Source: an uncultured Pontibacter sp.
Lineage (GTDB): Bacteria; Bacteroidota; Bacteroidia; Cytophagales; Hymenobacteraceae
NCBI RefSeq assembly: GCF_947499215.1
Contig: NZ_CANMNI010000003.1
Coordinates: forward strand, 434,001-498,000
Direction of reading: 5' to 3'
Length of the DNA: 64,000 nucleotides
Shown: one piece after another, positions 1 to 64,000 of the stretch
How the letters are laid out: each line of letters begins with the position of its first letter
How positions within the stretch are numbered: the first letter of the stretch is position 1
Program-made: the position numbers and the translations under genes
Notes under the pieces: generated by a model
Database searches by the model: none
Told to the model about the DNA's origin: nothing
Seen by the model: the letters and a program-made list of their open reading frames with translations, nothing else

Positions 1-1007
1 AAATGCCTTGTGCCCCCACTGAGTACCGGCTGGTCGATCATGGCCTCGCCTCCGATCACGGGTTCTGTCAGGATGAGCTTGTCGACCGGCCTGCTGCCCA
101 ATTTGCGCGTTATCTTCGCACCGAAACCGTACAGCTCATACCTGTCACTGATAATGGTAGCACCGTCAACAGCTGTAAGTCCGGCCATGTGATTGATAGC
201 TCTCCCCAGTTCATCCTGCCAGTTGGTATCTTTTTCGTCCTTTTCTTTTTCCAGCTTCATTAAGTCGGCAAGTTCGGAATAAGCCGGGTCAACCGCGTAC
301 CGCATGGGGTGGCGTATCGATGTACGCCAAGCTTCTGTACCGGCAGGCACCACCAGCAAAATGCCTCCCTTTTTGTGAGCGCGCATCGATACTGCCAGCT
401 GTACCAGCACGTTCAGCGACTTGTTCCAAGCGCTAAGTGAGCTGAAACCGAGCGCCGAGTAGAGCACATCGGGACAATTGGGCAGATGGGCGCTTTGCTC
501 GTGCACAATTTTCACTTGATCGCCCATCAGCACGGCCACATTAACAAACTTGCCGAAGCCGTCCTGTCGGCGGTGCTTGATCACGAGCAAACCGGGCTCT
601 GACACATCGAGCACAAAGCAAAAATTGGGTATACTGCGCGTGGTGCCCCAGATGTGCAGGAAGTCCCCTTCGTACCACACGCCTAAGTGGATGCCCGGCC
701 GCTCCACACCCGGCCCGATCTTGGTAAGCACGGCAGGGGACAGGGTCAGGTGATGCTCAAAGAGAAGCGGTTGCTCAGCCTGTTCTGGCGGCAGGAAGGC
801 GAGGGATATTTTAGGTGATTGCCCTTCTTCGCGCCGTAGGCTGGCCCAGAACGCGGCATCGATGATCGCTTCTATGATACGGGCGCTGGGCACGGTAGCG
901 AGGTTGTCGCCGCCCTGATTCTTTGCCGCTTCTATCTGTTCTGAAAAATGGTTCTCTGCTAGCTGAGCCACTTCACGCGCGGCTTGGTATGTTGATTTGC
1001 CAATCAT
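1..1007 (-). CDS. DisA_N-like (DACNV-type) sensor domain protein, 3' end outside window
   Basis: An open frame runs from ATG at 1007 off the left edge, giving 335 codons without a stop. Near the visible C-terminus are VDGATIISDRYELYGFG and then GGTRH. These resemble the DGA and GT-RHR motifs of the diadenylate cyclase DisA_N fold, and the long N-terminal part matches the layout of proteins annotated as DACNV putative sensor domain proteins. The role is therefore probably nucleotide sensing, or possibly cyclic-di-AMP synthesis; this is inference. RHR cannot be checked because the sequence ends after RH. It is transcribed away from the M28 peptidase gene end, so it is probably a separate unit. 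Confidence 0.6.
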   Translation of the reverse strand, partial: MIGKSTYQAAREVAQLAENHFSEQIEAAKNQGGDNLATVPSARIIEAIIDAAFWASLRREEGQSPKISLAFLPPEQAEQPLLFEHHLTLSPAVLTKIGPGVERPGIHLGVWYEGDFLHIWGTTRSIPNFCFVLDVSEPGLLVIKHRRQDGFGKFVNVAVLMGDQVKIVHEQSAHLPNCPDVLYSALGFSSLSAWNKSLNVLVQLAVSMRAHKKGGILLVVPAGTEAWRTSIRHPMRYAVDPAYSELADLMKLEKEKDEKDTNWQDELGRAINHMAGLTAVDGATIISDRYELYGFGAKITRKLGSRPVDKLILTEPVIGGEAMIDQPVLSGGTRH

Positions 1008-1158
1008 ATCTGTTTTTTACTTCCCTATTTTGTTATAGGAGTCTCTTGGCATAGGTGATGCTAGAGACCTATAATTTTATACGGTGCTTTGCACAAAAGT
1101 CAACGGGAGTCTGGAAAACAGCTTCCATGGCAGGCGCTGCAGGTATAGGCCTAAAAAC

Positions 1159-1195
1159 AGTACAGCCGCTGCGGATGACCCACAGCGGCTGTACT
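1159..1195 (-). terminator. Rho-independent terminator of the M28 peptidase gene
   Basis: Perfect 13-bp stem, AGTACAGCCGCTG (1159-1171) with its complement at 1183-1195, and an 11-nt loop. On the minus strand the stem is followed by GTTTTTAG. It lies 35 bp beyond the stop of the peptidase gene. Confidence 0.8.
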
Positions 1196-1229
1196 TTAAA
1201 TATTGGGGAAAGCCCTTTGTTTAATCGGT

Positions 1230-2831
1230 TTAGTCCAAACCGCCCTTACGGGTAGAAGGTCTGGCCTGTGGCCATGTCGTTTGCTCGCCTGTGCGCGGGT
1301 TAACCGGCATGACACTGCGCTCACGCGATACCAGTTCAGGTTCCTCACTGGCCATATATGCCAAGATTGCCGTCAAAATCACGTTGCTGCGAACATCATC
1401 AAATACAACTTTGTCATACGTGTCGCGGTTGGTGTGCCATGTGTAATTGCCGTATGACCAGCTCAGGGAGCTCAGCATAAAGGCTGGCACGTCGTGCGGA
1501 ATGAAAGAGGCGTGGTCGGAACCGCCGCCGCCTGGGAAACCCGGGAAGGTTGTCTGGATGTCTTTGGTGATATCACGCGGAACAGCGCTCAACCAGCGAC
1601 CCATATAGTCATAAGAGTTCAGGAAACCCTGACCGGAGATGTTCGCCACACGGCCGGTACCATTGTCTTGATTGAAAACAGCCTGTGTCTTCTTCACGAT
1701 TTCTGGATGATCTTCCACAAAGGCGCGTGAACCGTTCAAGCCCTGCTCTTCGCTACCCCAGTGACCTACCAAGATGGTACGCTTCGGATTTGGGTATACC
1801 TGCTTGAGGATGCGCATTACTTCCATCATCAGGATCGTGCCGGTACCGTTATCGGTAGCACCTGTGCCGCCATCCCATGAGTCGAAGTGAGCCGACAGGA
1901 TCACGTACTCGTCCGGCTTCTCAGAGCCTTTGATCTCAGCGATGGTGTTGAAAGTCGGAACAGGCTTCTTGGCGTGCTTCGACTCGGCCACCACTTTAAT
2001 GCGTGGTTTGCTGCCGTTCTCAGCCAAGCGGTATAGCATGCCGTAGTCTTCCAAAGCGATGTCTACGGTAGGGATTTTCTTGGTATAAGCACTGAATATC
2101 TTGTTTACGCCGAAACCGCTTGACCAGTTCGACATCACGATACCGGCGGCACCGGCCTGCTCCAAAGCAACTGGCAGTGTACGGGCGTTTTTACCAGTCG
2201 CACTGATGCGCTTGCGCCAAGCTTCATTATGCTCTTCACGCACTTTTTTCATTTTCTCGAAAGACTCCTCGGTAGCGAACTCTTTCCAGTTGTACTCCGG
2301 ACGGCCGCTCGGCTGGTTCATCGATACCATGACCATTTTGCCCTTTACGCTCGGCAACCAGCGCTGGAATGCAGCTGAGTCAGCAAACTCCGGCATGGTG
2401 ATCACTTCAGCCGTAACACCTCTTGAAGGGGTAGACGGGCTCCAAGCCAACTGCATGCCTTCGAGTGATTTCAGGCGCGGGTGCACCATGTCGATGTGCG
2501 TGATGCCGCGCTCCCAGCCGCGCCATTCGCCATAGTTTTCGTTGCGGGCCTCTATGCCCCAGCTCTTATACTTGTTCACGGCCCAGTCGCCGGCCTGCTG
2601 CATTTGCGGCGTGCCAACCAGTCTTGGTCCGATGCCGTCCATGAGTTCGTGGCCCAGCTTTTCCAACTGCGAGTTCTCAGTGGCCATTTTGATGATGTTC
2701 TGAATAACAGGGTCTTGCGGCTTTTGAGCCTGTTGCTGCTGTTGCTGCGGACGCTGCGCGAAAACTGCGCTGCTCATACCGCCCGATAGCATTAACGCTA
2801 GCGCCAGAATGTGAATAGGGTTTTTCTTCAT
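1230..2831 (-). CDS. Secreted M28 family zinc aminopeptidase/carboxypeptidase Q-like
   Basis: 533 aa. Signal peptide of about 25 residues ending AVFA, then a Gln-rich stretch (residues 28-36), a PA-like insert around 130-270, and an M28 catalytic domain from about 300. Visible metal-site residues are SAHFDSWD (H315), GATDNGTG (D327), WGSEEQG (E361/E362), NQDNGTG (D389) and WHTNRDT (H466), a full co-catalytic di-zinc set, so it is predicted active. Family members release N-terminal or C-terminal amino acids from peptides. The likely location is periplasmic or secreted. It is a single-gene unit, with a terminator after the stop and a non-coding gap of about 125 bp upstream. Confidence 0.9.
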   Translation of the reverse strand: MKKNPIHILALALMLSGGMSSAVFAQRPQQQQQQAQKPQDPVIQNIIKMATENSQLEKLGHELMDGIGPRLVGTPQMQQAGDWAVNKYKSWGIEARNENYGEWRGWERGITHIDMVHPRLKSLEGMQLAWSPSTPSRGVTAEVITMPEFADSAAFQRWLPSVKGKMVMVSMNQPSGRPEYNWKEFATEESFEKMKKVREEHNEAWRKRISATGKNARTLPVALEQAGAAGIVMSNWSSGFGVNKIFSAYTKKIPTVDIALEDYGMLYRLAENGSKPRIKVVAESKHAKKPVPTFNTIAEIKGSEKPDEYVILSAHFDSWDGGTGATDNGTGTILMMEVMRILKQVYPNPKRTILVGHWGSEEQGLNGSRAFVEDHPEIVKKTQAVFNQDNGTGRVANISGQGFLNSYDYMGRWLSAVPRDITKDIQTTFPGFPGGGGSDHASFIPHDVPAFMLSSLSWSYGNYTWHTNRDTYDKVVFDDVRSNVILTAILAYMASEEPELVSRERSVMPVNPRTGEQTTWPQARPSTRKGGLD

Positions 2832-2957
2832 GGTAAGGTTTAAGGTATGGATTAGGTTACTTCTTAAGGGTAATAAGCTTAAATTTAAATTCTCAGACTT
2901 ACGCTGGGCCCTTTGGTTTAAAGAGCACTATAAATTTTGCAGCCACCAGGTATAGCT

Positions 2958-3527
2958 TCAACCTAAATTAAAGCTCTCCACTTCCGCTACAATCCCCGGC
3001 ACGAATTCCTGTAAGTGAATATCCCCAATCCGCACACGCACGAGACGCAAAGTAGGAAATCCCACGGCAGCGGTCATTTTGCGGACCTGTCGGTTTTTGC
3101 CCTCCGATATCGTGATGGAGACCCAACTGGTTGGGCCGTGGCGGTCGTCGCGGATACGGCGGCTGCGCTCGGGGAAGTCCGGCGTGGTCTCTAGCCGGAA
3201 AGCGGTGCAGGGGCGGGTACCGTACTGTTCGCCGTACAGCCCGATGGACACACCTCCCTGCATTTCAGCTATAGCTTCGTCCGTGATCAGGCCGTCCACC
3301 TGCGCATAGTATTCCTTCTCGACCTGCTTGCTGCGTACCTGTTCGCTCATCTTGCCGTCGGTGGTGAGCAGGAGCAAACCTTCGCTGGCTTCGTCGAGTC
3401 TGCCGATGGCCATGGTGCCGGTCGGGAAATCGTGCAGGTCACCGAGTAGCTTCTTCTTTTTCTTGTCGGTCACGAACTGGCTGATATAGCCGTAGGGTTT
3501 ATGCAAAATAAAATGCCGATGCTGCAT
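2958..3527 (-). CDS. rluE: rRNA pseudouridine synthase, RsuA/RluE type
   Basis: 189 aa, close to the 190-220 aa size of RluE, and without the N-terminal S4 domain of other RsuA relatives. It opens with FILHKPYGYISQF, as in RsuA/RluB/RluE enzymes, and carries the catalytic loop GRLDEASEGLLLLT with Asp45 as the predicted nucleophile. The C-terminal ISEGKNRQVRKM is the conserved RNA-contact motif. Predicted role is conversion of a single uridine in 23S rRNA to pseudouridine in the cytoplasm. The symbol is by similarity; separation from RluF or RluB rests only on size and the missing S4 domain. Confidence 0.85.
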   Translation of the reverse strand: MQHRHFILHKPYGYISQFVTDKKKKKLLGDLHDFPTGTMAIGRLDEASEGLLLLTTDGKMSEQVRSKQVEKEYYAQVDGLITDEAIAEMQGGVSIGLYGEQYGTRPCTAFRLETTPDFPERSRRIRDDRHGPTSWVSITISEGKNRQVRKMTAAVGFPTLRLVRVRIGDIHLQEFVPGIVAEVESFNLG

Positions 3528-3901
3528 GTAAGCGAAGGTATAAAAATCGGGTATAGAACAGACTGCAAATTAGACAAAACCCCCGAATTTATCGGCAAGC
3601 GCTGTAAAGGTACAGCACCTGTTTGCGTAATAGGACAAACATAAGACGAAGCCGAACCGGGAACAGGCCTGCGCCATACCTTACCCATCGCAACCCGGCA
3701 TAGGCGACAGCCCATGCAACCGCTTCCGCGTATAGAAGAATGTAAAAGGCCGGTCAGGTATAGTCGAAACAGGTGGAGAAAGGAATCATTCCGGCTACTA
3801 TAAGCCCATCCATGGCACATCCGCCTCGCCGGCACTTGATTACATCAATTTATTTTGCTTCATTACATAGTAATTGAGCGTTAAACTTTATAAATACAAA
3901 A
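3528..3901. other. Intergenic region between rluE and the TelA operon
   Basis: 374 bp between divergent genes, so it should hold both promoters. I see three GGTATA-type words (near 3537, 3549 and 3756) and a small hairpin GCTGTA-aagg-TACAGC near 3600. I see no convincing TAnnTTTG element. The 121-codon minus-strand frame here has no recognisable protein features. Confidence 0.5.
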
Positions 3902-4336
3902 GTGATTTTTTGGACATTCTTAATAGCAGCTATATTGGGTTACATTGTGGGCCACTACATTGTGCCAAACCGAAAACTACGCACGGCCCTGCAGGATGTG
4001 CGCAAGCAATGCGCTGCAGCACTTGAAGAAGGCAATAAAGGTGTGTATAAAACCATCGTGAACGACAATGGCAAGTCCTCGGAGTTGGTAGTGGAAGTGC
4101 GCGAGCTGGCCATAACCAAGACCGGGCAGGTAAAAGTGGAATATGTGAGCGCACAGTACCGCAACCCCGATTTCAGAACAAAAAAGGGCGAAGCCTTGCT
4201 GAATGAAGTGCGCGACTTGCTCGGCGAGTACCTGCCGCTCAACGACATTGAGTGGTACGAAACCACCGACCGGCACGAGAACATCAAAAAGTATTTAAGC
4301 TCATTGGACCTAATCAACCACAACCTTTTTAGGTAA
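3902..4336 (+). CDS. Membrane-anchored protein, first gene of TelA operon
   Basis: 144 aa with a GTG start (no in-frame ATG nearby). Residues 2-18 form one hydrophobic membrane segment (FWTFLIAAILGYIVGHYIV), followed by a charged, helix-prone soluble part. I do not recognise a family. The gene ends 9 bp before telA and belongs to a four-gene unit. In Firmicutes TelA is often paired with XpaC, another membrane-linked helical protein; whether this protein takes that place is speculation. Confidence 0.7.
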   Translation: MIFWTFLIAAILGYIVGHYIVPNRKLRTALQDVRKQCAAALEEGNKGVYKTIVNDNGKSSELVVEVRELAITKTGQVKVEYVSAQYRNPDFRTKKGEALLNEVRDLLGEYLPLNDIEWYETTDRHENIKKYLSSLDLINHNLFR

Positions 4337-4345
4337 TAAGACAAG

Positions 4346-5440
4346 ATGGAAAAAACAGAGAAAACAGAGATTACGATCGCAGAGAATCAACAGAAGATAC
4401 AAGAGAAGGCCTTGGCTATCTCAAAATCCATAGATCCGGCGAACCCGGATAGCCTGAGCAATTTTGGGGTGGAAACACAGCGCAAACTGGGCCACTACTC
4501 TAACGAGCTGCTCACCAAAGTAAAAGCCAAAGACTCTGGCGAGGCAGGCGATGCCATCAATGAGCTCCTCAACCAGATCAACATGATCAAGATCGATGAG
4601 CAGGAGAAGGGTGGCTTCTTTTCTAGACTTCCATTTGTGAAGAAAATATCAGACCGCTCGAAGCAGCTGGCTACGCAGTACAACTCTGTGTCTGCCAACG
4701 TGGATGATGTGGTGGTGAAGCTGGAGCGTACCCGCCAGAGCATTATGAAGGACTCGACCAGTCTGGAAGTGATGTTCAACCAAGCGGTAGAGTATATCCA
4801 TGAGATTCGTTCTGTTATTGCGGCAGGAAAGATGAAGATCGAGGAGATCGAGAACGACATCATCCCGAAAATGCAGGAAGAGGTGGAAAGCAGCGGACAG
4901 GACGAACTGGCTGTGCAGCGCCTGAGCGACATGATAGCCTTCAAGGAGCGTCTGGAGAAGAAGGTGCATGACTTTCAGCTGTCGCATACCATCGCGACGC
5001 AGTCCATGCCGCAGATTCGCATGATCCAAACTACGAACGATGTGCTGGCCCAGAAGATTCAGAACTCGATCGTGACAGTGATTCCGGTGTGGCGTCAGCA
5101 AGTGGCCATCGCATTGGGGCTTGAGAAACAGCGCAAGGCACTCGAGATCCAGAAAAAAGTGACCGACACCACGAACGAAATGCTCCGCAAAAACTCTGAG
5201 CTTCTCAAGAAGAACGTAGTGATCGCGGCGCAGGAAAACGAGCGCGGCATCGTGGACGTGGAGACGCTCAAGAAAGTGAACAAGGACATGGTGGAAACGC
5301 TCGATCAGGTGATCAAAATCTCTGAAGAGGGCAGCAAGAAACGGGCGGAAGCCGTAAAAGAACTGGCACAGGTGCAGGAAGAGCTCAACAGCAAGATCAT
5401 CGGCACCTTCGGCAAGTCCAAGCAGATTGAAATTGAATAA
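4346..5440 (+). CDS. telA: TelA family toxic anion resistance protein
   Basis: 364 aa, almost entirely helical and coiled-coil, matching the TelA/KlaA family (PF05816) in length and in hallmark stretches: FFSRLPFVKK (about 90-100), the helix ending with QATQSMPQIRMIQTTND-like sequence near 225, and VIPVWRQQVAIALGLEKQ near 250. Members are linked to tellurite and other toxic-anion tolerance and to envelope stress; the biochemical action is not settled. The stop TAA shares a base with the next ATG (TAATG at 5438-5442), implying translational coupling. Cytoplasmic, possibly membrane-associated through the upstream partner. Confidence 0.9.
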   Translation: MEKTEKTEITIAENQQKIQEKALAISKSIDPANPDSLSNFGVETQRKLGHYSNELLTKVKAKDSGEAGDAINELLNQINMIKIDEQEKGGFFSRLPFVKKISDRSKQLATQYNSVSANVDDVVVKLERTRQSIMKDSTSLEVMFNQAVEYIHEIRSVIAAGKMKIEEIENDIIPKMQEEVESSGQDELAVQRLSDMIAFKERLEKKVHDFQLSHTIATQSMPQIRMIQTTNDVLAQKIQNSIVTVIPVWRQQVAIALGLEKQRKALEIQKKVTDTTNEMLRKNSELLKKNVVIAAQENERGIVDVETLKKVNKDMVETLDQVIKISEEGSKKRAEAVKELAQVQEELNSKIIGTFGKSKQIEIE

Positions 5441-5625
5441 TGATATACAGAGGAGACAAGAAAGAAGAAGAACTAGCCGTCCGGCACCGTATCCTGAGCG
5501 ACGAACAGGAGGCGGTGCTGGACCTCTATATCCAACACATCGACAACATATTCGAAGAGATGAAACTCTCCGAGAAGTTGCAGGTCGAAATTGAAACCCA
5601 GCACCTGAAACGCATCCTGTCCTAA
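5440..5625 (+). CDS. Small acidic helical protein in TelA operon
   Basis: 61 aa, highly charged and predicted helical (IYRGDKKEEEL at the N-terminus, then amphipathic helices to the end). No signal peptide or membrane segment. It overlaps telA by one base at its start and the following gene by one base at its stop (TAATG both times). The tight coupling indicates it is a real gene made in proportion to its neighbours, perhaps an adaptor between TelA and the 314-aa protein. No known family recognised. Confidence 0.75.
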   Translation: MIYRGDKKEEELAVRHRILSDEQEAVLDLYIQHIDNIFEEMKLSEKLQVEIETQHLKRILS

Positions 5626-6569
5626 TGATCAGATTTTTCCGTTCTTTTTTCGGGCTGGAACAGGAGTCAACCCGCACGGTAATGGACCATCCCGGTGCGG
5701 CCGATGCGCGCGCCATGCAGTACATCCGTGCCTCCAACGCCCGCCTCAATGCCCTGCACAAACTTTACGACAGGTATAAGCACACGCCCCACGCCGAAAA
5801 AATATTGGCTGTGTTCGAGAAGACCAAACTGATTCACAACTACCTCGTTACCCGCAAGCGCATACAGGAACTGGAGCTGTTTCATGTGCAGAACACGGAG
5901 CACTTCATCAATACCTTCACCACGGTGATCAACGTGCACGAGCGGCACATCAAGGATAGTTATATTCCGGAGCAGGAAAAGCCACAGACCGTGCCGCAAA
6001 CCCAGAAACCCCGACAGCCCCGTCAGGCACAGCCACAACCTGCCCCGCTACGACCGGTTTCACCAAGACCTGAAAATCCGGGTCAGCCGTTTGAGTCGAA
6101 GGTAGAACAGGTGCTCAAGCGCATCGAGTCCGAGACGATCAAAGGCATCTATACCGCGCAGAAAGTAACGGAAATGGTGAAGCGGGTTGCCAATCAGGCA
6201 CCCATCGGTGCACCGGACGTAATGCAGGCCAGCATACCGACTTTGTCTGTTCCGGTCATCGCCATCGACACTTACTCCCGCGTGTTTTACTCACCGGAAC
6301 TAGAAGGAGGCGCCACCATGTCACGGGAGATCTCCTTTACTTGTTCGGATGCTGACAAGGATGTTTTTCTGCAGCACATTGCTTCTAAGTTAGGGATGGC
6401 TAAATCAGAGCTCAGCTATATCGGCAATGCCATGCTGGCTATACCTGATACCAAGGGGCCGAGTCCTGCCCGGCATGTGCCGATTGTGCACTGGCGCGGT
6501 TATCCGTATGCGGTGAGTTTAATGGATTACCGCTTGTTTCCAGTGAGGATGCATCGGAAGAGCTTTTAA
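5625..6569 (+). CDS. Two-domain protein of unknown function, last gene of TelA operon
   Basis: 314 aa. An N-terminal helical domain (1-110) is followed by a Pro/Gln/Arg-rich linker (about 115-150: QTQKPRQPRQAQPQPAPLRP), a helical stretch (EQVLKRIESETIKGIYTAQK) and a C-terminal alpha/beta-looking domain (220-314). I recognise no family. It starts inside the stop of the preceding 61-aa gene and is followed by a strong terminator at 6611, so it closes the operon. The linker suggests a scaffold joining two partners. Function unknown. Confidence 0.75.
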   Translation: MIRFFRSFFGLEQESTRTVMDHPGAADARAMQYIRASNARLNALHKLYDRYKHTPHAEKILAVFEKTKLIHNYLVTRKRIQELELFHVQNTEHFINTFTTVINVHERHIKDSYIPEQEKPQTVPQTQKPRQPRQAQPQPAPLRPVSPRPENPGQPFESKVEQVLKRIESETIKGIYTAQKVTEMVKRVANQAPIGAPDVMQASIPTLSVPVIAIDTYSRVFYSPELEGGATMSREISFTCSDADKDVFLQHIASKLGMAKSELSYIGNAMLAIPDTKGPSPARHVPIVHWRGYPYAVSLMDYRLFPVRMHRKSF

Positions 6570-6610
6570 GGAGTTCTGAGTCTTCGAGTTCTGAGTTACT
6601 CAGTAAGTAT

Positions 6611-6648
6611 AACAAAAGAGCCTCTGTGATTTCAGAGGCTCTTTTGTT
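6611..6648 (+). terminator. Terminator of the TelA operon
   Basis: Perfect 16-bp stem AACAAAAGAGCCTCTG (6611-6626) and its complement (6633-6648) around a 6-nt loop, with T-rich sequence following. The A/T flanks make it usable from either strand. Confidence 0.85.
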
Positions 6649-6663
6649 TTGAAGATTTTTGTT

Positions 6664-7000
6664 AGCGTAGCGGCTGCAGTTTTATATGGCAAATGACCTT
6701 GTTTTATAGCTTCGCCTGTGCGGCGGGCACCTTCTTTTTTTCTTGATAAAAAAAGAAGTCAAAAAAATCAAGACTCCCCAAACTCGCTGACCGCTCTCGA
6801 CAGGGGGACCCCTTCACCCCCAACAGTGGAGCGTCGTTTGATGCACATGGCCAATGTGTCTTTTTCATTGCCAGCGTGCGAGTCACTCTTTCAATGCGTG
6901 CCAGTGGTTAAGATCTGCAACAACGTTTATACCTGTTGAATAGTAACTGCAGAAAGTCCCCCTTTGAAGGGGGCAGGGGGATGTTAATCGTACACAGCTC
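6664..7000. repeat. Dispersed non-coding repeat, copy 1
   Basis: This stretch aligns with 20229-20580. Shared blocks in order are TAGCGTAGCG, GCTTCGCCTGTGCGGCGGGC, the TTCTTGAT...AATCAAGAC pair, ACAGTGGAGCGTCGTTT, GCAATGCGTGCC-like sequence, and a CCCC...GGGGG-AGGGGGATGT-AATCGT segment. It has no credible open frame. It fills most of the 488-bp gap between the TelA operon and selO. Confidence 0.8.
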
Positions 7001-7057
7001 CTTCCGCTTATTTGGGGATAAGGGCCCTCGACAAAAGGAGGAAGTTGGGTGAAATGT

Positions 7058-8614
7058 TTACGAACTACAAGACAACATAGAGCAACCCGCCTTCTCACTT
7101 GCCCACTCCGGTCTTGTCTGGAAGAACTCGTCGAATTTATCGGAGTATGGCTCTTTCATGGCCTCCTGCAGTTTCACGAAAAGCGTGTCATCTCCTTTCT
7201 CCAGTCCCTCGATGGCCTGATGCAACAGGTAGTTGCGTAACACAAAGCGCGGATTGGCTTTCTGCATCATTTCCTGCGAGTCAGAACGCCTGATCTTATT
7301 CGTGTTCAGGCGCTCGAGGTAGTTGCTGATCAAGGTATAGAGCGCTGTTTTTTGCTCAGCCGTGAGATCTTCGTACAAAGCCTGTTTGAAATAAACAGCC
7401 ACTTCTTCTTCACTTTCCACAGCCAGTGGTAGGTCGATCAATAGCTGGTAGAAAATGGTCATGTCCGGTTTGATCTCGGCCAGTGTTTTTTCGAACTGGC
7501 TGATCAAATCCCTGTCGATGTTGGACACTTGGTCGAGGCCCAGTTTACGGCCCATCATGGCGTAGTATTCTGTCCAATACACGTCTTTAAACGTATCGAG
7601 CGTGGCTACCAACTGGTCTTTGTCGGTGAGCGGCAGGAGCGCGCCCGCTAAGGCGCCTAAGTTCCAGTAGCCGATGGAAGGCTGTTTTCCGAAGGCATAT
7701 CTTCTGCCCGGCAGGTCGGTTGTGTTTGGGGTGAAATTCGGGTCGTAGTCGTCTACGAAAGAGTAGGGGCCGTAGTCGATGGTTAGACCTAATATGGACA
7801 TGTTATCGGTGTTCATCACTCCATGCACAAAGCCCACGCGCATCCACTCCACCATTAGGCGGGCGGTGCGGTCCACGATCTCCTTGAACCAGTCGATCAC
7901 TTTATTCTCTCCCGTGATATGCGGGTAGTAGCGGCTGATAGTCCAGTCGACCAACTGGCGCAGGTTGTCTGTTTCTTTGCGGGCGTTCAGCATCTCGAAA
8001 TTACCGAAGCGCAGGAAGCTCGGCGCCACCCGCATCACGATCGCACCCGGTTCGTAAGCCGCGTTGCCGTTGTAGAACATGTCGCGCAGCACAGGCTCAC
8101 CGGTGCTCACCAGACTCAGGGCACGCGTGGTCGGCACACCCAGATAGTGCATCGCCTCACTCATCAAATACTCGCGCACCGAAGAGCGTAGTACGGCACG
8201 GCCGTCTGCACGGCGGGAATAGGGGGTGAGGCCTGCGCCTTTTAGCTGCAGCTCCCACGTCTTGCCATCAGGCGCTTCCCACTCGCCCAGTGTAATGGCG
8301 CGGCCATCGCCTAGCTGACCGGCCCAATTGCCGAACTGGTGTCCGGCATAGCAGGCGGCATAAGGGGACATGCTGTCTGTCACGTGGTTGCCACCCAGTA
8401 TATCAATGTCTTTCTGGTCAGTCGGTTTGGCTATACCTAGTTCCGCGGCAAGTTCGTCGGACCATGCCAATAGCGTAGGTTTCTCAACCGGAGTAGGTTT
8501 GGCTTTGCTGTAAAGTACGCCCGGTGTCTGACGTGGGGTTAAGGTACCGCTGTCGTCACCGGGAAATTGATCTACAAATTCTTTTTTATAAGTTTTTGAG
8601 CTAAGTGGCTCCAT
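7058..8614 (-). CDS. selO: SelO/YdiU family protein adenylyltransferase (AMPylator)
   Basis: 518 aa from ATG 8614; a TTG nine bases further upstream is less likely. Family hallmarks are AGHQFGNWAGQLGDGRAI (about 88-105), ELQLKGAGLTPYSRRADGRA (about 122), LRSSVREYLMSEAM and the GFVHGVMNTDNMSI loop with the metal-binding Asn/Asp. SelO is a pseudokinase-fold enzyme that transfers AMP to Ser, Thr and Tyr of proteins in redox stress. The C-terminus GCSMLSCSS matches the C-terminal Cys position that is selenocysteine in eukaryotes. It is alone on its strand, with no operon partner. Confidence 0.93.
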   Translation of the reverse strand: MEPLSSKTYKKEFVDQFPGDDSGTLTPRQTPGVLYSKAKPTPVEKPTLLAWSDELAAELGIAKPTDQKDIDILGGNHVTDSMSPYAACYAGHQFGNWAGQLGDGRAITLGEWEAPDGKTWELQLKGAGLTPYSRRADGRAVLRSSVREYLMSEAMHYLGVPTTRALSLVSTGEPVLRDMFYNGNAAYEPGAIVMRVAPSFLRFGNFEMLNARKETDNLRQLVDWTISRYYPHITGENKVIDWFKEIVDRTARLMVEWMRVGFVHGVMNTDNMSILGLTIDYGPYSFVDDYDPNFTPNTTDLPGRRYAFGKQPSIGYWNLGALAGALLPLTDKDQLVATLDTFKDVYWTEYYAMMGRKLGLDQVSNIDRDLISQFEKTLAEIKPDMTIFYQLLIDLPLAVESEEEVAVYFKQALYEDLTAEQKTALYTLISNYLERLNTNKIRRSDSQEMMQKANPRFVLRNYLLHQAIEGLEKGDDTLFVKLQEAMKEPYSDKFDEFFQTRPEWASEKAGCSMLSCSS

Positions 8615-8799
8615 ATCTTTCAATTTACAAGTTAAGAAGTGCAGGCATCGCGTTCTGTCAAAACCTTTTGTCTGTCTTTTGATTTCTCTTTAACAAGATT
8701 TGTGCAAGATTAGTTAAATTTAAGCGGACTATCCCTGAGTTGTCCGTATGTATATGCTGGCTATACCTTGCCATCAATTCTAAAACAGACTTATACCTT

Positions 8800-9729
8800 A
8801 TGTCGATCACCATATTTAGCCAAGGGAGAAATACAGGCCGTTGGGCAGACGCGCTGCGGGAGAGGCGTCCCGGACTGGAAGTGCGCACTTACCCCGAAAC
8901 AGTACCTGCCGATGAAGTAGAGTTCGCTTTGGCTTGGAACCACCCGCTTGGCGCTTTCAAAGATTTTCCAAACCTGAAATGTATTGCCTCCACGGGGGCC
9001 GGCGTGGACCACATTTTGCGTGATCCGGAGCTGCCTGAAGGCGTACAGATCACTCGCATTGTGGATGAGGATCTGACACAGGACATGGGCATGTTCGTAA
9101 CGGCCCTTGTGCTCAACCATGTGCGCTGTTTGCATGGCTACAAAGATGCCCAGCGCGAGCATGCTTGGAAACAGCACCGCTACCTACGCACCGCCGATGT
9201 GGTGATCGGGGTGATGGGCATGGGAGTGCTGGGCAGCCACACGGCAAAGCAGCTCAGCAATCTGGGCTTTAAGGTGCATGGCTGGTCGCGCTCCACCAAG
9301 TTACTGGAGGGTATAGGGACTTATGCCGGCCCCGAGGAACTCGAGGCTTTCCTGTCTAAATCAGACATCTTGATTTGCCTACTGCCCTTAACTAAAAAGA
9401 CTTCTGGTGTACTCAACAAGGAATTGTTCAGCAAACTACCGAAGGGAGCACACGTGATAAATGTGGCGCGCGGCGAGCACCTCGTGGATGAAGACCTGAT
9501 CGAGATGCTGGACAACGGGCACCTGTCCGGCGCCAGTCTGGATGTGTTCCGGGAAGAACCACTGCCAGCAGAACATCCCTTCTGGGAGCACCCTCAAATC
9601 AATGTAACGCCGCACATTGCCAGCATTACCAATCCGGCTTCGGCTGTGTCGCAGATTCTGGAGAACTACGATCGCATGCGCCATGGCGAACCGCTTATCA
9701 ATGTCGTATCACAAACCAAAGGATATTAA
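8800..9729 (+). CDS. ghrA: Glyoxylate/hydroxypyruvate reductase A (D-2-hydroxyacid dehydrogenase)
   Basis: 309 aa from ATG 8800, close to the 312 aa of GhrA. An upstream start at 8740 would add 20 unrelated residues. NAD(P)-binding glycine loop GVMGMGVLGSH is at about 137-147. Catalytic residues follow the family: Arg224 (NVARGEHLVDEDL), Glu253 (REEPLP) and His272 (TPHIAS). Predicted reaction is NADPH-dependent reduction of glyoxylate to glycolate and hydroxypyruvate to D-glycerate in the cytoplasm. The next gene starts directly after the stop codon, so the two are co-transcribed. A CTATACCT word lies at 8761. Confidence 0.9.
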   Translation: MSITIFSQGRNTGRWADALRERRPGLEVRTYPETVPADEVEFALAWNHPLGAFKDFPNLKCIASTGAGVDHILRDPELPEGVQITRIVDEDLTQDMGMFVTALVLNHVRCLHGYKDAQREHAWKQHRYLRTADVVIGVMGMGVLGSHTAKQLSNLGFKVHGWSRSTKLLEGIGTYAGPEELEAFLSKSDILICLLPLTKKTSGVLNKELFSKLPKGAHVINVARGEHLVDEDLIEMLDNGHLSGASLDVFREEPLPAEHPFWEHPQINVTPHIASITNPASAVSQILENYDRMRHGEPLINVVSQTKGY

Positions 9730-10143
9730 ATGAACCCATTCCACTATGCCTTCAAAGTGAAGGACATTGAATCGACCCGCCAGTTTTATGTTGGCATATT
9801 AGGCTGCAAAGAAGGCCGCAGCACCGAGCACTGGATCGATTTCGACTTTTTCGGTCACCAACTTTCTGCTCACGTTAGCGCCAACATCCCCGAGCCCGAC
9901 TACTGCGGACAAGTGGCCGGAATCAGTGTGCCGGTACCTCACTTTGGCTGTTTGTTGAGCTACGAGCAGTTTGATGAAGTGCTTGAGCGATTAGTGCAGC
10001 ATGCTATACCTTTCGTGGTAGAGCCCTATACCCGATACGAAGGCGAAGTAGGGGAACAGCGCACCATGTTCATCCTCGACCACAGCAAGAACCCACTCGA
10101 GTTCAAAGCTTTTAAAAACATGGACGAGGTGTTTGCTTCCTGA
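9730..10143 (+). CDS. VOC (glyoxalase/bleomycin resistance-like) protein
   Basis: 137 aa with the paired beta-alpha-beta-beta-beta layout of the vicinal oxygen chelate fold: FHYAFKVKDIESTRQFYVGILGCK at the start, a central LSAHVS strand, and the C-terminal FILDHSKNPLEFKAF that supplies the usual metal ligand Glu. The ATG follows the ghrA stop with no gap. Substrate unknown; pairing with GhrA suggests small alpha-keto or hydroxy acids, but that is inference. Confidence 0.85.
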   Translation: MNPFHYAFKVKDIESTRQFYVGILGCKEGRSTEHWIDFDFFGHQLSAHVSANIPEPDYCGQVAGISVPVPHFGCLLSYEQFDEVLERLVQHAIPFVVEPYTRYEGEVGEQRTMFILDHSKNPLEFKAFKNMDEVFAS

Positions 10144-10168
10144 TAAGATGCTATACCTGCTTTAACAG

Positions 10169-10205
10169 CAAAGGCCAGCTTGTAACGGATACAAGCTGGC
10201 CTTTG
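10169..10205. terminator. Bidirectional terminator between VOC and GNAT genes
   Basis: 16-bp perfect stem CAAAGGCCAGCTTGTA (10169-10184) with its complement (10190-10205) and a 5-nt loop, sitting between convergent genes. Confidence 0.85.
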
Positions 10206-10225
10206 TATTTTAGTTGAGGCGAGGA

Positions 10226-10747
10226 CTAAAGTTCAGCCTCAGGTATAGCCGAGCGCCTCACGGCATAGATCAGTTCATCCAAGTACTCGCCATTTTTATA
10301 AAAGGTCTTCTCGAGCCGTGCCTCTAGTGTAAAGCCTGCTTTTTCGAGCACTTTTTGGGAGGGAATGTTTGGTCCAAAAGGGCGGGCAAAGATTCGGTTG
10401 ATGTCCCAGTGCTCAAACCCGTACCGCACCATTTGCCTGACGGCCTGCGGCATGATGCCCTTGCCCCAGAAAGGCTCGGCCAGCCAGTAGCCCAACTCCG
10501 CATTTTTCCGGTAAATGTCCGATTGCGGGTGTATACCTATACCGCCTGCTGCCTCACCCTCCACTTCAATGGCCAAAATGTTGGGAGGGGTACTTTTCGC
10601 GGTCATCTGGAGGAAAGCTATACCTTGCTCTTCCGTGTAGGGATGTGGAAAAACATCCGCCATGTTTTTGGCGATGTGGAAGTTGTTGGCATATTTCACC
10701 AGACTGTCGAGGTCAGTTGCAGTCCAAGGTCTTAGCTTAAATTTCAT
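10226..10747 (-). CDS. GNAT N-acetyltransferase, RimJ/RimL type
   Basis: 173 aa. It opens with LRPWTATDLDSLVKYANN as RimJ/RimL-like enzymes do, and has GYWLAEPFWGKGIMPQAVRQM (about 85-105), the acetyl-CoA binding stretch, then RIFARPFGPNIPSQKVLEKAGF near 120-140, where Asn and the GF loop are typical. Predicted acetyl-CoA-dependent acetylation of an amine, possibly a protein N-terminus or a small molecule. Single gene, convergent with the VOC gene. Confidence 0.88.
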   Translation of the reverse strand: MKFKLRPWTATDLDSLVKYANNFHIAKNMADVFPHPYTEEQGIAFLQMTAKSTPPNILAIEVEGEAAGGIGIHPQSDIYRKNAELGYWLAEPFWGKGIMPQAVRQMVRYGFEHWDINRIFARPFGPNIPSQKVLEKAGFTLEARLEKTFYKNGEYLDELIYAVRRSAIPEAEL

Positions 10748-10882
10748 GGTCGGAGAATCTTAAAGGTTTCTTGAATAGGCAATCTGGGCAATTTGAGCAA
10801 GTCTACTCTTTGAAAACGATTTTTCCTTCTTTAAAGAAGCCGATCCATTTTTCTTTTAAGTCGGTAGGTATAGCGGACTTGG

Positions 10883-10921
10883 CCATAAGGCGGCGTAGCT
10901 GGCTTATGGGTGTGGTTAGCT
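10883..10921 (-). repeat. attC-like hairpin, partial (cassette end 1)
   Basis: Seven-bp stem CCATAAG (10883-10889) / CTTATGG (10903-10909), followed on the plus strand by GTTAGCT (10915-10921), a near match to the attC core GTTRRRY. It lies just 3' of the lipoprotein gene 10935-11474 in gene orientation, where an attC belongs. The opposite core is not recognisable, so it may be decayed. Confidence 0.4.
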
Positions 10922-10934
10922 ATTGTTTTTCTTT

Positions 10935-11474
10935 TCACGCTTCGCCATTTGCAAAAGGCCCTTCTACTTTCTTCTTAGAAAAGTTGATGAAGGCACGCCA
11001 ATAACAGTCTCCCCCGTCACTAACCAAAATCAATCTGTTTTGCCAGTCTTGCCTGTAAAACCTAAGCTTACCATTCGAATCTTCCATAGGGTAATCTCCT
11101 ATTTCGCAGAGACCGTTTATGAAAACCAGAGAATCTCCTTTACTGTCGACATAGCAAATTATCTGCTTGTATGAGTTGTCCAGACTGTCGGCCTTTAAAT
11201 ATCTTGAGAACTTATCTTCATTGGCTGAAATCGATTTTCTTGTTAATGAAAAGATTTGGTCAACTTGTTCCTTAGTAGGAGTCCATAAAGTGGTATCTCC
11301 TTCAGAAATAAAGTTTGCCTGCTTCGCATCATTTATGATTGAATAGCGAAGCTTCTCTCTTTCCAAGGAGTCTGCTTCAAACTTTGTTGTGACTTTATTC
11401 TCGCTAGAGTCGTGCTTTACTTCACAACTTGCAAGAGCTAACACAACTAAGATAACCAGCAATGATTCTTTCAT
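10935..11474 (-). CDS. Lipoprotein of unknown function (cassette-like gene)
   Basis: 179 aa. Signal peptide with lipobox LASC (Cys17), then a charged mature part without a family I know. Four further Cys-poor segments end in GGDCYWRAFINFSKKKVEGPF. Predicted to sit in the outer or inner membrane facing the periplasm. It is in the same orientation as its two right-hand neighbours, and each gap between them is an attC-like hairpin, so it looks like an integron cassette. AT-richer than the surrounding core genes, consistent with acquired DNA. Confidence 0.75.
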   Translation of the reverse strand: MKESLLVILVVLALASCEVKHDSSENKVTTKFEADSLEREKLRYSIINDAKQANFISEGDTTLWTPTKEQVDQIFSLTRKSISANEDKFSRYLKADSLDNSYKQIICYVDSKGDSLVFINGLCEIGDYPMEDSNGKLRFYRQDWQNRLILVSDGGDCYWRAFINFSKKKVEGPFANGEA

Positions 11475-11486
11475 AATTCAAATAAC

Positions 11487-11552
11487 AGCTAACGGTACTT
11501 GTGCAGCCGAAGCCCGAAGCGTAGCAAGGGTTAAAGCTGCACTGGGTTGGGT
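11487..11552 (-). repeat. attC-like recombination site between cassette genes
   Basis: On the minus strand it begins ACCCAAC (fits core RYYYAAC) and ends GTTAGCT (one base off GTTRRRY), 66 bp apart. Inside is a perfect 7-bp stem GTGCAGC (11501-11507) / GCTGCAC (11536-11542). Size, core spacing and imperfect palindrome match integron attC sites. Confidence 0.55.
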
Positions 11553-11556
11553 GGTG

Positions 11557-12519
11557 TTATTCTTTCAATATACCGAATTTACCGTTTCTGAAATCAACTG
11601 CTACCACACTCTCAAGAAAAAGCGCATTACCTGTAAGCCCTATAATCTTTTCTTCTTTGAAAAACCTGTTAAAATTAGGCATCAGATAAACATTTGATTG
11701 TGTGAGCACGGTTGAACCAAGTCTTATAGGCTCCTTTGATTTTCTCCCCAATGCAGGGAAGCTTTTACCCCAAGATGACACAGTCAGGGTGTCTGTGACA
11801 CTGCCATCAGCTAGCTTTTTGAAGTATTTCTTATTCGTAACTAGAGGAAAAATACTAGAGCCTGTATCGAACATAACCCAATAGGTCTTGGCGCCAATCG
11901 TGAAAGGAAGCTTTACTCTTCCTTTGTCAATCCTGCATTCTGAAAAATCAAAGCGCTTTCCAGTTTCTGAATCAAGCGAGTCAAGCACCAACAGTCGATG
12001 GTTGGGGTAATCTATAACCAGCACTTTATTCTTGAAGAAAGAAGCACCTAAAGTGCCGACATGTTTTACAGTAGGGGAACTGACAGAATCAGACGTGAGT
12101 ATAGCTCCGAAATCTTCAAAATACATTAGGTGTTTTAATCTATAGGACGTTTCCTCTAGATGAACTTCCACGTCTTTAAAGCTACCGTTCTGTCTACTCT
12201 GAATCCTGAAGGGCTTATTGACTGTATCTAACTTTGCCGCAAGCTCTGGATAAGCCTGCAGGTAGGGAGCAATGGCGTTGCCATAAAGCATGGAATGGGT
12301 TGCGCCCAGGTCAAACTGCACCTTGAAACGATGAGGTATGGAGTCAATTTGAAAGGGCGCGTACATGAATGCTTTATCAAAATACCGATTACCCAGAGTT
12401 GAGCCTTCCCAATGAAACGCAATCCACTCTTTGTCAGGTAATAACTTTGCTTCCCTGGGCACCTGCCCTAAGACCGAAAGGGGAAAAAAAAAGAACAATG
12501 CCCAAAGAGTGCTTTTCAT
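11557..12519 (-). CDS. Exported pepsin/retropepsin-like aspartic protease (cassette-like gene)
   Basis: 320 aa. Signal peptide (1-19, ending VLGQ). Two aspartic-protease half-sites are visible: FDLGATHSML near residue 70 and MFDTGSSIFPL near 220. The second has the classic DTGS; the first has DLGA, so the pair is bilobed but one half is altered. Predicted periplasmic or surface peptidase, activity uncertain. It is bounded on both sides by attC-like sites, which makes it a likely mobile cassette gene. Confidence 0.7.
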   Translation of the reverse strand: MKSTLWALFFFFPLSVLGQVPREAKLLPDKEWIAFHWEGSTLGNRYFDKAFMYAPFQIDSIPHRFKVQFDLGATHSMLYGNAIAPYLQAYPELAAKLDTVNKPFRIQSRQNGSFKDVEVHLEETSYRLKHLMYFEDFGAILTSDSVSSPTVKHVGTLGASFFKNKVLVIDYPNHRLLVLDSLDSETGKRFDFSECRIDKGRVKLPFTIGAKTYWVMFDTGSSIFPLVTNKKYFKKLADGSVTDTLTVSSWGKSFPALGRKSKEPIRLGSTVLTQSNVYLMPNFNRFFKEEKIIGLTGNALFLESVVAVDFRNGKFGILKE

Positions 12520-12541
12520 ATTTAAAATTAAAGTTTACACC

Positions 12542-12608
12542 ACCCAACGGTTTCCTGCTAATGGCGCGTAAGATCGTCCGCCGTGGCATGGTTTTCACAA
12601 TGTTGGGC
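12542..12608 (-). repeat. attC-like recombination site (best match to consensus)
   Basis: 67 bp. On the minus strand it starts GCCCAAC (12608-12602, fits RYYYAAC) and ends GTTGGGT (12548-12542, fits GTTRRRY). Both cores match fully and are near-complementary, and the interior holds a short imperfect stem GGCG/CGCC. It lies exactly between two cassette-like genes. Confidence 0.65.
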
Positions 12609-12618
12609 GGTGCTTTTT

Positions 12619-13167
12619 TTATACATGGAAGAACTGGAATCTCTTCCACTTCTTTCTCCTCAATTTTTCATTAGGGTAACTGAAACTAACTTTCTCCCCA
12701 TTCATTTTGGTAAGATACAACACCAAATTCAAGGTCAAATCTCCTTGTATGTTGTCTGCTTTGATATAATAGTCAGTTTTGGCATTGATGGAATATCTGG
12801 TGAAGGTATCATCACCCCATTTCCTGAATCCCTTATCTAAAACCATATTTCCCTTTGCCAATCCATTTCCACTAGCATCAAGAATTTCATAATCAAATGA
12901 ATTCAGTTTCTGATATACGTTATCGCCTGTAGAAATATTTAATTCAAGCGCATAGTCGTACTTCTTATTGTCCCATATGATAAAGAAGGGGAGGATTGTA
13001 AAACCCTCTTCACATTTAGCAAAGTTGATAGAAAGGTCAGGGGTTGTTGGGTTGTTCTTAACCCTTACCAGGGTCGAAGCGTCAGTATCCTGCCAATGCA
13101 CCTTATTGGCTATGACACAACCGCTCAAAAATAGTAGTAGCGATAAAAATTGAAGATAGCTTTTCAT
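12619..13167 (-). CDS. Lipoprotein of unknown function (cassette-like gene)
   Basis: 182 aa. Signal peptide with lipobox LSGC (Cys17). The mature part is predicted beta-rich (alternating hydrophobic and polar strands, for example YDYALELNISTGDNVYQ and LTLNLVLYLTKMNGEKVSFSY) and ends in a basic tail RRKKWKRF. No family recognised. Strongly AT-rich compared with neighbours outside the region. Flanked by attC-like sites on both sides. Confidence 0.72.
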   Translation of the reverse strand: MKSYLQFLSLLLFLSGCVIANKVHWQDTDASTLVRVKNNPTTPDLSINFAKCEEGFTILPFFIIWDNKKYDYALELNISTGDNVYQKLNSFDYEILDASGNGLAKGNMVLDKGFRKWGDDTFTRYSINAKTDYYIKADNIQGDLTLNLVLYLTKMNGEKVSFSYPNEKLRRKKWKRFQFFHV

Positions 13168-13183
13168 ATTTAATTAAAACACC

Positions 13184-13247
13184 ATCCAACTACTGTGTAA
13201 ACGTCACCGTGACGTTTATCCGCCATATAAGCGGAGTACAGTTACTA
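13184..13247 (-). repeat. attC-like site, upstream end of cassette run 1
   Basis: On the plus strand ATCCAAC (13184-13190) is the complement of a full GTTRRRY core. The interior has a perfect inverted repeat AAACGTCAC-C-GTGACGTTT (13199-13217), a TCCGC/GCGGA hairpin, and outer CTGT/ACAG pairing. The distal core GTTACTA fits poorly. Confidence 0.45.
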
Positions 13248-13525
13248 ACTTTCAATAATATTTTTAGCAACTCATTCACTTCCATAGCGCTTTACTAATA
13301 TAGTTCTTTTGCAGAGCTTCTCAAGCTGCCTCACTATTTTATTTAATTTAATATACAGCAGGTGTAATATGTTAAAATATTGTGAGTCAGTATTTTGCTG
13401 CTGTGTCTTGCTCTTGTGAGCATTCAAATATTAAATAAATTGTCAAAGCACATCAAGCGGTTTCCGCTCCTAGAAAACAACTAGAACGGTAATCAACCGG
13501 AGTATGAAACATTTAGTTGCGTTTA

Positions 13526-13558
13526 TAAACGTAACTAAACGTTTCAAAAAACGGATGT
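13526..13558. repeat. 33-bp perfect direct repeat, copy 1
   Basis: Identical over 33 bases to 17226-17258, exactly 3700 bp away. It contains an inverted repeat AACGT-aactaa-ACGTT. It lies about 0.34 kb upstream (in gene orientation) of the first attC-like site of cassette run 1. Confidence 0.9.
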
Positions 13559-13787
13559 TGTAAGAAAGGTATAGTTGACCGGATTCAGCTCCCTTGCATA
13601 GATAGCAGTTGCTAAGAGGTCGTATGTCCCTCCAAAGCCATGACGCCCTATTTTCTTATCGAACTATCACAAGAAGCGTAAATAGTAATATCGGGCTAAA
13701 TTTTTATATATCTGATACTGATATTGGCGCTGTAGTAGTCGATTCAGACATAAAAGCAGACTTTAATAAATCGAGCCTTAGTTGGTA

Positions 13788-13795
13788 GGGAGGAA
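13788..13795 (+). promoter_or_regulatory. Shine-Dalgarno-like site of the flavoprotein gene
   Basis: GGGAGGAA ends 5 bases before the ATG at 13801 and supports that start. Most genes in this window have no such site, so this is unusual here. Confidence 0.6.
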
Positions 13796-13800
13796 ATGTT

Positions 13801-15264
13801 ATGGATACCCAAAGTGTCAAAACTAGAGAGGGAGCTGTGGATGTAGTGGTGATAGGTGTTGGCACTAGTGGGGAGGATTTATCATTACAACTCCTTGATG
13901 CCGGACTTAAGGTGGTAGGCATCGCCAATGGATTGGTGGGCGGTGAGTGTGCCTACTGGGGGTGCATTCCATCAAAGATGATGATAAGGGCGGCAAATAC
14001 CTTACACGAGGCCCGGCAGCTAAACAGTTTGGCAGGCCACTCCCGTGTGACTCCTGATTGGGAGCCTGTAGCCTCGCGGCTTAGTGAGGCAACAAGTGAA
14101 TGGGATGATGCGATTGCCGTAGACCGATACGAGAAAAGAGGTGGGCGCCTGATCAAGGGCATCGGCAAAATAACGGGCCCACGTACGGTAACTGTCGGAG
14201 ATGAAAGCATTACGGCGCGTTACGGTATTGTGGTCGCAACCGGTTCAAAACCTGTTATCCCTCCCATAAAAGGACTCTCCGAAGTCGATTACTGGACGAC
14301 CTATGATGTCATGAAACTGAAGAAACTCCCTAAGTCGCTCATCATTCTTGGAGGAGGAGCCATCGGCTGTGAACTGGGGCAGGTTATGGCTCGGTTTGGG
14401 GTCGACGTGAAGATTATAGAGCGCAGCAATCATCTGTTGGACAAAGAGGAGCCGGAGGTTTCCACGGTGCTGGAGCGCACGTTTGCAGACGAAGGCATCA
14501 GTGTCTTCACCAAGTCGAGCATCAGGCAGGTGCGTTATACCGATGGCTTATTTGCAGTTGCGCTGGAGGATGGAAAGGAGATCACAAATGAGCGACTGCT
14601 AGTGGCCACAGGACGTAAGGCCGATATAAGCGAACTTGGGTTGGAAACAATCGGCATTCCCAGCACTTCTGGTACTATTCAAGTGGACGACCGAATGAGG
14701 GCGGGAGATGGGATCTGGGCAATGGGGGATGTGACGGGAAAGGGCATGTTTACCCATGTGGCTTTACACCATTCGGCCATCGTGGCATCAGACATACTTG
14801 GCAGAAGCCATCCTCCCGCTTCCTACCATGCCGTTCCAAGGGTGGTTTTTTCAGATCCGGAGGTTGGTGCTGTGGGCATGACTGAGTTAGAAGCCAAAAA
14901 AGCAGGTATAGAAGTTACCGTTATCGTAAAGCAGCTGCCCGCAACGTTTCGGGGTTGGATTCATGCGATAAAGTACGGGGTTATGAAGCTTGTAATTGAC
15001 CGTAACAACAACACTATACTTGGAGCTTCTATGGCCGGACCAAATGCAGGGGAAGTGGTTGGGCTTTTGACCCTTGCCGTGCATGCGCGTATGCCGATCG
15101 ATGAACTTAGAAATATGATTTATGCTTACCCCACTTTTTATGGCGGGCTGGGTGAAGCGTTAGGGGCTTATGGACGGGGACTAACTACCATTTTTGACCC
15201 CGAATACAAAGGCGTTAAAGTGCTTGACGAGATGATGCAGAAGGCTGTGACAAGTTCAACTTAA
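13801..15264 (+). CDS. Class-I pyridine nucleotide-disulfide oxidoreductase (MerA/Lpd-like)
   Basis: 487 aa. FAD-binding VVVIGVGTSGED (15-27), redox disulfide GGECAYWGCIPSK (Cys50/Cys55), NAD(P)-binding ILGGGAIGCELGQ near 182, second FAD motif IWAMGDVTG near 310, and a C-terminal dimerisation domain. In lipoamide and glutathione reductases the C-terminal base is in HPT...E; here it reads YPTFYGGLGE, so the His is replaced by Tyr. It also lacks the C-terminal Cys pair and N-terminal HMA domain of true mercuric reductase. Substrate unknown. It is the only plus-strand gene between two minus-strand cassette runs. Confidence 0.85.
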   Translation: MDTQSVKTREGAVDVVVIGVGTSGEDLSLQLLDAGLKVVGIANGLVGGECAYWGCIPSKMMIRAANTLHEARQLNSLAGHSRVTPDWEPVASRLSEATSEWDDAIAVDRYEKRGGRLIKGIGKITGPRTVTVGDESITARYGIVVATGSKPVIPPIKGLSEVDYWTTYDVMKLKKLPKSLIILGGGAIGCELGQVMARFGVDVKIIERSNHLLDKEEPEVSTVLERTFADEGISVFTKSSIRQVRYTDGLFAVALEDGKEITNERLLVATGRKADISELGLETIGIPSTSGTIQVDDRMRAGDGIWAMGDVTGKGMFTHVALHHSAIVASDILGRSHPPASYHAVPRVVFSDPEVGAVGMTELEAKKAGIEVTVIVKQLPATFRGWIHAIKYGVMKLVIDRNNNTILGASMAGPNAGEVVGLLTLAVHARMPIDELRNMIYAYPTFYGGLGEALGAYGRGLTTIFDPEYKGVKVLDEMMQKAVTSST

Positions 15265-15300
15265 TATAATGTACCCGCACTTAAAAGACTACATTATTAA

Positions 15301-15356
15301 GGTACTTCCCTTCTCAAGGAAAGTACAAGATTGATGGTATACTAGGCCGTGTTAGT
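15301..15356 (-). repeat. attC-like hairpin, weak (end of cassette run 2)
   Basis: Hairpin GTACTTCCCTT / AAGGAAAGTAC (one mismatch, 15302-15326) followed by GTTAGTG near 15350, a near match to GTTRRRY. It lies at the 3' end of the hydrolase gene 15363-15887. It could equally be an ordinary terminator. Confidence 0.3.
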
Positions 15357-15362
15357 GCTTTG

Positions 15363-15887
15363 CTAATTTATTTTCTTGAGTAGTTCAAGACCGAAATCCC
15401 ACTTACCGAATCCGGATTTAGTTTCTATATGTCCTGCGTTCTCCAACTCTACAAACTCACCTCCCCAGTTGCTGGCAAATAATCTTGCTCTTTCAATCGC
15501 TACAACATGGTCGTTTGAACTTGCTACCACGATGGAAGGAAATGGCAATTTACGTTCAGGCATGGGGCTGAAGCCTGTAATATACTTTGGATAACCGGGT
15601 TTGTCCACGTCGCTTGGGGCTACAAACAAAGCGCCTTTTATTTGGTGTCCGTATTTCTCGAACCATTTGATTATAGTAACACATCCAACACTATGGCCAA
15701 TTAAAATAAGCTGCCCGTAGTCGAACTGCTGCAGCTCTTCTTCAATTCTGTTAATCCATTCATCACAGGTAGGGTTTTGCCAGTCTGATTGCACCACCCT
15801 GAGAAACTCATCCGGATATTCATTTTCCCAGATAGTCTGCCAATGCTCTTTGTCAGAGTTATATAACCCGGGTATATTTATATACAT
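15363..15887 (-). CDS. RBBP9/YdeN family serine hydrolase (cassette-like gene)
   Basis: 174 aa, the usual RBBP9 size. Nucleophile elbow GHSVG (Ser66), acid in SSNDHVV (Asp, about 125) and His in NAGHIE (about 152) give a complete triad; the PGLYNSDKEHWQTIWE start is typical of the family. Cytoplasmic, no signal peptide. It is the only clearly enzymatic gene of cassette run 2. The start gives MYINIPG; another ATG 5 bases upstream is out of frame. Confidence 0.85.
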   Translation of the reverse strand: MYINIPGLYNSDKEHWQTIWENEYPDEFLRVVQSDWQNPTCDEWINRIEEELQQFDYGQLILIGHSVGCVTIIKWFEKYGHQIKGALFVAPSDVDKPGYPKYITGFSPMPERKLPFPSIVVASSNDHVVAIERARLFASNWGGEFVELENAGHIETKSGFGKWDFGLELLKKIN

Positions 15888-15928
15888 GTCATTTTTATGG
15901 TTAACGACTTTAAACGTTTTTTATAGGA

Positions 15929-15975
15929 GGCCAACGAGGCGTAATCGAAGTATGGCTTGTATACCTTGTTGCAAG
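15929..15975 (-). repeat. attC-like site, degenerate
   Basis: Plus strand: GGCCAAC (15929-15935 region) and TTGTTGC (15967-15973 region) as imperfect cores, with GTATACC between. It occupies the gap between cassette-like genes 15363-15887 and 15979-16359. Cores deviate at one or two positions each. Confidence 0.35.
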
Positions 15976-15978
15976 CAG

Positions 15979-16359
15979 TTATTTTATTTTTTCAAAGTAA
16001 AAGTTCATACCATAGTCCAACCATATTCTTTCTTGTCGAAACAAAGGTGAAGTCACCAACATTTCATATCCTGCTTTTCCCATTTCATAGTCATATGTCA
16101 AGTCAATTCGGGTTCCAAATATTGATGGCTCAATCATGTATGTACCCGAACCCCATGTTTGACTTTCAAATGTGTTATCATTTTTTATTATTAAAGTGTC
16201 GATACCTTGTTCTATAGGTCTAGGTCCTTCAAGAATATATTCAGTGTTGTTATTAATATATCGTCCTTGAAGTGCAGATTTCGAAACATAGTTCGTAATC
16301 CCTTCAAAGAATAGGAGTCCAAAGATCATTAAACCAACTATGATCAGGAGTTTTTTCAT
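15979..16359 (-). CDS. Small exported or membrane-anchored protein (cassette-like gene)
   Basis: 126 aa with one N-terminal hydrophobic segment (4-22, LLIIVGLMIFGLLFFEGI) and no lipobox, then a beta-rich domain (GRYINNNTEYILEG, TLIIKNDNTFESQTWGSGTYMI). The repeated N-N-T/F-x-S-x-T-W-G pattern resembles small lipocalin-like META/DUF domains, but I cannot assign it. Flanked by attC-like sites. AT-rich. Confidence 0.68.
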   Translation of the reverse strand: MKKLLIIVGLMIFGLLFFEGITNYVSKSALQGRYINNNTEYILEGPRPIEQGIDTLIIKNDNTFESQTWGSGTYMIEPSIFGTRIDLTYDYEMGKAGYEMLVTSPLFRQERIWLDYGMNFYFEKIK

Positions 16360-16367
16360 TTAATATG

Positions 16368-16435
16368 TACCGACGGCTCGTGTATACCTTGTGCGAGGCC
16401 ATCAGCCGAGGCATAGGGTATAAACCTTGTTGGGC
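16368..16435 (-). repeat. attC-like recombination site
   Basis: On the minus strand it starts GCCCAAC (16435-16429, full RYYYAAC match) and ends GTCGGTA (one base off). It is about 68 bp with a stem TATACCT (16383-16389) against AGGGTATA (16415-16422), and sits between two cassette-like genes. Confidence 0.5.
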
Positions 16436-16468
16436 GGAGAGTTTCTATCAGTTAGTGTATTGATTCCT

Positions 16469-16921
16469 TTACTGTCCGATTCTATACTTTTTTCTTACTA
16501 CTCTTTCTTTCAGAAGGATAGATACTCCATTCCGCTCCAAAGTATCCTTCTCCAATGGTAAATCGGTAATTTGTCCACCTTTGGCATAAGCTTCGTATTC
16601 GTCGTAAATCACTTCCAATGTGTCATTGCTTCTCCACTTTTGTATTACTAGTTCAGGTGGCAAACTGAATCTTGTTAATTTATCATCGAAGTCACCTTTT
16701 CTGAGTAGAGTTTGATATTGTCGAAGTCCGCGTGCTCCTACATCTAAAGTATAGTAAACTACAGCTTTTGAACTGTCGGGCGAATAAAGCAAACTGTCGA
16801 GTTGTACAGCATCATTATCCAAGTAATGAGGATTCAAGTCGTGCTTACACGATTTCCAAACTCCAACTCCAAGTCCTGCTATTATCAGTATAGGTATAAC
16901 ACCCATCAAAATTTTTTTCAT
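16469..16921 (-). CDS. Small membrane-anchored protein (cassette-like gene)
   Basis: 150 aa. N-terminal signal anchor (4-22, ILMGVIPILIIAGLGVGVW) followed by a periplasmic domain with PDSSKAVVYYTLDVGARG, a pattern seen in small DUF5412-like bacterial proteins that sense or mimic a short beta-sheet; the assignment is weak. Many charged residues toward the C-terminus (VVRKKYRIGQ). First gene of cassette run 2, preceded by a full GTTGGGC core. Confidence 0.68.
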   Translation of the reverse strand: MKKILMGVIPILIIAGLGVGVWKSCKHDLNPHYLDNDAVQLDSLLYSPDSSKAVVYYTLDVGARGLRQYQTLLRKGDFDDKLTRFSLPPELVIQKWRSNDTLEVIYDEYEAYAKGGQITDLPLEKDTLERNGVSILLKERVVRKKYRIGQ

Positions 16922-16934
16922 TGCTTAGTTTTAC

Positions 16935-16941
16935 GCCCAAC
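16935..16941 (-). repeat. attC-like core, upstream boundary of cassette run 2
   Basis: Minus strand GTTGGGC fits GTTRRRY fully and lies 14 bp upstream of the ATG at 16921. The partner core is not recognisable. Confidence 0.4.
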
Positions 16942-17225
16942 TATAGTGTATAAGGAGGAGTTCCGGTTATTGGCCCTTTAGCTTGAGTACTGTTTTTTTT
17001 TATTCGCAGGCACTATTTAATACACTTTAAGCATAGCATAACACTAATATAATAAACAATATCAGCAATTTAAGCACAACTATAAATTAAAGTGCTTTAT
17101 CACAGTCTATTATACCGTAGGGTTGTTTTTTACACAATTTCATCTATGTCACGCAGCAGGACCAATGCCTTGTTACGCTACTAACATGACTAAATTCATA
17201 AAATCATTTTTACACAAAACGTATT

Positions 17226-17258
17226 TAAACGTAACTAAACGTTTCAAAAAACGGATGT
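17226..17258. repeat. 33-bp perfect direct repeat, copy 2
   Basis: Identical to 13526-13558. It lies 285 bp upstream of the first core of cassette run 2, mirroring the position of copy 1 relative to run 1. Confidence 0.9.
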
Positions 17259-17320
17259 GGCAGGGAAGGGAGGGTTATTGGTCGGCTTCCGCTTGGCCGC
17301 TTTATTATGAAACTCTATAC

Positions 17321-17956
17321 CTAACTAACTATCCTGAAATTCCGACCTCGCCTGAGCAGGGTATAGAACTGTTTGCGGTGCTTTCGGAAAGCGTAGGTGG
17401 AAAGAAAAGCAGCTGCTGAACCCAGCAGCATAGAGCCAAGCACATCGCTGGGGTAGTGCACACCTAGGGCCAGTCTGGAGTAGGCCACCAGCAGGGCCCA
17501 CATCAGCACAAGACCGCGCAGGGTTGGGTTGCGGAACATCAGCACCAACACAATGGCAGCCGTAAACGCAAAGGCCGTGTGGCCGGAAGGGAAGGAGGGA
17601 CTGCTGGCCTCTGCGATCTGCTCAATCGTGTCGTGCGTCACAAAAGGCCTCGGGCGGTCTACGATATACTTTAACAAGCCGATAAACAGAATATTCAACC
17701 CCATGGCAAACACATATTGGTAGGCTTTCAGTTTGAGCGAAACCATTCTCCTGAAGTGCCCCACTAGATATAGGCAAAGGGGCACCAAAGCACCAAGTCC
17801 GTAGGCCGTGATGGTTAGGGCGAGCAGCAAGTCATCCAAATGTGTTGCCCGGCTGCCATTGAGCATTTGCAGCGTGGCTATATCCAAGTTTGCGAAGGTT
17901 TCGAGAAGGGTGGTCGTAAGTAGGAGAAGAAGCGTAAAATGCTGAGGCAATAACAT
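17321..17956 (-). CDS. PAP2 family phosphatase (membrane)
   Basis: 211 aa with about five membrane segments. All three motifs of the PAP2/haloperoxidase superfamily are present: KYIVDRPRP (about 94-102), PSGHTAF (about 122-128) and SRLALGVHYPSD (about 160-171). It would dephosphorylate a lipid such as undecaprenyl pyrophosphate or phosphatidic acid, with the active site facing the periplasm; the exact substrate is unknown. It ends near the right border of the accessory region. Confidence 0.9.
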   Translation of the reverse strand: MLLPQHFTLLLLLTTTLLETFANLDIATLQMLNGSRATHLDDLLLALTITAYGLGALVPLCLYLVGHFRRMVSLKLKAYQYVFAMGLNILFIGLLKYIVDRPRPFVTHDTIEQIAEASSPSFPSGHTAFAFTAAIVLVLMFRNPTLRGLVLMWALLVAYSRLALGVHYPSDVLGSMLLGSAAAFLSTYAFRKHRKQFYTLLRRGRNFRIVS

Positions 17957-18127
17957 GAAATGACTTTAAATTTAATTTCTGATTCCTATACGATGCTTCT
18001 TTCAGTTTCTGTATCCACTTTTTCTAAAATTTGTAATTTAGAAAAGTCATCGGCTATTAGGCTCATGATTAGAAATCTTCTTTTCACTTGACGCCGTACA
18101 GAAGGAAAGACATAAAAAACCGAAATC

Positions 18128-18328
18128 ATGAAAACCAATACATCATCTAACCCACTAGAACATCTGCTGAAAAACCCATCTGATATCATGGGTGCCATCA
18201 AAAACCCCGGCAAGTATGGGCTGGATATTTATAATGGGCTAGATACCAAGCAGCAGCAGTACGTATTGTTCGCCGCGGGCGCCGCTCTGATCGGCTATGG
18301 TATTTACCTCGGGATGAACAAAAAGTAA
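18128..18328 (+). CDS. Small single-span membrane protein
   Basis: 66 aa. The soluble start (MKTNTSSNPLEHLLKNPSDI) is followed by one C-terminal membrane segment (QYVLFAAGAALIGYGIYLGM). No family recognised; a tail-anchored layout. The ATG is preceded by an A-rich leader ending ACCGAAATC. Divergent from the PAP2 gene and followed by several small hairpins (18418-18470). Confidence 0.65.
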   Translation: MKTNTSSNPLEHLLKNPSDIMGAIKNPGKYGLDIYNGLDTKQQQYVLFAAGAALIGYGIYLGMNKK

Positions 18329-18471
18329 GTGTTCTGACATTAACATTCTGTGCCGGTATACGTATACTCAGGTATAGATACTATGTTATCGTTCACGCAG
18401 GCTAAACACCTGAATGAAAGCTTGTAGAAGCTTTTGGAAGAATTGCTTCCATGTTTAACGAAACATGAAAA

Positions 18472-18512
18472 AGAAAGACCTGCCTTCAACTTTGTTTGAG
18501 GCAGGTCTTTCT
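18472..18512 (-). terminator. Terminator of the 144-aa protein gene
   Basis: 14-bp perfect stem AGAAAGACCTGCCT (18472-18485) with its complement (18499-18512). The minus strand continues with TTTTCATG. Confidence 0.8.
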
Positions 18513-18534
18513 GATTTATACCTTTCTGTGCTGG

Positions 18535-18969
18535 CTATTTTTTCTTACGGCCTATTCCTTTTTTAGAAGCACGCAGTTTGTGCTGTTCCTCTTTCAGTAC
18601 TTTGAAATCCTCGTTCGAGACCGTCACCGTATACTCTACCGACGACAAAAAGTGCTCTTGTTCCTCCTCGTCATACATCATCAATATGGACAGGAACTTG
18701 TCTTCATTCAGCACATAGTCATCACCCTCCTTGTCATACACCAAAAAGTCGTACTCGCCCTCTGGCAGGTGCTTGTCCACTTTGCGGGCCAGACAGTCGC
18801 CGGTAATGGTGATGGGCTCCTCCAGTTCCACCATCAGGTCGAAGGGCTGGTAGTATTTGCCGTCTTTTTTGTGCGTGATGTATTCGATCTTGTCAATCTC
18901 GAGCGCTATACCTGCATTGCGGTCGTCCCGCTTGTTTTTCACGTTGAGAATGTTGCCAGTCAGTTTCAT
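18535..18969 (-). CDS. Cytoplasmic protein of unknown function
   Basis: 144 aa, acidic centre and very basic C-terminus (KLRASKKGIGRKKK). Predicted beta-rich N-terminal half (TGNILNVKNKRDDRNAGIALEIDKIEYI). No signal peptide or membrane segment. I recognise no family. The basic tail could bind nucleic acid, which is speculation. Followed by a strong terminator. Confidence 0.7.
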   Translation of the reverse strand: MKLTGNILNVKNKRDDRNAGIALEIDKIEYITHKKDGKYYQPFDLMVELEEPITITGDCLARKVDKHLPEGEYDFLVYDKEGDDYVLNEDKFLSILMMYDEEEQEHFLSSVEYTVTVSNEDFKVLKEEQHKLRASKKGIGRKKK

Positions 18970-19079
18970 GCTGCAAAATTAAGCTTAAATTTTAATTACC
19001 ATCCCTTTAAAATACAGCTTAACTTTGTCTTTGAACGAAGAGCGCCTGCCTGAGGCGCATGAGTTGATACCCAGAAACC

Positions 19080-20204
19080 ATGTCTACTGCCGATACAAAC
19101 GATTTTTTTATCACCCAACGGAGCAGCGCCGAGATAAAATCGGAGCTGTTGAACGAGTTTTTCAAGGCTTGGTGCAGTGCTCAGTTGCAGGGGCAGCGCT
19201 ACAAGTCTAACCCCACGCTGGCCTTTATCGACCTGTACGCAGGTGATGGCAAAGCCGAAGACGGTAAGCCGGCCACACCGGTGCGTGTGCTCAACAGCAT
19301 TTTCGGGGCCACCGACAAGTATAACCTGAACAAAGTGGTGCGTACCTTTTTCAACGACGAGAAAAAGACCGTTACGGCCAAGCTAAAAGAGAACCTGCAA
19401 CAACTGCCTTATTACGGAGATCTTCAGCACAAGCCCGTGCTTTTGCACGAGGAAGCCAGTCTGGCGGCATTGGCGAAGCTTCTAGGCAACGACACGCCCA
19501 CTTTGCTATACCTTGACCCGTTCGGCTACGAGTTTTCGCAGCAGTTGCTGTTGCAGTCGGTGCGCCGCTGGGGGCTTGACCTGTTCATGCTCTTCACGCC
19601 GGCCAAACTGCGCGCCGCCGTGCAAGGTGCGGCCGACGATAGTATTATGGCCGATGTGTTCGGAAAAGAGCGACTAGAGAAAATCCGCGAGTTCTGCGAC
19701 CGCTACCAAGACGCCGGTCAGCGCGAGGATTTCATGGTAGATCAGTTTGAAGATATCTTCAGAGAGAAGGATTACAAGACATTCCGCTTCAAGATCAGTC
19801 TGCCCAAAAAGAACCAGACGAGCCACTACCTGTTCTTCGTATCCAAGAACGATGCGCCCTACATGAAAATGAAAGAGCTCATGCTCATGTACAGCGACTA
19901 TCAGGAAGACGGTGTGCCGCTTTTCGGGGCCAACATCAAGCACCAGTTGTCGCTGTTTCAGGAGCAGTACCGCTACTCCATCAAAAACCTGATTGCGGAT
20001 TTAGCGGAAAAGAAAAGCTATTACCACAACCTGCCCATCGACAGTATTTACCGCCACCACAACATCGGCACCAATTACATTCGGGGCAATTACAAAGAAG
20101 CGTTTGAGGCGCTGAAAGCAGAGGGGGTGATCGGAGCGATCAACCCGGTGTCGAGACAGCCGATGCGGAAAGTTGCGTTTACTTCGATTATTGGGTATAA
20201 GTAG
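19080..20204 (+). CDS. tcmP: Three-Cys-motif partner protein TcmP
   Basis: 374 aa. The first half looks like a Rossmann methyltransferase-type fold: LAFIDLYAGDGKAEDG (47-62) is the nucleotide or SAM-binding loop, and TLLYLDPFGYEFS (about 140-152) is the family DPFG motif. The C-terminal half is helical with KNQTSHYLFFVSKN. TcmP proteins normally accompany a three-Cys-motif (Gp37/Gp68, DUF5131) radical-SAM-like protein in phage or defence-like loci. No such partner lies within this window, so this copy is an orphan. Biochemical activity unproven. Confidence 0.85.
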   Translation: MSTADTNDFFITQRSSAEIKSELLNEFFKAWCSAQLQGQRYKSNPTLAFIDLYAGDGKAEDGKPATPVRVLNSIFGATDKYNLNKVVRTFFNDEKKTVTAKLKENLQQLPYYGDLQHKPVLLHEEASLAALAKLLGNDTPTLLYLDPFGYEFSQQLLLQSVRRWGLDLFMLFTPAKLRAAVQGAADDSIMADVFGKERLEKIREFCDRYQDAGQREDFMVDQFEDIFREKDYKTFRFKISLPKKNQTSHYLFFVSKNDAPYMKMKELMLMYSDYQEDGVPLFGANIKHQLSLFQEQYRYSIKNLIADLAEKKSYYHNLPIDSIYRHHNIGTNYIRGNYKEAFEALKAEGVIGAINPVSRQPMRKVAFTSIIGYK

Positions 20205-20228
20205 TCGATATTGCCTTACGCTTTTGCT

Positions 20229-20580
20229 AGCGTAGCGAATGCTGTGCTGTTTGGCAACTGGCCTTGTTTCATTGCTTCGCCTGTGCGGCGGGCACTCACT
20301 TTTCTCCTTGATGAGAAAATCGAGGGCCCCTACCCCCAGTAAGCAAAAGAATCAAGACGCTCCAAATCGAGGGCCCCTACCCCCACTCGCTGAACGCTCA
20401 AACAGTGGAGCGTCGTTTAGGGCACCGGGCTCAAGCTATCTGTTTCATAGCTGTGGAGCAAGTATGTTTTGCAATGCGTGCCGGAGGTTTGTGTGCTACA
20501 GAGCTTATACCTGAGAAACGGTTGCGACAGATTCCCCGCCTCGACAAAGAAGGGGGTAGGGGGATGTCAATCGTGCACGT
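20229..20580. repeat. Dispersed non-coding repeat, copy 2
   Basis: Homologous to 6664-7000 (same block order). It differs by two insertions of the 20-mer starting ATCGAGGGCCCC (20319-20338 and 20366-20385), and a related inverted GGGTAGGGGCCCT is at 20712. A further CCCCCTCC...GGAGGGG hairpin lies at 20625-20662. Together they fill the 557-bp gap between tcmP and the DUF1543 gene. Confidence 0.8.
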
Positions 20581-20761
20581 AGAGATAAAACCACGAAGCT
20601 TATCTATTGTAAGGCAGCAACCGAAAGTCCCCCTCCTGTTTTTAGGAGGGGCTAGGGGAGGTAATTCCCTTCTGGCGGTAGGTGCCTTATATTTAATCTT
20701 ATAAATCCTTGGGGTAGGGGCCCTATAAGAAGATTTAGACAAACTTCTAAAATATAACACC

Positions 20762-21325
20762 ATGCAAAACCCTAAACTCTTTATGCTCATGCTGGGATGC
20801 CGTCCGGAAGGGCGCAACACGGAGCAACACGATATGTTCTTTGGCATTGGCGAACAGGTAAAGGACCTTGTTCCCGCCATCAAAGCGTTTTGGCCGGAGG
20901 CGAAAGGTAATATCCACGTGGACGGCTGGCGCGAAGTCACGCAGGTGGATGGTTATCGCATCACCGTTTTGCCGAAAGAGGAGGCATCGGCCGAGTCAGG
21001 TATAGACAAACTCTTTTTCCTCAACTTGGGTGGGTACAAGCCGGGTGAGTTCGACGAATTCCACTACAAAATGCTGGCCGTAGCACAAGAGCAGGCCGGG
21101 GCTGTGAAGCAAGCCAAGCAAACCGCCTTTTATAAGCACACCGGTTTCAAAGGGGCCACTTCTCACATCGACGATAAGTTTGGGGTGGATGTAGATGAAT
21201 TGCACGAAGTGAAAGACATCCTGACTGCCGAGGCAAAGCAACGGTATAGACTGGAAATAAAAGCCAACGAAAGCGCGCAAGAGGACGAGCTGCATCTGGG
21301 CTATTTCCAGCTGCATAAGTTATAG
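20762..21325 (+). CDS. DUF1543 domain protein
   Basis: 187 aa with the DUF1543 pattern twice: LFMLMLGCRPEGRNTEQHDMFF at the start and the second half beginning KLFFLNLGGYKPGEFDEFH (about 85-103), including VDGWREV and ATSHIDDKFGVDVDE. Cytoplasmic. Function unknown for the family. No operon partner. Confidence 0.85.
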   Translation: MQNPKLFMLMLGCRPEGRNTEQHDMFFGIGEQVKDLVPAIKAFWPEAKGNIHVDGWREVTQVDGYRITVLPKEEASAESGIDKLFFLNLGGYKPGEFDEFHYKMLAVAQEQAGAVKQAKQTAFYKHTGFKGATSHIDDKFGVDVDELHEVKDILTAEAKQRYRLEIKANESAQEDELHLGYFQLHKL

Positions 21326-21496
21326 TAAAAGCGGAGACATTCTACAGGAACAGGGAGGCTGCCTGATCGCAGATCTTCCCTATACGTTGTGCTGGTATGT
21401 GTGTATCTTCTCGGTTTGGAATCATAGTAGCGGAAAAAACATGAAGAGGTTTGCTGCGTTATTAGGGAGAGTAACTGTAAACCAAAACTTAAAGCT

Positions 21497-22237
21497 ATGA
21501 ACAGAAACGCAGATAATAACGACCGTTCCCGCAAGAACCACTACGCCGACTTCGACGAGCATGGCAATGCGCGCACCGGCAACCGTAACAGCCTTTCCCG
21601 TTACAATCCGGATGAGATGAACAGCAGCGAAGATGGACTTTACCACCCGCAGGGCAGTCAGCGAAGCTATGAAAACCGCTATTACGAAAACCAGCGGCAG
21701 CATGAGCGCAACCGCATGAGCTCCGACGCCCGCGCCTATGGCGATTTCAGCGGCGGCACCCGCTACGGCGAAGGGGGCAGTACCTATGGCGGTGGCTCGG
21801 CCTACGGTCCTTCTAACTATGGTATGTCAGGCGAGCGTGGACCTCGTAGCCATGGCGACGACAGAAGCTACTACGACCATGACGAACACAGCCGTCAGAA
21901 CTACGGCCGATCAGGTGGCAACTACTACAGCGGCCGTATGAACGAAGAGCGGGACATGGACTACCGTGGCGTGGGCTACCGCGACGCTAACCGTTTAAGA
22001 AGTGGCTATGGAGATGAGGAGCGTGGAGGACGAGGCTATAACCGCAGCTTCGACGAGTTTCGCGACACGGGCTACGGCTCCAATAGGTATAACAACCGAG
22101 ACGAAGACCGCGAGCGCAGCGCCTACAGCAACTGGGGACAGAGTAACCAAAACAGAGAATACCAGAACAGGTCAGATGAAGAGCGCCTTTTCAGTGAGCG
22201 TCGCAGGAACCGGGGGCGCGACCACCAAGATTGGTAG
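21497..22237 (+). CDS. Intrinsically disordered R/G/Y/D/N-rich protein 1
   Basis: 246 aa of low complexity: Arg, Gly, Tyr, Asp, Asn and Ser make up most of the protein, and there is almost no Val, Ile, Leu or Cys. No signal peptide. The C-terminus RNRGRDHQDW resembles the end SRNRDDW of the protein at 59235-59915, and overall composition is alike, so the two are probably paralogues or convergent. Such Arg/Tyr-rich chains commonly bind nucleic acid or phase-separate; this is inference. Followed by a hairpin terminator at 22259-22292. Confidence 0.8.
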   Translation: MNRNADNNDRSRKNHYADFDEHGNARTGNRNSLSRYNPDEMNSSEDGLYHPQGSQRSYENRYYENQRQHERNRMSSDARAYGDFSGGTRYGEGGSTYGGGSAYGPSNYGMSGERGPRSHGDDRSYYDHDEHSRQNYGRSGGNYYSGRMNEERDMDYRGVGYRDANRLRSGYGDEERGGRGYNRSFDEFRDTGYGSNRYNNRDEDRERSAYSNWGQSNQNREYQNRSDEERLFSERRRNRGRDHQDW

Positions 22238-22258
22238 TATTTGATATCGATTTGATAG

Positions 22259-22292
22259 AGCGGCCATTTATTCTGAGGAGTAAGTGGCCGCT
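22259..22292 (+). terminator. Terminator of disordered protein gene 1
   Basis: Stem AGCGGCCA / TGGCCGCT (22259-22266 and 22285-22292), extended by partial TTTA/TAAG pairing, then TTCTTTTC. Confidence 0.65.
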
Positions 22293-22342
22293 TTCTTTTC
22301 GCTTGATTGGGGATACCCACCAAAATTGCGTATTTTTTGGCT

Positions 22343-23734
22343 ATGAAAACCCGCATTACCCAATTAGCCTTTTTAGTTGCTTTTTTACTGGCGCACAGCC
22401 ATGCTTGGTCACAGACCGTTCCAAAAAAGATCGCCACCGCCTTTCAAAAGTTTGAAGCCGACCCGCAGATGCAGAACGGCATTGCCTCGCTCTATGTCAT
22501 CGATGCCAAGACAGGGCAGGTCGTATTCGACCGCAACGGCAAAGTAGGCTTGGCACCCGCCTCCACCATGAAAGTCATCACCAGCATCAGCGCTTACGAG
22601 CTGTTGGGAAATGATTTCAGGTATGAGACAAAGTTCGCCCTTCGCAAAGGCGGCAATAATTCGCTTTTGGTATTGCCCAGCGGCGATCCCACATTCGGGA
22701 GCTGGCGCTGGTCGCTCACCGAAGAAGGCAATGTGCTACGCGGTATAACGCAAGCCCTGCAGCGCACCGGCATGAAGTCGGTGGGAGAGGTGCTCATCAG
22801 CAACGAGGGCTGGAACGAAGAAACCGTGCCAGATGGCTGGATGTGGCAGGACATCGCCAATTACTACGGTGCCGGAGCGGCCAAGCTCAACTGGCGCGAA
22901 AACCAGTATGATGTCATTCTGAAGTCAGGCAAACAGATCGGCGACCCGGTTTCTATCGTGAAGACAGTACCCAGTCTCAACGGTTACGGACTGCGCTCGG
23001 AGTTAACATCCGCCGCAGCGGGCACCGGCGACAACGCTTACATCTACTTTCCAGTGGGTACTGCCACTGCCGCTATCCGGGGCACCATACCTGTGAATGA
23101 GAATAGCTTTAAAATATCGGGAGCGCTTCCCTCCGGTGCACAACAGTTTGTGAGCATGTTGGCTGATACACTAAAGCCATTGGGAATCAGTTTGCCGCAT
23201 CAGCCAGTTATGCACCAAAACGGCATTTCGCAGCAAGGCTATAGTGTGTTCCATACCATCAGTTCCCCGCCCATGGACAGCATTGTGTACTGGTTCAACC
23301 GCAAGAGTGTCAACCTGTACGGCGAGGCGCTGGTCAAGACCATTGCCTACAAAAGCGCCGGCACCAGCGACACCCGCAAAGGCTTAGAGCAAATCCGCCA
23401 GCACTGGAAGACACAAGGTATAGCCGAGACCGAACTGGCCATGGTGGACGGCTCGGGCCTGTCGCCGCTCAACCGCGTGACCACCCACGCACAGGTGCGC
23501 ATGCTGCAGCACGCCCGGCAACAGAACTGGTACAAAGGCTTCTACGCCTCGCTGCCCGTGTTCAATGGCATGAAAATGAAAAGCGGCACCATCCGCGGGG
23601 TGAAAGGCTATACCGGCTACCACAAAGCCAAAGACGGCCGGGAGTACATCTTCGCGTTCGTAGTGAACAATTACAATGGATCGGCCTCGTCGCTTGTAAA
23701 GAAAATGTACTCGGTGCTAGATGAATTGAAGTAG
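22343..23734 (+). CDS. dacB: D-alanyl-D-alanine carboxypeptidase/endopeptidase, PBP4 (DacB) family
   Basis: 463 aa from ATG 22343, which gives a proper signal peptide (MKTRITQLAFLVAFLLAHSH, cleavage near WSQ); the upstream ATG 22307 would bury it. Active-site motifs of class C penicillin-binding proteins are SxxK in PASTMK (Ser74, Lys77), SxN-like GSGLSPLN (about 378) and KSG in MKMKSGTIRG (about 410). Periplasmic enzyme trimming or cleaving peptidoglycan peptides. Single gene ending at a strong terminator. Confidence 0.92.
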   Translation: MKTRITQLAFLVAFLLAHSHAWSQTVPKKIATAFQKFEADPQMQNGIASLYVIDAKTGQVVFDRNGKVGLAPASTMKVITSISAYELLGNDFRYETKFALRKGGNNSLLVLPSGDPTFGSWRWSLTEEGNVLRGITQALQRTGMKSVGEVLISNEGWNEETVPDGWMWQDIANYYGAGAAKLNWRENQYDVILKSGKQIGDPVSIVKTVPSLNGYGLRSELTSAAAGTGDNAYIYFPVGTATAAIRGTIPVNENSFKISGALPSGAQQFVSMLADTLKPLGISLPHQPVMHQNGISQQGYSVFHTISSPPMDSIVYWFNRKSVNLYGEALVKTIAYKSAGTSDTRKGLEQIRQHWKTQGIAETELAMVDGSGLSPLNRVTTHAQVRMLQHARQQNWYKGFYASLPVFNGMKMKSGTIRGVKGYTGYHKAKDGREYIFAFVVNNYNGSASSLVKKMYSVLDELK

Positions 23735-23760
23735 AATATGACATCCACACTGACGGCCAA

Positions 23761-23796
23761 AACAAAAGCCCCGGAATAGCTTCCGGGGCTTTTGTT
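23761..23796. terminator. Bidirectional terminator after dacB
   Basis: 16-bp perfect stem AACAAAAGCCCCGGAA (23761-23776) / complement (23781-23796), loop TAGC, between convergent genes. Confidence 0.9.
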
Positions 23797-23831
23797 TTGA
23801 GTACCTCTAGGGGCCTATATTTTTATCAGAC

Positions 23832-24170
23832 TTATTGTTTTTTGTTATCGTGACTTTCGTTGCTTTTGTGCCCTTTCAGGGTACTGGCATTCGGCTGGTC
23901 GTTACGGAACTCCTTGTCCGTGCTGTCAGCGCCCCGGCTGGTGGTTGTTAGGTTAGCGTGAGGACTTTGAGGGCCTTTCTGCTCCCTCTGATTTTCCTTA
24001 CCCTGCTTGGCGCCACCGCTGCTGCCTTCACTGCTCGGCTTGTTCTCGCCGCGGGTGTTGTCTGCGCCGCCAGCCACCGGACCGGTCTGTTTGCCTTTGC
24101 CCAATCCGCTCACGCCTTCACCTTTTCTTGAATTCGGATCTTCGGAGATGTTTCTATTATTGTCGCTCAT
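23832..24170 (-). CDS. Small hydrophilic disordered protein
   Basis: 112 aa from ATG 24170 (MSDNNRNISEDP), which follows an A-rich leader AAGAAAACAAACC. A longer frame reaches 24215 but starts poorly. It is rich in Gly, Ser, Asn, Lys and Gln, with hardly any hydrophobic residues (SGLGKGKQTGPVAGGADNTR, GAKQGKENQREQKGPQS). It resembles hydrophilin or stress-type small proteins of Bacteroidota in composition only; no family assigned. Confidence 0.65.
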   Translation of the reverse strand: MSDNNRNISEDPNSRKGEGVSGLGKGKQTGPVAGGADNTRGENKPSSEGSSGGAKQGKENQREQKGPQSPHANLTTTSRGADSTDKEFRNDQPNASTLKGHKSNESHDNKKQ

Positions 24171-24425
24171 GGTTTGTTTTCTTTTAGTTAGAACATAAAA
24201 ATTGACCTGCAGCACACGCTGCGGTCATTAAGTTGTACGCAGTAATCGGGCTCAAGGGTTAGGCAGTTTGGCTGCTATATCTTACGATCTATAGTACTAT
24301 ACGAAGGTGTAATACGACGGTGTACCCAACTATAAAGCACTCTGATTCGTTTATGAATTTATTGCAACAGTTTGTGTAATAATTAATTATGGTTTGAATT
24401 ATACCTTCTACTAAAATAAACTGGT

Positions 24426-24851
24426 ATGGAAAGATTTTTAGGACCCTACAGCCCGCAGTTGTATGCGATTCTGCGTATTGTTTCAGGACTGCTTTTTGCC
24501 ATGCACGGCACCCAAAAACTTTTTGCCTGGCCCGGTGACCGCACTCCTGTAGAACTGGCTTCCATGATGGGGGTGGCAGGTATAGTGGAGCTAGTAGCCG
24601 GGCTAATGATCGCCTTTGGCCTGCTGACTGGCTGGGCGGCCTTTGTTGCCAGTGGTCAGATGGCGGTGGCTTTTTTCTATGCGCACTTTCCCGAAGGCTG
24701 GAACCCGCTCCTCAATGAAGGTGAGAAAGCCGTGCTCTACTGCTTCCTGTTCCTGTACATGGCTGCCCGTGGTTCGGGTATTTGGAGTATTGACGCGGCC
24801 ATGGGCAGAGGCACTAGGAGAACTGCCGACAGGGAACCCAGCTATACCTAG
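24426..24851 (+). CDS. DoxX family membrane protein
   Basis: 141 aa, four membrane segments. LRIVSGLLFAMHGTQKLFAW (16-35) is the DoxX signature, and a central GIVELVAGLMIAFGLLTGWA plus a MAVAFFYAHFPEGWNPLLN loop complete the fold. Members are linked to quinol-sulfur redox in archaea and to unknown redox or stress roles in bacteria. It lies 87 bp upstream of an aldo/keto reductase in the same direction. Confidence 0.88.
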   Translation: MERFLGPYSPQLYAILRIVSGLLFAMHGTQKLFAWPGDRTPVELASMMGVAGIVELVAGLMIAFGLLTGWAAFVASGQMAVAFFYAHFPEGWNPLLNEGEKAVLYCFLFLYMAARGSGIWSIDAAMGRGTRRTADREPSYT

Positions 24852-24938
24852 GCTGGTAATACCTGATATTTTGCCAACTAGGCGGCAATGCCATCGTACA
24901 ACCGAAATTAATTATTGGTTCAAATTTTAGTTTCGATT

Positions 24939-25805
24939 ATGGCAGAGACGACATCATTTTCAAAAACATATACGATTGGCGGCGACCTTACGGTGAACAG
25001 GATGGGCTATGGCGCCATGCGCATTACTGGGGAGGGGATCTGGGGTCCGCCGAAAGATAAAGACGAAGCGATCCGGGTGCTGCAAAGGACGGTGGAACTG
25101 GGCATCAACTTTATAGACACGGCAGACAGCTACGGCCCCAACGTATCTGAAGAGCTGATCGCAGAAGCCCTGTATCCTTATCCCAAAGACCTAGTTATCG
25201 CAACCAAGGGAGGACTCACCCGAACGGGTCCCGGAGTATGGCCCATCAATGCAGACCCGGACTACCTGCAAAAGGCGCTGGAAGGTAGCCTTAAACGGTT
25301 GAAGCAAGACCGGATAGATCTGTACCAACTGCACCGCATCGACCCGGAGGTGCCTTATGAGAAAACGCTGGAGTTTTTGCAGCGAGTGCAGGAAGAAGGG
25401 TTGGTAAAGCACATCGGCCTGTCGGAGGTGACGATCGATGAGATTAAAAAAGCCCAAGAGTACTTCCAAGTGGTGTCGGTGCAGAACAAGTACAGCGTGG
25501 ACTTCCGCAAATGGGAAGAGGAGCTGGAGTTCTGCCGTGAGCAAGACATGGCGTTTATTCCTTGGAATCCGATTAACGCGGGTAATGTGGGTGCCATCAA
25601 CAAGCTGGAGGAGATCGGGAAGAAGTATGATGCCACAGCGCACCAGATCGCCCTAAGCTGGCTGTTGCACCACGCCGACAACATTCTGCTCATCCCTGGC
25701 ACCTCCAAAGTGAAGCACTTGGAAGAGAATTACAAGGCCGCTTCCATTTCCCTGTCAGAAGAAGACATCCGGGAGCTGGGGCAGATCAAGCAGTCCGAGA
25801 AATAG
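24939..25805 (+). CDS. Aldo/keto reductase
   Basis: 288 aa from ATG 24939. TIM-barrel enzyme with the catalytic tetrad visible: Asp and Tyr in NFIDTADSYGP (about 60-70), Lys in VIATKGG (about 92) and His in YQLHRID (about 130). The C-terminal IPGTSKVKHLEEN is the NADPH-binding segment. Close in layout to YdbC/AKR pyridoxal-type reductases. Substrate unknown. Possibly co-transcribed with the DoxX gene. Confidence 0.9.
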   Translation: MAETTSFSKTYTIGGDLTVNRMGYGAMRITGEGIWGPPKDKDEAIRVLQRTVELGINFIDTADSYGPNVSEELIAEALYPYPKDLVIATKGGLTRTGPGVWPINADPDYLQKALEGSLKRLKQDRIDLYQLHRIDPEVPYEKTLEFLQRVQEEGLVKHIGLSEVTIDEIKKAQEYFQVVSVQNKYSVDFRKWEEELEFCREQDMAFIPWNPINAGNVGAINKLEEIGKKYDATAHQIALSWLLHHADNILLIPGTSKVKHLEENYKAASISLSEEDIRELGQIKQSEK

Positions 25806-25828
25806 GTTTTTGAGAATGAATTACAACT

Positions 25829-25865
25829 AAAAGAGCCGAGTGGACATATTCCGCCCGGCTCTTTT
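25829..25865. terminator. Bidirectional terminator
   Basis: Stem AAAAGAGCCG (25829-25838) / CGGCTCTTTT (25856-25865), with further imperfect pairing inside, between the convergent aldo/keto reductase and TerB-like genes. Confidence 0.8.
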
Positions 25866-25948
25866 CTATACTGCGGATTGCGCTATTGCATCAACTCATT
25901 AAGCCTGATGCTACTAGATGATGACTGTGATGGGAATACCTTAAATAC

Positions 25949-26410
25949 TTAATCGCACTTTTTGTCTTTGTTCAGAACCAAGATAACCCTTACGATTTCC
26001 TGCGCCTTCTTTTCATCCAGATCCAAGGCGGAGTACAGGTATTGAATAAGCTCTTCTTCTTTCTCAGTCACCACGCAGTCAGACAGCACCAGTTGTATGG
26101 TATGGGCGAAGAGGGTAGGGCGGTTTTCAACGGCTATCAGGTCAACGGAGTTATCGATTAGTACTTTGCTGCCAACTTGGACGTGGGCATAATAAACGGT
26201 TCGGCTATAAGCCATAATGTCGTGCCCTTCAAATAGTTTTCTGTTGGCCAAGGTATGGGCCATCACATCCAGTTCCTCATCGGCCACGTCATCGTCCACG
26301 GCTACGCAGGCATGCATAATGGCGATCCAAGCTTCCTGTTCGTTCTGGGGGGTGTAGGTATAGGTGTCGGGCACATTAGACCGACCTGTGGTGTTGAAAA
26401 CTCCTTCCAT
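25949..26410 (-). CDS. TerB-like domain protein
   Basis: 153 aa, all helical and acidic. HACVAVDDDVADEELDVMAHTL and IQLVLSDCVVTEKEEELIQYL are the paired Asp/Glu-bearing helices of the TerB-like fold. A free C-terminal Cys ends the protein (NKDKKCD). TerB proteins belong to tellurite/stress modules; no other ter gene adjoins it, but the TelA operon lies 20 kb to the left. Cytoplasmic. Function unproven. Confidence 0.72.
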   Translation of the reverse strand: MEGVFNTTGRSNVPDTYTYTPQNEQEAWIAIMHACVAVDDDVADEELDVMAHTLANRKLFEGHDIMAYSRTVYYAHVQVGSKVLIDNSVDLIAVENRPTLFAHTIQLVLSDCVVTEKEEELIQYLYSALDLDEKKAQEIVRVILVLNKDKKCD

Positions 26411-26564
26411 TGGTTATCTATTATCTCCGCTATTAGGTACTCGCTATGTACTGCAATTGTTTTGCCCGGGGCTCCCGTTGGCTGATTGCTCAATACGGAT
26501 ATCGTTTTACCCATCGTGCAACAATTAAAATAGTTACAAGAAAAGTTTCGGGAAGGTATAGCGT

Positions 26565-26936
26565 TTACTGTCTTCGATTCTTTTTCTTAGACTTACGTTC
26601 TGACCGGGTATACTTCCTATTTGGTTTCACCAGAATAGGGTTGTTACTATGGTTAGGTACAACGGAGTGTGTCCCATCCGGGTTTACGAGTATAGACACA
26701 GCACCATGATTGTGTAACGAACTGTGTGTGCCGTCAGTATTTACTACGATGGCCGTGTTGCTTCCATGACTATGAACTGTAGAGTGTGTCCCATCCGGGT
26801 TCACAATGACTCCTGTATTGCCGTGTTGGTGCTGCACACTGTGCTTTCCATCTGGATTGACAATAACAGTGACCTGCGCCTGTGCCGCATAAGACGCCAA
26901 TGTGAGGCTTATGAGAGAAAGGACTACTTTTTTCAT
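26565..26936 (-). CDS. Secreted protein with tandem His-rich repeats
   Basis: 123 aa. Signal peptide MKKVVLSLISLTLASYAAQA, then four tandem units of about 19-21 residues of the form IVNPDGTHSxxHxHGxxx (at about 24, 43, 62 and 81; the last is degenerate), and a very basic tail (KYTRSERKSKKKNRRQ). Each unit presents two or three His, so metal binding (Zn, Cu or Ni) in the periplasm or outside is plausible but unproven. No family recognised. Confidence 0.75.
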   Translation of the reverse strand: MKKVVLSLISLTLASYAAQAQVTVIVNPDGKHSVQHQHGNTGVIVNPDGTHSTVHSHGSNTAIVVNTDGTHSSLHNHGAVSILVNPDGTHSVVPNHSNNPILVKPNRKYTRSERKSKKKNRRQ

Positions 26937-27044
26937 AGGGCTTTAATTTGGTACAGGAGTTTATAAGCAATTTTGATGCCTGTTATATCTGTATTTAACT
27001 ATATCTGTTAACGGCTTATATGTTCATGCGAGTGCACCCGTAAT

Positions 27045-27950
27045 TTACCTGTGTTTCTGCTGAAGCACTTCTCTGACAGACTCAAGCACTTTTGCCCATG
27101 CCGGTGACTGCGGCGCCACTAAGTCGAAATGTCCGGTATCCGGCAAGAGTACCACTTCTGCAGCATCCCCCTTGCTTTTGGCGCGGCTTACATAGGCTGT
27201 GGCTTGCTCGACTGGTACGATAGGATCCAGCACTCCCTGCACCAGTCGTTGCGGTATTTTTAAAGGCAACAGTCGCATGGGGGAGGCTTGTGCGTAGCGG
27301 TAGGGTACTTCTGCCGGCATTCCCCCCATCAGCTTGGGCACGGCGGCATTGCAACTGCCCTTATCGGCAGCGTAATTTTCCAGATCGGCTATACCTGCCA
27401 GCGATACGACTCCTTTTACTTTTAGCGGCTTTTTAACATACAACTCACTTTTGGGAGAGAGCTGCTTTCGTGCTGCCAACCACAAGGCCAAATGTCCGCC
27501 TGCTGAATGCCCCAGCACCACCACCTGTTTCAGGTCAAGCGGGTACTGCTTGGCTAATTCCTTTAGATGGTCCGTGCCCTGCGCCACATCCAAAAAAGTG
27601 CCGGGCCAGCCTCCTCCTACATCTCCCACGCGGCGGAACTCGAGGTTCCAAGTGGCGTAGCCCGCCTCTGTCAGGGCAGCGCTCAGGTGCGCCATGTACT
27701 GCAGGTTGTACTGCGACAGCCAGCATCCGCCATGCACCACTACCACCACCGGAAACGGCCCCTTACCCTCCGGCAGACGCAACTCCCCGAACTGCAAGGA
27801 GTCGGTGCCATAGGCCAAGTGCATACCTGCGGCAGGGGCGGGAAGGGCTGCTATGTCCTGCCATGTAATCAGCTTCGGCTTTTGTTCTTGGGCAAAGAGG
27901 TGGCTAAGGGAGACAAGACAGAACAGCAGGGTATAAAGTATAGGGCGCAT
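27045..27950 (-). CDS. Exported alpha/beta hydrolase (esterase/BD-FAE-like)
   Basis: 301 aa from ATG 27950 (a TTG six bases upstream is less likely). Signal peptide ends LFAQ. Oxyanion motif VVHGGCW (about 75-81), nucleophile GHSAGG (about 152), acid in GVLDPIVP (about 243) and His in PDTGHFD (about 275) form a full triad. The HGG motif and size fit the BD-FAE/carboxylesterase group. Predicted periplasmic esterase, substrate unknown. Confidence 0.87.
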   Translation of the reverse strand: MRPILYTLLFCLVSLSHLFAQEQKPKLITWQDIAALPAPAAGMHLAYGTDSLQFGELRLPEGKGPFPVVVVVHGGCWLSQYNLQYMAHLSAALTEAGYATWNLEFRRVGDVGGGWPGTFLDVAQGTDHLKELAKQYPLDLKQVVVLGHSAGGHLALWLAARKQLSPKSELYVKKPLKVKGVVSLAGIADLENYAADKGSCNAAVPKLMGGMPAEVPYRYAQASPMRLLPLKIPQRLVQGVLDPIVPVEQATAYVSRAKSKGDAAEVVLLPDTGHFDLVAPQSPAWAKVLESVREVLQQKHR

Positions 27951-28070
27951 AAGCAAATTTTTTGTTACAGCTGATCGGTAAAGATACAGGAATCATTATT
28001 TATATTTAATGAACAGCCTTAAGGGAGGACTTTACTATGTTTTAAAGAATAAGGATATCACCTGTGTTCT

Positions 28071-28078
28071 TACTTTTG
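28071..28078 (+). promoter_or_regulatory. Candidate -7 promoter element (TACTTTTG)
   Basis: Exact fit to the Bacteroidota TAnnTTTG element, 78 bp upstream of the ATG at 28156. No clear TTTG at -33 is seen, so confidence is limited. Confidence 0.45.
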
Positions 28079-28155
28079 TGTAAATAATTTTGCTCCCGGA
28101 CAACCCTTTACAATAGCCCCTTGTCTTACCATCAGAACCGATAATTGAACAGTTT

Positions 28156-28842
28156 ATGAAACACTATTTATCCAGACTGGGATTACTTGTCATGATGCTG
28201 GCACTCGGAAGCTGCGATCAGGAAATGGAAGACGTGCTTCCACGCTCATTCCAAGAATTTACCCTGTACCCCGATGATATTTATATTTTCAATTCAAACT
28301 CAGACTGGATCAACAGGCTTGACCCCTTGTCAAATGACAGTGTAAAAACTGAGGTAATAGTCACGTATGACCAGCCAAAGCAGGGACAGCTACTTCCAGA
28401 GTTTGACGGACCCGGTACCATGGGCTACCAGCCAAACAACGACTTTTACGGAGTTGACAGCCTAAATTATACCGTGTGTACCAAAGAGATATGCAAAACA
28501 GAAAAGATCAGGCTGATTGTGGAAAAGCCTTATGACAAGGCCACCTGCGTCACCACATTAATTGCTGATTCTCTTGAAACCACTAGGAACAAGTTCAAAG
28601 GCATCAGAATATTTGAAAATGATATTATCTGCTATAACGAGAACTTCGGCGGACAATATATAGAGAAACCCCAGAAAGGGACTTTCAAAACGATAGAGTA
28701 CTCAGGCAGCTACAAAAACACCATTTATGTTTACTATCCACCCAAGGACTATGTAGGAGAAGACTCCTTCAGGTATAGGGTATACACCAGTCGTGACCAA
28801 TCTGTTTACCAAGAAATTATTGTAAAGGTAACGGTTAAGTAA
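28156..28842 (+). CDS. Lipoprotein with two cadherin/Ig-like tandem domains
   Basis: 228 aa. Lipobox LGSC (Cys18). Two repeats carry the bacterial Ig/cadherin tandem pattern: GTMGYQPNNDFYGVDSLNYTV (about 95-115) and YVYYPPKDYVGEDSFRYRVYT (about 190-210), each of the form Y-P-x-D-F-x-G-x-D-S-F-x-Y. Four Cys could form disulfides. Predicted cell-surface protein. It precedes the ECF sigma factor by 138 bp in the same direction. Confidence 0.82.
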   Translation: MKHYLSRLGLLVMMLALGSCDQEMEDVLPRSFQEFTLYPDDIYIFNSNSDWINRLDPLSNDSVKTEVIVTYDQPKQGQLLPEFDGPGTMGYQPNNDFYGVDSLNYTVCTKEICKTEKIRLIVEKPYDKATCVTTLIADSLETTRNKFKGIRIFENDIICYNENFGGQYIEKPQKGTFKTIEYSGSYKNTIYVYYPPKDYVGEDSFRYRVYTSRDQSVYQEIIVKVTVK

Positions 28843-28892
28843 AATGCAAGTCGCTATGCATAAGGCTGGTAAACCAATGCTACACTCCCTGA

Positions 28893-28918
28893 AAGCCGCA
28901 GGTCTTAACCTGTGGCTT
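28893..28918 (+). terminator. Possible terminator or attenuator hairpin
   Basis: Stem AAGCCGCAGGT / ACCTGTGGCTT with one G-T pair (28893-28903, 28908-28918). No U-run follows, so termination may be weak. Confidence 0.4.
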
Positions 28919-28980
28919 CTCCTGTTTATGATTAATTCGGTTGGTGCAGGTCAAAACTTAGGACAGGGAGCTTGAAATAA

Positions 28981-29526
28981 GTGTACACCGAGGAAGAAAT
29001 TGTAGCGGGCTGCAAAGAAGGAAAGCCATCGTTCCAGGAGAAGCTGTATCAGCTCTACTCAGGGCGAATGATGGCCGTATGCACGCGCTATACCCGCTCC
29101 CGGTTTGAGGCGGAAGACATTTTCCATGAAGCTTTTGTGAAAGTCTTCAGCAATATCAAGCACTATCAGGGAGGTGCGTTTGAAGGCTGGGTCAGGAGGA
29201 TATTTGTAAATACAGCCATTAACCACTACCATAAAAACCGCAAATACCTAAATCAGCTCGACTATAGTGCGGTTGAAGAAAGCACACCGGCAGAAGATGA
29301 CATTATCAGTTTGATCTCAGGAAAAGAACTGCTGGCCCTGATCAACCAAATGCCTGAAGGGTATAGGCTGATTTTCAACCTGTATGTAGTCGAGGGCTTT
29401 AACCACCGGGAGATCGCCGAGATGCTGCACATAGCGGAAGGCACTTCTAAGTCGCAACTGGCCAAGGGAAAAAGTTATTTGAAGAAGATGTTCCAAAAAC
29501 TCTCAATTTCTGAAAATGCTGACTGA
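28981..29526 (+). CDS. ECF-type RNA polymerase sigma factor
   Basis: 181 aa from a GTG start directly after an in-frame TAA. Region 2 is seen in YTRSRFEAEDIFHEAFVKVF (38-57) and FEGWVRRIFVNTAINHYHKN (66-85), region 4 in MPEGYRLIFNLYVVEGFNHREIAE (about 125-148). It directs RNA polymerase to a small regulon. Its gene overlaps the next one by 11 bases, so the downstream product is very likely its partner or target. Confidence 0.92.
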   Translation: MYTEEEIVAGCKEGKPSFQEKLYQLYSGRMMAVCTRYTRSRFEAEDIFHEAFVKVFSNIKHYQGGAFEGWVRRIFVNTAINHYHKNRKYLNQLDYSAVEESTPAEDDIISLISGKELLALINQMPEGYRLIFNLYVVEGFNHREIAEMLHIAEGTSKSQLAKGKSYLKKMFQKLSISENAD

Positions 29527-30940
29527 TAAAGAACAGGAAGAAATAAGGCGAAAACTGCTGGCGCTCGAAGAAGAGCCGCCCACAGGTGCTTGGAGCAAAA
29601 TTGTGGCCGACATACGCCCGCAGCAGGAGCCGCGTAGTCCTTGGTGGCATGCGGCAGCGGCCCTCTTGTTACTGCTGTTATCGTCGGCAGGTGTGTACTA
29701 TTTCACAACACAGCAAGCTAGTGATGACACAGCCATCGTGAGCATTGAGCAGGAGCAGCGGCAGGAGGAATCTTCTAGACCGTACGCGGGTGAACGGGAC
29801 AGAGGTTTGGCCGCTGAAAATCAGGCAGCTGTTTCGGTTGACACGGCACCACTTGAAGTAGAGGTTACAGACAATGTCGGGCTGAATGCGCCTGCAAAGG
29901 CAACACCAAAGAATAATCAGCCAGCAGTTGAGCCTATAAGGACTGAAAAACCAAAAGTAATCGCTCAGCGGGAAGCCGCGGTGCCTGTCAGCCGGTCTAT
30001 AACAACCGTAGTGGTGGATGATGTCGCTCGGGCAGATAGGTATAGCCGCTCCAGTATGGCTGCAAGCGACATAGCCCCTTCGGCCGCTTCGACAGCCGAT
30101 GTGCTAAAAGGGCGCATACCTATACTCGTTAATTCAGAGCCATTCGACCTTTCGGAGACACCTGCTATAGCTTTGGAGCTTAAGCCAATTCATACCCCAA
30201 GCCAGCACACCACTTCCGATCATACCAACCCTAAACAATCGGGCGACTGGTACTTAAGCATGGCAGTGGCCCCACGATATACTTTCCGGTCCTTTAAGCC
30301 AGCGGTTGAAGATGAAGTATACATCACGAAGCTGCAAAACTTGGATCGGTTAGACCCTGAGCGTATGGGTTATGAACTTGGGCTGAACGCTGGCAAGGCT
30401 ATTTTGCCTGCGCTATACCTAGAAACCAGTCTGTCGGTGATGCGACTGCGTGAGAATGTTTCTTATTCGTACACAACTGGTAAAGTAGATACGATACTAA
30501 AGAGCCTGTCAAGTGACGGAACGATCAGGGCTATTCCGGTCTATGCGATTGGAGAGCGCCACTTGAGAAGTTCTTACACTTATGGCGGTCTACGGCTTGG
30601 GGCAACATACTTTTTTATGGAGCGTGCACAAAGGAGGTTTAACCTGACAGTATCTGGGGGCGTGAATCTGCTGCTTAAAGGCCGTACGGAAGAGCTCGTG
30701 AACGGAGAGTTGCTCGGAACAGTGGATTTTCCAGATGATGACAATCCATTGGAACAGACAAACTACAACCTGATGCTAGGTGTCGGCTACAACATGGCAC
30801 TCCATAGGCAGTATGAGTTGATGGTTATGCCGACCGTAAACTATTTTCTAGGCTCTACCTATAGCAATCGGGAGCCCTTCGGTATGCGGCCTTATAGCAT
30901 TGGTATGAGCTTTCAGATCAGAAGGCGGTTTGGGAAATAG
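29516..30940 (+). CDS. Putative anti-sigma/outer-membrane beta-barrel hybrid protein
   Basis: 474 aa. An N-terminal cytoplasmic part (1-45, with EEPPTGAWSKIVADI) is followed by one membrane span (about 46-64, AAALLLLLLSSAGVYYF), a long disordered Pro/Thr/Ala-rich periplasmic linker (70-235), and a C-terminal beta-barrel-like domain from about 245 (YLSMAVAPRYTFRS ... GMSFQIRRRFGK). This is the layout of Bacteroidota proteins encoded next to ECF sigma factors and thought to couple envelope state to the sigma factor. Overlap with the sigma gene supports the link. Role inferred. Confidence 0.8.
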   Translation: MLTDKEQEEIRRKLLALEEEPPTGAWSKIVADIRPQQEPRSPWWHAAAALLLLLLSSAGVYYFTTQQASDDTAIVSIEQEQRQEESSRPYAGERDRGLAAENQAAVSVDTAPLEVEVTDNVGLNAPAKATPKNNQPAVEPIRTEKPKVIAQREAAVPVSRSITTVVVDDVARADRYSRSSMAASDIAPSAASTADVLKGRIPILVNSEPFDLSETPAIALELKPIHTPSQHTTSDHTNPKQSGDWYLSMAVAPRYTFRSFKPAVEDEVYITKLQNLDRLDPERMGYELGLNAGKAILPALYLETSLSVMRLRENVSYSYTTGKVDTILKSLSSDGTIRAIPVYAIGERHLRSSYTYGGLRLGATYFFMERAQRRFNLTVSGGVNLLLKGRTEELVNGELLGTVDFPDDDNPLEQTNYNLMLGVGYNMALHRQYELMVMPTVNYFLGSTYSNREPFGMRPYSIGMSFQIRRRFGK

Positions 30941-30971
30941 CCCTGTCTGCTTTTCAGTCTGATAGTAGAGG

Positions 30972-31000
30972 AATTGCCGTGATCGATCGTCACGGCAATT
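30972..31000 (+). terminator. Terminator of the sigma factor operon
   Basis: Perfect stem AATTGCCGTGA (30972-30982) / complement (30990-31000) with following T-run. Confidence 0.88.
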
Positions 31001-31078
31001 TTTTTTAAAATAAACAGGAAGCACAGGCAACGGTTGGCGGTACGGTATGGTCTTATCATTAAAGAACAAAATAAAATT

Positions 31079-31918
31079 ATGAAACCCAATCAACTTTTAA
31101 TGCTAGCAGGTCTGAGTATGTCTGCGCTGCTTTTCTCCTGTGATAGAGAAGACGTGCTTCCGGGCAAGCTTTCAAATCCTTCTACAGGAACTCCTCCACC
31201 GGCGGGAAACACTCCGCCTCCTACCACTCCGCCTGCAAACGATCCACCTGCCACACCGCCTCCTGTAACTTCAAACAGCCTGCTCACAGAAATGGGCGAA
31301 AGGCAGTTTGTGTATGATACACAAAACCGACTGGTAGAGGTAAAATATTCCCAGCAGCCAGCTCTCGGTTACAACATTGTGTATGATGGAAACAAACCGG
31401 TACGAATCAACCTTAAAACCGGTGGATGGATGCTTTATACCTACAATGGCGATAAAGTGTCGGAGATTGTCTCCTATTATGGTGATAATCTGGTCAACTA
31501 TCGGTATAACTTAGAGTATAGCGGCAACCTATTGGTGAAAAAAACGAGTATGAGCTATGCCCGTTATGACGAAGGACAACTTCATATAGAGGAGTTTAAG
31601 TATGATGCCAGTGGAAACATGACAGAATATGCTTCGCGCTGGTCCAGCAGCAACAGGTATGAAGACCTGAGCAGCCCTTCTATCATCAGATGGGGCAATT
31701 ACGATAAGCAGCCAAACCCAATGCCTTACATTGAATTTGGTTTTTATCTTCCGGGTATTAAGTGGTCAACAAACAACCCGGGCTACCGAGACACAGGAGG
31801 AGGCAAAGAGTTTTATACTTATGTTTATCATGATTCCGGCATGCCGCAACAGCGCTACACAAAACTAGAGGCCTTTCCTTGGGTAGGTGCATTCATAGAG
31901 AAGTATAGCTATCAATAA
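31079..31918 (+). CDS. Lipoprotein with Pro-rich linker and YD/RHS-like repeats
   Basis: 279 aa from ATG 31079 (an upstream in-frame ATG at 31034 would displace the signal peptide). Lipobox LFSC (Cys21). A Pro/Thr linker (PPPTTPPANDPPATPPP, about 36-57) is followed by repeats such as FVYDTQNRLVEVKYS, YNIVYDGNKPVRINL and FKYDASGNMTEYAS, which resemble DUF4595/RHS-like YD repeats. Predicted surface-exposed lipoprotein of unknown function, possibly in the sigma regulon. Confidence 0.75.
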   Translation: MKPNQLLMLAGLSMSALLFSCDREDVLPGKLSNPSTGTPPPAGNTPPPTTPPANDPPATPPPVTSNSLLTEMGERQFVYDTQNRLVEVKYSQQPALGYNIVYDGNKPVRINLKTGGWMLYTYNGDKVSEIVSYYGDNLVNYRYNLEYSGNLLVKKTSMSYARYDEGQLHIEEFKYDASGNMTEYASRWSSSNRYEDLSSPSIIRWGNYDKQPNPMPYIEFGFYLPGIKWSTNNPGYRDTGGGKEFYTYVYHDSGMPQQRYTKLEAFPWVGAFIEKYSYQ

Positions 31919-31934
31919 AATGTGGGCACAGCAA

Positions 31935-31971
31935 AAAAGCCTGTCTTTCCTCATTCGAAAGACAGGCTTTT
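31935..31971. terminator. Bidirectional terminator
   Basis: 15-bp perfect stem AAAAGCCTGTCTTTC (31935-31949) / complement (31957-31971) between convergent genes. Confidence 0.9.
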
Positions 31972-32793
31972 CTATTCTTTCTCCAACTTGGCCAGCACCC
32001 GGGCCAGCTCTCTTTGGTAGGCCGGATTCTCGTTCATGCCATTGTGGCCCTGCCCTTTGAGTAGAATCACTTTGTCAGTGGATTTAAGGTGGGCTTGCAG
32101 TTTTTCAGAGGAGCCGGGATAGATGATCTCGTCTAGCATGCCGTGGAAAATAGCGATGGGTGCCTTGGTCTGTTCTACATACTGATAGGTTTTGAACTTG
32201 TACTTGAGCAGAAAGGTGGGCACGATAGGGTAGAGGCTCTGCATCAAATCACCAAGGCTATAATAAGGTGCCTGCAGGAGCAACATCTTGGGATGATTTT
32301 CTGCGGCGAGCTTTGCAGCGGCAGCTGTGCCGATGGAATAACCGGCAACCACGATCTGCTCTTCCTTATACCTGCTTTTCAATGTGTCATAGGCGGCCTG
32401 TGTGTCGGCGTAAAATTGAGCTTCATTGCTGATCTCACCCTCGCTCTTTCCATAGCCTCGGTAGTCGAACACAAACACGTCGTAGTGCAAGTCAGTATAG
32501 GGTTCGTATACCCAGCCCCAAGAGTCCACGGAGCCGGCGTTGCCGTGCAGGTAGAACACCAGTCCCTTGGGCTCAGGCACGTTAAAAAGTACCCCGTGCA
32601 GTTTGGTTCCGTCAGGGGCAGGTATAAAGATCTCCTCAAATTCCTGCTTGAAGCTAAACCTGTGGTTGGCAGGCAGCCGCTCGGGAAAGAAAATCAAATG
32701 CTCTTGCTGAAACGATAGAAAGCCCATAAGCAGCACGTAAATAGAAACCAGTACAACGCCCGTCCTGAAAATGTTCTTCAAAGCTTTTTCCAA
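31972..32793 (-). CDS. BEM46/ABHD13-like alpha/beta hydrolase, membrane-anchored
   Basis: 273 aa with a TTG start at 32793; the next ATG would remove half the anchor. One N-terminal membrane segment (11-27), then YLHGNAGS (oxyanion loop, about 80), nucleophile AGYSIGTA (Ser about 150), acid in HGMLDEII (about 217) and His in GQGHNGM (about 250). BEM46-type hydrolase of unknown substrate. The TTG lies 15 bases after the stop of the P-type ATPase gene and in the same frame, so translation is probably coupled. Confidence 0.85.
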   Translation of the reverse strand: MEKALKNIFRTGVVLVSIYVLLMGFLSFQQEHLIFFPERLPANHRFSFKQEFEEIFIPAPDGTKLHGVLFNVPEPKGLVFYLHGNAGSVDSWGWVYEPYTDLHYDVFVFDYRGYGKSEGEISNEAQFYADTQAAYDTLKSRYKEEQIVVAGYSIGTAAAAKLAAENHPKMLLLQAPYYSLGDLMQSLYPIVPTFLLKYKFKTYQYVEQTKAPIAIFHGMLDEIIYPGSSEKLQAHLKSTDKVILLKGQGHNGMNENPAYQRELARVLAKLEKE

Positions 32794-32808
32794 GGTATAG
32801 GCGGCAGC

Positions 32809-35580
32809 CTACGCTTCAGCCGCCGCTCTTTCTTTCTCTTTACGTCTGTTGATGCTGAAGCGGATGGTCTTCTCAATCGTCACGATGATCAGCAGGATCA
32901 CACCGGCCCCGAAAATACGGAGAATTTGCATGGTATCGAGTGGTGCGGAACCGAACAGTACGTTCATGATCGGCAGGTATATGAACAGCGCTTGAAAGAA
33001 GAACATAGCTGCTATGCCGTAATATACCCACATGTTACTGAAGAAACCAATCTCCCGCATGGGCCGCACCAGCGAGCGGCAACTGAGCAGGTAGAAAGAC
33101 TCGAGCACCACAAACACGGTAGTGGCCACGGTGCGTGCCTCTGCTACATCGGTACCCAGTATGCGGCGTTCGTACAGGTATAGCCCGAAGGCGGCGATGA
33201 GCAACAGCGTACCTACCAGCAAGGTGCGCATAATCAAGTCTTTAGTCAGGATCGGTTCGTTGGTGGGACGAGGCGGCCGATCCATGATGCCGGGTTCCTT
33301 CGGTTCAAATGCCAGCGTGAGACCAAGCAGCACGGCTGTGGTCATGTTAATCCAGAGCAGCTGCACCGGCTGCACCGGCAGCTGCGTACCGAGAATAACG
33401 GCGGCCAGAATCACCAAACCCTCGCCCAAGTTGGTTGGCAGCGTCCAGACGATGAACTTGGTCAGGTTATCAAACACGCTGCGGCCCTCCTCCACGGCTC
33501 CTTCTATAGAGGAGAAGTTGTCGTCGGTAAGCACCATGTCCGAGGCATCTTTGGCCACGTCGGTGCCCGTTATACCCATCGCTATCCCGATGTTTGACTG
33601 CTTTAGGGCAGGGCCGTCGTTCACCCCGTCGCCTGTCATGGCCACTACATGGTCGCGGGCCTGCAGGGCTTTTACGAGGCGCAGTTTCTGGTCCGGCGAC
33701 ACGCGGGCGAACACTGCCGTATTTTCAGCCACATCCTCCAGTTCCTTGTCTTCTATCTGCTGCAGCTCCTTGCCGGTGATGGCTTTTAGTTTACCGTTTT
33801 CTCTAACGCCTCTCAGTCCGATCTGGCTGGCAATGGCCGAAGCCGTCACGGCATGATCACCGGTGATCATTTTTACGTCTATACCTGCCTGCTGGCAGAG
33901 TTTCACGGCCTCTACAGCCTCTTGTCGTGGTGGGTCGATCATGCCCTGCAGACCAAGAAATACCACTCCCGAGCGCATGTGCTCGTGGTCGATGCCGTCT
34001 CGACCGTCCACTTCGGCCATACCGAAAGCCAACACGCGAAGCCCTTCGCTGGCCATGTGCTCTACCTGCTTGTTAATGGCTTCAGGGTCTAAAGGCACTG
34101 TTTCTCCGTCTGGCAGCATCATGCTTTCGCTGCGTTCCAACAATGCCTCTACAGAGCCCTTTAGGTAGATTACATTTCGTTCGCCATCGTGCAGGGTGGC
34201 CATGTACTGGTGCTCCGACTCAAAAGGAATAGTGTCTTTGCGCGGTAGCTTTTGCTCCAGTTCACTTCTGTCGAATCCGGCCTTCTGTGCGGAAACCACC
34301 AGCGCCCCCTCGGTTGGGTCCCCTTCAATGGACCACTGGCCTTCTTTCTCCTTCACCGAACTGTCGTTGCAGAGCAGGCCCGCGATCAGGAGTTGTTTCA
34401 GTGCCTTGTTCGTACCCGTTTCTGTCTGCTCCTCGGCTTCCTTAATCTGACCCTCCGGACGGTAGCCCAGTCCGGTCACAGCATACACTTTGTGGCCGGC
34501 TACGATCTGTTGCACGGTCATCTGGTTTTCGGTGAGAGTGCCGGTTTTGTCGGAGCAGATCACGTTGGTGCTACCCAGTGTCTCCACAGCCACCAACTTG
34601 CGGATAATGGCGCGACGTCTTGCCATTTTTGAAACACCCAGCGCCAGCATGATCGTAACAGCCACAGGCAGACCTTCAGGTATAGCGCCAACCGCTAGCG
34701 CCACGGCCACCATAAAAGTATCGCCCCATGCCCCGCCTCTTGAAATTTCCACGGCAAACACCGCAGCAGCCAACCCTAAAATCACCCAAAGCAGCAGGTG
34801 GCTGAACTTCTTGATTTTACGGGTGAGTGGTGTCTCTAAATCCTGTGCGCTCGAGATAGATTCCTGTATCTTGCCCACCTCTGTTTTATCGCCGGTGCCC
34901 ACCACAACGCCTGTCGCCTGTCCGTAAGTGACCACCGTGGAGGAGAACCCCATCGAGAAGCGGTCGCCAAGCACATCGTCTGCCGCAACGGGGGCAGCGT
35001 TCTTCTCCACCGCCACCGATTCACCGGTCAGTGCCGATTCGTCCACTTTTACATCACGCACGTGCACCAAGCGCACATCCGCCGGAAACTTGTCGCCTGA
35101 CTGCACCAGCACGATGTCGCCGGGCACGAGTTCCTGTGCGTTGATGTTATGCTTGTTTCCATTCCGGATCACCTGTGCTTTGGCTGTCATGCTGCGGGCC
35201 AAGGCATCTATGGCAGCCAGTGCCTTCGACTCCTGCACATAACCGATGATGGCGTTGATAAACACCACTGCGAAGATCACGGCAGAGTCGATATACTCTT
35301 CCAGCAGGAAGGTGACCACAGTGGCTGCCAACAGGATGTAAATAAGCGGCTGATGAAACTGCAGCAGGAAACGCACCAAGGCGCTTTGCTGCTTCTTGGG
35401 TGTCATTACGTTGCGGCCGTAGAGCTCCTGTCGCTTTTCAACCTCCTCGTCCGTGAGTCCTTTTTTGGGTGATACGTTCAGCAGTTCGAGGGCCTCTTGC
35501 GGGTCAATGCTGTGCCAGTCGTACTGCTGGTCAGGCTTTAACGGGCTTGTGCTTACTCTTTTCTGTTCTGTTACGCTCAT
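32809..35580 (-). CDS. P-type cation ATPase, type IIA-like (PacL/CtpF group)
   Basis: 923 aa. Cation-ATPase N-terminal domain (about 22-90), TGES (185-188), PEGLP (301-305), DKTGTLT with phosphorylated Asp344, and GDGVNDGP near 650. PEGLP on M4 puts it with type II Ca/Na/K-like pumps. On M6 the segment [16 protein letters not shown] lacks the Asp found at the NxxTDG site of SERCA, so ion specificity may differ. Inner-membrane export pump for a mono- or divalent cation. A tightly spaced hydrolase gene follows (15 bases). Confidence 0.9.
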
Positions 35581-35726
35581 ATTCGGTCTGATTTTTCGTG
35601 TGTATGCGCATCTCTGAAAGCGTCAAAAAGGCTTGACGGCTCACAGGGGAGCATGTATTAATTCCAATACAAGGTGAGTATTTGAATTAACTGGCCACTG
35701 AGGGTACTGTGTTGTAATACGGAGAA

Positions 35727-36497
35727 TTACTGCGTCAGGTAGGCACCGTCTACAGCGTAGTAGGAGCCTGTTACGAAAGAGGCTTTGTCGGAACTCAGCC
35801 AGATAACGAGCTCCGCCACCTCCTCTGGCTCCCCCAGTCGACCAATTGGGTGCTTGGAAGCCAGAAACTGCAGCGTGTCTTCGCCCATGCCGGTGTCGGT
35901 GAGGAGAGGCGTTTTGATGAAGGCCGGGCCGATGGCGTTGATGCGTATACCTTGGGAGGCGTATTCAATGCCGCCGTTTTTTGTGAGTCCCACCACACCA
36001 TGCTTAGCGGCCACGTATGCGGCGGAATTGGCAAAGCCCACCTGTCCCAGTATGGAGGAGTTATTGACAATGGCCCCGCCGCCGTTCTGCAGCATCTGCC
36101 GTATCTGGAAGTGCATGCAGTAAAAAACGCTGTTCAGGTTTATATTGATCACTTTGTTCCAGCCCTCAATGCTCATGTCACCAATCGGGTTGGACTCACC
36201 GCCTATACCTGCATTGTTAAAGGCGATATCCAGCCTCCCGAATTTCTCCACGGCCTGCTGTACCATGCGTTCGCAGTCTTCCGGCTTCGACACATCGCCC
36301 AGCACAAAAATAGCTTTGCCGCCCTGTTGTTCAATTTCTCGCACTACCTGCAGGCCCGGTTCTTCGTGTATGTCCGACACCACTACATGGGCGCCTTCGC
36401 GGGCGTATTGCAGCGCCGTGGATTTGCCTATGCCCGAGGAACCGCCTGTTACCAGAGCCACTTTGCCTGAAAACTGTCTTTGAGTATCTGTTGCCAT
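35727..36497 (-). CDS. SDR family oxidoreductase
   Basis: 256 aa from ATG 36497 (a TTG nine bases upstream is less likely). Classical SDR: cofactor loop TGGSSGIGK (about 16-24), NNAGIGG (about 90-96), active-site Ser in NNSSILG, YxxxK in YVAAKHG (about 160-165). VVSDIHEE after beta-2 suggests NAD+ preference. Likely oxidises or reduces an alcohol or sugar; substrate unknown. Stand-alone gene. Confidence 0.9.
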   Translation of the reverse strand: MATDTQRQFSGKVALVTGGSSGIGKSTALQYAREGAHVVVSDIHEEPGLQVVREIEQQGGKAIFVLGDVSKPEDCERMVQQAVEKFGRLDIAFNNAGIGGESNPIGDMSIEGWNKVININLNSVFYCMHFQIRQMLQNGGGAIVNNSSILGQVGFANSAAYVAAKHGVVGLTKNGGIEYASQGIRINAIGPAFIKTPLLTDTGMGEDTLQFLASKHPIGRLGEPEEVAELVIWLSSDKASFVTGSYYAVDGAYLTQ

Positions 36498-36709
36498 TTT
36501 TTTCAAAGTTTAGGATGGGTATACTTTATCTATAACGCAAAACTCGACAACAGGCCTGCATAAAAGAATGACTTGAGTCATTAATAAAAACGTTCCTTGT
36601 CAACCCTCGACACTTTTGGAGGTATTGATGCGGCGAGAGAGCGTCCTATGGCAGGGAGATTATGCTCTTAGGCACCCATACGCCAGCCTGTCTGTGGGAT
36701 AAATGTGAA

Positions 36710-37171
36710 CTAGCCGCGGTGGCTCTCAGGAGCTACCGGGAATAGTGGCTGAACCTCCTTTGGCATCTGTGTGGCGATATGCTGCAACTGGCCCTCTGTG
36801 AGGTAGTGCGTACCCAGCGAAGTGAGGACCATCGCGATCAGATTTTCCGTGGACTGTGACCAGTTGAACTGCTGCTCTCCGTGTCTGGCCTGTTCCTGCT
36901 TTACGGCCTCCTTGAGTTCTTCAAGGGTATCGAACTGCAGTGGCTGATCCCTGTATTGCCAGTGCTCTGTAAAGACTGCTTTCAGAAACATGGGCAGCTG
37001 TGAGAGCACGTGCAATGACTCACTTATCGCGATCCGGTCGCGCAGAGTATGCAGGACGGCCCTGAGCAGAATATAGGCTTGTCCTTTTTCTTGCGGGTGC
37101 CCCAACTCAGCTGCCAACTGATTGAGGTACGCATTGCCTTCCTGCGCGAATTTTTCAAAATAGTTTGCCAT
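36710..37171 (-). CDS. DUF2267 domain protein
   Basis: 153 aa, all-helical. The pattern QEKGQAYILLRAVLHTLRDRI (about 27-47) followed by LSQLPMFLKAVFTEHW (57-72) is the DUF2267 signature; the second half repeats the helical unit (HYLTEGQLQHIATQMPKEVQPLF). Family function unknown; often seen near stress or envelope genes. Same direction as the amidoligase pair but separated by 123 bp. Confidence 0.85.
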   Translation of the reverse strand: MANYFEKFAQEGNAYLNQLAAELGHPQEKGQAYILLRAVLHTLRDRIAISESLHVLSQLPMFLKAVFTEHWQYRDQPLQFDTLEELKEAVKQEQARHGEQQFNWSQSTENLIAMVLTSLGTHYLTEGQLQHIATQMPKEVQPLFPVAPESHRG

Positions 37172-37294
37172 AGCCTTACATAGATTAGTAGTTGTGAGTG
37201 CAATACCTTTGTTTAGGTTAACGCACAGGAAATGAGTAAGTTTGATGAAGGTGTGAGGTTTGTGATACCTCTATTATGTATACTGGTTATATAC

Positions 37295-38221
37295 TTACAG
37301 CCTGTTTTCTCCCAGTTGCTTTTCCAGTTCGTTCTCCACTTCCTTGGCTGGTTCGGAGAGTGCTGTTTGCAGGTCTTTTTCCTCTATCTGCTGATTAACC
37401 AGCCGTGCCTGCTGCACTAAACCTTTGAAAAGCCGACGATGCCAGCTGCTATGGGGCAGGTACTCCGGGTGCCACTGCACCCCGATCATAAACTCCTGCT
37501 CCGGGTGCTCTATACCTTGTACTACCCGATTTGGCTCCCTCGCTACGATATCCATGGACTCGCCCGTCTCTTTTACCGCTTGGTTATGCAGGGCGTTCAC
37601 GCGGAGTCGCTGTGTTCCCAGCACTTCTGCCAGCTTGCTTCCTGCTTTTATGTGCACCTTTTTCACCGGAAACACACTGGCGGGGTTCGGCTCCTCTAAG
37701 TAAAATGTATTGATGTCCTGATAAAGCGTGCCGCGGAAGTATACGTTCATCAGCTGTGCCCCACGGCAGATGCCCAGCACAGGAAGACCTTTCTGCACCG
37801 CTTGGTCCAGCAACTGCAACTCCAAGTGGTCGCGGGCGCGGTCGAGCCCGAATGTTAGTTTGCGACTCATCAATTTTCGGATAAAAAACACCGCCGGATA
37901 GTAAATCCAGCTGATAAAGCGGCCCACCCGGTGGAAGATGTTTTTACGGGGGTGCTGCAGGGTGCGCTGCAGGTATTCCTCCATCACATGCTCCTGCTCA
38001 TAGATGGAGGGGTCCACATCCGCTCCGCCACCAATAATAAGTCCCTGTAGACCGTCAGCAGTGCGGGGCCTCGATGGCGTGATGCGCACAGGTCTGCCGC
38101 CGGCGAGCAGTACCGATAGCGCCGTGAAGAACCAAGCGGCGCTGCCCCCTTTGTCTGGTCCGGTGACCCCAATGGTGGGCCTGCCGCGGTGTATCTTGTT
38201 CTCTGATCTCAGGATAGCCAT
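37295..38221 (-). CDS. Class-I glutamine amidotransferase-like hydrolase (peptidase C26, PuuD-like)
   Basis: 308 aa from ATG 38221; a GTG at 38242 is possible. In either case the start lies inside the end of the amidoligase gene. Nucleophile elbow PVLGICRGAQLMN (Cys about 125) and C-terminal VQWHPEY with His and Glu complete the Cys-His-Glu triad of gamma-glutamyl-gamma-aminobutyrate hydrolases. A hydrophobic insert (about 82-105, RFISWIYYPAVFFIRKLM) is not usual for PuuD and may contact the membrane. Predicted to cleave a gamma-glutamyl-type or other amide, perhaps the product of its overlapping neighbour. Confidence 0.87.
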   Translation of the reverse strand: MAILRSENKIHRGRPTIGVTGPDKGGSAAWFFTALSVLLAGGRPVRITPSRPRTADGLQGLIIGGGADVDPSIYEQEHVMEEYLQRTLQHPRKNIFHRVGRFISWIYYPAVFFIRKLMSRKLTFGLDRARDHLELQLLDQAVQKGLPVLGICRGAQLMNVYFRGTLYQDINTFYLEEPNPASVFPVKKVHIKAGSKLAEVLGTQRLRVNALHNQAVKETGESMDIVAREPNRVVQGIEHPEQEFMIGVQWHPEYLPHSSWHRRLFKGLVQQARLVNQQIEEKDLQTALSEPAKEVENELEKQLGENRL

Positions 38222-39213
38222 TGCTTTGTTCTTTTGATCCACTTTGAATCGAAGCCAATGAGGGTATTTTCTTTCAGGGAAAGGTACTCGTCACTGAGGT
38301 GCGCTATTTTCTCATGGTCGCTCGCCAGTTCCTCCACCCGCACCCAGTTGTTCCACTCCTGGGCCAGCGTCCAGTCAGGTTGTGCGATAGAACTGTTGGG
38401 TAGCCGGTAATGAAAAGCATTCCGCGCTTTTACCTTGCCAAGCTTGGTGTACTGTGCCAGCATGCCCTCCTGAAGGAAGGCGAGAATAGGGTATAGGTCG
38501 AGCGGGCGATTGCGATCTGGGTTATGCGTGTGGTAATCTTGTGTGAATTCCAACAAGTCCGGGGCATAGGCCGGATTTAGCACAAGGTCCACGTAGGCAG
38601 CAGGATAAGGATCAATGAAAGGACTGATCTTGCGGGCCAAATCGGTTTGGCCTGCCTCCAACAGCCAAGGGTACAGCAGTATAAAAGCCCGCAGGTAAGC
38701 CAGTATTGTATCGGTTTCCAGATTGGGCGCTTCTACGTTAATATGGGTGCCAAAGGCATTGGTAAGAAAGGATTGTGTTCCTTCCGCATGGAGCCGGTAA
38801 AGGGCCTCCCGCAGTTTTTCTATCTGCTCCAGCTGTGTGCAGGGGATGGGCGGACAGGCAATCTCGTTCGGGAACACTTTGCCTATCAGATTGCTGAGGG
38901 TTTCCTCCACCTCGTCCTCCAAGGTGCCATTGCCGATTCTGACGTCCTCAAGGCGCAGATTAAATGTCTCAAACACTTTCTTATACCGCTTTTCCGTCAA
39001 GAGCGTGAGGTCAAACTCAACAGTAAAATCACCCAGTTCGGTATCTTTTACCTCTTGCTTAAAGCGATTCTCTTTCTTTATTTCCCCCCCATACAGCTCT
39101 TGTATCAACCGGGCAGAGGCTTCGATGCTCACATTCGTGTATTCCAGCTCAAAACCCACTGTGCGCAGTTCGTCCTGCTCATTATACAATATAGGAGGAT
39201 GTCTAAATTTCAT
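38209..39213 (-). CDS. Amidoligase_2 family COOH-NH2 ligase
   Basis: 334 aa. Glutamine-synthetase-fold amidoligase: GFELEYTN (20-27) supplies the metal-binding Glu pair, FTVEFDLTLL (63-72) the next strand, and NAFGTHINVEAPN (about 177-189) the conserved His motif. Predicted to form amide bonds between a carboxylate and an amine using ATP; the family has been predicted from genome context to make small peptides or modified proteins together with class-I amidotransferases. The gene overlaps the amidotransferase gene downstream (13 bases or more), and a gamma-glutamyltransferase lies across the divergent promoter region. Substrate unknown. Confidence 0.85.
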   Translation of the reverse strand: MKFRHPPILYNEQDELRTVGFELEYTNVSIEASARLIQELYGGEIKKENRFKQEVKDTELGDFTVEFDLTLLTEKRYKKVFETFNLRLEDVRIGNGTLEDEVEETLSNLIGKVFPNEIACPPIPCTQLEQIEKLREALYRLHAEGTQSFLTNAFGTHINVEAPNLETDTILAYLRAFILLYPWLLEAGQTDLARKISPFIDPYPAAYVDLVLNPAYAPDLLEFTQDYHTHNPDRNRPLDLYPILAFLQEGMLAQYTKLGKVKARNAFHYRLPNSSIAQPDWTLAQEWNNWVRVEELASDHEKIAHLSDEYLSLKENTLIGFDSKWIKRTKQWLS

Positions 39214-39407
39214 AATAGGCGTTTAATCCTGATTCATAAACTAAAACGGTAATGCCCTGATACGGTTATAAGGCGCAGTTCTAGGCTATTGCCAGTGTTT
39301 CTCTAGTGCAGGCTTTGCTTTTCGTACACGGGAATGCGGCGTGCTTCAAAACCTGAGCAGAACCAAAAGGGTACAGAGGTATACGCATCAGAAAAGAGCA
39401 GCAAACT

Positions 39408-41099
39408 GTGACAATCAGATACATCACCCTATTTTTCGCTTTCATATTCATTTCCGGCTGCGCAGGCTGGGACACGGACACGACAGGGCGAATCACCCAA
39501 AAGGCGATGGTGGTGTCGGCGCATCCGTTGGCATCCGAAGTGGGGTCCGACATCCTGCGGCGCGGAGGCAATGCCGTGGATGCGGCAGTAGCCGTGCAGT
39601 TTGCCTTGGCTGTGGTATATCCCGATGCCGGGAATATTGGAGGAGGGGGATTCCTTGTGTTACGCCAGCAGGATGGCAGCGTGGATGCACTGGATTACCG
39701 GGAAAAGGCACCCGGCAAAGCCCGCCGCGATATGTACTTGGATGAACAGGGCAATGTGGTGGAGGAGCTAAGTTTTAAAGGGCACTTGGCAGCGGGAGTC
39801 CCCGGCACGGTGGACGGTATGGTAGAGGCCCACGAAAGGTATGGCAGTATGCCATGGGCCGAGTTGGTGCAGCCGGCGGTAGAACTGGCCGCCAAGGGCT
39901 TTCCACTTACCCGGAAAGAAGCGAAAAAACTGAACGAACAAAGAAAAGATTTTATACAGTACAACACGCAGCGGCCCTCTTTTATCATCCAAGACCGCTG
40001 GCGGGAAGGTGACAACCTCCGCTTGGCGGAACTGGCCCATACCTTAAAGCGGATCAGGGATCGGGGCAGGGCAGGCTTCTATGAAGGCGAGACAGCAGAA
40101 CTGATTGTGGCTGAAATGCAGCGGGGTGGCGGCATCATATCCAAAGCGGACTTAGCCGGCTACCGCTCCGTCTGGCGTCAGCCGCTGACCGGGCAGGTGG
40201 GTGACTACCGCATCATCTCCATGCCACCCCCTTCCAGCGGAGGTATTGCCCTCATGCAGCTGCTCAGTATAGCCGAAGACTATCCGCTGAAAGACTGGGG
40301 CTGGAACTCCGCCGAAGCCGCACACCTGATGGTAGAGGCCGAGAGAAGGGTATATGCTGATCGCGCGCGCCACCTAGGCGACCCGGATTTTTACGATGTG
40401 CCGGTAGAGGCGCTGCTCGATACGGACTATATCAGGAGCAGGATGGATGGCGTTTCGCTGCAAAAGGCAACCGATAGCGATGCCGTTTCTGCGGGTATGC
40501 CTGCGCCGGTCGAGAGCCCAAACACCACACACTACTCCATTGTGGACCAAGAGGGGAATGCGGTTTCTGTGACCACCACCCTCAACAGCAGTTTTGGCTC
40601 CAAGGTGTTTGTAGCCGGGGCTGGTTTTCTGCTCAACAACGAAATGGATGACTTCAGTGTGAAGCCCGGACACCCGAACAGCTACGGACTGGTGGGAGGG
40701 GAGGCCAATGCCGTCGCCCCGGGCAAACGCATGCTGAGTTCTATGACACCCACCATTCTGGAGCGGGACGGGCAACTCTACATGGTCATCGGCAGTATGG
40801 GTGGCTCCACGATCATCACCACTGTGTACCAGATTATCTTGAACGTAACGGTGCACGGTATGTCCATGCAGGGGGCGGTCAACGCCGGCCGCTTCCATCA
40901 CCAGTGGCGACCAGACTGGATACTGTCCGAGTGGGGGGCGCTGGGCTTTGGCACCGGGCTTGAAATGTGGTGGCGAGGACACAGGATAGCTCCAAAAAAT
41001 GGGGGAATTGGCAGAGCGGCAGGTATACTGGTGCTGCCCGACGGTCGCTTGGAGGGAGGCGCCGACCCGAGAGGCGATGATGCGGCGGCCGGTTTTTAA
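39408..41099 (+). CDS. ggt: Gamma-glutamyltransferase lipoprotein
   Basis: 563 aa, GTG start. Lipobox ISGC (Cys18) indicates a membrane-anchored periplasmic enzyme. Large-subunit motifs: VVSAHPLASEVGSDILRRGG (35-54), GNIGGGGFLVLR (75-86). Autocleavage and nucleophile site NTTHYSIVD with Thr373 starting the small subunit; later GSMGGSTII and MLSSMTPTI bind the gamma-glutamyl group. Cleaves gamma-glutamyl compounds such as glutathione or transfers the glutamyl group to acceptors. Divergent from the amidoligase gene. Confidence 0.92.
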   Translation: MTIRYITLFFAFIFISGCAGWDTDTTGRITQKAMVVSAHPLASEVGSDILRRGGNAVDAAVAVQFALAVVYPDAGNIGGGGFLVLRQQDGSVDALDYREKAPGKARRDMYLDEQGNVVEELSFKGHLAAGVPGTVDGMVEAHERYGSMPWAELVQPAVELAAKGFPLTRKEAKKLNEQRKDFIQYNTQRPSFIIQDRWREGDNLRLAELAHTLKRIRDRGRAGFYEGETAELIVAEMQRGGGIISKADLAGYRSVWRQPLTGQVGDYRIISMPPPSSGGIALMQLLSIAEDYPLKDWGWNSAEAAHLMVEAERRVYADRARHLGDPDFYDVPVEALLDTDYIRSRMDGVSLQKATDSDAVSAGMPAPVESPNTTHYSIVDQEGNAVSVTTTLNSSFGSKVFVAGAGFLLNNEMDDFSVKPGHPNSYGLVGGEANAVAPGKRMLSSMTPTILERDGQLYMVIGSMGGSTIITTVYQIILNVTVHGMSMQGAVNAGRFHHQWRPDWILSEWGALGFGTGLEMWWRGHRIAPKNGGIGRAAGILVLPDGRLEGGADPRGDDAAAGF

Positions 41100-41155
41100 T
41101 TAGCTGAATTTTCATTAATCTGGTTAAATAGGGTGTTTTGATGTTTTGAATGCAT

Positions 41156-41163
41156 TACTTTTG
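41156..41163 (+). promoter_or_regulatory. Candidate -7 promoter element (TACTTTTG)
   Basis: Exact TAnnTTTG, 114 bp upstream of the exporter operon start at 41278. A TTTG lies 15 bases before it (41137-41140), slightly shorter than the usual spacing. Confidence 0.45.
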
Positions 41164-41277
41164 GAGCGTAGCACAGCGCTGTTAAATCTGGCTGCCGATG
41201 CTGCTACCATGGTAACATGCCAGTCCTCGGGCGATGCTTTCAACCATTCCGAGAATTGACCCTTACGCAAAAGTATT

Positions 41278-42360
41278 ATGTCGATGAAACTATACTTGCA
41301 ACTGGTCTTACTTGTGTTTTTGCTCACCTCTTGCGGAGGTGATCCTGAAACCACCCAACCCACCGTAGAGGACATCTCGGAAGCCGTGTACGCCTCTGGC
41401 TTTGTGAAAAGCCGCAATCAGTATCAGGTTTTTCCGGTGGTGAGCGGCATTGTGGAGGAGATACTGGTAACGGAGGGCGACACCGTAAAACAGGGGGAGC
41501 CAATGATGCGGATCAGCAACGAAGCCGCCCGCCTTAACACCGAGAATGCCCGACTGGCAGCCGAATACGCGAGTGTGAGCGCCAATGCCGAAAAGCTGGC
41601 CGAGCTGCAGGAGGCCATCGATCTGGCCCGCAGTCGTATGCAGAACGACTCGCTACTGCTGGCGCGCCAGCGCAACCTCTGGGCCGAGCAGATCGGCACC
41701 CGTGTGGAACTGGAGCAGCGTGAGTTGGCCTATAAAAACTCCGTCACTGCCTACCGCTCCGCCCAACTCCGCTACCGCGACCTTAAAAAACAACTCGACT
41801 TTGCCGCCCGCCAGTCGCAGAAGAACCTGCAGATAAGCCAAACCATGCGTGACGACTACACCGTGAAAAGCGAGACGACCGGCAAGGTATACAGCGTGCT
41901 GCGCGAAGAAGGTGAGCTGGTGAGTCCGCAGATACCGCTGGCAGTGGTAGGTGATGCCGAGGAGTTTATATTGGAGCTGCAGGTGGATGAGTACGACATC
42001 GCCCGCATCAAACCGGGGCAGCAGGTGCTGCTCAACCTCGACAGTTACCGCGGGCAGGTGTTGGAAGGGCGCATCACCAAGATCAACCCGGCCATGAACG
42101 AGCGTACCCGCTCCTTTACCGTGGAGGCTGAGTTTGTGACCCAGCCCGATGCGCTATACCCCAACCTGACCACAGAGGCCAATATCATCATACAGGCTAA
42201 AAAGAACGCCCTGACCATTCCTCGCGAATACTTGGTGGACGGTGGCTATGTGCTGAAGGACAAAGACGAGCGCGTGCCGGTGAAAACCGGACTGAAGGAC
42301 TACCAGAAAGTGGAGATTGTGGACGGATTGTCAAAAGATGACGTGATTGTGAAGCCCTGA
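41278..42360 (+). CDS. HlyD/MacA-like periplasmic adaptor lipoprotein of ABC exporter
   Basis: 360 aa. Lipobox LTSC (Cys19). Biotinyl-lipoyl halves flank a long coiled-coil hairpin (about 75-195): first VVSGIVEEILVTEGDTVKQGE (about 54-74), second VKSETTGKVYSVLREEGELV (about 200). The C-terminal beta-barrel and membrane-proximal domains follow. It bridges inner-membrane permease and an outer-membrane channel. First gene of a three-gene operon; the stop is 2 bases before the permease start. No TolC-like gene is present here. Confidence 0.88.
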   Translation: MSMKLYLQLVLLVFLLTSCGGDPETTQPTVEDISEAVYASGFVKSRNQYQVFPVVSGIVEEILVTEGDTVKQGEPMMRISNEAARLNTENARLAAEYASVSANAEKLAELQEAIDLARSRMQNDSLLLARQRNLWAEQIGTRVELEQRELAYKNSVTAYRSAQLRYRDLKKQLDFAARQSQKNLQISQTMRDDYTVKSETTGKVYSVLREEGELVSPQIPLAVVGDAEEFILELQVDEYDIARIKPGQQVLLNLDSYRGQVLEGRITKINPAMNERTRSFTVEAEFVTQPDALYPNLTTEANIIIQAKKNALTIPREYLVDGGYVLKDKDERVPVKTGLKDYQKVEIVDGLSKDDVIVKP

Positions 42361-42362
42361 CC

Positions 42363-43622
42363 ATGGATACCAGACTGATCCTGAGCATTGCGAAATCCAT
42401 GCTGCTGGCCCGCTGGCGGCAGACGCTGGTGGCGGCCGTGGGCGTGACCTTCAGCATCGCCATGTTCGTGACGCTGCTCAGTTTTATGAACGGCCTTAAC
42501 GACATGCTCGACAGTCTTATTCTGAACCGGACCCCGCATGTGCGGCTCTACAACGAGATTAAACCCAGCGACAACCAGCCCGTGAATGTTGCTGCCCAAT
42601 ACGAGGATTCCTACAACTTTATCAGTTCGGTTAAAGCCGGCGTCACGCGGCAGGAGATCTACAACAGCGGACCTATTCTGCAGGCCGTGAAAGCAGACGA
42701 GCGGGTGCTGGGCGCCGCTCCCAAACTGTTGGCACAGGTTTTCTTCAACGAAGGCACCATCGATATCACCGGCGTTATAAACGGGATAGATGTGGAGGAG
42801 GAGAGTCGCCTTTTCAACTTTCAGGATTACGTTACTTCCGGCAATGCGATTGACGCCAAAAATGTGGCCAACAGTATCATTCTGGGCAAGGGGTTGGCCG
42901 ACATTCTGGTGGCCGACATAGGGGATGTGGTGCAGGTGACTACCGCGCAGGGCGAGCGCTTCTCACTCAAAGTGGTAGGCTACTTTCAGTCAGGTATACA
43001 GGAGATCGATAAAGTACAGTCGTATGCCTCTATCGCCACCACCCAGAAACTGCTCGGCAAGCCGGCCAACTACATGACCGACATCCAGATAAAGCTGCAC
43101 GATTTGGAACAAGCACCTGCCATGGCCCGGGAGTATGCGCAACTGTTCCGCGTGGATGCAGAAGACATCCAAACGGCAAACGCGCAGTTCGACACCGGAA
43201 GTAGTATTCGTTCGCTCATATCCTATGCCGTGGGCGTCACCCTGCTGGTTGTGGCGGGCTTTGGCATTTTCAACATCCTCAACATGATGATCTACGAGAA
43301 GATGGATTCCATCGCGATTCTGAAGGCCACCGGCTTTTCGGGCCGCGACGTTAACCTGATTTTCTTGGTTATCGCCATGAGCATTGGTTTTTTCGGCGGT
43401 ATGGTGGGTTTGCTTTTCGGCTTTATCTTTTCGGTGATCATCGATAACATTCCCTTCAATACGGCGGCCCTGCCTACCATCGAAACCTACCCGATCAACT
43501 ACAGTCCGGTGTTTTACTTCATAGGAGGTTCTTTTTCTCTGATCACAACTTACTTTGCCGGTTACTTCCCGGCTCGAAAGGCCAGCAAGGTCGATCCGGT
43601 GGAGATTATCAGGGGCAAATAG
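42363..43622 (+). CDS. MacB/LolE-type ABC exporter permease
   Basis: 419 aa. One N-terminal membrane segment (about 20-40) is followed by a large periplasmic MacB_PCD domain (about 45-285), then the FtsX domain with three spans (about 285-305, 330-360, 385-405). YLNxx-like NMMIYEKMDSIAILKATGF (about 308) and the end PARKASKVDPVEIIRGK are typical of MacB/LolE. Acts with the adjacent ATPase and adaptor as mechanotransmitting exporter, not as a channel. Substrate unknown. Confidence 0.9.
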   Translation: MDTRLILSIAKSMLLARWRQTLVAAVGVTFSIAMFVTLLSFMNGLNDMLDSLILNRTPHVRLYNEIKPSDNQPVNVAAQYEDSYNFISSVKAGVTRQEIYNSGPILQAVKADERVLGAAPKLLAQVFFNEGTIDITGVINGIDVEEESRLFNFQDYVTSGNAIDAKNVANSIILGKGLADILVADIGDVVQVTTAQGERFSLKVVGYFQSGIQEIDKVQSYASIATTQKLLGKPANYMTDIQIKLHDLEQAPAMAREYAQLFRVDAEDIQTANAQFDTGSSIRSLISYAVGVTLLVVAGFGIFNILNMMIYEKMDSIAILKATGFSGRDVNLIFLVIAMSIGFFGGMVGLLFGFIFSVIIDNIPFNTAALPTIETYPINYSPVFYFIGGSFSLITTYFAGYFPARKASKVDPVEIIRGK

Positions 43623-43634
43623 GTATAGCGCGGG

Positions 43635-44336
43635 ATGAACGAAAAGAAAGAACACATGCAGGAAGTCATACTCGAGGCGCGCGGCATCAACAAGGAGTTT
43701 CATGATCCGGTGACCGTGCAGGTGCTCCGCGACATCACCTTCACCGTGAACAAAGGCGAGTTCGTATCGGTGATCGGGAAGTCAGGCTGCGGCAAGTCCA
43801 CCTTGCTCTACATCCTATCGACCATGGACACGGACTATACCGGCGAACTGCTGATCGACAGAGAACTGATGACCGGCCGCCCCGACAAAGAGCTGGCCCG
43901 CATCCGCAATGAGAAGATCGGGTTTGTGTTTCAGTTTCACTACCTGCTCAACGAGTTTACGGTGCTGCGCAACGTCATGCTGCCCGGGCTCAAGCTGGGT
44001 AAATTTAGCGAGCAGGAGGTAGAGCACCGCGCCATCGAACGGCTGAAAATGCTGGGTATAGAAAAGCTGGCCAGCAAGCCGGCCTATCATATCTCAGGTG
44101 GCGAGAAACAACGCGTTGCCATCGCCCGCGCCCTCATCAATGACCCGCACATTATCATGGGCGACGAACCCACCGGTAACCTCGACAAGCGCAACAGTGA
44201 CATCGTGTTCAACATCTTCAAAGAACTCACCGAAGAACACAACCAGACCCTGCTCATCGTAACCCACGATCCGGAGTTTGCCGAAAACAGCAACCGCATC
44301 ATCGAGATGGAGGATGGGCGGATTATACGGCATTAG
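43635..44336 (+). CDS. ABC transporter ATPase, MacB/LolD type
   Basis: 233 aa. Walker A GKSGCGKST (about 43-51), Q-loop FQFHYLL, signature ISGGEKQRVA (about 150-159), Walker B IIMGDEPTG (about 170-178) and H-loop IVTHDPEF. This small stand-alone ATPase with the SGGEKQR signature is the LolD/MacB class. Powers the permease 12 bases upstream. Last gene of the exporter operon. An AGGTATAG word lies in the gap at 43621. Confidence 0.92.
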   Translation: MNEKKEHMQEVILEARGINKEFHDPVTVQVLRDITFTVNKGEFVSVIGKSGCGKSTLLYILSTMDTDYTGELLIDRELMTGRPDKELARIRNEKIGFVFQFHYLLNEFTVLRNVMLPGLKLGKFSEQEVEHRAIERLKMLGIEKLASKPAYHISGGEKQRVAIARALINDPHIIMGDEPTGNLDKRNSDIVFNIFKELTEEHNQTLLIVTHDPEFAENSNRIIEMEDGRIIRH

Positions 44337-44385
44337 CACAAGCCATACCTCCATCAGCCTACTTACAATTTGAAACCCTATACCT

Positions 44386-45579
44386 ATGAACCAAAGTCTC
44401 CTGCGCCTCTCCCAAATCGCCCAAAAAGAATCACGCATCATCATCGGACTGATGTCGGGTACTTCGCTTGATGGACTGGATGTGGCGCTGTGCCGTTTCA
44501 CCGGTTATGGCACCGCCACGCAGGCACACGTCGAGCGCTTCAGTTCTATACCTTATGAGGCCGCGTTCAGGGAAAGGGTAAAGGCGATTTTTTCGAAACG
44601 GCAGGTTGATTTAGAGCAGGTCTGTCTGATGAACGCCTTTATCGGCAGTTACCATGCGGAGTTGATCAATGCGTGTTTAGCAGACTGGGGGGTAAAGGCG
44701 GAAGAGGTGGATGTGATTGCCAGCCACGGACAGACCATTTACCATGCACCGGCCTCGCTGCACGGCATCTCGGGCATGCCAAACGCTACACTGCAGATCG
44801 GCGACGGCGACCACATTGCGGTTAAAACCGGTATCATTACGCTCAGCGACTTTAGGCAGAAGCACGTAGCAGCGGGAGGCGAAGGGGCTCCGCTGGCAGT
44901 ATACGGAGACTACCTGCTATTTTCTGAGAAAGGAAAGAACCGGATTCTGCTGAATATTGGGGGCATCTCTAACTTTACCTTCCTGCCCGGCGACCTCGAC
45001 ACGTCCCGCATTTTCTCAACAGACTTGGGGCCGGGCAACACCCTGATGGATGCCTATGTGCAGGCGCATTTTCCGGGGCAGACTTACGATGCCGACGCGG
45101 CCATCGCGACTCGGGGCAGGTATAGCGCCCCTTTGGTGGAGGAGCTGCTAAATCACCCTTTCTTCGGACATTCTATACCTAAAACTACAGGTCCCGAGCT
45201 GTTCAACCTAGCATACTTGGAGCAGGCACAGCGCAAGTCCGACACAACTGGCCTTTCGCCTGAAGATGTGATGGCCAGCCTGAACCGCTTTACAGCCGAA
45301 GGTATAGCCAAGGCTGTGAAAGATGCCGGAGTGGAGCATGACGCTGAAATATTTTTGAGCGGAGGGGGGATGCACAACCCGCTGCTACTCGAGAACCTGC
45401 GGGACCTACTGACAGCTGTTCCGCTGCGCGACACGCAGGCGCTGGGTATATTGCCCGATGCCAAAGAGGCAGTGCTTTTTGCCACCTTGGCGAACGAGTG
45501 TCTGGCAGCGGAGCGCATCGATTTCGGAAGCGCCCGTATACCTTCCATTCGGATGGGAAAGATCAGTCTGCCGGATTAA
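44386..45579 (+). CDS. anmK: Anhydro-N-acetylmuramic acid kinase
   Basis: 397 aa. N-terminal IGLMSGTSLDGLDVALC (about 20-36) is the AnmK phosphate-binding signature, with VDVIASHGQTIYH (about 108), QIGDGDHIA (about 137), RILLNIGGISNFTF (about 186) and STDLGPGNTLMDA (about 214). Converts anhydro-MurNAc and water with ATP to MurNAc-6-phosphate during cell-wall recycling; cytoplasmic. Spaced 49 bases from the exporter and may be read through. Confidence 0.95.
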   Translation: MNQSLLRLSQIAQKESRIIIGLMSGTSLDGLDVALCRFTGYGTATQAHVERFSSIPYEAAFRERVKAIFSKRQVDLEQVCLMNAFIGSYHAELINACLADWGVKAEEVDVIASHGQTIYHAPASLHGISGMPNATLQIGDGDHIAVKTGIITLSDFRQKHVAAGGEGAPLAVYGDYLLFSEKGKNRILLNIGGISNFTFLPGDLDTSRIFSTDLGPGNTLMDAYVQAHFPGQTYDADAAIATRGRYSAPLVEELLNHPFFGHSIPKTTGPELFNLAYLEQAQRKSDTTGLSPEDVMASLNRFTAEGIAKAVKDAGVEHDAEIFLSGGGMHNPLLLENLRDLLTAVPLRDTQALGILPDAKEAVLFATLANECLAAERIDFGSARIPSIRMGKISLPD

Positions 45580-45615
45580 GAAAATTGCCGGATTGAGAAA
45601 CAGGTATAGCGGAGC

Positions 45616-46134
45616 CTACCGCCTGATACGTATAAGTTTTTCTTCAATGGCAGGGCTTAGCACCAGCACCAAGTGCTCGGCGAAGGCGGCATTCTCTATT
45701 TCCTCCTCACTCATCAAAGCGATCAGGCCTATGGGTTCACTGTCCTCTGTCAGAAAGATACTGCCCATGTAGCTTTCAATGTTCAACTCCTGCAGTTCTA
45801 CGTCTAGCGGGAAATACTGCTGAACGTCGTGGGGGAAATAGCAGAACCGTTGGGTGATGACAGAATCGCAGGGCGTGTATTGGAGGGGATATTGGATATT
45901 GGACTTTTCCTCGCCGTTTTTCAAAAAAACCTTGGTCTCTACGCGTTTTCCGTCCGTGCTCAGGATGCCAATCAGCACATACTGCACGGAAGTATGCTCA
46001 GCTATAAAAGACGCCACGTTCTTTAAAAAGTCTTTGTCACGCTGTTGTTCCGAAATGGAGATGGCGGCTTCTAATATTTGATGCTCCTCTTCTTCCAGCG
46101 TGTAATTCCAGTGATGTACGAACCTGTATTCCAT
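45616..46134 (-). CDS. GAF domain protein
   Basis: 172 aa from ATG 46134. Long N-terminal helix (EEEEHQILEAAISISEQQRDKDFLKNV broken over 13-40) then a single GAF fold: YVLIGILSTDGKRVETKVFL (about 51-70), PCDSVITQRFCYFP, and the end SYMGSIFLTEDSEPIGLIALMSEE. No output domain, so it probably senses a small ligand or the redox state and acts on a partner. Convergent with anmK. Confidence 0.82.
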   Translation of the reverse strand: MEYRFVHHWNYTLEEEEHQILEAAISISEQQRDKDFLKNVASFIAEHTSVQYVLIGILSTDGKRVETKVFLKNGEEKSNIQYPLQYTPCDSVITQRFCYFPHDVQQYFPLDVELQELNIESYMGSIFLTEDSEPIGLIALMSEEEIENAAFAEHLVLVLSPAIEEKLIRIRR

Positions 46135-46318
46135 TGCAAAATTTTTGCGCAAGTGGTATGTTATAAACCTACGCGATTATACCTATGCGAGGGGACAAGA
46201 TATGGGGCTATTGGTGAAAGGGTTATTTTACAAAGTAAACAGTTGGTTTTACACAGTGAACAGCTTCCCTTGGGAAGTGAATTCAATCTTGCTTGGCTAA
46301 TTATTTGGTCTAAGGTTA

Positions 46319-46326
46319 TACCTTTG
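46319..46326 (+). promoter_or_regulatory. Candidate -7 promoter element (TACCTTTG)
   Basis: Exact TAnnTTTG 30 bases upstream of the ATG at 46356, with TTGG at 46293-46296 (22-base spacing). It overlaps a TATACC word. Confidence 0.5.
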
Positions 46327-46355
46327 CATGCTAATTTCTCAAAAAGTACTCATTT

Positions 46356-47135
46356 ATGCAGCACGCTTTCACACGCAGGCTATACACGCACTACCGAAGC
46401 TTTGTGCTAGGGCTCATAGGTATAATGATAGTGTTTCTCTTCACTGGTCAGGCACAGGCGCAGGTAATTTACAAAGGAGGCTCCAATGTGCAGCTGCTGT
46501 ACGGTCGCAGCCTTAATCAATCGGGCCAACTGGCTACCATTACCTTTGAGCACTTTGGTGATCTGGGACCCTTTGAGCACTTTGGTTTTGCTGATCTTTA
46601 TAATGACGCCAGTCTGGCCGCTCCGAATATGTACCTAGAGTGGTATCCGAAACTGAGCCTGAGCCGGGCCACGGGGCGCGAGGTAAGCCTCGGCCCGATC
46701 AGCGACGTGCTGGTAGGCGGCGGTATCAACGTGCTGTTCGGCGGTATGGAGGACTTTTTCGCCTACACGGCCGGTCCGGCTTTTAAGTTTCGTTTGCCCG
46801 GCCAAGGACTGCTGCAACTCGAAACCTATTACTACAAGCAGCATGGTGCCGAGTACAGCGGCACGTACCAAATCACGCCCAGCTGGGATATTCCAATTCC
46901 TGTTTCAGAGCGCGTCCGCTTCCGTTTCCGCGGTTTTATGGACCTCATCGGTGACCGCGGGCCCGGAACTTACCAGTACCTCACCCAGCCGCAGTTTCAC
47001 GTGGACATGGGTAATTTCTGGGATAAGCCCGGCAAGGTATACATGGGCACCGAGTGGCGCTACTGGCGCAATGTCGTGGGTATAGAGGGCCTTAACGAAT
47101 CGATCCTGCAAGCGAATGTGCTGTTTTCTTTGTAA
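46356..47135 (+). CDS. Tsx-like/DUF5020 outer-membrane channel protein
   Basis: 259 aa. N-terminal signal peptide with a longer than usual positive stretch (MQHAFTRRLYTHYRSF) and cleavage near AQAQ. The body is a 10-12 strand barrel: NVQLLYGRSLNQSGQLATITFEH, MYLEWYPKLSLSR, LLQLETYYYKQ, VYMGTEWRYWRN, and a terminal Phe-like strand LQANVLFSL. It fits DUF5020 (nucleoside-channel Tsx-like). Likely outer-membrane channel; nucleoside specificity unproven. Confidence 0.8.
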   Translation: MQHAFTRRLYTHYRSFVLGLIGIMIVFLFTGQAQAQVIYKGGSNVQLLYGRSLNQSGQLATITFEHFGDLGPFEHFGFADLYNDASLAAPNMYLEWYPKLSLSRATGREVSLGPISDVLVGGGINVLFGGMEDFFAYTAGPAFKFRLPGQGLLQLETYYYKQHGAEYSGTYQITPSWDIPIPVSERVRFRFRGFMDLIGDRGPGTYQYLTQPQFHVDMGNFWDKPGKVYMGTEWRYWRNVVGIEGLNESILQANVLFSL

Positions 47136-47151
47136 CAGTAGAGCATAAAAA

Positions 47152-47200
47152 ATAAACCGAAAGCCCCCGCATTTTTACAATGCGGGGGCTTTCGGTTTAT
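47152..47200. terminator. Strong bidirectional terminator
   Basis: 22-bp perfect stem beginning ATAAACCGAAAGCCCCC (47152-47173) with its complement (47179-47200) and a 5-nt loop, between convergent genes. Longest perfect hairpin in the window. Confidence 0.95.
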
Positions 47201-47213
47201 AAAACTTCTAATT

Positions 47214-49745
47214 TCACAATCCTTTTAAAAAAGGTGCGGTTTTGCTCTCTTTCGACTTGGCAACCTGTGCAGGTGTGCCGGCAGCAACAATAAGCCCTCC
47301 GTCCTCGCCGGCGCCCGGACCAATGTCTATCACCCAATCGCTGGCGGCCACCACGCGCATATCGTGCTCCACTACGATCACAGTGTTTCCAGCTTCAACC
47401 AGATTATCGAGTTGCGTCATCAACTTGTCCACGTCGGCGGGGTGCAGGCCTGTGGTGGGTTCGTCGAGGATGTAGAGGGAATTGCCCCGCTGGGAGCGCT
47501 GCAGTTCGGTGGCCAGCTTGATACGCTGCGCCTCACCGCCGGAGAGCTCCGTAGCCGGTTGCCCGAGCCGGAGGTAGCCCAACCCGACTTCGCGCAGTAC
47601 CGTGAGCGCCCGGTGTATGGCCGGCTCCTCATCAAAGAACTCCCAAGCGGCATCCACGGTCATGCCCAGCACGTCGGCGATGTTTTTGTCGCGGTAGGTA
47701 ACCTCCAGCGTTTTGGCATTGTAGCGCGCACCGTGGCAGACAGGGCAGGGGGCGTATACGCTCGGCAGGAAGAGCAGTTCCACCATCACGAAGCCTTCGC
47801 CTTGGCAGTTCTCGCAGCGCCCTTTGGCAACGTTGAAGGAGAATCGCCCCGCGTCATATCGGCGGGATTTGGCCATGGGTGTTGCCGCGAATAATTTCCG
47901 GACGTGGTCAAACAGGCCGGTATACGTCGCCATGTTGGAGCGCGGTGTGCGGCCGATGGGTTTCTGGTCCACCCGCACGAGCCGTTTGATGTGCTCTATA
48001 CCTGCTACAATGTGACCGCCCGTCTGCAAGGGCGCGGCACGCTCCAGTTCATCGCCTTCCTCTTCTTCCACGGGCAGTTCATGGCCTAAGTGCGCGGCTA
48101 CCAGCTCTACCAGTACTTGACTGACCAAGCTCGACTTGCCGGATCCAGACACACCTGTAACAGACGTGAAAACACCCAGCGGAAACTCTGCGCTGAGATC
48201 ATGCAGGTTATTGCGCGTGACACCGGACAGTTGCAACCAGCCCTTGGCTTGTCGTGGGTTAGGGTTGAGTACTTCCGCTTTACCGAACAGGTACTCGCCG
48301 GTTCTGGAGGCTTTTACTTTTTGGAGACCCTCAGGCGGACCGCTGTACAGGATCTCACCACCCTTCTCACCGGCGGCCGGACCCACGTCCACGATCCAAT
48401 CGGCGTGTCGGATCACCTCCGTTTCATGTTCCACGATAAAGAGCGAGTTGCCCGCTGCTTTCAATCCGTCCAAGGCCTTGAGCAGGGAAAGCGTGTCGGC
48501 GGGGTGCAGCCCGGCGGAGGGCTCGTCGAGCACATACACCACTCCGAATAGGTGCGAGTAGAGTTGGGTGGCCAAGCGAAGGCGCTGCAGCTCACCCGGC
48601 GACAGGGTGGGGGTGCTGCGCTCCAGCGAGAGGTAGCCCAGCCCGAGGTCGAGCAGCACGTCGATGCGGGCGCAAAGGTCCTCGGCGATGCGCTGCGCCA
48701 CGATAGTTTGCTCTGGGTGTTCTGCCTCCTGCTGTTCATGCCCGGTGGCGGTGCCCTCGGCGAAAGGCCTCAGTTCTTTTTGAATACGCTTCAGAGGCAA
48801 GCGCGACAGCTCTGTTATATCGTAGCCGGCGAACTTCACGTCCAGTGACTCAGGGCGCAGCCGTTTGCCTTGGCAGTTGGGGCAGTCGGTACTCAGCATG
48901 TACTGCATCACCCGTTTTTTCATGAGCGGGCTGTTGGTGTTGGCGAAGGTATGGAACACATGACGGCGGGCGCTGCTGAACGTGCCCATGTAGTTTGGTT
49001 CCTCCTTTCGCTTCAGGGCGCGTTGGGTCTGTTCGGGCGTATAGCCGGGGTATACCGGCACCACAGGTTGTTCGTCTGTGAAGAGTATCCAGTCACGGTC
49101 TTTCTGTGGCAACTCACGCCAAGGTCTGTCCACGTCAAATCCCATGCTCACCAGAATGTCGCGCTGGTTCTGACCGCCCCAAGCGGTGGGCCAAGCTGCA
49201 ATGGCCCGCTCTCGAATGGTGAGGGAGCCGTCTGGCACCATGGACTGTTCGGTCACTTTATAAATGCGCCCCAGCCCGTGACAAGCCGGGCAGGCTCCTT
49301 CAGGGGTGTTGGGGGAGAAAGCCTCGGCGTAGATAATGGACTGCCCCGGCGGGTAGTCGCCGGCACGGGAGTAAAGCATGCGCAGCAGGTTGGACAGGGT
49401 CGTGACGCTGCCCACCGAAGAGCGGGTGGTAGGAGTGCCGCGCTGTTGCTGCAGGGCCACGGCGGGCGGCAGACCTTCAATAGCATCTACATCGGGTACG
49501 GCCATCTGATGAAACAAGCGGCGGGCATAGGGCGACACCGATTCCAGATAGCGCCGCTGCGCCTCAGCGTAAAGTGTGCCAAAAGCCAAGGACGATTTGC
49601 CGGAACCAGAGACACCCGTGAACACGACCAAGGCGTCGCGGGGTATGGATAGGTCGATGTTCTTCAGGTTATGCTCACGCGCGCCTCGCACACGCACGAA
49701 ACCTTTCATTTCTTCCGATGCTTGCTGCCGATCTGCTTTTGCCAT
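47214..49745 (-). CDS. UvrA-like ABC ATPase, class II (UvrA2/DrrC type)
   Basis: 843 aa, about 100 shorter than housekeeping UvrA. Two ATPase modules: Walker A GVSGSGKSS near 45 and again near 540, signatures LSPGELQRLRLA (about 410) and LSGGEAQRIKLA (about 765). Zinc modules CPACHG, CPNCQG and CENCQG...CPVCHG are intact. The first signature has Pro in place of Gly (LSPGE). The shortening fits UvrA2, which lacks the UvrB-binding insert and is linked to drug or DNA-damage tolerance. DNA binding expected, excision role doubtful. Confidence 0.85.
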   Translation of the reverse strand: MAKADRQQASEEMKGFVRVRGAREHNLKNIDLSIPRDALVVFTGVSGSGKSSLAFGTLYAEAQRRYLESVSPYARRLFHQMAVPDVDAIEGLPPAVALQQQRGTPTTRSSVGSVTTLSNLLRMLYSRAGDYPPGQSIIYAEAFSPNTPEGACPACHGLGRIYKVTEQSMVPDGSLTIRERAIAAWPTAWGGQNQRDILVSMGFDVDRPWRELPQKDRDWILFTDEQPVVPVYPGYTPEQTQRALKRKEEPNYMGTFSSARRHVFHTFANTNSPLMKKRVMQYMLSTDCPNCQGKRLRPESLDVKFAGYDITELSRLPLKRIQKELRPFAEGTATGHEQQEAEHPEQTIVAQRIAEDLCARIDVLLDLGLGYLSLERSTPTLSPGELQRLRLATQLYSHLFGVVYVLDEPSAGLHPADTLSLLKALDGLKAAGNSLFIVEHETEVIRHADWIVDVGPAAGEKGGEILYSGPPEGLQKVKASRTGEYLFGKAEVLNPNPRQAKGWLQLSGVTRNNLHDLSAEFPLGVFTSVTGVSGSGKSSLVSQVLVELVAAHLGHELPVEEEEGDELERAAPLQTGGHIVAGIEHIKRLVRVDQKPIGRTPRSNMATYTGLFDHVRKLFAATPMAKSRRYDAGRFSFNVAKGRCENCQGEGFVMVELLFLPSVYAPCPVCHGARYNAKTLEVTYRDKNIADVLGMTVDAAWEFFDEEPAIHRALTVLREVGLGYLRLGQPATELSGGEAQRIKLATELQRSQRGNSLYILDEPTTGLHPADVDKLMTQLDNLVEAGNTVIVVEHDMRVVAASDWVIDIGPGAGEDGGLIVAAGTPAQVAKSKESKTAPFLKGL

Positions 49746-49825
49746 GTATAAGGTCTGTCTGTTTTAAGCTGTCAATAGGAGGGAATTGCTACATCCCCGA
49801 TTAATCAGAGGTTGTACGGAATATG

Positions 49826-49837
49826 TCAGCATGCTGA
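49826..49837. promoter_or_regulatory. 12-bp perfect palindrome, possible operator
   Basis: TCAGCATGCTGA lies about 80 bp upstream of the uvrA2-like gene and 170 bp upstream of the DUF1059 gene, in the shared divergent region. A repressor site is plausible; no regulator can be named. Confidence 0.3.
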
Positions 49838-50006
49838 TGTTTTAGGAGAATCTGAAAAGGGCTGTAAGTGATTGTATGGGATGCATCTAGTTTGTTTAGT
49901 GGAATATAAAACGTTTGGTAACATATTGTTATTCAGTAGGTATAGAGTATAATAATTAATGTTGTAAGCATGCAATCCATTGTTAAACTTTATACCAATC
50001 AACGTT

Positions 50007-50186
50007 ATGAAAACATTAAAATGCAGGGACGTCGGATTTGACTGCGATGCCGAAGTAAAGGCAAATAGCGAACAGGAAGTGATGGCGCAAGCCAGTAAAC
50101 ACGCACACGATGTGCACCATGTGGATGTAACGCCGCAGATGGCGGAACAAATCAGAACCAAGATTAAAGTTGATGGGATGAAATAG
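50007..50186 (+). CDS. DUF1059 small protein
   Basis: 59 aa from ATG 50007. MKTLKCRDVGFDCDAEVKANSEQEV... with HAHDVHHVDVTPQM, matching DUF1059 in length and in the Cys-x6-Cys and His-rich pattern (Cys6, Cys12 and a run of His), suggesting metal binding. Cytoplasmic. Function unknown. Followed by a terminator. Confidence 0.88.
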   Translation: MKTLKCRDVGFDCDAEVKANSEQEVMAQASKHAHDVHHVDVTPQMAEQIRTKIKVDGMK

Positions 50187-50222
50187 TCATCTGCAGACCA
50201 TTTTGAGGACTGAAATTAGTTG

Positions 50223-50246
50223 AGGCACAGATAGAAATCTGTGCCT
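50223..50246 (+). terminator. Terminator of the DUF1059 gene
   Basis: 10-bp perfect stem AGGCACAGAT / ATCTGTGCCT with loop AGAA, followed by TTTCTTTT. Confidence 0.85.
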
Positions 50247-50440
50247 TTTCTTTTGATAAAACCTGAGATGCCAGCATGATAGGCAGTTATAAATATAAGT
50301 CAATTTATATATAGTGCTTCCTTTTAAAAATCCAATTTTTGTAACCCTTGAGGTATAGAATAGTATTTATTTAAACGCGAAACGAAAACCTAGGCTAGGT
50401 GGCGAGTATCGCATTATCTAACACCACTGAAAACAAACTT

Positions 50441-51592
50441 ATGCTGGCAATGAACTATCGCGGACCACAGCGGGTCCGCATCGATGAAAAACCAGAGCCC
50501 AAAATACTGCATCCCCAAGATGCGATTGTGCGCGTAACGCGCTCCTGTATCTGCGGTTCTGATCTCCACTTATACAATGGCAATGTACCCGACACCCGCG
50601 TGGGCATGACCTTCGGGCATGAATTCATCGGGGAAGTAACCGAGATTGGCTCTGAAGTGCAAAAACTGAAAGTGGGTGACATGGTGATTGTGCCCTTCAA
50701 CATCGCCTGCGGCAAATGCCATTTCTGCAAGCAGGGACTTTTTGGTAACTGCCACGAGTCCAACTCGCAGGCTACGGCTGTGGGTGGCATCTTCGGTTAC
50801 TCTCACACGGCTGGCGGCTACGATGGCGGACAGGCCGAATATGTGCGCGTTCCTTACGCCGATGTCGGACCAACGGTGATACCGGAAGGGATGGACCCGG
50901 ATGATGCCGTGCTGCTGACCGACGTGGTACCCACCGGTTACCAAGCCGCGGAGATGGGCGGTATACAGAAAGGCGACACGGTCGTGATATTCGGTGCCGG
51001 CCCTATTGGAATCATGGCGGCGCGCTGCTCTTGGCTCTTCGGTGCTGGGCGCGTGATCGTGATCGACAAACTGGAGTACCGACTGGAATTTGTGAGGAAC
51101 TACGCTAACTGTGAGGCCTATAATTATGAGGAAATGGACGACCCCGTGTTGTTTGTGAAAAAAACAACCGACTGGATGGGTGCTGACGTGTGCATCGATG
51201 CAGTTGGGGCGGAAGCATCCGGCAATTTGATGCAGACTATCACAGGTCGAAAGTTGTTGCTGCAGGCGGGCTCCGCCACAGCTGTGCACTGGGCCGTCAA
51301 CTCGCTTAAAAAGGGGGGTATCCTGTCCATTGTCGGGGTGTATGGCCCTACCGATAACCTCGTACCGATCGGCAACGTGGTGAACAAAGGTATCACGATC
51401 CGGGCTAACCAAGCTTCGGTGAAAAGGCTGCTTCCGCGCTTAATCGATCATGTGCAGAATGGCGTGATCAATCCCAAGCCACTGATCACACACCGCGTGC
51501 CGCTTGAGGATATTGCGGATGCCTATCATATTTTTTCAGAGAAACTGGACAATTGCATCAAGCCTGTGCTGATTCCACCATCAGCTCGATAG
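50441..51592 (+). CDS. Zinc-dependent alcohol dehydrogenase (formaldehyde dehydrogenase-like MDR)
   Basis: 383 aa from ATG 50441 (MLAMNYRGPQRVRID); a GTG at 50399 would add 14 residues. Catalytic zinc site CICGSDLH and GHEFIG, structural zinc loop CGKCHFCKQGLFGNC with four Cys, and NAD-binding VVIFGAGPIGIMAARCSWLFG (about 175-195). The GHEFIGEV and long C-terminal end fit glutathione-independent formaldehyde dehydrogenase-type MDRs. Reaction: NAD(P)-dependent oxidation of an alcohol or aldehyde hydrate. Co-transcribed with the next gene (16-bp gap). Confidence 0.9.
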   Translation: MLAMNYRGPQRVRIDEKPEPKILHPQDAIVRVTRSCICGSDLHLYNGNVPDTRVGMTFGHEFIGEVTEIGSEVQKLKVGDMVIVPFNIACGKCHFCKQGLFGNCHESNSQATAVGGIFGYSHTAGGYDGGQAEYVRVPYADVGPTVIPEGMDPDDAVLLTDVVPTGYQAAEMGGIQKGDTVVIFGAGPIGIMAARCSWLFGAGRVIVIDKLEYRLEFVRNYANCEAYNYEEMDDPVLFVKKTTDWMGADVCIDAVGAEASGNLMQTITGRKLLLQAGSATAVHWAVNSLKKGGILSIVGVYGPTDNLVPIGNVVNKGITIRANQASVKRLLPRLIDHVQNGVINPKPLITHRVPLEDIADAYHIFSEKLDNCIKPVLIPPSAR

Positions 51593-51593
51593 T

Positions 51594-51600
51594 AAAGGAG
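51594..51600 (+). promoter_or_regulatory. Shine-Dalgarno-like site AAAGGAG
   Basis: Lies 8 bases before the ATG at 51609 and fixes that start. Clear ribosome sites are rare in this window. Confidence 0.6.
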
Positions 51601-51608
51601 ACATCATC

Positions 51609-52100
51609 ATGGAAAATAAAACACCAAAAGATTATTCGCATATAAAAGACTGGGGAATAGACGCTGATCTGAAGAACGATCCGACCTACCCTATGAAGCA
51701 CCGCACCGACGCGGAACAGGAGGGCTATAGTTGGGAGCGACCGACGCAGCAGGACATCAACATTGAAGTGCTGCACTCAAACGAGCGCCCCAATGTAACT
51801 GCCGTTTTCGGCACCTCCATGCCACCGAGCGGACTAAGCGGCATGATTAGGCGCTTCGCTTTCAAACACAGCGAAAACAGCTACCTGCACTGGCTACCGC
51901 TGCTCATGGCTGACCGCGTGAATGTGGTGGAGGGCGTGATAGAGGACTTTGCGCATGGCAAGGTACCCAATATTTTTGCCGAGAAAGGTTGGAAAGCCGA
52001 TTGGGAGCATAACCGCAGCGGACTAATACAAAAAGTGGGGGTGATGGCCTTGGTTACCACCGCCGCCGTGCTGTTGCTAACCCGTAAAAAAAGCGATTAA
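51609..52100 (+). CDS. Tail-anchored protein of unknown function
   Basis: 163 aa. The soluble N-terminal part starts KDYSHIKDWGIDADLKNDP and contains PPSGLSGMIRRFAFKHSENSY; one C-terminal membrane segment (about 140-157, VGVMALVTTAAVLLL) precedes RKKSD. The RRFAFKHSENSYLHWLPLLMADRVN pattern is common in Cytophagales but unnamed as far as I know. Directly downstream of the alcohol dehydrogenase and ends at a terminator. Confidence 0.75.
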   Translation: MENKTPKDYSHIKDWGIDADLKNDPTYPMKHRTDAEQEGYSWERPTQQDINIEVLHSNERPNVTAVFGTSMPPSGLSGMIRRFAFKHSENSYLHWLPLLMADRVNVVEGVIEDFAHGKVPNIFAEKGWKADWEHNRSGLIQKVGVMALVTTAAVLLLTRKKSD

Positions 52101-52118
52101 TAATTGAAGATAAGCCAA

Positions 52119-52153
52119 AACAGAGGCAGCGACCAACGGTCGCTGCCTCTGTT
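52119..52153. terminator. Bidirectional terminator
   Basis: 16-bp perfect stem AACAGAGGCAGCGACC (52119-52134) / complement (52138-52153), 3-nt loop, between convergent genes. Confidence 0.9.
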
Positions 52154-52157
52154 GCTT

Positions 52158-52991
52158 TTAGTCCCATTCTATTATGTCATCTTCATCTTCGTTATCGTCA
52201 AATTCCCCGTCGAAACTATCTTCCTCATCCCAGTCATCCATTACATACACCTCGTCCGCCTCATCGTCCTGTATACCTATTAGTTCCTCAGAAACATCAA
52301 GGTTTTCATTCTCCAACAGAAAGTCATGTAGCAGGGGCACCGCCGTAAACCCTGAGCCGCTCAGGTCGATCAATTGGCCGCGCTGCAAAAAGCGGTTAGC
52401 GTCCAGCAGCACTTCGTAAATGGGGGTATGGATGTGCTTGGGTATCTTGAACAGGCGCGGGTCTCGCTTATCGAAGGGGGTAGCAATAGCGGAGGTATAC
52501 AGGTATGGGATAAGGGTTTTAGAACAGCTGATGGCAATGCGGTCGATACGGTGCTGCTGAAAGTACTCCTGTAGACGTCCGTTTATATTCTCGAAAAATT
52601 CAGCGGTCTCACCTAAACGAACACGCGAACCCGCCCGGGATTTCCCTTTGGTCTTGAGGTATTTGATCTGGCTCTTGCCCTGCTTCTTGCGCACCATGTA
52701 GGAGCGGAACACCTTGTGGTTCAGACAGCGCCCCTGCTCAAAATAGCCCATGGCGCAGTTACCCGCCTGAATCAGCAGGATAATGTAGTTTACCGGTTTT
52801 GCTTCGGCTATACCTGTCGCTGCGTACGGAACGGTGATCGGCAACCGGAAATGGATCTGTTCCAGACCCTTTTCGTCAAGCAGTGTAAGCCGGTGTTTTT
52901 CCGGGGCATATTCCGTTTTGATGGAAGACGTCTGAATGGAATGGAGCAGTTCGGCGGCCTTGTCGTGTGGTAAAAAACGGATAGTATCCAT
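52158..52991 (-). CDS. VLRF1 (Vms1-like release factor 1) peptidyl-tRNA hydrolase domain protein
   Basis: 277 aa from ATG 52991. The central MVRKKQGKSQIKYLKTKGKS with SRAGSRVRL (about 99-125) matches the glutamine-bearing catalytic loop of VLRF1 proteins (KKQGxSQ, comparable to GGQ of eRF1 and Q of Vms1/ANKZF1). The flanking alpha/beta domain ends in a very acidic tail (from about 250, DDWDEEDSFDGEFDDNEDED). Predicted to release nascent chains from peptidyl-tRNA on split or stalled ribosomes. Alone on its strand. Activity inferred from the family. Confidence 0.8.
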   Translation of the reverse strand: MDTIRFLPHDKAAELLHSIQTSSIKTEYAPEKHRLTLLDEKGLEQIHFRLPITVPYAATGIAEAKPVNYIILLIQAGNCAMGYFEQGRCLNHKVFRSYMVRKKQGKSQIKYLKTKGKSRAGSRVRLGETAEFFENINGRLQEYFQQHRIDRIAISCSKTLIPYLYTSAIATPFDKRDPRLFKIPKHIHTPIYEVLLDANRFLQRGQLIDLSGSGFTAVPLLHDFLLENENLDVSEELIGIQDDEADEVYVMDDWDEEDSFDGEFDDNEDEDDIIEWD

Positions 52992-53056
52992 AAACAGGGT
53001 ATAGCGCAATTTAGGTGCGCAAGTTCGCAAAAAGCCGCGTAGATACTAGTGAGCGC

Positions 53057-55183
53057 TTATCGTTTCAGGTAAATGCTCAGAGTAGAGCCTTTCCCGACCT
53101 TACTTTTAACCTCAATCCGTCCTTCAGCATTCTCCACAATTCTCTTCACCATATAGAGGCCTATACCGGACCCGTCTACGTGGTCGTGCAGTCGGGTGAA
53201 CATGGAAAATATTTTTTGCTGCCCGGATGGGCTCATACCTAGTCCGTTGTCTTGTACCGTAATTATGGCAAAATCGCCGGAGGTTTTACCGCTTATCTGA
53301 ACAAGGGGCACACGATCCGGGGAGCTGTACTTGATGGCATTGGAAAGCAGGTTGTAAACAATAGAGCGCATATTTTTCTCGGAGAACCTAATGGCCATGT
53401 GAGGGGCTACGTCGATTTCGAGCTTAGCACCGGCCTTTTCGATCTGGCTGCTTAAGTCAAGCGCTACATCATCGATTAACTCGCGAAGGTTAACCTCTGA
53501 AACCTCTTGGCTGTTTTCCTTTTGCAGTTTGGTCACATCCGTCAGATGCTCAATGGTGCGCTTAAACCGGGCGATGGAGCTTTCGATCATCTCGATTACC
53601 CCCTTGACCTCATCAGAAGTCCGTACCTCGCTAGGTATAGACTCCAGCAGAATGAGCAAAAGTCGCTCGATGTTAAAGATGGGAGCCTTTAGGTCGTGAG
53701 ATGCCGCGTAGATGAAATTGTCCAGATCCGCATTGATGCGGACTAACTGCGTGTTGGTATCCGACAGCTCCAGGTTGGTCGCGGCGAGCTTTTCGGTGAG
53801 TGCCCTTGCCTCCTGTTCACTCTCTTCCAGTTTCATCCGGGCTATTGTCTGCTCGGTTATATCATGCACCAAGGTATAGAAGCCGACCACTTCGCCGTCT
53901 CTGATATCAGGCACGTAACTGCTGTAGATGTATTTTACAAAGTCCTCGCGGTAGGGCATTCGGCTCTCATAGTTGAGGCGCTCTCCGGCCAGTGCCCGGT
54001 CGATGTATTGTTTCACACCGCTGTAGGCTTTTTCGCCTATCACATCCCGTACAGGCCTACCCAGTAATTCATTTGCTTTTAACGGAAACCAAGACTCGTA
54101 GGCCTTGTTGGTAAAGCGGTACTTCTCCTCCTTGTCCAGATAGCCGATCAGCACAGGCAGCGCATCGGTAATCAGACGTAGCGTCTCAGCGCTCTGCTCT
54201 ACTTTTTTTCGAGACATGACGTGGTCCGTCACCTCGTAAAAAAACAACAGCAGGCCGTCAATCTCGCCCTGCTCATTGCGGCGCGCTTGGTAAGTGAAGG
54301 TGAAATATAGCTCCTCCAATGTGCCATCGCCGTGGCGTGAAAGTGATACCGGATATTCTGATTCTTGGTATGTTTCACCTGTTCTGTATACCTGCTCTAT
54401 GGAGCGAATCAAAGGGGTGCCTGCCAGTTCCGGAAAGGCTTCTACAAAGGGTTTACCCAAGACGTTTTTGGTCGGGAAAGCACGCTGGAAGGCTGGGTTA
54501 AACAGCTGAAACTTCAGCTCCGGGCCATCCAAGACCAGAAATGGGATAAGAGAGTTCATAAAAACGGCGTGAAGCCTGTTTCGCTGTATTTCGATAGCTG
54601 CTTTTGATAACTCCAGATATCCGGCGTATTCGGCTGCGTGGATCTCCTCCTGCTGATGGAACGATGCCTGCTGAGCTTGGACTGCTGCCAGCTCCTCCTT
54701 CGTTATTTGCTGCAGGCCATACAAAGTTTCCACTTGGTGTTTGCTCTTTTCCAGTCCTTCTTGGGCTAACACCTGCTCTGTGACGTCCACTACTTTGTGT
54801 AGGATGTACTCTATACCGCCATTTTCGTCTAGTACCGGGGTATTGGTAGGCAGCCAGTATCTTTTCTGAAAATTTCCCGTCTCCGGAGGTGATTGCACAT
54901 CATAACGCTGCAGCGCCATTTGGTGGGGTTTCTTGTTTTGAATCACCCATTGCAGCGAGAGTCGCAAATTCATAGTGCCATCCGGCTCAGACAAGTTAGG
55001 ATTATCAGGGAGGACCTCAAAGAGGTAGCGACCAAGCGCAGCCTCAAGCTTAAGCTGCGTTGCTTCTAGGTAAGTTTTGCTGGCTCCTAATATAGAAAGG
55101 TCAGTCGAAAGAATCAGGTATAGATCAGGCACTGCATCAAGGAAGCGTAGAAGCTCAGAAGACAGGGAAGCGTGTTTAGTCAT
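53057..55183 (-). CDS. Multi-PAS sensor histidine kinase
   Basis: 708 aa from ATG 55183 (MTKHASLSSELLRFL); a start at 55312 would add 43 residues. Three PAS domains (about 10-145, 205-330, 340-455) are followed by a coiled coil, an HisKA domain with phospho-acceptor SHDLKAP (about 515), and HATPase motifs NLLSNAIKYS (N box), DNGLGM (G1) and GSGIGLYMVKRIVE (G2). No membrane segment, so a cytosolic sensor. No response regulator adjoins, so its partner is elsewhere. Confidence 0.9.
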   Translation of the reverse strand: MTKHASLSSELLRFLDAVPDLYLILSTDLSILGASKTYLEATQLKLEAALGRYLFEVLPDNPNLSEPDGTMNLRLSLQWVIQNKKPHQMALQRYDVQSPPETGNFQKRYWLPTNTPVLDENGGIEYILHKVVDVTEQVLAQEGLEKSKHQVETLYGLQQITKEELAAVQAQQASFHQQEEIHAAEYAGYLELSKAAIEIQRNRLHAVFMNSLIPFLVLDGPELKFQLFNPAFQRAFPTKNVLGKPFVEAFPELAGTPLIRSIEQVYRTGETYQESEYPVSLSRHGDGTLEELYFTFTYQARRNEQGEIDGLLLFFYEVTDHVMSRKKVEQSAETLRLITDALPVLIGYLDKEEKYRFTNKAYESWFPLKANELLGRPVRDVIGEKAYSGVKQYIDRALAGERLNYESRMPYREDFVKYIYSSYVPDIRDGEVVGFYTLVHDITEQTIARMKLEESEQEARALTEKLAATNLELSDTNTQLVRINADLDNFIYAASHDLKAPIFNIERLLLILLESIPSEVRTSDEVKGVIEMIESSIARFKRTIEHLTDVTKLQKENSQEVSEVNLRELIDDVALDLSSQIEKAGAKLEIDVAPHMAIRFSEKNMRSIVYNLLSNAIKYSSPDRVPLVQISGKTSGDFAIITVQDNGLGMSPSGQQKIFSMFTRLHDHVDGSGIGLYMVKRIVENAEGRIEVKSKVGKGSTLSIYLKR

Positions 55184-55662
55184 AATTCTAATTGAAGCAG
55201 TACTGGAAAAGCGCCTCTGCAATTCGGCTTGATGGATTTGAAAAAGAAGCTTGGGAATGCCATTTCTGTCCTGCCATTCCAATATCCGGTGTTTAGCTGA
55301 GAACTGCAACAATATACTTTATAAAAGGGGCTGCTGTTTTGTTCGGACTAAAGATCAGACAATGTATTGGGAACCATTGGGACTGAAGTAGTCTCTGGTT
55401 CCTGTTGCATGCCGGGGAGGCTTATGCTTCAGCGTCTATTCTAAGGAGGTGCGCAAGGTATAAGAGGAGTCAGATTCCGGAAGGTTAAATTGTCAGAAAA
55501 AGCTTCAAACAGATTTCTCCCTTGTAACTTTTGGTGGGTGCGGGAGACTGCATCAAGTATTTAACTCGTCCGGGGCGAATTTGTTTAATGCCATTTCTAA
55601 ACCTAACAAGCCTGTTTCCCCGGTGGGCACGCTAAGCCAACCGGGGAAATTGTGTCAGCTTG
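55184..55662. other. Non-coding region upstream of the histidine kinase
   Basis: 479 bp including an in-frame extension of the kinase gene to 55312 without domain content. It carries a GGTATA word at about 55458 and a hairpin TTTCCCCGGT/ACCGGGGAAA (55615-55649) just after the CoA-disulfide reductase stop, possibly its terminator. No other gene seen. Confidence 0.5.
55615..55649 (-). terminator. Possible terminator of CoA-disulfide reductase gene
   Basis: 10-bp perfect stem at 55615-55624 and 55640-55649, 14 bp beyond the stop. The minus strand has no strong T-run. Confidence 0.45.
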
Positions 55663-57363
55663 CTAGCATACTGTTTCCTGTTCTTTACGACTGGCGCTTA
55701 CGTTTTCGGCTGATCCGTATCGGGCGATAGAATAGGTTTTAAAACCGCCGTCCAGACTTTTCGCTTTAAAGCCGTTTTCCTGTAGAATACGCAAGGCCAA
55801 GTAACCACGCAGACCAGCATGGCAATAAATATAAATTGTCTCGTTGGCCGGAAGCTCGCTTAAGCGGTTTCGTAGCTCGTGCAGCGGAATGTGTGCCGAG
55901 CCTGCCATGTGGTCTGTCATCCGCTCGGAGTCCTCGCGCACGTCCAGTACATAATGGCCAGCCGCCATCAGGTCATCTATCTCATTCCACTGAACGGTTT
56001 CCAGCATACCCTCCAGCAGGTTCACCGCTACATAGCCTGCCATATTCACAGGGTCTTTTGCAGAAGAGTAGGGTGGGGCATAAGCCAATTCCAACTCAGG
56101 TAGATCGTGTACGGTCAGGCCGGCCTTAATGGCAGTCGCCAGTACGTCGATCCGCTTGTCAACGCCTTTCTCACCGACTCCCTGCGCACCCAATATGCTG
56201 CCATCTTTGGGAGAGAATAGGAGTTTGAGGGCCATTGGCTTAGCACCGGGATAATAGCCCGCATGTGAGTTGGGGTGGATATGCACGGCATGGTAGGCAA
56301 TCCCTTGGCGTTTCAGGTTCTTCTCGTTATTACCGGTGGTAGCGGCGGTCAGGTTAAACACTTTGGCTATGGCAGTACCGAGCGTGCCCCGGTAAGGTGT
56401 TTTTTTGCCGAATATGTTGTCGGCTACTATGCGGCCCTGTCGGTTAGCGGGCCAAGCAAGCGGCACAAAACAGGCCGTGCCGTTTACATAGTCCCGTACC
56501 TCGATGGCGTCGCCCACGGCATATATGTTAGGGTCAGAGGTTTGCAGGTATTCATTTACAGCAATGGTTTTGCGGTTGCCCAAGGCCAGTCCGGCTTCTT
56601 CTGCCAGTGTACTCTCAGGCTGCACGCCAGCTGCCATTATGATCATGTCGGTATGCAATTCTGCTCCGCTCTGCAACACTAGTCTTTTGCCGTGGTCTTC
56701 TATGCTGGCTAAGCCATCACCGAGGTAGAGTGCAACCCCTTGCTCTTGCAGGTGCAGGTGCAGACTGGCGGCCATTTCAGGATCGAGGGGCTCCATGACT
56801 TGGTTTGAGCGCTCTACTATACTCACCTCAATGCTGAGTTCGTGCAGGTTCTCTGCCATTTCTAGGCCAATGAAGCCTCCGCCTACAACAGCGGCCCTCC
56901 GTGGGCGCACCTTGTTTACAAATCCTTTGATCTTGTCAGTATCCGGAATGTTGCGCAGTGTAAACAAATGCTCAGCCTCTGCTATACCTGGTATGGGAGG
57001 GAGCATGGGTTTGGCCCCCGGCGATAAAATGAGCGTGTCGTAGGATTCTGTGTATACCTCCTGCGTGCGAAGGTCTTGCATGAGCACTGTTTTCTCATCC
57101 CGATTGATACGCACTGCCTCGGTGCGGTTCCGGATGTCGAGCTTAAAGCGGTCTGACATGCCGGCCACCGTCTGCACGAGCAGTTTGTCTCGGTTTTCGA
57201 TTGCTCCGCCGATATAGTAAGGAAGTCCGCAGTTGGCAAAAGAGATGTACTCGCCTCGTTCAATCAGTACAATATGTGCATGCTCATTCAGGCGGCGAAG
57301 TCTGGCTGCTGCAGTAGCGCCTCCGGCTACACCTCCCACGATCACAATTTTCTCAGGTTTCAT
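55663..57363 (-). CDS. CoA-disulfide reductase with C-terminal rhodanese domain
   Basis: 566 aa. FAD loop VIVGGVAGGATAAARLRR (7-24), active-site Cys45 in FANCGLPYYIGG (single-Cys flavin disulfide reductase), second nucleotide loop AAVVGGGFIGLEMAENL (about 158), VGDAIEV (about 283), a dimerisation domain to about 450, and a rhodanese domain (about 468-550) with IYCHAGLRGYLA, whose Cys is the predicted persulfide carrier. Reduces CoA disulfides or CoA persulfides with NAD(P)H. A Crp/Fnr-like site lies upstream. Confidence 0.9.
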   Translation of the reverse strand: MKPEKIVIVGGVAGGATAAARLRRLNEHAHIVLIERGEYISFANCGLPYYIGGAIENRDKLLVQTVAGMSDRFKLDIRNRTEAVRINRDEKTVLMQDLRTQEVYTESYDTLILSPGAKPMLPPIPGIAEAEHLFTLRNIPDTDKIKGFVNKVRPRRAAVVGGGFIGLEMAENLHELSIEVSIVERSNQVMEPLDPEMAASLHLHLQEQGVALYLGDGLASIEDHGKRLVLQSGAELHTDMIIMAAGVQPESTLAEEAGLALGNRKTIAVNEYLQTSDPNIYAVGDAIEVRDYVNGTACFVPLAWPANRQGRIVADNIFGKKTPYRGTLGTAIAKVFNLTAATTGNNEKNLKRQGIAYHAVHIHPNSHAGYYPGAKPMALKLLFSPKDGSILGAQGVGEKGVDKRIDVLATAIKAGLTVHDLPELELAYAPPYSSAKDPVNMAGYVAVNLLEGMLETVQWNEIDDLMAAGHYVLDVREDSERMTDHMAGSAHIPLHELRNRLSELPANETIYIYCHAGLRGYLALRILQENGFKAKSLDGGFKTYSIARYGSAENVSASRKEQETVC

Positions 57364-57855
57364 ATGGCTAATTTTTTGGGTTTGTAAGTATGTGTCTTTT
57401 TTTAGGCTCTCTATTGTGAGCCATGTTCATCCGGGGTTTTCTGTCCCTGACTGATGCTGTAAAATTCGTGCACAACAAAATGATTTAGTGTGACGCATGT
57501 TACACAAGAAAAATAAAATATAAAAAGACCTTTAAGTATTTTATTAGTCGTGAAATTTACTTTCTCAGTTCAAAAGCATTGGCATGTTTGGAGTGGCCTG
57601 CGACGCTGATTTACTTTGGGAGAAGATTTATTATACTCTATCCAGTTGGCCTCGGAGCGTTGCAGTGACGTTGCCAAAGCTGCGTTATACCGCGGTTGTA
57701 GGTGATTTGCCACTGGGCTTTACTAAGACGGCAATTGGCACTGTAGTAGGGTGCCTGTGTAATGGAGATGAAACTGCGATTTTGTTTTAAAGTGAGTAAC
57801 CTTCATTTTATAATGTGGAGCAATTGCGTTACTTTGCATTCAAAAACCACTATAT
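57364..57855. other. Non-coding region between CoA-disulfide reductase and lipoprotein genes
   Basis: 492 bp between divergent genes. Holds a Crp/Fnr-like dyad (57489-57504), AT-rich promoter DNA around 57515-57560, and GGTATA-type words near 57690. A 68-codon plus-strand frame at 57584 has no protein character. Confidence 0.5.
57489..57504. promoter_or_regulatory. Crp/Fnr-family operator-like dyad
   Basis: TGTGACGCATGTTACA fits TGTGA-N6-TCACA with one mismatch (TTACA). It lies 126 bp upstream of the CoA-disulfide reductase start. The regulator is not in this window. Confidence 0.45.
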
Positions 57856-58470
57856 ATGAACAAACTTAAACTCGTGATCATCTGGTGCCTCTTCTTGGGC
57901 GCATTTTCTTCTTGCAGCGATAAAGACGATCCGGAGCCGGACGCTACGGCTGAACTCGATTACCAGCCTACTACACAGGGCTCTACATGGACGTATGGCG
58001 GCTCCTCGCCCTACACCGTAAAAGCTACTGGCAAAACCAAAGAAATCGGTGGCAAGACCTTCCACGAGATGGAAACACAAGAGGGTAGTGAAACACGTAT
58101 GTCTTATGTGCACAAAGCGAATGGCGTGTACACCTTGGAAGGGATGGAAGAAGCCTTTGCCGGGGTAGCCCTCGTGTTCCTGAAAGATAACGCTCCGGTG
58201 GGCGATACTTGGACAGAGACTGTTGTCATGGACGGCATTAATACCAATATGACTTTCTCTATTGAAGCCAAAGACATAACCAAGACCGTGGAAGGAAAGA
58301 CTTATCAGAACGTGATCCATGTCCGCTTGAATACCGCCGTAGTTTGGATGGGTATGGAAATAGATATGGGGGTGCCGATGAACTACTTCTGGGCAAAAGG
58401 CGTGGGCCTGATCCTGACCGATGCCGGTGACCATGGCAATTACCCTTTAAAGTCGCATACCATCAAATAG
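57856..58470 (+). CDS. Lipoprotein of unknown function
   Basis: 204 aa. Lipobox FSSC (Cys20) followed by acidic SDKDDPEPD, typical of Bacteroidota surface export (+2 acidic residues). A beta-rich body of about 180 residues (TQGSTWTYGGSSPYTVKATGK, MTFSIEAKDITKTVEGKTYQN). Named families not recognised. Single gene with a downstream terminator. Confidence 0.8.
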   Translation: MNKLKLVIIWCLFLGAFSSCSDKDDPEPDATAELDYQPTTQGSTWTYGGSSPYTVKATGKTKEIGGKTFHEMETQEGSETRMSYVHKANGVYTLEGMEEAFAGVALVFLKDNAPVGDTWTETVVMDGINTNMTFSIEAKDITKTVEGKTYQNVIHVRLNTAVVWMGMEIDMGVPMNYFWAKGVGLILTDAGDHGNYPLKSHTIK

Positions 58471-58512
58471 GGATGACTGCGCTGCTGAGCGGCGTAAGTT
58501 GGAACCAAGCTG

Positions 58513-58546
58513 GAGAGACAGCCGCAAAAGACCGCGGCTGCCTCTC
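58513..58546 (+). terminator. Terminator of the lipoprotein gene
   Basis: Stem GAGAGACAGCCGC (58513-58525) / GCGGCTGCCTCTC (58534-58546), one mismatch, then CCGTTTTT. Confidence 0.75.
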
Positions 58547-58669
58547 CCGTTTTTAAGAAATATGGAGGATAGAAGCAGCTAAGCAGCGCTGCTTTCCGTA
58601 TGCACACAGGATTGGGAATGCGCCGGCAAGCGCCGGAAAATGGCATAGAACCGACAAGCATTATCCGAA

Positions 58670-59158
58670 ATGAGAGGGACCCTACTGATCATGCTGCTGC
58701 TGTGCTCCTGCGCCACCTCACGCGAGGCTGAAAGCCCTGTAGAGGATGACGCCGGCAAAACATTCCCCCCGAAGTTCTACCCGCCGGCCGTATACGCTCC
58801 AAAACCGCTTGATCCCACAAGGCTTAGTCTCACGCCCGACTTGGGCCGATCGCCCACACCCACTTACACGAATGGCTATACCCGAGAAGGCAAGCCAAGG
58901 ATAGAGTACAAAAGCAGGATTATCACTGATACAGTCTACCTGCAAAGCCCGGTGGCGGCAGACTCCCTGTCCCGTGAACTGGAAATAGAGCAACTGGCCA
59001 ATCAGGCCATCCGGAAAAGACTGCAGGATACGGAAGCGGACCGGGACTACTGGCAGGAGAAGAATGAGCAGAAGTTCTGGGCCCTGATTGCCATGGGGGT
59101 ATTCGGGTTTTTATACATCCTGTTCACACTACTGGCTTCGCGCATCAAAGAGACCTAG
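58670..59158 (+). CDS. Lipoprotein with C-terminal membrane segment
   Basis: 162 aa. Lipobox LCSC (Cys14) near the start, a Pro-rich middle (FPPKFYPPAVYAPKPLDP), a coiled coil (LEIEQLANQAIRKRLQDTEADRD, about 101-125 in two parts) and one C-terminal membrane span (about 138-156, FWALIAMGVFGFLYILFTLL). A lipid anchor and a membrane span at opposite ends are unusual and would bridge two membranes or fold back. Function unknown. Confidence 0.72.
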   Translation: MRGTLLIMLLLCSCATSREAESPVEDDAGKTFPPKFYPPAVYAPKPLDPTRLSLTPDLGRSPTPTYTNGYTREGKPRIEYKSRIITDTVYLQSPVAADSLSRELEIEQLANQAIRKRLQDTEADRDYWQEKNEQKFWALIAMGVFGFLYILFTLLASRIKET

Positions 59159-59234
59159 CGCACAGTCGATAGAACCGTACGCCGCTGCCGTCGTTTAAAA
59201 AGGGAAGTTTCATTTTTAAACCTGATTCAAAACT

Positions 59235-59915
59235 ATGGACAGACGAGAAAGAGATCGCTACGATCGTGACAACTACAACCGTGATTACAGCGGGGGCGCC
59301 GGCTACGGCCGTGGCGACGAACACTACCACAGCGCCCGCAACCTGACAAACGAATTCGAGCAGGAGTACCAAAGCCACCATCCGGACATGGATCGCGACC
59401 GCGACCGCTACATGCGTGACCGTGACCGCGGAGGTATGCGACAAAGCTATCATGAAGGAGATAGTGGAGGCGCCTACGAGCAGCGCCGACGGGAAGAAGA
59501 CCGCGATTTCCGTGGCCGTGACTATGGCTTCCAGCAGCGTGACCGAGACCGCGACCGCGATTTCACGGACAGCTACAGCAGCCGTAACAGGTATAGCCAG
59601 CGAAGCGACGATTTCGGAGATCGCGACCGTGACAGGTATAGCGACCGCGACAGTTATGGTAGCCGAGAGCGCCGTGGCGGAATGAGCCATGACCGCATGC
59701 GCGAAGGCTATGGCATTTCCGATTACGGACGCACAGGGCAGTCATCCGTACGCTCAAACAGAGGCATTCCGAATGCAGGTGTTTCGAGCAGTTTCTCGGA
59801 TGACTACGGCAGCACCGATTTCGACCGCGACCGTAGCTACGGCATTTCATCTGGTAATTACGGTGCCTACGGTTCTCACAGAGGTGGCTTCAGCCGCAAC
59901 CGTGACGACTGGTAA
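59235..59915 (+). CDS. Intrinsically disordered R/D/Y/G-rich protein 2
   Basis: 226 aa with about half of the residues Arg, Asp, Tyr, Gly or Ser. Mixed-charge runs such as DRDRDRYMRDRDRGG and RDRDRDRDFTDSY resemble the RD-rich tails of eukaryotic RNA-binding proteins. N-terminal part SARNLTNEFEQEYQSHHPDMD is the only less repetitive segment. End SRNRDDW parallels the other disordered protein (21497-22237). Cytoplasmic. Possible nucleic-acid binding or condensate former; inference only. Confidence 0.8.
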   Translation: MDRRERDRYDRDNYNRDYSGGAGYGRGDEHYHSARNLTNEFEQEYQSHHPDMDRDRDRYMRDRDRGGMRQSYHEGDSGGAYEQRRREEDRDFRGRDYGFQQRDRDRDRDFTDSYSSRNRYSQRSDDFGDRDRDRYSDRDSYGSRERRGGMSHDRMREGYGISDYGRTGQSSVRSNRGIPNAGVSSSFSDDYGSTDFDRDRSYGISSGNYGAYGSHRGGFSRNRDDW

Positions 59916-59937
59916 ACCACCGGTATACCTTAATTTG

Positions 59938-59977
59938 AACAAGACAGCCGCTGCCTTTGGGTAGCGGCTGTCTTGTT
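59938..59977 (+). terminator. Terminator of disordered protein gene 2
   Basis: 15-bp stem AACAAGACAGCCGCT (59938-59952) / complement (59963-59977), followed by TTTAAAAT. Confidence 0.85.
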
Positions 59978-60033
59978 TTAAAATAGTTAATTTTAAATAT
60001 AGTGTTTATTTAATTTATGCTTATATTGAAGGT

Positions 60034-60137
60034 GCCAATTGCGCCACTTGCTTGAAGATCACACAGTTCCTGAGTATAGAGCTGTCTAGTGCAAGAAGTG
60101 GCGGTAGAATTAATGCTGCAAAAAGGTGCAATTTGGC
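60034..60137. other. Complex inverted repeat, possible structured RNA or regulatory DNA
   Basis: GCCAATTGCGCC (60034-60045) pairs imperfectly with GGTGCAATTTGGC (60125-60137), and CGCCACTTGCTTG (60042-60054) with CAAGAAGTGGCG (60092-60103). Inner ACAG/CTGT pairs also exist. It lies in the leader of the membrane protein gene at 60178. Confidence 0.35.
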
Positions 60138-60177
60138 TAATCTCGGTAATCAGAATTTAGACAAGCACTAACGTAAT

Positions 60178-60588
60178 ATGAGCAAGTTATTCCTGCTATT
60201 CAAAACCGCAATTTTGGATGCCATTGTCATCTTTTTGTTTGGGCCGGTTCATCTTATTTATTTGGCTCTGAGGTATGGGACCGAGTTTGGAAGAGGGGTT
60301 GTCTTTGTTTACCCCATGTTCTTTACCTTGATTCTCGTGTTTTTGATAAACGTGGGGTACAGTCTGCTTAAGCTCACCTATAACGATCTCAATACCATGG
60401 ATAAGACACGCTGGTTTGGTACTTGGCTTATCCTCCACACGCTGCTTTACCTATACCTTGAACTTACCATGCTCAATATCTCCACTTTGTTTTATGTGGA
60501 GTGTATCACAAGTGCTGTCATATACATGGGCTTTCTGATTTTCTTACACTACCGGATGTATACCAAACTTCCTGTTGCGCGGTATTAA
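60178..60588 (+). CDS. Four-span membrane protein of unknown function
   Basis: 136 aa with four hydrophobic segments (about 9-29, 41-62, 80-100, 105-125). No signature recognised; the motif FGPVHLIYLALRYGTEFGRG lies after the first span. Preceded by a 260-bp AT-rich leader with an unusual inverted repeat and followed by a hairpin terminator at 60696. Confidence 0.7.
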   Translation: MSKLFLLFKTAILDAIVIFLFGPVHLIYLALRYGTEFGRGVVFVYPMFFTLILVFLINVGYSLLKLTYNDLNTMDKTRWFGTWLILHTLLYLYLELTMLNISTLFYVECITSAVIYMGFLIFLHYRMYTKLPVARY

Positions 60589-60695
60589 GGCTTTGACCTT
60601 GACGCAGCGCACATCCTGTTAAAGCTGTCTCTGTTATAGTATGCAAGTTGAAAGAATTGTTTTTACCGCTTTTATTAGACCTATGGTAAAGAAAG

Positions 60696-60724
60696 AAGGG
60701 GCTGTCTGCTTAGGACAGCCCCTT
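60696..60724 (+). terminator. Terminator
   Basis: Stem AAGGGGCTGTC (60696-60706) / GACAGCCCCTT (60714-60724), then TTGTTTT. Confidence 0.85.
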
Positions 60725-60802
60725 TTGTTTTAAGCGACCTCAAGAGGGGTAGTGGGAGGTATAGTGAATTGTTGTATACTTGCGGCAGCGATACTATATC
60801 TT

Positions 60803-61498
60803 ATGAAAAAGCTATACCCGGTTCTGCTTTCCCTTTGCGTGCTTGCTTCCTGCGATCAGGATTCCACTGAGCCAAGAATGGATTACCCCGTTACCTTTGC
60901 AACGAAGAAAATAATTAATACAAGCGCCATACGCATGTATACGAGTAATGGGGAAGTGTTAAATGCTGCACGTGCGCGAGCTTTTGCCAGTACTTATAGC
61001 ACGTCGTACCATCTTGAAGACAAGGAAACAGACTTGGACACAGATCAGAAATTTATTTTGCGTTCTGAAAGCGAGGCCGAGCTATCGCAAAGAGGAAACG
61101 TAACAGCTTTTGAAATAGTAGAAGTGGACGGGATGCTTCAGTTAACCTCAACCGAGGAAAACACTATTTTGGAAAATTCCGGAAGTGAATATCTAACAGA
61201 ATTAAAAGCCGCCATTAGCCGGTATAAGCCTCTCCAATATGATAGGCAGACGCTGGCTCCCACTACAGGCTATACCTATTCTTATAAAACGAAAGACCGC
61301 TTTTATGCTTCAGTCAAAGGCGATGAACTGCATTTTGGCAGAATGATTTTTACATTGAAGCGGCCTAACAGCCACGGCGGATTCTCATTGGTGACAAACG
61401 GTTCCTCTAATTTTTTTGAACCGTCCGGCGTCTCCAGGCTACATGCAGGCGATACCCTAGTCGTGCAGTCTTTTATCAACATCGCTATTAAAGAGTAG
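60803..61498 (+). CDS. Lipoprotein of unknown function
   Basis: 231 aa from ATG 60803; an in-frame ATG at 60752 would add 17 residues ahead of the signal peptide. Lipobox LASC (Cys17) followed by DQDSTEPR. Body is charged and beta-rich with FYASVKGDELHFGRMIFTLKR near the end. No family recognised. Convergent with the MEDS gene; only 11 bp separate them and no hairpin lies between, so the transcripts may overlap. Confidence 0.75.
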   Translation: MKKLYPVLLSLCVLASCDQDSTEPRMDYPVTFATKKIINTSAIRMYTSNGEVLNAARARAFASTYSTSYHLEDKETDLDTDQKFILRSESEAELSQRGNVTAFEIVEVDGMLQLTSTEENTILENSGSEYLTELKAAISRYKPLQYDRQTLAPTTGYTYSYKTKDRFYASVKGDELHFGRMIFTLKRPNSHGGFSLVTNGSSNFFEPSGVSRLHAGDTLVVQSFINIAIKE

Positions 61499-61509
61499 GG
61501 GAAAGCCAA

Positions 61510-62133
61510 TCAGCTCACATCCCGGTAAGACAAATCAAATCTGGAATCCTCTACATTGATAATGACTTTAGAGTGCGCTTGGCAGATAAGCGAAATATCT
61601 TTGGCTGCGCCTTTCGGGAATTTGCTCTTAGGATAAGCACAAAATAGCGGGAAGGAATCGGTTTCGAAAAGCTCATTCCAGTACTTCTCCAGTATGATCG
61701 TAGCGGAGGCATTGCCCTGCTCCCACAGGATCGCCACCATTTCACCGAAGGCGCGCACCTTCCTGCCGGTGGCACGCACCCGATCAAACAGCCCACCAAC
61801 TACCCTTAAGAATCGCTCCCGATCCGGTAAACCGTCCAGCATGAATTTAGAGAGGGTCTCATCAGCATCCAAGGCAATGTACTGGTCTGTTGTGCGTAGG
61901 GATTCAATATCCAGCCCATGTGACGTTAACCGCTGCTCCAATGCCTGCAAATGCTCCTTTGTTGCGATAATCATGACACAGTCCTCCGCCAAAACGCCTC
62001 CTTCCACAAAGTCTTCCAAAAGGCTCAGAAGCGCATCATCGCTCTCGTAAAGTTGAACCACATGCGAACTGCTGCCTACTTCACACCAGAACGTTTCTGA
62101 GTTACATACTTGCCAGTCTTTCTGTATATCCAT
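61510..62133 (-). CDS. MEDS domain sensory protein
   Basis: 207 aa. HVVQLYESDDALLSLLEDFVEGGVLAEDCVMIIATKEH (given here in two overlapping parts: HVVQLYESDDALLSLLE and GGVLAEDCVMIIATKEH), then VRAFGEMVAILWEQGN and LFCAYPKS form the MEDS (DcmR sensory) fold. MEDS domains bind small or hydrocarbon ligands and sit in regulators of two-component and methyl-metabolism systems. There is no DNA-binding or kinase domain here, so it acts through a partner. No Cys-based metal site. Confidence 0.82.
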   Translation of the reverse strand: MDIQKDWQVCNSETFWCEVGSSSHVVQLYESDDALLSLLEDFVEGGVLAEDCVMIIATKEHLQALEQRLTSHGLDIESLRTTDQYIALDADETLSKFMLDGLPDRERFLRVVGGLFDRVRATGRKVRAFGEMVAILWEQGNASATIILEKYWNELFETDSFPLFCAYPKSKFPKGAAKDISLICQAHSKVIINVEDSRFDLSYRDVS

Positions 62134-62391
62134 CTTGAACTAAATTAAAGGGTGATGGTTAGGTATGATCTAGTGCCATATTCTTTGTTATGCACAAAGT
62201 CATGTGTTTAAAGTACTACCTCATTGTCAGAAGGTTTCAACAGAAAGATATTTCTAGTTGTATATAAGAAATTCAATAATTATGCATCTAATTGTTCTAT
62301 AGGAAGGCCTCGTGGAAGTAACAATTATCTCCCTGCCTTGTGATTAATCTTTCCCCCTTTTTCATAGTATAATATAGGATAACCCGATATA

Positions 62392-62769
62392 ATGAAACAG
62401 GCCCATGAACACAAGCAAACGCTAACTAGTGAGCAAAAACTGCTGCTCATAAAAGTACTGCATACTCTTATCTGGGTCTTTTTCAATGTGGTGATCTTCT
62501 ATTTGCTTTACGCCGTCATCACCAACCGGATTGACAAGTGGGTATGGATCTGCCTTGGTCTTATTGTGTTGGAGGGATTGGTGCTGCTCGTATTTAAAAA
62601 GATGTGTCCCATTACGGTCGTCGCCCGCAAATACTCTGACTCCACACGCGACAATTTTGATATTTTCCTACCCAACTGGCTGGCTAGGTATAACAAGGAA
62701 ATCTATACCTCAATTGTCATTGTCAGTGTATTCATTCTGATTTACCGTTTGCTGGCAGACAATCCCTAA
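62392..62769 (+). CDS. Three-span membrane protein, DUF2784-like layout
   Basis: 125 aa with three membrane segments (about 20-43, 49-66, 103-120). The stretch KKMCPITVVARKYSDSTRDNFDIFLPNWL between spans 2 and 3 (given from about 70) resembles the CPLT-containing loop of DUF2784-type proteins, but similarity is only in layout. Function unknown. Single gene. Confidence 0.65.
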   Translation: MKQAHEHKQTLTSEQKLLLIKVLHTLIWVFFNVVIFYLLYAVITNRIDKWVWICLGLIVLEGLVLLVFKKMCPITVVARKYSDSTRDNFDIFLPNWLARYNKEIYTSIVIVSVFILIYRLLADNP

Positions 62770-62895
62770 TAAAGGCTACAGCTTCTGTTAGCAGTCATAT
62801 TTCCGGCGTTGGTCTAAAAGATTTTCATCATTGCGCAGGAAGTTCTTTCTTGTACAGGCTATCGATTTAGTAACCTGTACTTCAATGCTTTAACC

Positions 62896-63663
62896 ATGAT
62901 GCGAAACAAAGAACTGCTCTTGCTCCTTATTCGGCTCTTCTTAGGGTATATCTTCTTCTCGGCTGGCATCTGCAAACTGACTGGCGGGAATTTTGGTCAG
63001 GTGATCGGCCCGCCTTGGCTGGAGGAAGCGCTTTCGAAATATGGTCTGGGCTTGTTTGCGCAAGTCGTAGCCATTAGCCAGGTCCTGTGTGGCATGCTGC
63101 TGCTGTCGCAGCGCTTCAGTTTGCTGGGAGCCATCATGCTGGTGCCCATGAATATTGCCATCCTGTCTGTGACCGTTTCCATGAAGTGGGCTGGTACCCC
63201 TTATGTCAATACTGTTTTTCTATTCCTGAACCTCCTGCTGCTAGGTATGGAGCATCACAAATTCCGCTTTCTGCTGCAGGCAAACCAAGCCTGCCAGATC
63301 ACACCAGCTGCGACAGATCGTATCGGGCAAAACCTGTTCAGCTGGCTAGGTATGGGCTTTAGCTTGCTCACCATCACGGTAGCGCCATTCAACTTGCTGC
63401 TTACCTACATCTTTGCCCTGCTGGCGTTGGGTGCTTTTGCCCTCACCATCGTGCGCAGCGGACTGGCTAAAAAACTCGACATCGCGCTGCTTATGCTCCC
63501 CTTTGCCGCCATGGTGTTTGTTACGCTAGGCAAACAGTTGCCCTACGCAACATGGTTGCTAGGAGGAGTGATTCTGAGCGAAGCCCTGCTTTTGCCTTAC
63601 CGGCTATACCTTGGCAGAGACAGACACCAAGTCGTGGAGCCGACCACTGCCGTACTGGGCTAA
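62896..63663 (+). CDS. DoxX/MauE-like multispan membrane protein
   Basis: 255 aa with about seven hydrophobic segments. The first, LLIRLFLGYIFFSAGICKLTGG, is a DoxX/MauE pattern, and VAISQVLCGMLLLSQRFSLLGA the second. A partner oxidoreductase role is known for some MauE and DoxX relatives. It lies 60 bases upstream of an HTTM gene in the same direction, so the two are probably one unit. Confidence 0.75.
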   Translation: MMRNKELLLLLIRLFLGYIFFSAGICKLTGGNFGQVIGPPWLEEALSKYGLGLFAQVVAISQVLCGMLLLSQRFSLLGAIMLVPMNIAILSVTVSMKWAGTPYVNTVFLFLNLLLLGMEHHKFRFLLQANQACQITPAATDRIGQNLFSWLGMGFSLLTITVAPFNLLLTYIFALLALGAFALTIVRSGLAKKLDIALLMLPFAAMVFVTLGKQLPYATWLLGGVILSEALLLPYRLYLGRDRHQVVEPTTAVLG

Positions 63664-63722
63664 GGTATAGGAATAGACCTTTTATTCACCCGAAGTCGTA
63701 GGTGCTTTATATACAGTCCGTC

Positions 63723-64000
63723 ATGAAAGAGCTCCTCAAGCCCATCGGCATTTACCCGCTGGTATACTTCCGCATCCTGTTCGGGCTGCTGATGTTCTGC
63801 GAAGGTATAGGCGCTGTGCTTATTAACTGGGTGCAGGAGCACTACGTGGAGCCGACCTACCACTTTGGCTACATCGGACTGGAGTGGATGAAGCCGCTGC
63901 CCGGCAACGGTATGGTATACCTATACCTGCTCATGGCGCTGCTGGGCTTTCTGATCATGGTGGGCTGGAGGTATAAAATTTCCGCCTTTCTTTTCTTTCT
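63723..64000 (+). CDS. HTTM domain protein, 5' part
   Basis: 92 residues visible before the right edge. MKELLKPIGIYPLVYFRILFG with FCEGIGAVL and HFGYIGLEWMKPLPG match the start of HTTM (vitamin K-dependent carboxylase-like membrane domain) proteins, with FHFGY/EW-type residues near the first periplasmic turn. At least two membrane segments (about 12-32, 68-84). Function of bacterial HTTM proteins is mostly unknown; some act on lipids or proteins. Confidence 0.75.
   Translation, partial: MKELLKPIGIYPLVYFRILFGLLMFCEGIGAVLINWVQEHYVEPTYHFGYIGLEWMKPLPGNGMVYLYLLMALLGFLIMVGWRYKISAFLFF

Follow-up and report, generated by a model that had tools for sequence, protein, structure and literature searches.

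Our analysis of a 64,000-nucleotide stretch of DNA from an uncultured Pontibacter sp. (hereafter, the window) revealed that the core of its amidoligase locus is a module of two genes, the first encoding an Amidoligase_2 ligase and the second a class-I peptidase-C26 protein. This core is spread across several phyla, whereas the linkage of the divergently encoded gamma-glutamyltransferase (GGT) exceeds bare neighbourhood only inside the window's genus. The explanation that we favour, although tentatively, is that the two proteins form a membrane-associated gamma-glutamyl ligase/hydrolase pair, which would be ECF-controlled in the window's family and to which an outer GGT would have been added in the genus.

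Organization of the locus

The presence of three genes in one locus, as had been noted before, is confirmed. The features, with gene coordinates taken from the open reading frames of the window, are as follows:

37295..38242, minus strand: partner of the ligase, a class-I glutamine amidotransferase-like protein of the peptidase C26 family, 315 aa when read from GTG
37844..37996, minus strand: stretch inserted into the C26 protein (residues ~83-133), including a predicted hydrophobic helix, residues 107-126 (37865-37924)
38209..39213, minus strand: leading gene of the pair, encoding a 334-aa Amidoligase_2 protein (PF12224), a carboxylate-amine ligase of predicted GS/GCS fold
39246..39267, minus strand: AAC-N16-CGT, candidate ECF-sigma-promoter-like element upstream of the ligase
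39350..39372, plus strand: genus-conserved AAC-N17-GGT element (AACC..GGGTA) preceding GGT
39408..41099, plus strand: GGT with a lipobox-like N-terminus, a genus-level companion outside the general pair

With the listed starts, the C26 and amidoligase genes overlap by 34 nt, and GGT lies divergently at 194 nt from the amidoligase start, just as the first-pass annotation had described; if the C26 protein starts at the ATG at 38221 instead of the listed GTG, the overlap is 13 nt. The same annotation had called GGT a lipoprotein, which agrees with a hydrophobic N-terminal stretch ending in a lipobox-like ISGC. All three Pfam assignments are far above the respective cut-offs: 196.8 bits against 22 for the amidoligase (PF12224, covering profile positions 3-244 of 245), 148.7 against 20.5 for the C26 protein (PF07722) and 551.5 against 27 for GGT (PF01019). 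GGT also exceeds the TIGR00066 equivalog threshold (546 vs 357.85 bits). Neither Rfam families nor tRNAs were found within the 64-kb window.

Conservation of the ligase/C26 pair

Distant loci were collected as two sets, 26 survey loci and 80 named-contig loci, the latter being best matches ranked by similarity. In addition, the window's own family is represented by 36 other loci, 20 from the same genus and 16 from elsewhere. A C26 gene adjoins the ligase gene in 25 of the 26 survey loci, 78 of the 80 named-contig loci and 34 of the 36 family loci, a pairing far beyond chance. Ligases without a neighbouring C26 gene were found at loci L063, L099, L127, L269 and L274; at L064 (G070, partial 22-bit match), no ligase was obtained. 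Of 296 Bacteroidota genomes, 26 encode the insert-type C26 protein described below (at least 336 bits), and every one of these also has the ligase; the next C26 match in the set scores 145 bits. The two proteins also have correlated distance matrices (Pearson 0.85, Spearman 0.62, with none of 999 permutations as high), a result that shared descent alone could equally produce. A search for viral relatives yielded eight pattern-matching stretches in viral contigs, none of which was confirmed.

Near-constant 1:1 pairing of overlapping or closely spaced genes resembles the arrangement of two subunits, and therefore speaks for glutamine-dependent amidation, in which the C26 glutaminase would feed ammonia to the amidoligase and the latter would use it to amidate an envelope precursor at a carboxylate, much as in MurT-GatD. 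According to PMC3890496 and PMC10580990, the amidotransferases found with PF12224 ligases in phages are of class II (GATase_6), and one ligase family beside two unrelated amidotransferase classes suggests ammonia supply as the common need. Cell-wall modification has also been proposed for a phage pair (PMC10580990, citing Iyer et al. 2009). On the other hand, the existence of ligases without a neighbouring C26 gene counts against this explanation. On balance, we regard glutamine-dependent amidation as possible but doubtful, a judgement to which the properties of GGT and of the C26 protein also contribute.

GGT is a companion of the pair within the genus

No GGT was found beside the pair in the 26 survey loci, the 80 named-contig loci or the 16 family loci outside the genus. 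GGT therefore cannot be a general requirement next to the pair, and its role as an obligate third partner is ruled out beyond the genus. Thus, of the trio proposed in the first-pass annotation, the ligase/C26 pair stands as a general unit but GGT as its third member does not. Inside the genus the situation is different: a divergent GGT is present in 15 of the 20 other loci (16 of 21 counting the window), and the outer flanks of these loci often differ while GGT stays. Such retention fits gamma-glutamyl chemistry, and a gain of GGT in the genus suits gamma-glutamyl products better than it suits amidation. The AAC-N17-GGT element precedes GGT in 15 of 16 genus loci, compared with a mean of 0.60 in shuffled sequences; in the sixteenth (L278), it was seen by eye in the alignment, farther upstream. 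Species of the genus differ in that the pair occurs alone in some, together with GGT in others, and a third group has no ligase match, which provides natural contrasts for metabolomics and lipidomics.

The ligase

Acidic and basic residues of glutamine synthetases (GS) and GCS are known to have metal- and ATP-related roles. An alignment of 88 ligases, made up of the window's own, all 80 from the named-contig loci and 7 of the 26 from the survey (some share a genome), contains 21 invariant residues, among them E22, E24, D68, E117, N159, R194, R234, R236, R264, H268, R270 and E294. E66 is present in 83 of the 88, and position 157 is occupied by H in 62 sequences and by Q in the other 26. The first-pass annotation had named two outcomes that would speak against its proposal, genes that are not co-conserved and a ligase lacking metal/ATP residues. 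Since the pair is co-conserved and the acidic and basic ligase residues are invariant, taken as a set rather than with metal/ATP roles mapped per residue, neither outcome applies to the pair.

The AlphaFold2 (AF2) model of the ligase is predicted to have the catalytic fold of glutamine synthetases (VIA Z 13.1, rmsd 3.4, 209 aligned residues). Foldseek matches were weak (best E 7.4e-3), yet all 50 of the 50 matches listed are GS, YbdK-type, GCL or Dop proteins. Profile-profile comparison with GCS2/GS gave no support (probability <2 percent), the sets being small and several rows being wrong short frames, and was discarded; by sequence, the best match to solved structures had an E of only 0.013, to a fibronectin/fibrinogen binding protein. 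GmaS and 1-naphthylamine GS, enzymes that produce gamma-glutamyl amides, are tied among the fold matches of the ligase model.

The C26 partner and its insert

The C26 protein belongs to the class-I C26 family both by profile and by its Cys-His-Glu triad, C159, H258 and E260, conserved in 71 of 71 aligned sequences. The nearest matches of its model are Lin1909 (Z 28.2), PuuD (27.6) and SpuA (26.6-27.0), whereas ammonia-type (synthetase) amidotransferase domains reach at most 21.4. As judged from the model, the protein is thus nearer to the gamma-glutamyl hydrolases PuuD and SpuA than to ammonia-feeding amidotransferases, and the closeness to stand-alone hydrolases argues against amidation. However, the higher Z may reflect kinship rather than activity, because Lin1909, PuuD and SpuA belong to the same C26 family, and Arabidopsis GGP1, also a gamma-glutamyl hydrolase, matches with a Z of only 19.4.

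A hydrophobic insert at residues 82-105 had been reported earlier for this protein. The insert is real, but its hydrophobic residues lie at ~109-121, between D75 and R137. In the alignment (A4), the D75-R137 spacing is 51-63 aa in 62 of the 71 rows and 18-21 aa in the other 9. In 55 of the 62 insert-type rows of A4, and in 25 of 26 in alignment A2, no 17-residue stretch is more hydrophobic than that of the insert, whose C-terminal flank carries a net positive charge. The helix at 107-126 is modelled in AF2 with low to middling confidence. All 34 family partners have the insert; among the 78 C26 partners of the named-contig loci, it is absent from 10, and one long insert is non-hydrophobic. A4 omits 13 rows, all still counted among these 78: L082, L105, L125, L132, L135, L136 and L143 (truncated, or long or odd frames), L069 (stops) and L094, L096, L097, L106 and L122 (unusually long BLAST stretches). 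The insert, of ~35 residues, is a real mark of a subfamily.

We also considered, and rejected, the idea that the ligase docks on the insert. No ligase column separates insert-type from short-type partners, a weak comparison with 9 short rows. This is likewise not what two cooperating subunits of an amidation system would lead one to expect.

A candidate promoter element in the window's family

PMC3426412 describes ECF-sigma promoters as carrying AAC in the region around -35 and CGT in that around -10. Every one of the 37 family loci, the window included, has an AAC-N16-CGT pattern of this type ahead of its ligase gene, against a mean of 0.92 in shuffled sequences. By itself the pattern is no rarity: elsewhere in these loci it precedes 30 of 364 gene starts, more than in shuffled DNA. 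What carries weight is its occurrence at every ligase start, 36 of 36 in this comparison and 37 of 37 once the window is counted. Within the window taken by itself, the matches to a related pattern do not exceed chance (7, with 3.61 expected). In distant loci, AAC-N16-CGT occurs within 170 nt in none of the 26 survey and 2 of the 80 named-contig loci, and within 200 nt in 4 of the 80, at scattered distances. The loosest pattern (AAC, 15-18 nt, C/GGT) shows a slight excess in the named-contig loci, with 23 of 80 against a shuffled mean of 13.4 and maximum of 23. Judging from the sequence, we consider the element a candidate ECF-sigma promoter, new here and confined to the window's family.

Neighbouring genes and alternative functions

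No third gene family accompanies the pair in more than 11 of the 26 survey loci or 13 of the 80 named-contig loci, with neighbours considered as clusters and not annotated individually, and the clusters look like lineage synteny. Downstream neighbours of the window recur unevenly near the pair in the 36 family loci: DUF2267 in 2, the P-type ATPase in 7 and an SDR in 16, most SDR matches being at ~30 percent identity. An AnmK-like cluster lies near 6 of 37 family loci, and a frame that by eye resembles DapF near 4 loci of Ectothiorhodospira. Such peptidoglycan-related genes would suit amidation, but both cases may be plain synteny. An aldehyde-dehydrogenase-like frame, also named by eye, was seen near 4 of the 80 loci, 3 of them from Balneolota.

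The last observation would suit amine catabolism or detoxification of the PuuA-PuuD/SpuA kind, with the ligase capping an amine, a remote enzyme oxidizing it and the C26 protein freeing glutamate. The fold match of the C26 model to PuuD and SpuA and the presence of GmaS and 1-naphthylamine GS among the tied ligase matches point the same way. Nevertheless, we find this explanation distinctly unlikely: no neighbour cluster exceeds 13 of 80, so generally recurring pathway genes (oxidase, dehydrogenase or transporter) are lacking at the level of clusters; the PuuD equivalog (NF008471) gives the C26 protein 64 of the 266 bits needed; and the membrane-like insert would have no role.

Osmolyte turnover, in which the pair would make and break an amide solute in halophiles, appears very improbable. 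It is suggested by the many names from saline or soda habitats among the best 80 loci (Balneolaceae, Ectothiorhodospira, Thioalkalivibrio, Wenzhouxiangella, and CSSed and GSL bins), but those loci were ranked by similarity rather than sampled, and the closest relative with a name, Rhodocytophaga aerolata, is not known to be a halophile. Ectoine synthase, used as one marker only, showed no significant association: it scores above the cut-off in 4 of 15 Gammaproteobacteria genomes with the ligase against 34 of 259 others (one-sided p 0.14) and does not overlap with the ligase in the 296 Bacteroidota genomes. The idea, as approached through ectoine synthase, was therefore rejected.

A pair that may make and unmake gamma-glutamyl amides

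Under the gamma-glutamyl explanation that we favour, the GS-fold ligase would use ATP to form an amide between an amine X and a carboxylate, of which the gamma-carboxyl of glutamate is the likeliest, and the C26 protein would use its triad to hydrolyse the same kind of bond; the two would thus constitute a make/unmake pair for gamma-glutamyl-X. The conserved hydrophobic, basic-flanked predicted helix, carried by most C26 partners that were examined, probably anchors the protein at the inner face of the membrane, and a membrane-held C26 protein would make it likely that X is membrane-linked or exported. The candidate ECF-sigma-type promoter in the window's family suggests an envelope-stress signal. 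In the presumed direction of flow, the lipoprotein GGT of the genus would then remove or exchange the gamma-glutamyl group outside. The gamma-glutamyl proposal of the first-pass annotation is supported in part, by co-conservation of the pair and retention of GGT in the genus, but not as a general trio, and the gamma-glutamyl cycle that it suggested stands as a hypothesis.

A more specific and rather unlikely version is an ECF-controlled write-and-erase system whose gamma-glutamyl (or amide) marks would sit on an envelope molecule linked to the membrane. Here a soluble ligase would write, the membrane-tethered C26 protein would erase inside, and the lipoprotein GGT of one genus would erase outside. 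The module is defined sharply enough for tests, by its two genes, by a C26 partner type recognizable from its hydrophobic insert and by a single candidate promoter.

Comparison with known systems

The gamma-glutamylpolyamine pathways represented by E. coli PuuA-PuuD and Pseudomonas SpuA combine a GS-fold ligase with a C26 gamma-glutamyl hydrolase. The window pair is similar in coupling a predicted GS-fold ligase with a C26 protein whose model matches these hydrolases (Z 26.6-27.6). It differs in that its ligase is an Amidoligase_2 protein aligning only to the catalytic part of GS (chain residues ~100 on), no generally recurring pathway genes were seen among its neighbour clusters, and the C26 protein falls far under the PuuD equivalog and has an extra hydrophobic insert. 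Gamma-glutamyl-CDP-amidate hydrolase (NF045546) is the second-best NCBIfam match of the C26 protein, yet at 51.8 bits against the 250 required.

In MurT-GatD, which amidates peptidoglycan in Gram-positive bacteria, a ligase and a glutamine amidotransferase are likewise encoded together; MurT, however, resembles Mur ligases, whereas the window ligase is an Amidoligase_2 protein with a predicted GS fold, and no Mur-type partner was recognized. The literature searched, in which subscription papers are mostly missing, names no substrate for PF12224. Amidoligase-amidotransferase pairs of this ligase family were predicted by Iyer et al. 2009, as cited in later papers, and the window shares with them both the PF12224 ligase and the predicted amidotransferase partnership. 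The phage genes, as described in PMC3890496 and PMC10580990, have a class-II GATase_6 partner, whereas the window combines its ligase with an insert-bearing class-I C26 protein and, at the level of the genus, with GGT.

The ligase and its C26 partner

The first-pass annotation had described overlapping amidoligase and peptidase-C26 genes with a divergent gamma-glutamyltransferase (GGT) gene close by, an arrangement that open reading frames and Pfam profiles bear out:

37295-38242, minus strand: C26 gene (class-I amidotransferase-like), overlapping the amidoligase gene by 34 nt; passes the Pfam cut-off by a wide margin
38209-39213, minus strand: amidoligase gene (Amidoligase_2, PF12224); passes the Pfam cut-off by a wide margin
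39408-41099, plus strand: GGT gene, starting 194 nt from the amidoligase start; passes the Pfam cut-off widely, and that of TIGR00066

The 4.3-Mb genome holds a single PF12224 gene, three GGT genes, one strong C26 match (131.8 bits, five others reaching at most 30.8 bits) and one GCS2-family match, which lies away from the locus. Downstream of the pair (32809-37171) are genes for a P-type ATPase, an SDR and a DUF2267 protein; among the 36 other Hymenobacteraceae loci, DUF2267 is near the pair in only two, those of the nearest relatives (L276 and L277). On the GGT side lies an AnmK gene (44386-45579; anhydro-N-acetylmuramic acid kinase, peptidoglycan recycling), whose cluster lies no more than eight genes from the pair in 6 of 37 loci of the family.

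Across Bacteroidota, PF12224 is present in 28 of 296 genomes, one of these being a weak partial match. Stretches of up to 20 kb were fetched around 27 of them (the window's own left out); the ligase was found in 26, and a C26 gene lies beside it in 25. Conversely, the C26 profile scores at least 336 bits in 26 of the 296 genomes, all of which possess the ligase, and the next score is 145 bits, from an alignment confined to the region beyond the insert discussed below. A scan of named genomes yielded at least 586 confirmed relatives. Among the best 80 of these, which share some genomes with the first set, C26 is directly downstream of the ligase in 78. Their names are mostly those of saline and soda-lake bacteria of several phyla, although the 80 were ranked by similarity and do not constitute a sampling. 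The ligase and C26 distance matrices correlate over 71 pairs (Pearson 0.85, Spearman 0.62; none of 999 permutations as high), as they would under vertical descent alone.

At five loci (L269, L274, L063, L099 and L127) the ligase has no adjoining C26 gene, GGT being still present at L269. At L280 (G659:C37:266000-279439) the ligase is split in two frames (profile stretches 2-128 and 114-328) beside an intact C26, which represents either a broken ligase next to a retained C26 or an assembly error. Four Ectothiorhodospira loci (L081, L104, L108 and L113) have a frame near the pair that we named DapF-like by eye.

GGT as a genus-level companion

GGT was found at none of the 26 first-set loci (stretches up to 20 kb) and at none of the 80 named loci (best of at least 586; covered to about 8 kb or as far as the contig reached). 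Among 200 sampled Hymenobacteraceae genomes the ligase occurs in 37, of which 21 are Pontibacter (window included). C26 is present in 34 of the 36 other loci and a divergent GGT in 15, all among the 20 same-genus loci; the 16 loci outside the genus have none. Co-conservation thus holds for the pair, but for GGT only within the genus, and the general module is the pair, not the trio. In the 16 GGT-bearing loci the outer genes often differ (in 9 of 16 the commonest outer families are no more than eight genes away; L252 and L278 have no labelled outer neighbour in common with the window), so that in Pontibacter the trio stays together while its surroundings change. A single GGT gain followed by descent would suffice for this pattern. 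Judged by sequence, the N-termini of these GGT proteins resemble those of lipoproteins: a lipobox pattern is matched in 11 of 16, four more have LLGC or TVGC by eye, and L265 has neither.

The pair is patchy among the sampled family genomes (37 of 200 with the ligase). A quick phylogeny pairs the window ligase with that of Rhodocytophaga aerolata (97 SH-aLRT), and the two group, weakly, with ligases of Balneolota. Phyla are sorted largely, not fully (16 label changes where 10 would be the minimum), in a tree for which the program warns of long branches. Horizontal movement of the pair is plausible.

Promoter-like elements

When the 16 ligase-GGT spacers were aligned, two blocks stood out as conserved, the rest of the DNA having diverged. 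AAC-N16-CGT precedes the ligase in all 37 family loci, with or without GGT (shuffled mean 0.92, maximum 4), although these loci are related and so are not 37 independent events; among the remaining genes of these stretches, 30 of 364 starts are preceded by it. AAC and CGT are the ECF-sigma promoter signature according to PMC3426412. In distant lineages the element is upstream of the ligase at 0 of 26 first-set and 2 of 80 named loci (best of at least 586; 4 of 80 with a wider stretch), and it is also absent from L065, the closest relative with a name. It is therefore a feature of the window family only. GGT is preceded by a different element, AAC-N17-GGT, in 15 of 16 loci; neither element occurs in the roughly 200 nt before the matched starts of the genome's other two GGT genes. 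By eye, loci L038, L039, L040, L045, L049 and L054 show other conserved sequence upstream of the ligase, one Balneolaceae group having a block that reads roughly GATTGAtAC/GATTGAAAC...TGTTTAA and another having TTTTCAA-CTTTTACA; upstream elements thus seem to differ from lineage to lineage.

Active sites, folds and the insert

An alignment of 88 ligases has 21 invariant positions, among them E22, E24, D68, E117, R264, R270 and E294. Residue 157 (38743-38745), His in 62 sequences and Gln in the other 26, may be the counterpart of a metal-binding His of glutamine synthetase (GS); it is His in all nine short-partner ligases compared. The AF2 model (pLDDT 86.1, pTM 0.86) can be superposed on glutamine synthetases (Z 13.1, rmsd 3.4, 209 aligned). 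Foldseek alone is weak (best E 7.4e-3), yet all 50 rows listed are GS, YbdK-type, GCL or Dop.

The C26 triad (Cys159, His258, Glu260) is present in 71 of 71 sequences. The C26 model (pLDDT 85.7) is closest to Lin1909 (Z 28.2), followed by PuuD (27.6) and SpuA (26.6-27.0), against 21.4 for the best ammonia-type amidotransferase and only 19.4 for the Arabidopsis gamma-glutamyl peptidase GGP1. This ranking mildly favours gamma-glutamyl hydrolysis over ammonia supply, and only mildly because family kinship alone could yield that order. The main rival is glutamine-dependent amidation by the ligase and C26 together. It gains from phages, whose PF12224 ligases occur with class-II amidotransferases (PMC3890496 and PMC10580990), but the hydrolase-like predicted fold of C26 and the existence of ligases without a C26 neighbour speak against such amidation.

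The hydrophobic insert noted in the first-pass annotation proved to be real and widespread. The D75-R137 spacing is 51-63 residues in 62 of 71 sequences and 18-21 in the other nine, with none intermediate. Short-type C26 accounts for 10 of 78 partners, in records named Campylobacterota or kin, some Gammaproteobacteria and one Rickettsiales; L137 is long but not hydrophobic, and partner type needs two changes on the ligase tree. In long-type C26 the insert contains the protein's most hydrophobic 17-residue stretch in 55 of 62 and 25 of 26 sequences of two alignments, with mean Kyte-Doolittle of at least 1.6 in 45 of the 62, and is followed by a net positive flank. Within the window family it occurs in 34 of 34 partners, with a sequence like YYPALFFVRKLFSRK. 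AF2 predicts a single helix (107-126), at low to intermediate confidence, next to a poorly predicted loop. Our reading is a helix that touches the membrane; alternatively, the insert may serve as a lid or as an interface with a partner. The window C26 model also has a long C-terminal helix (266-314; 37301-37447) that is missing from most sequences in the survey alignment.

Proposed function and relation to known systems

In the hydrolytic reading, the ligase would make gamma-glutamyl-X, X being an amine, the C26 protein would unmake it at the membrane, and GGT would act outside. A phage study speculates that amidoligase genes aid nitrogen metabolism (PMC10945688). Among the papers listed by our literature searches, none was recognisable as a biochemical study of PF12224. 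Both the ligase family and the notion that it pairs with amidotransferases are already known, reportedly from Iyer 2009, as cited in several papers. Four points appear new here: a C26 partner that carries the insert, the link between this partner and the ligase, the ECF-like element, and GGT as a companion within the genus.
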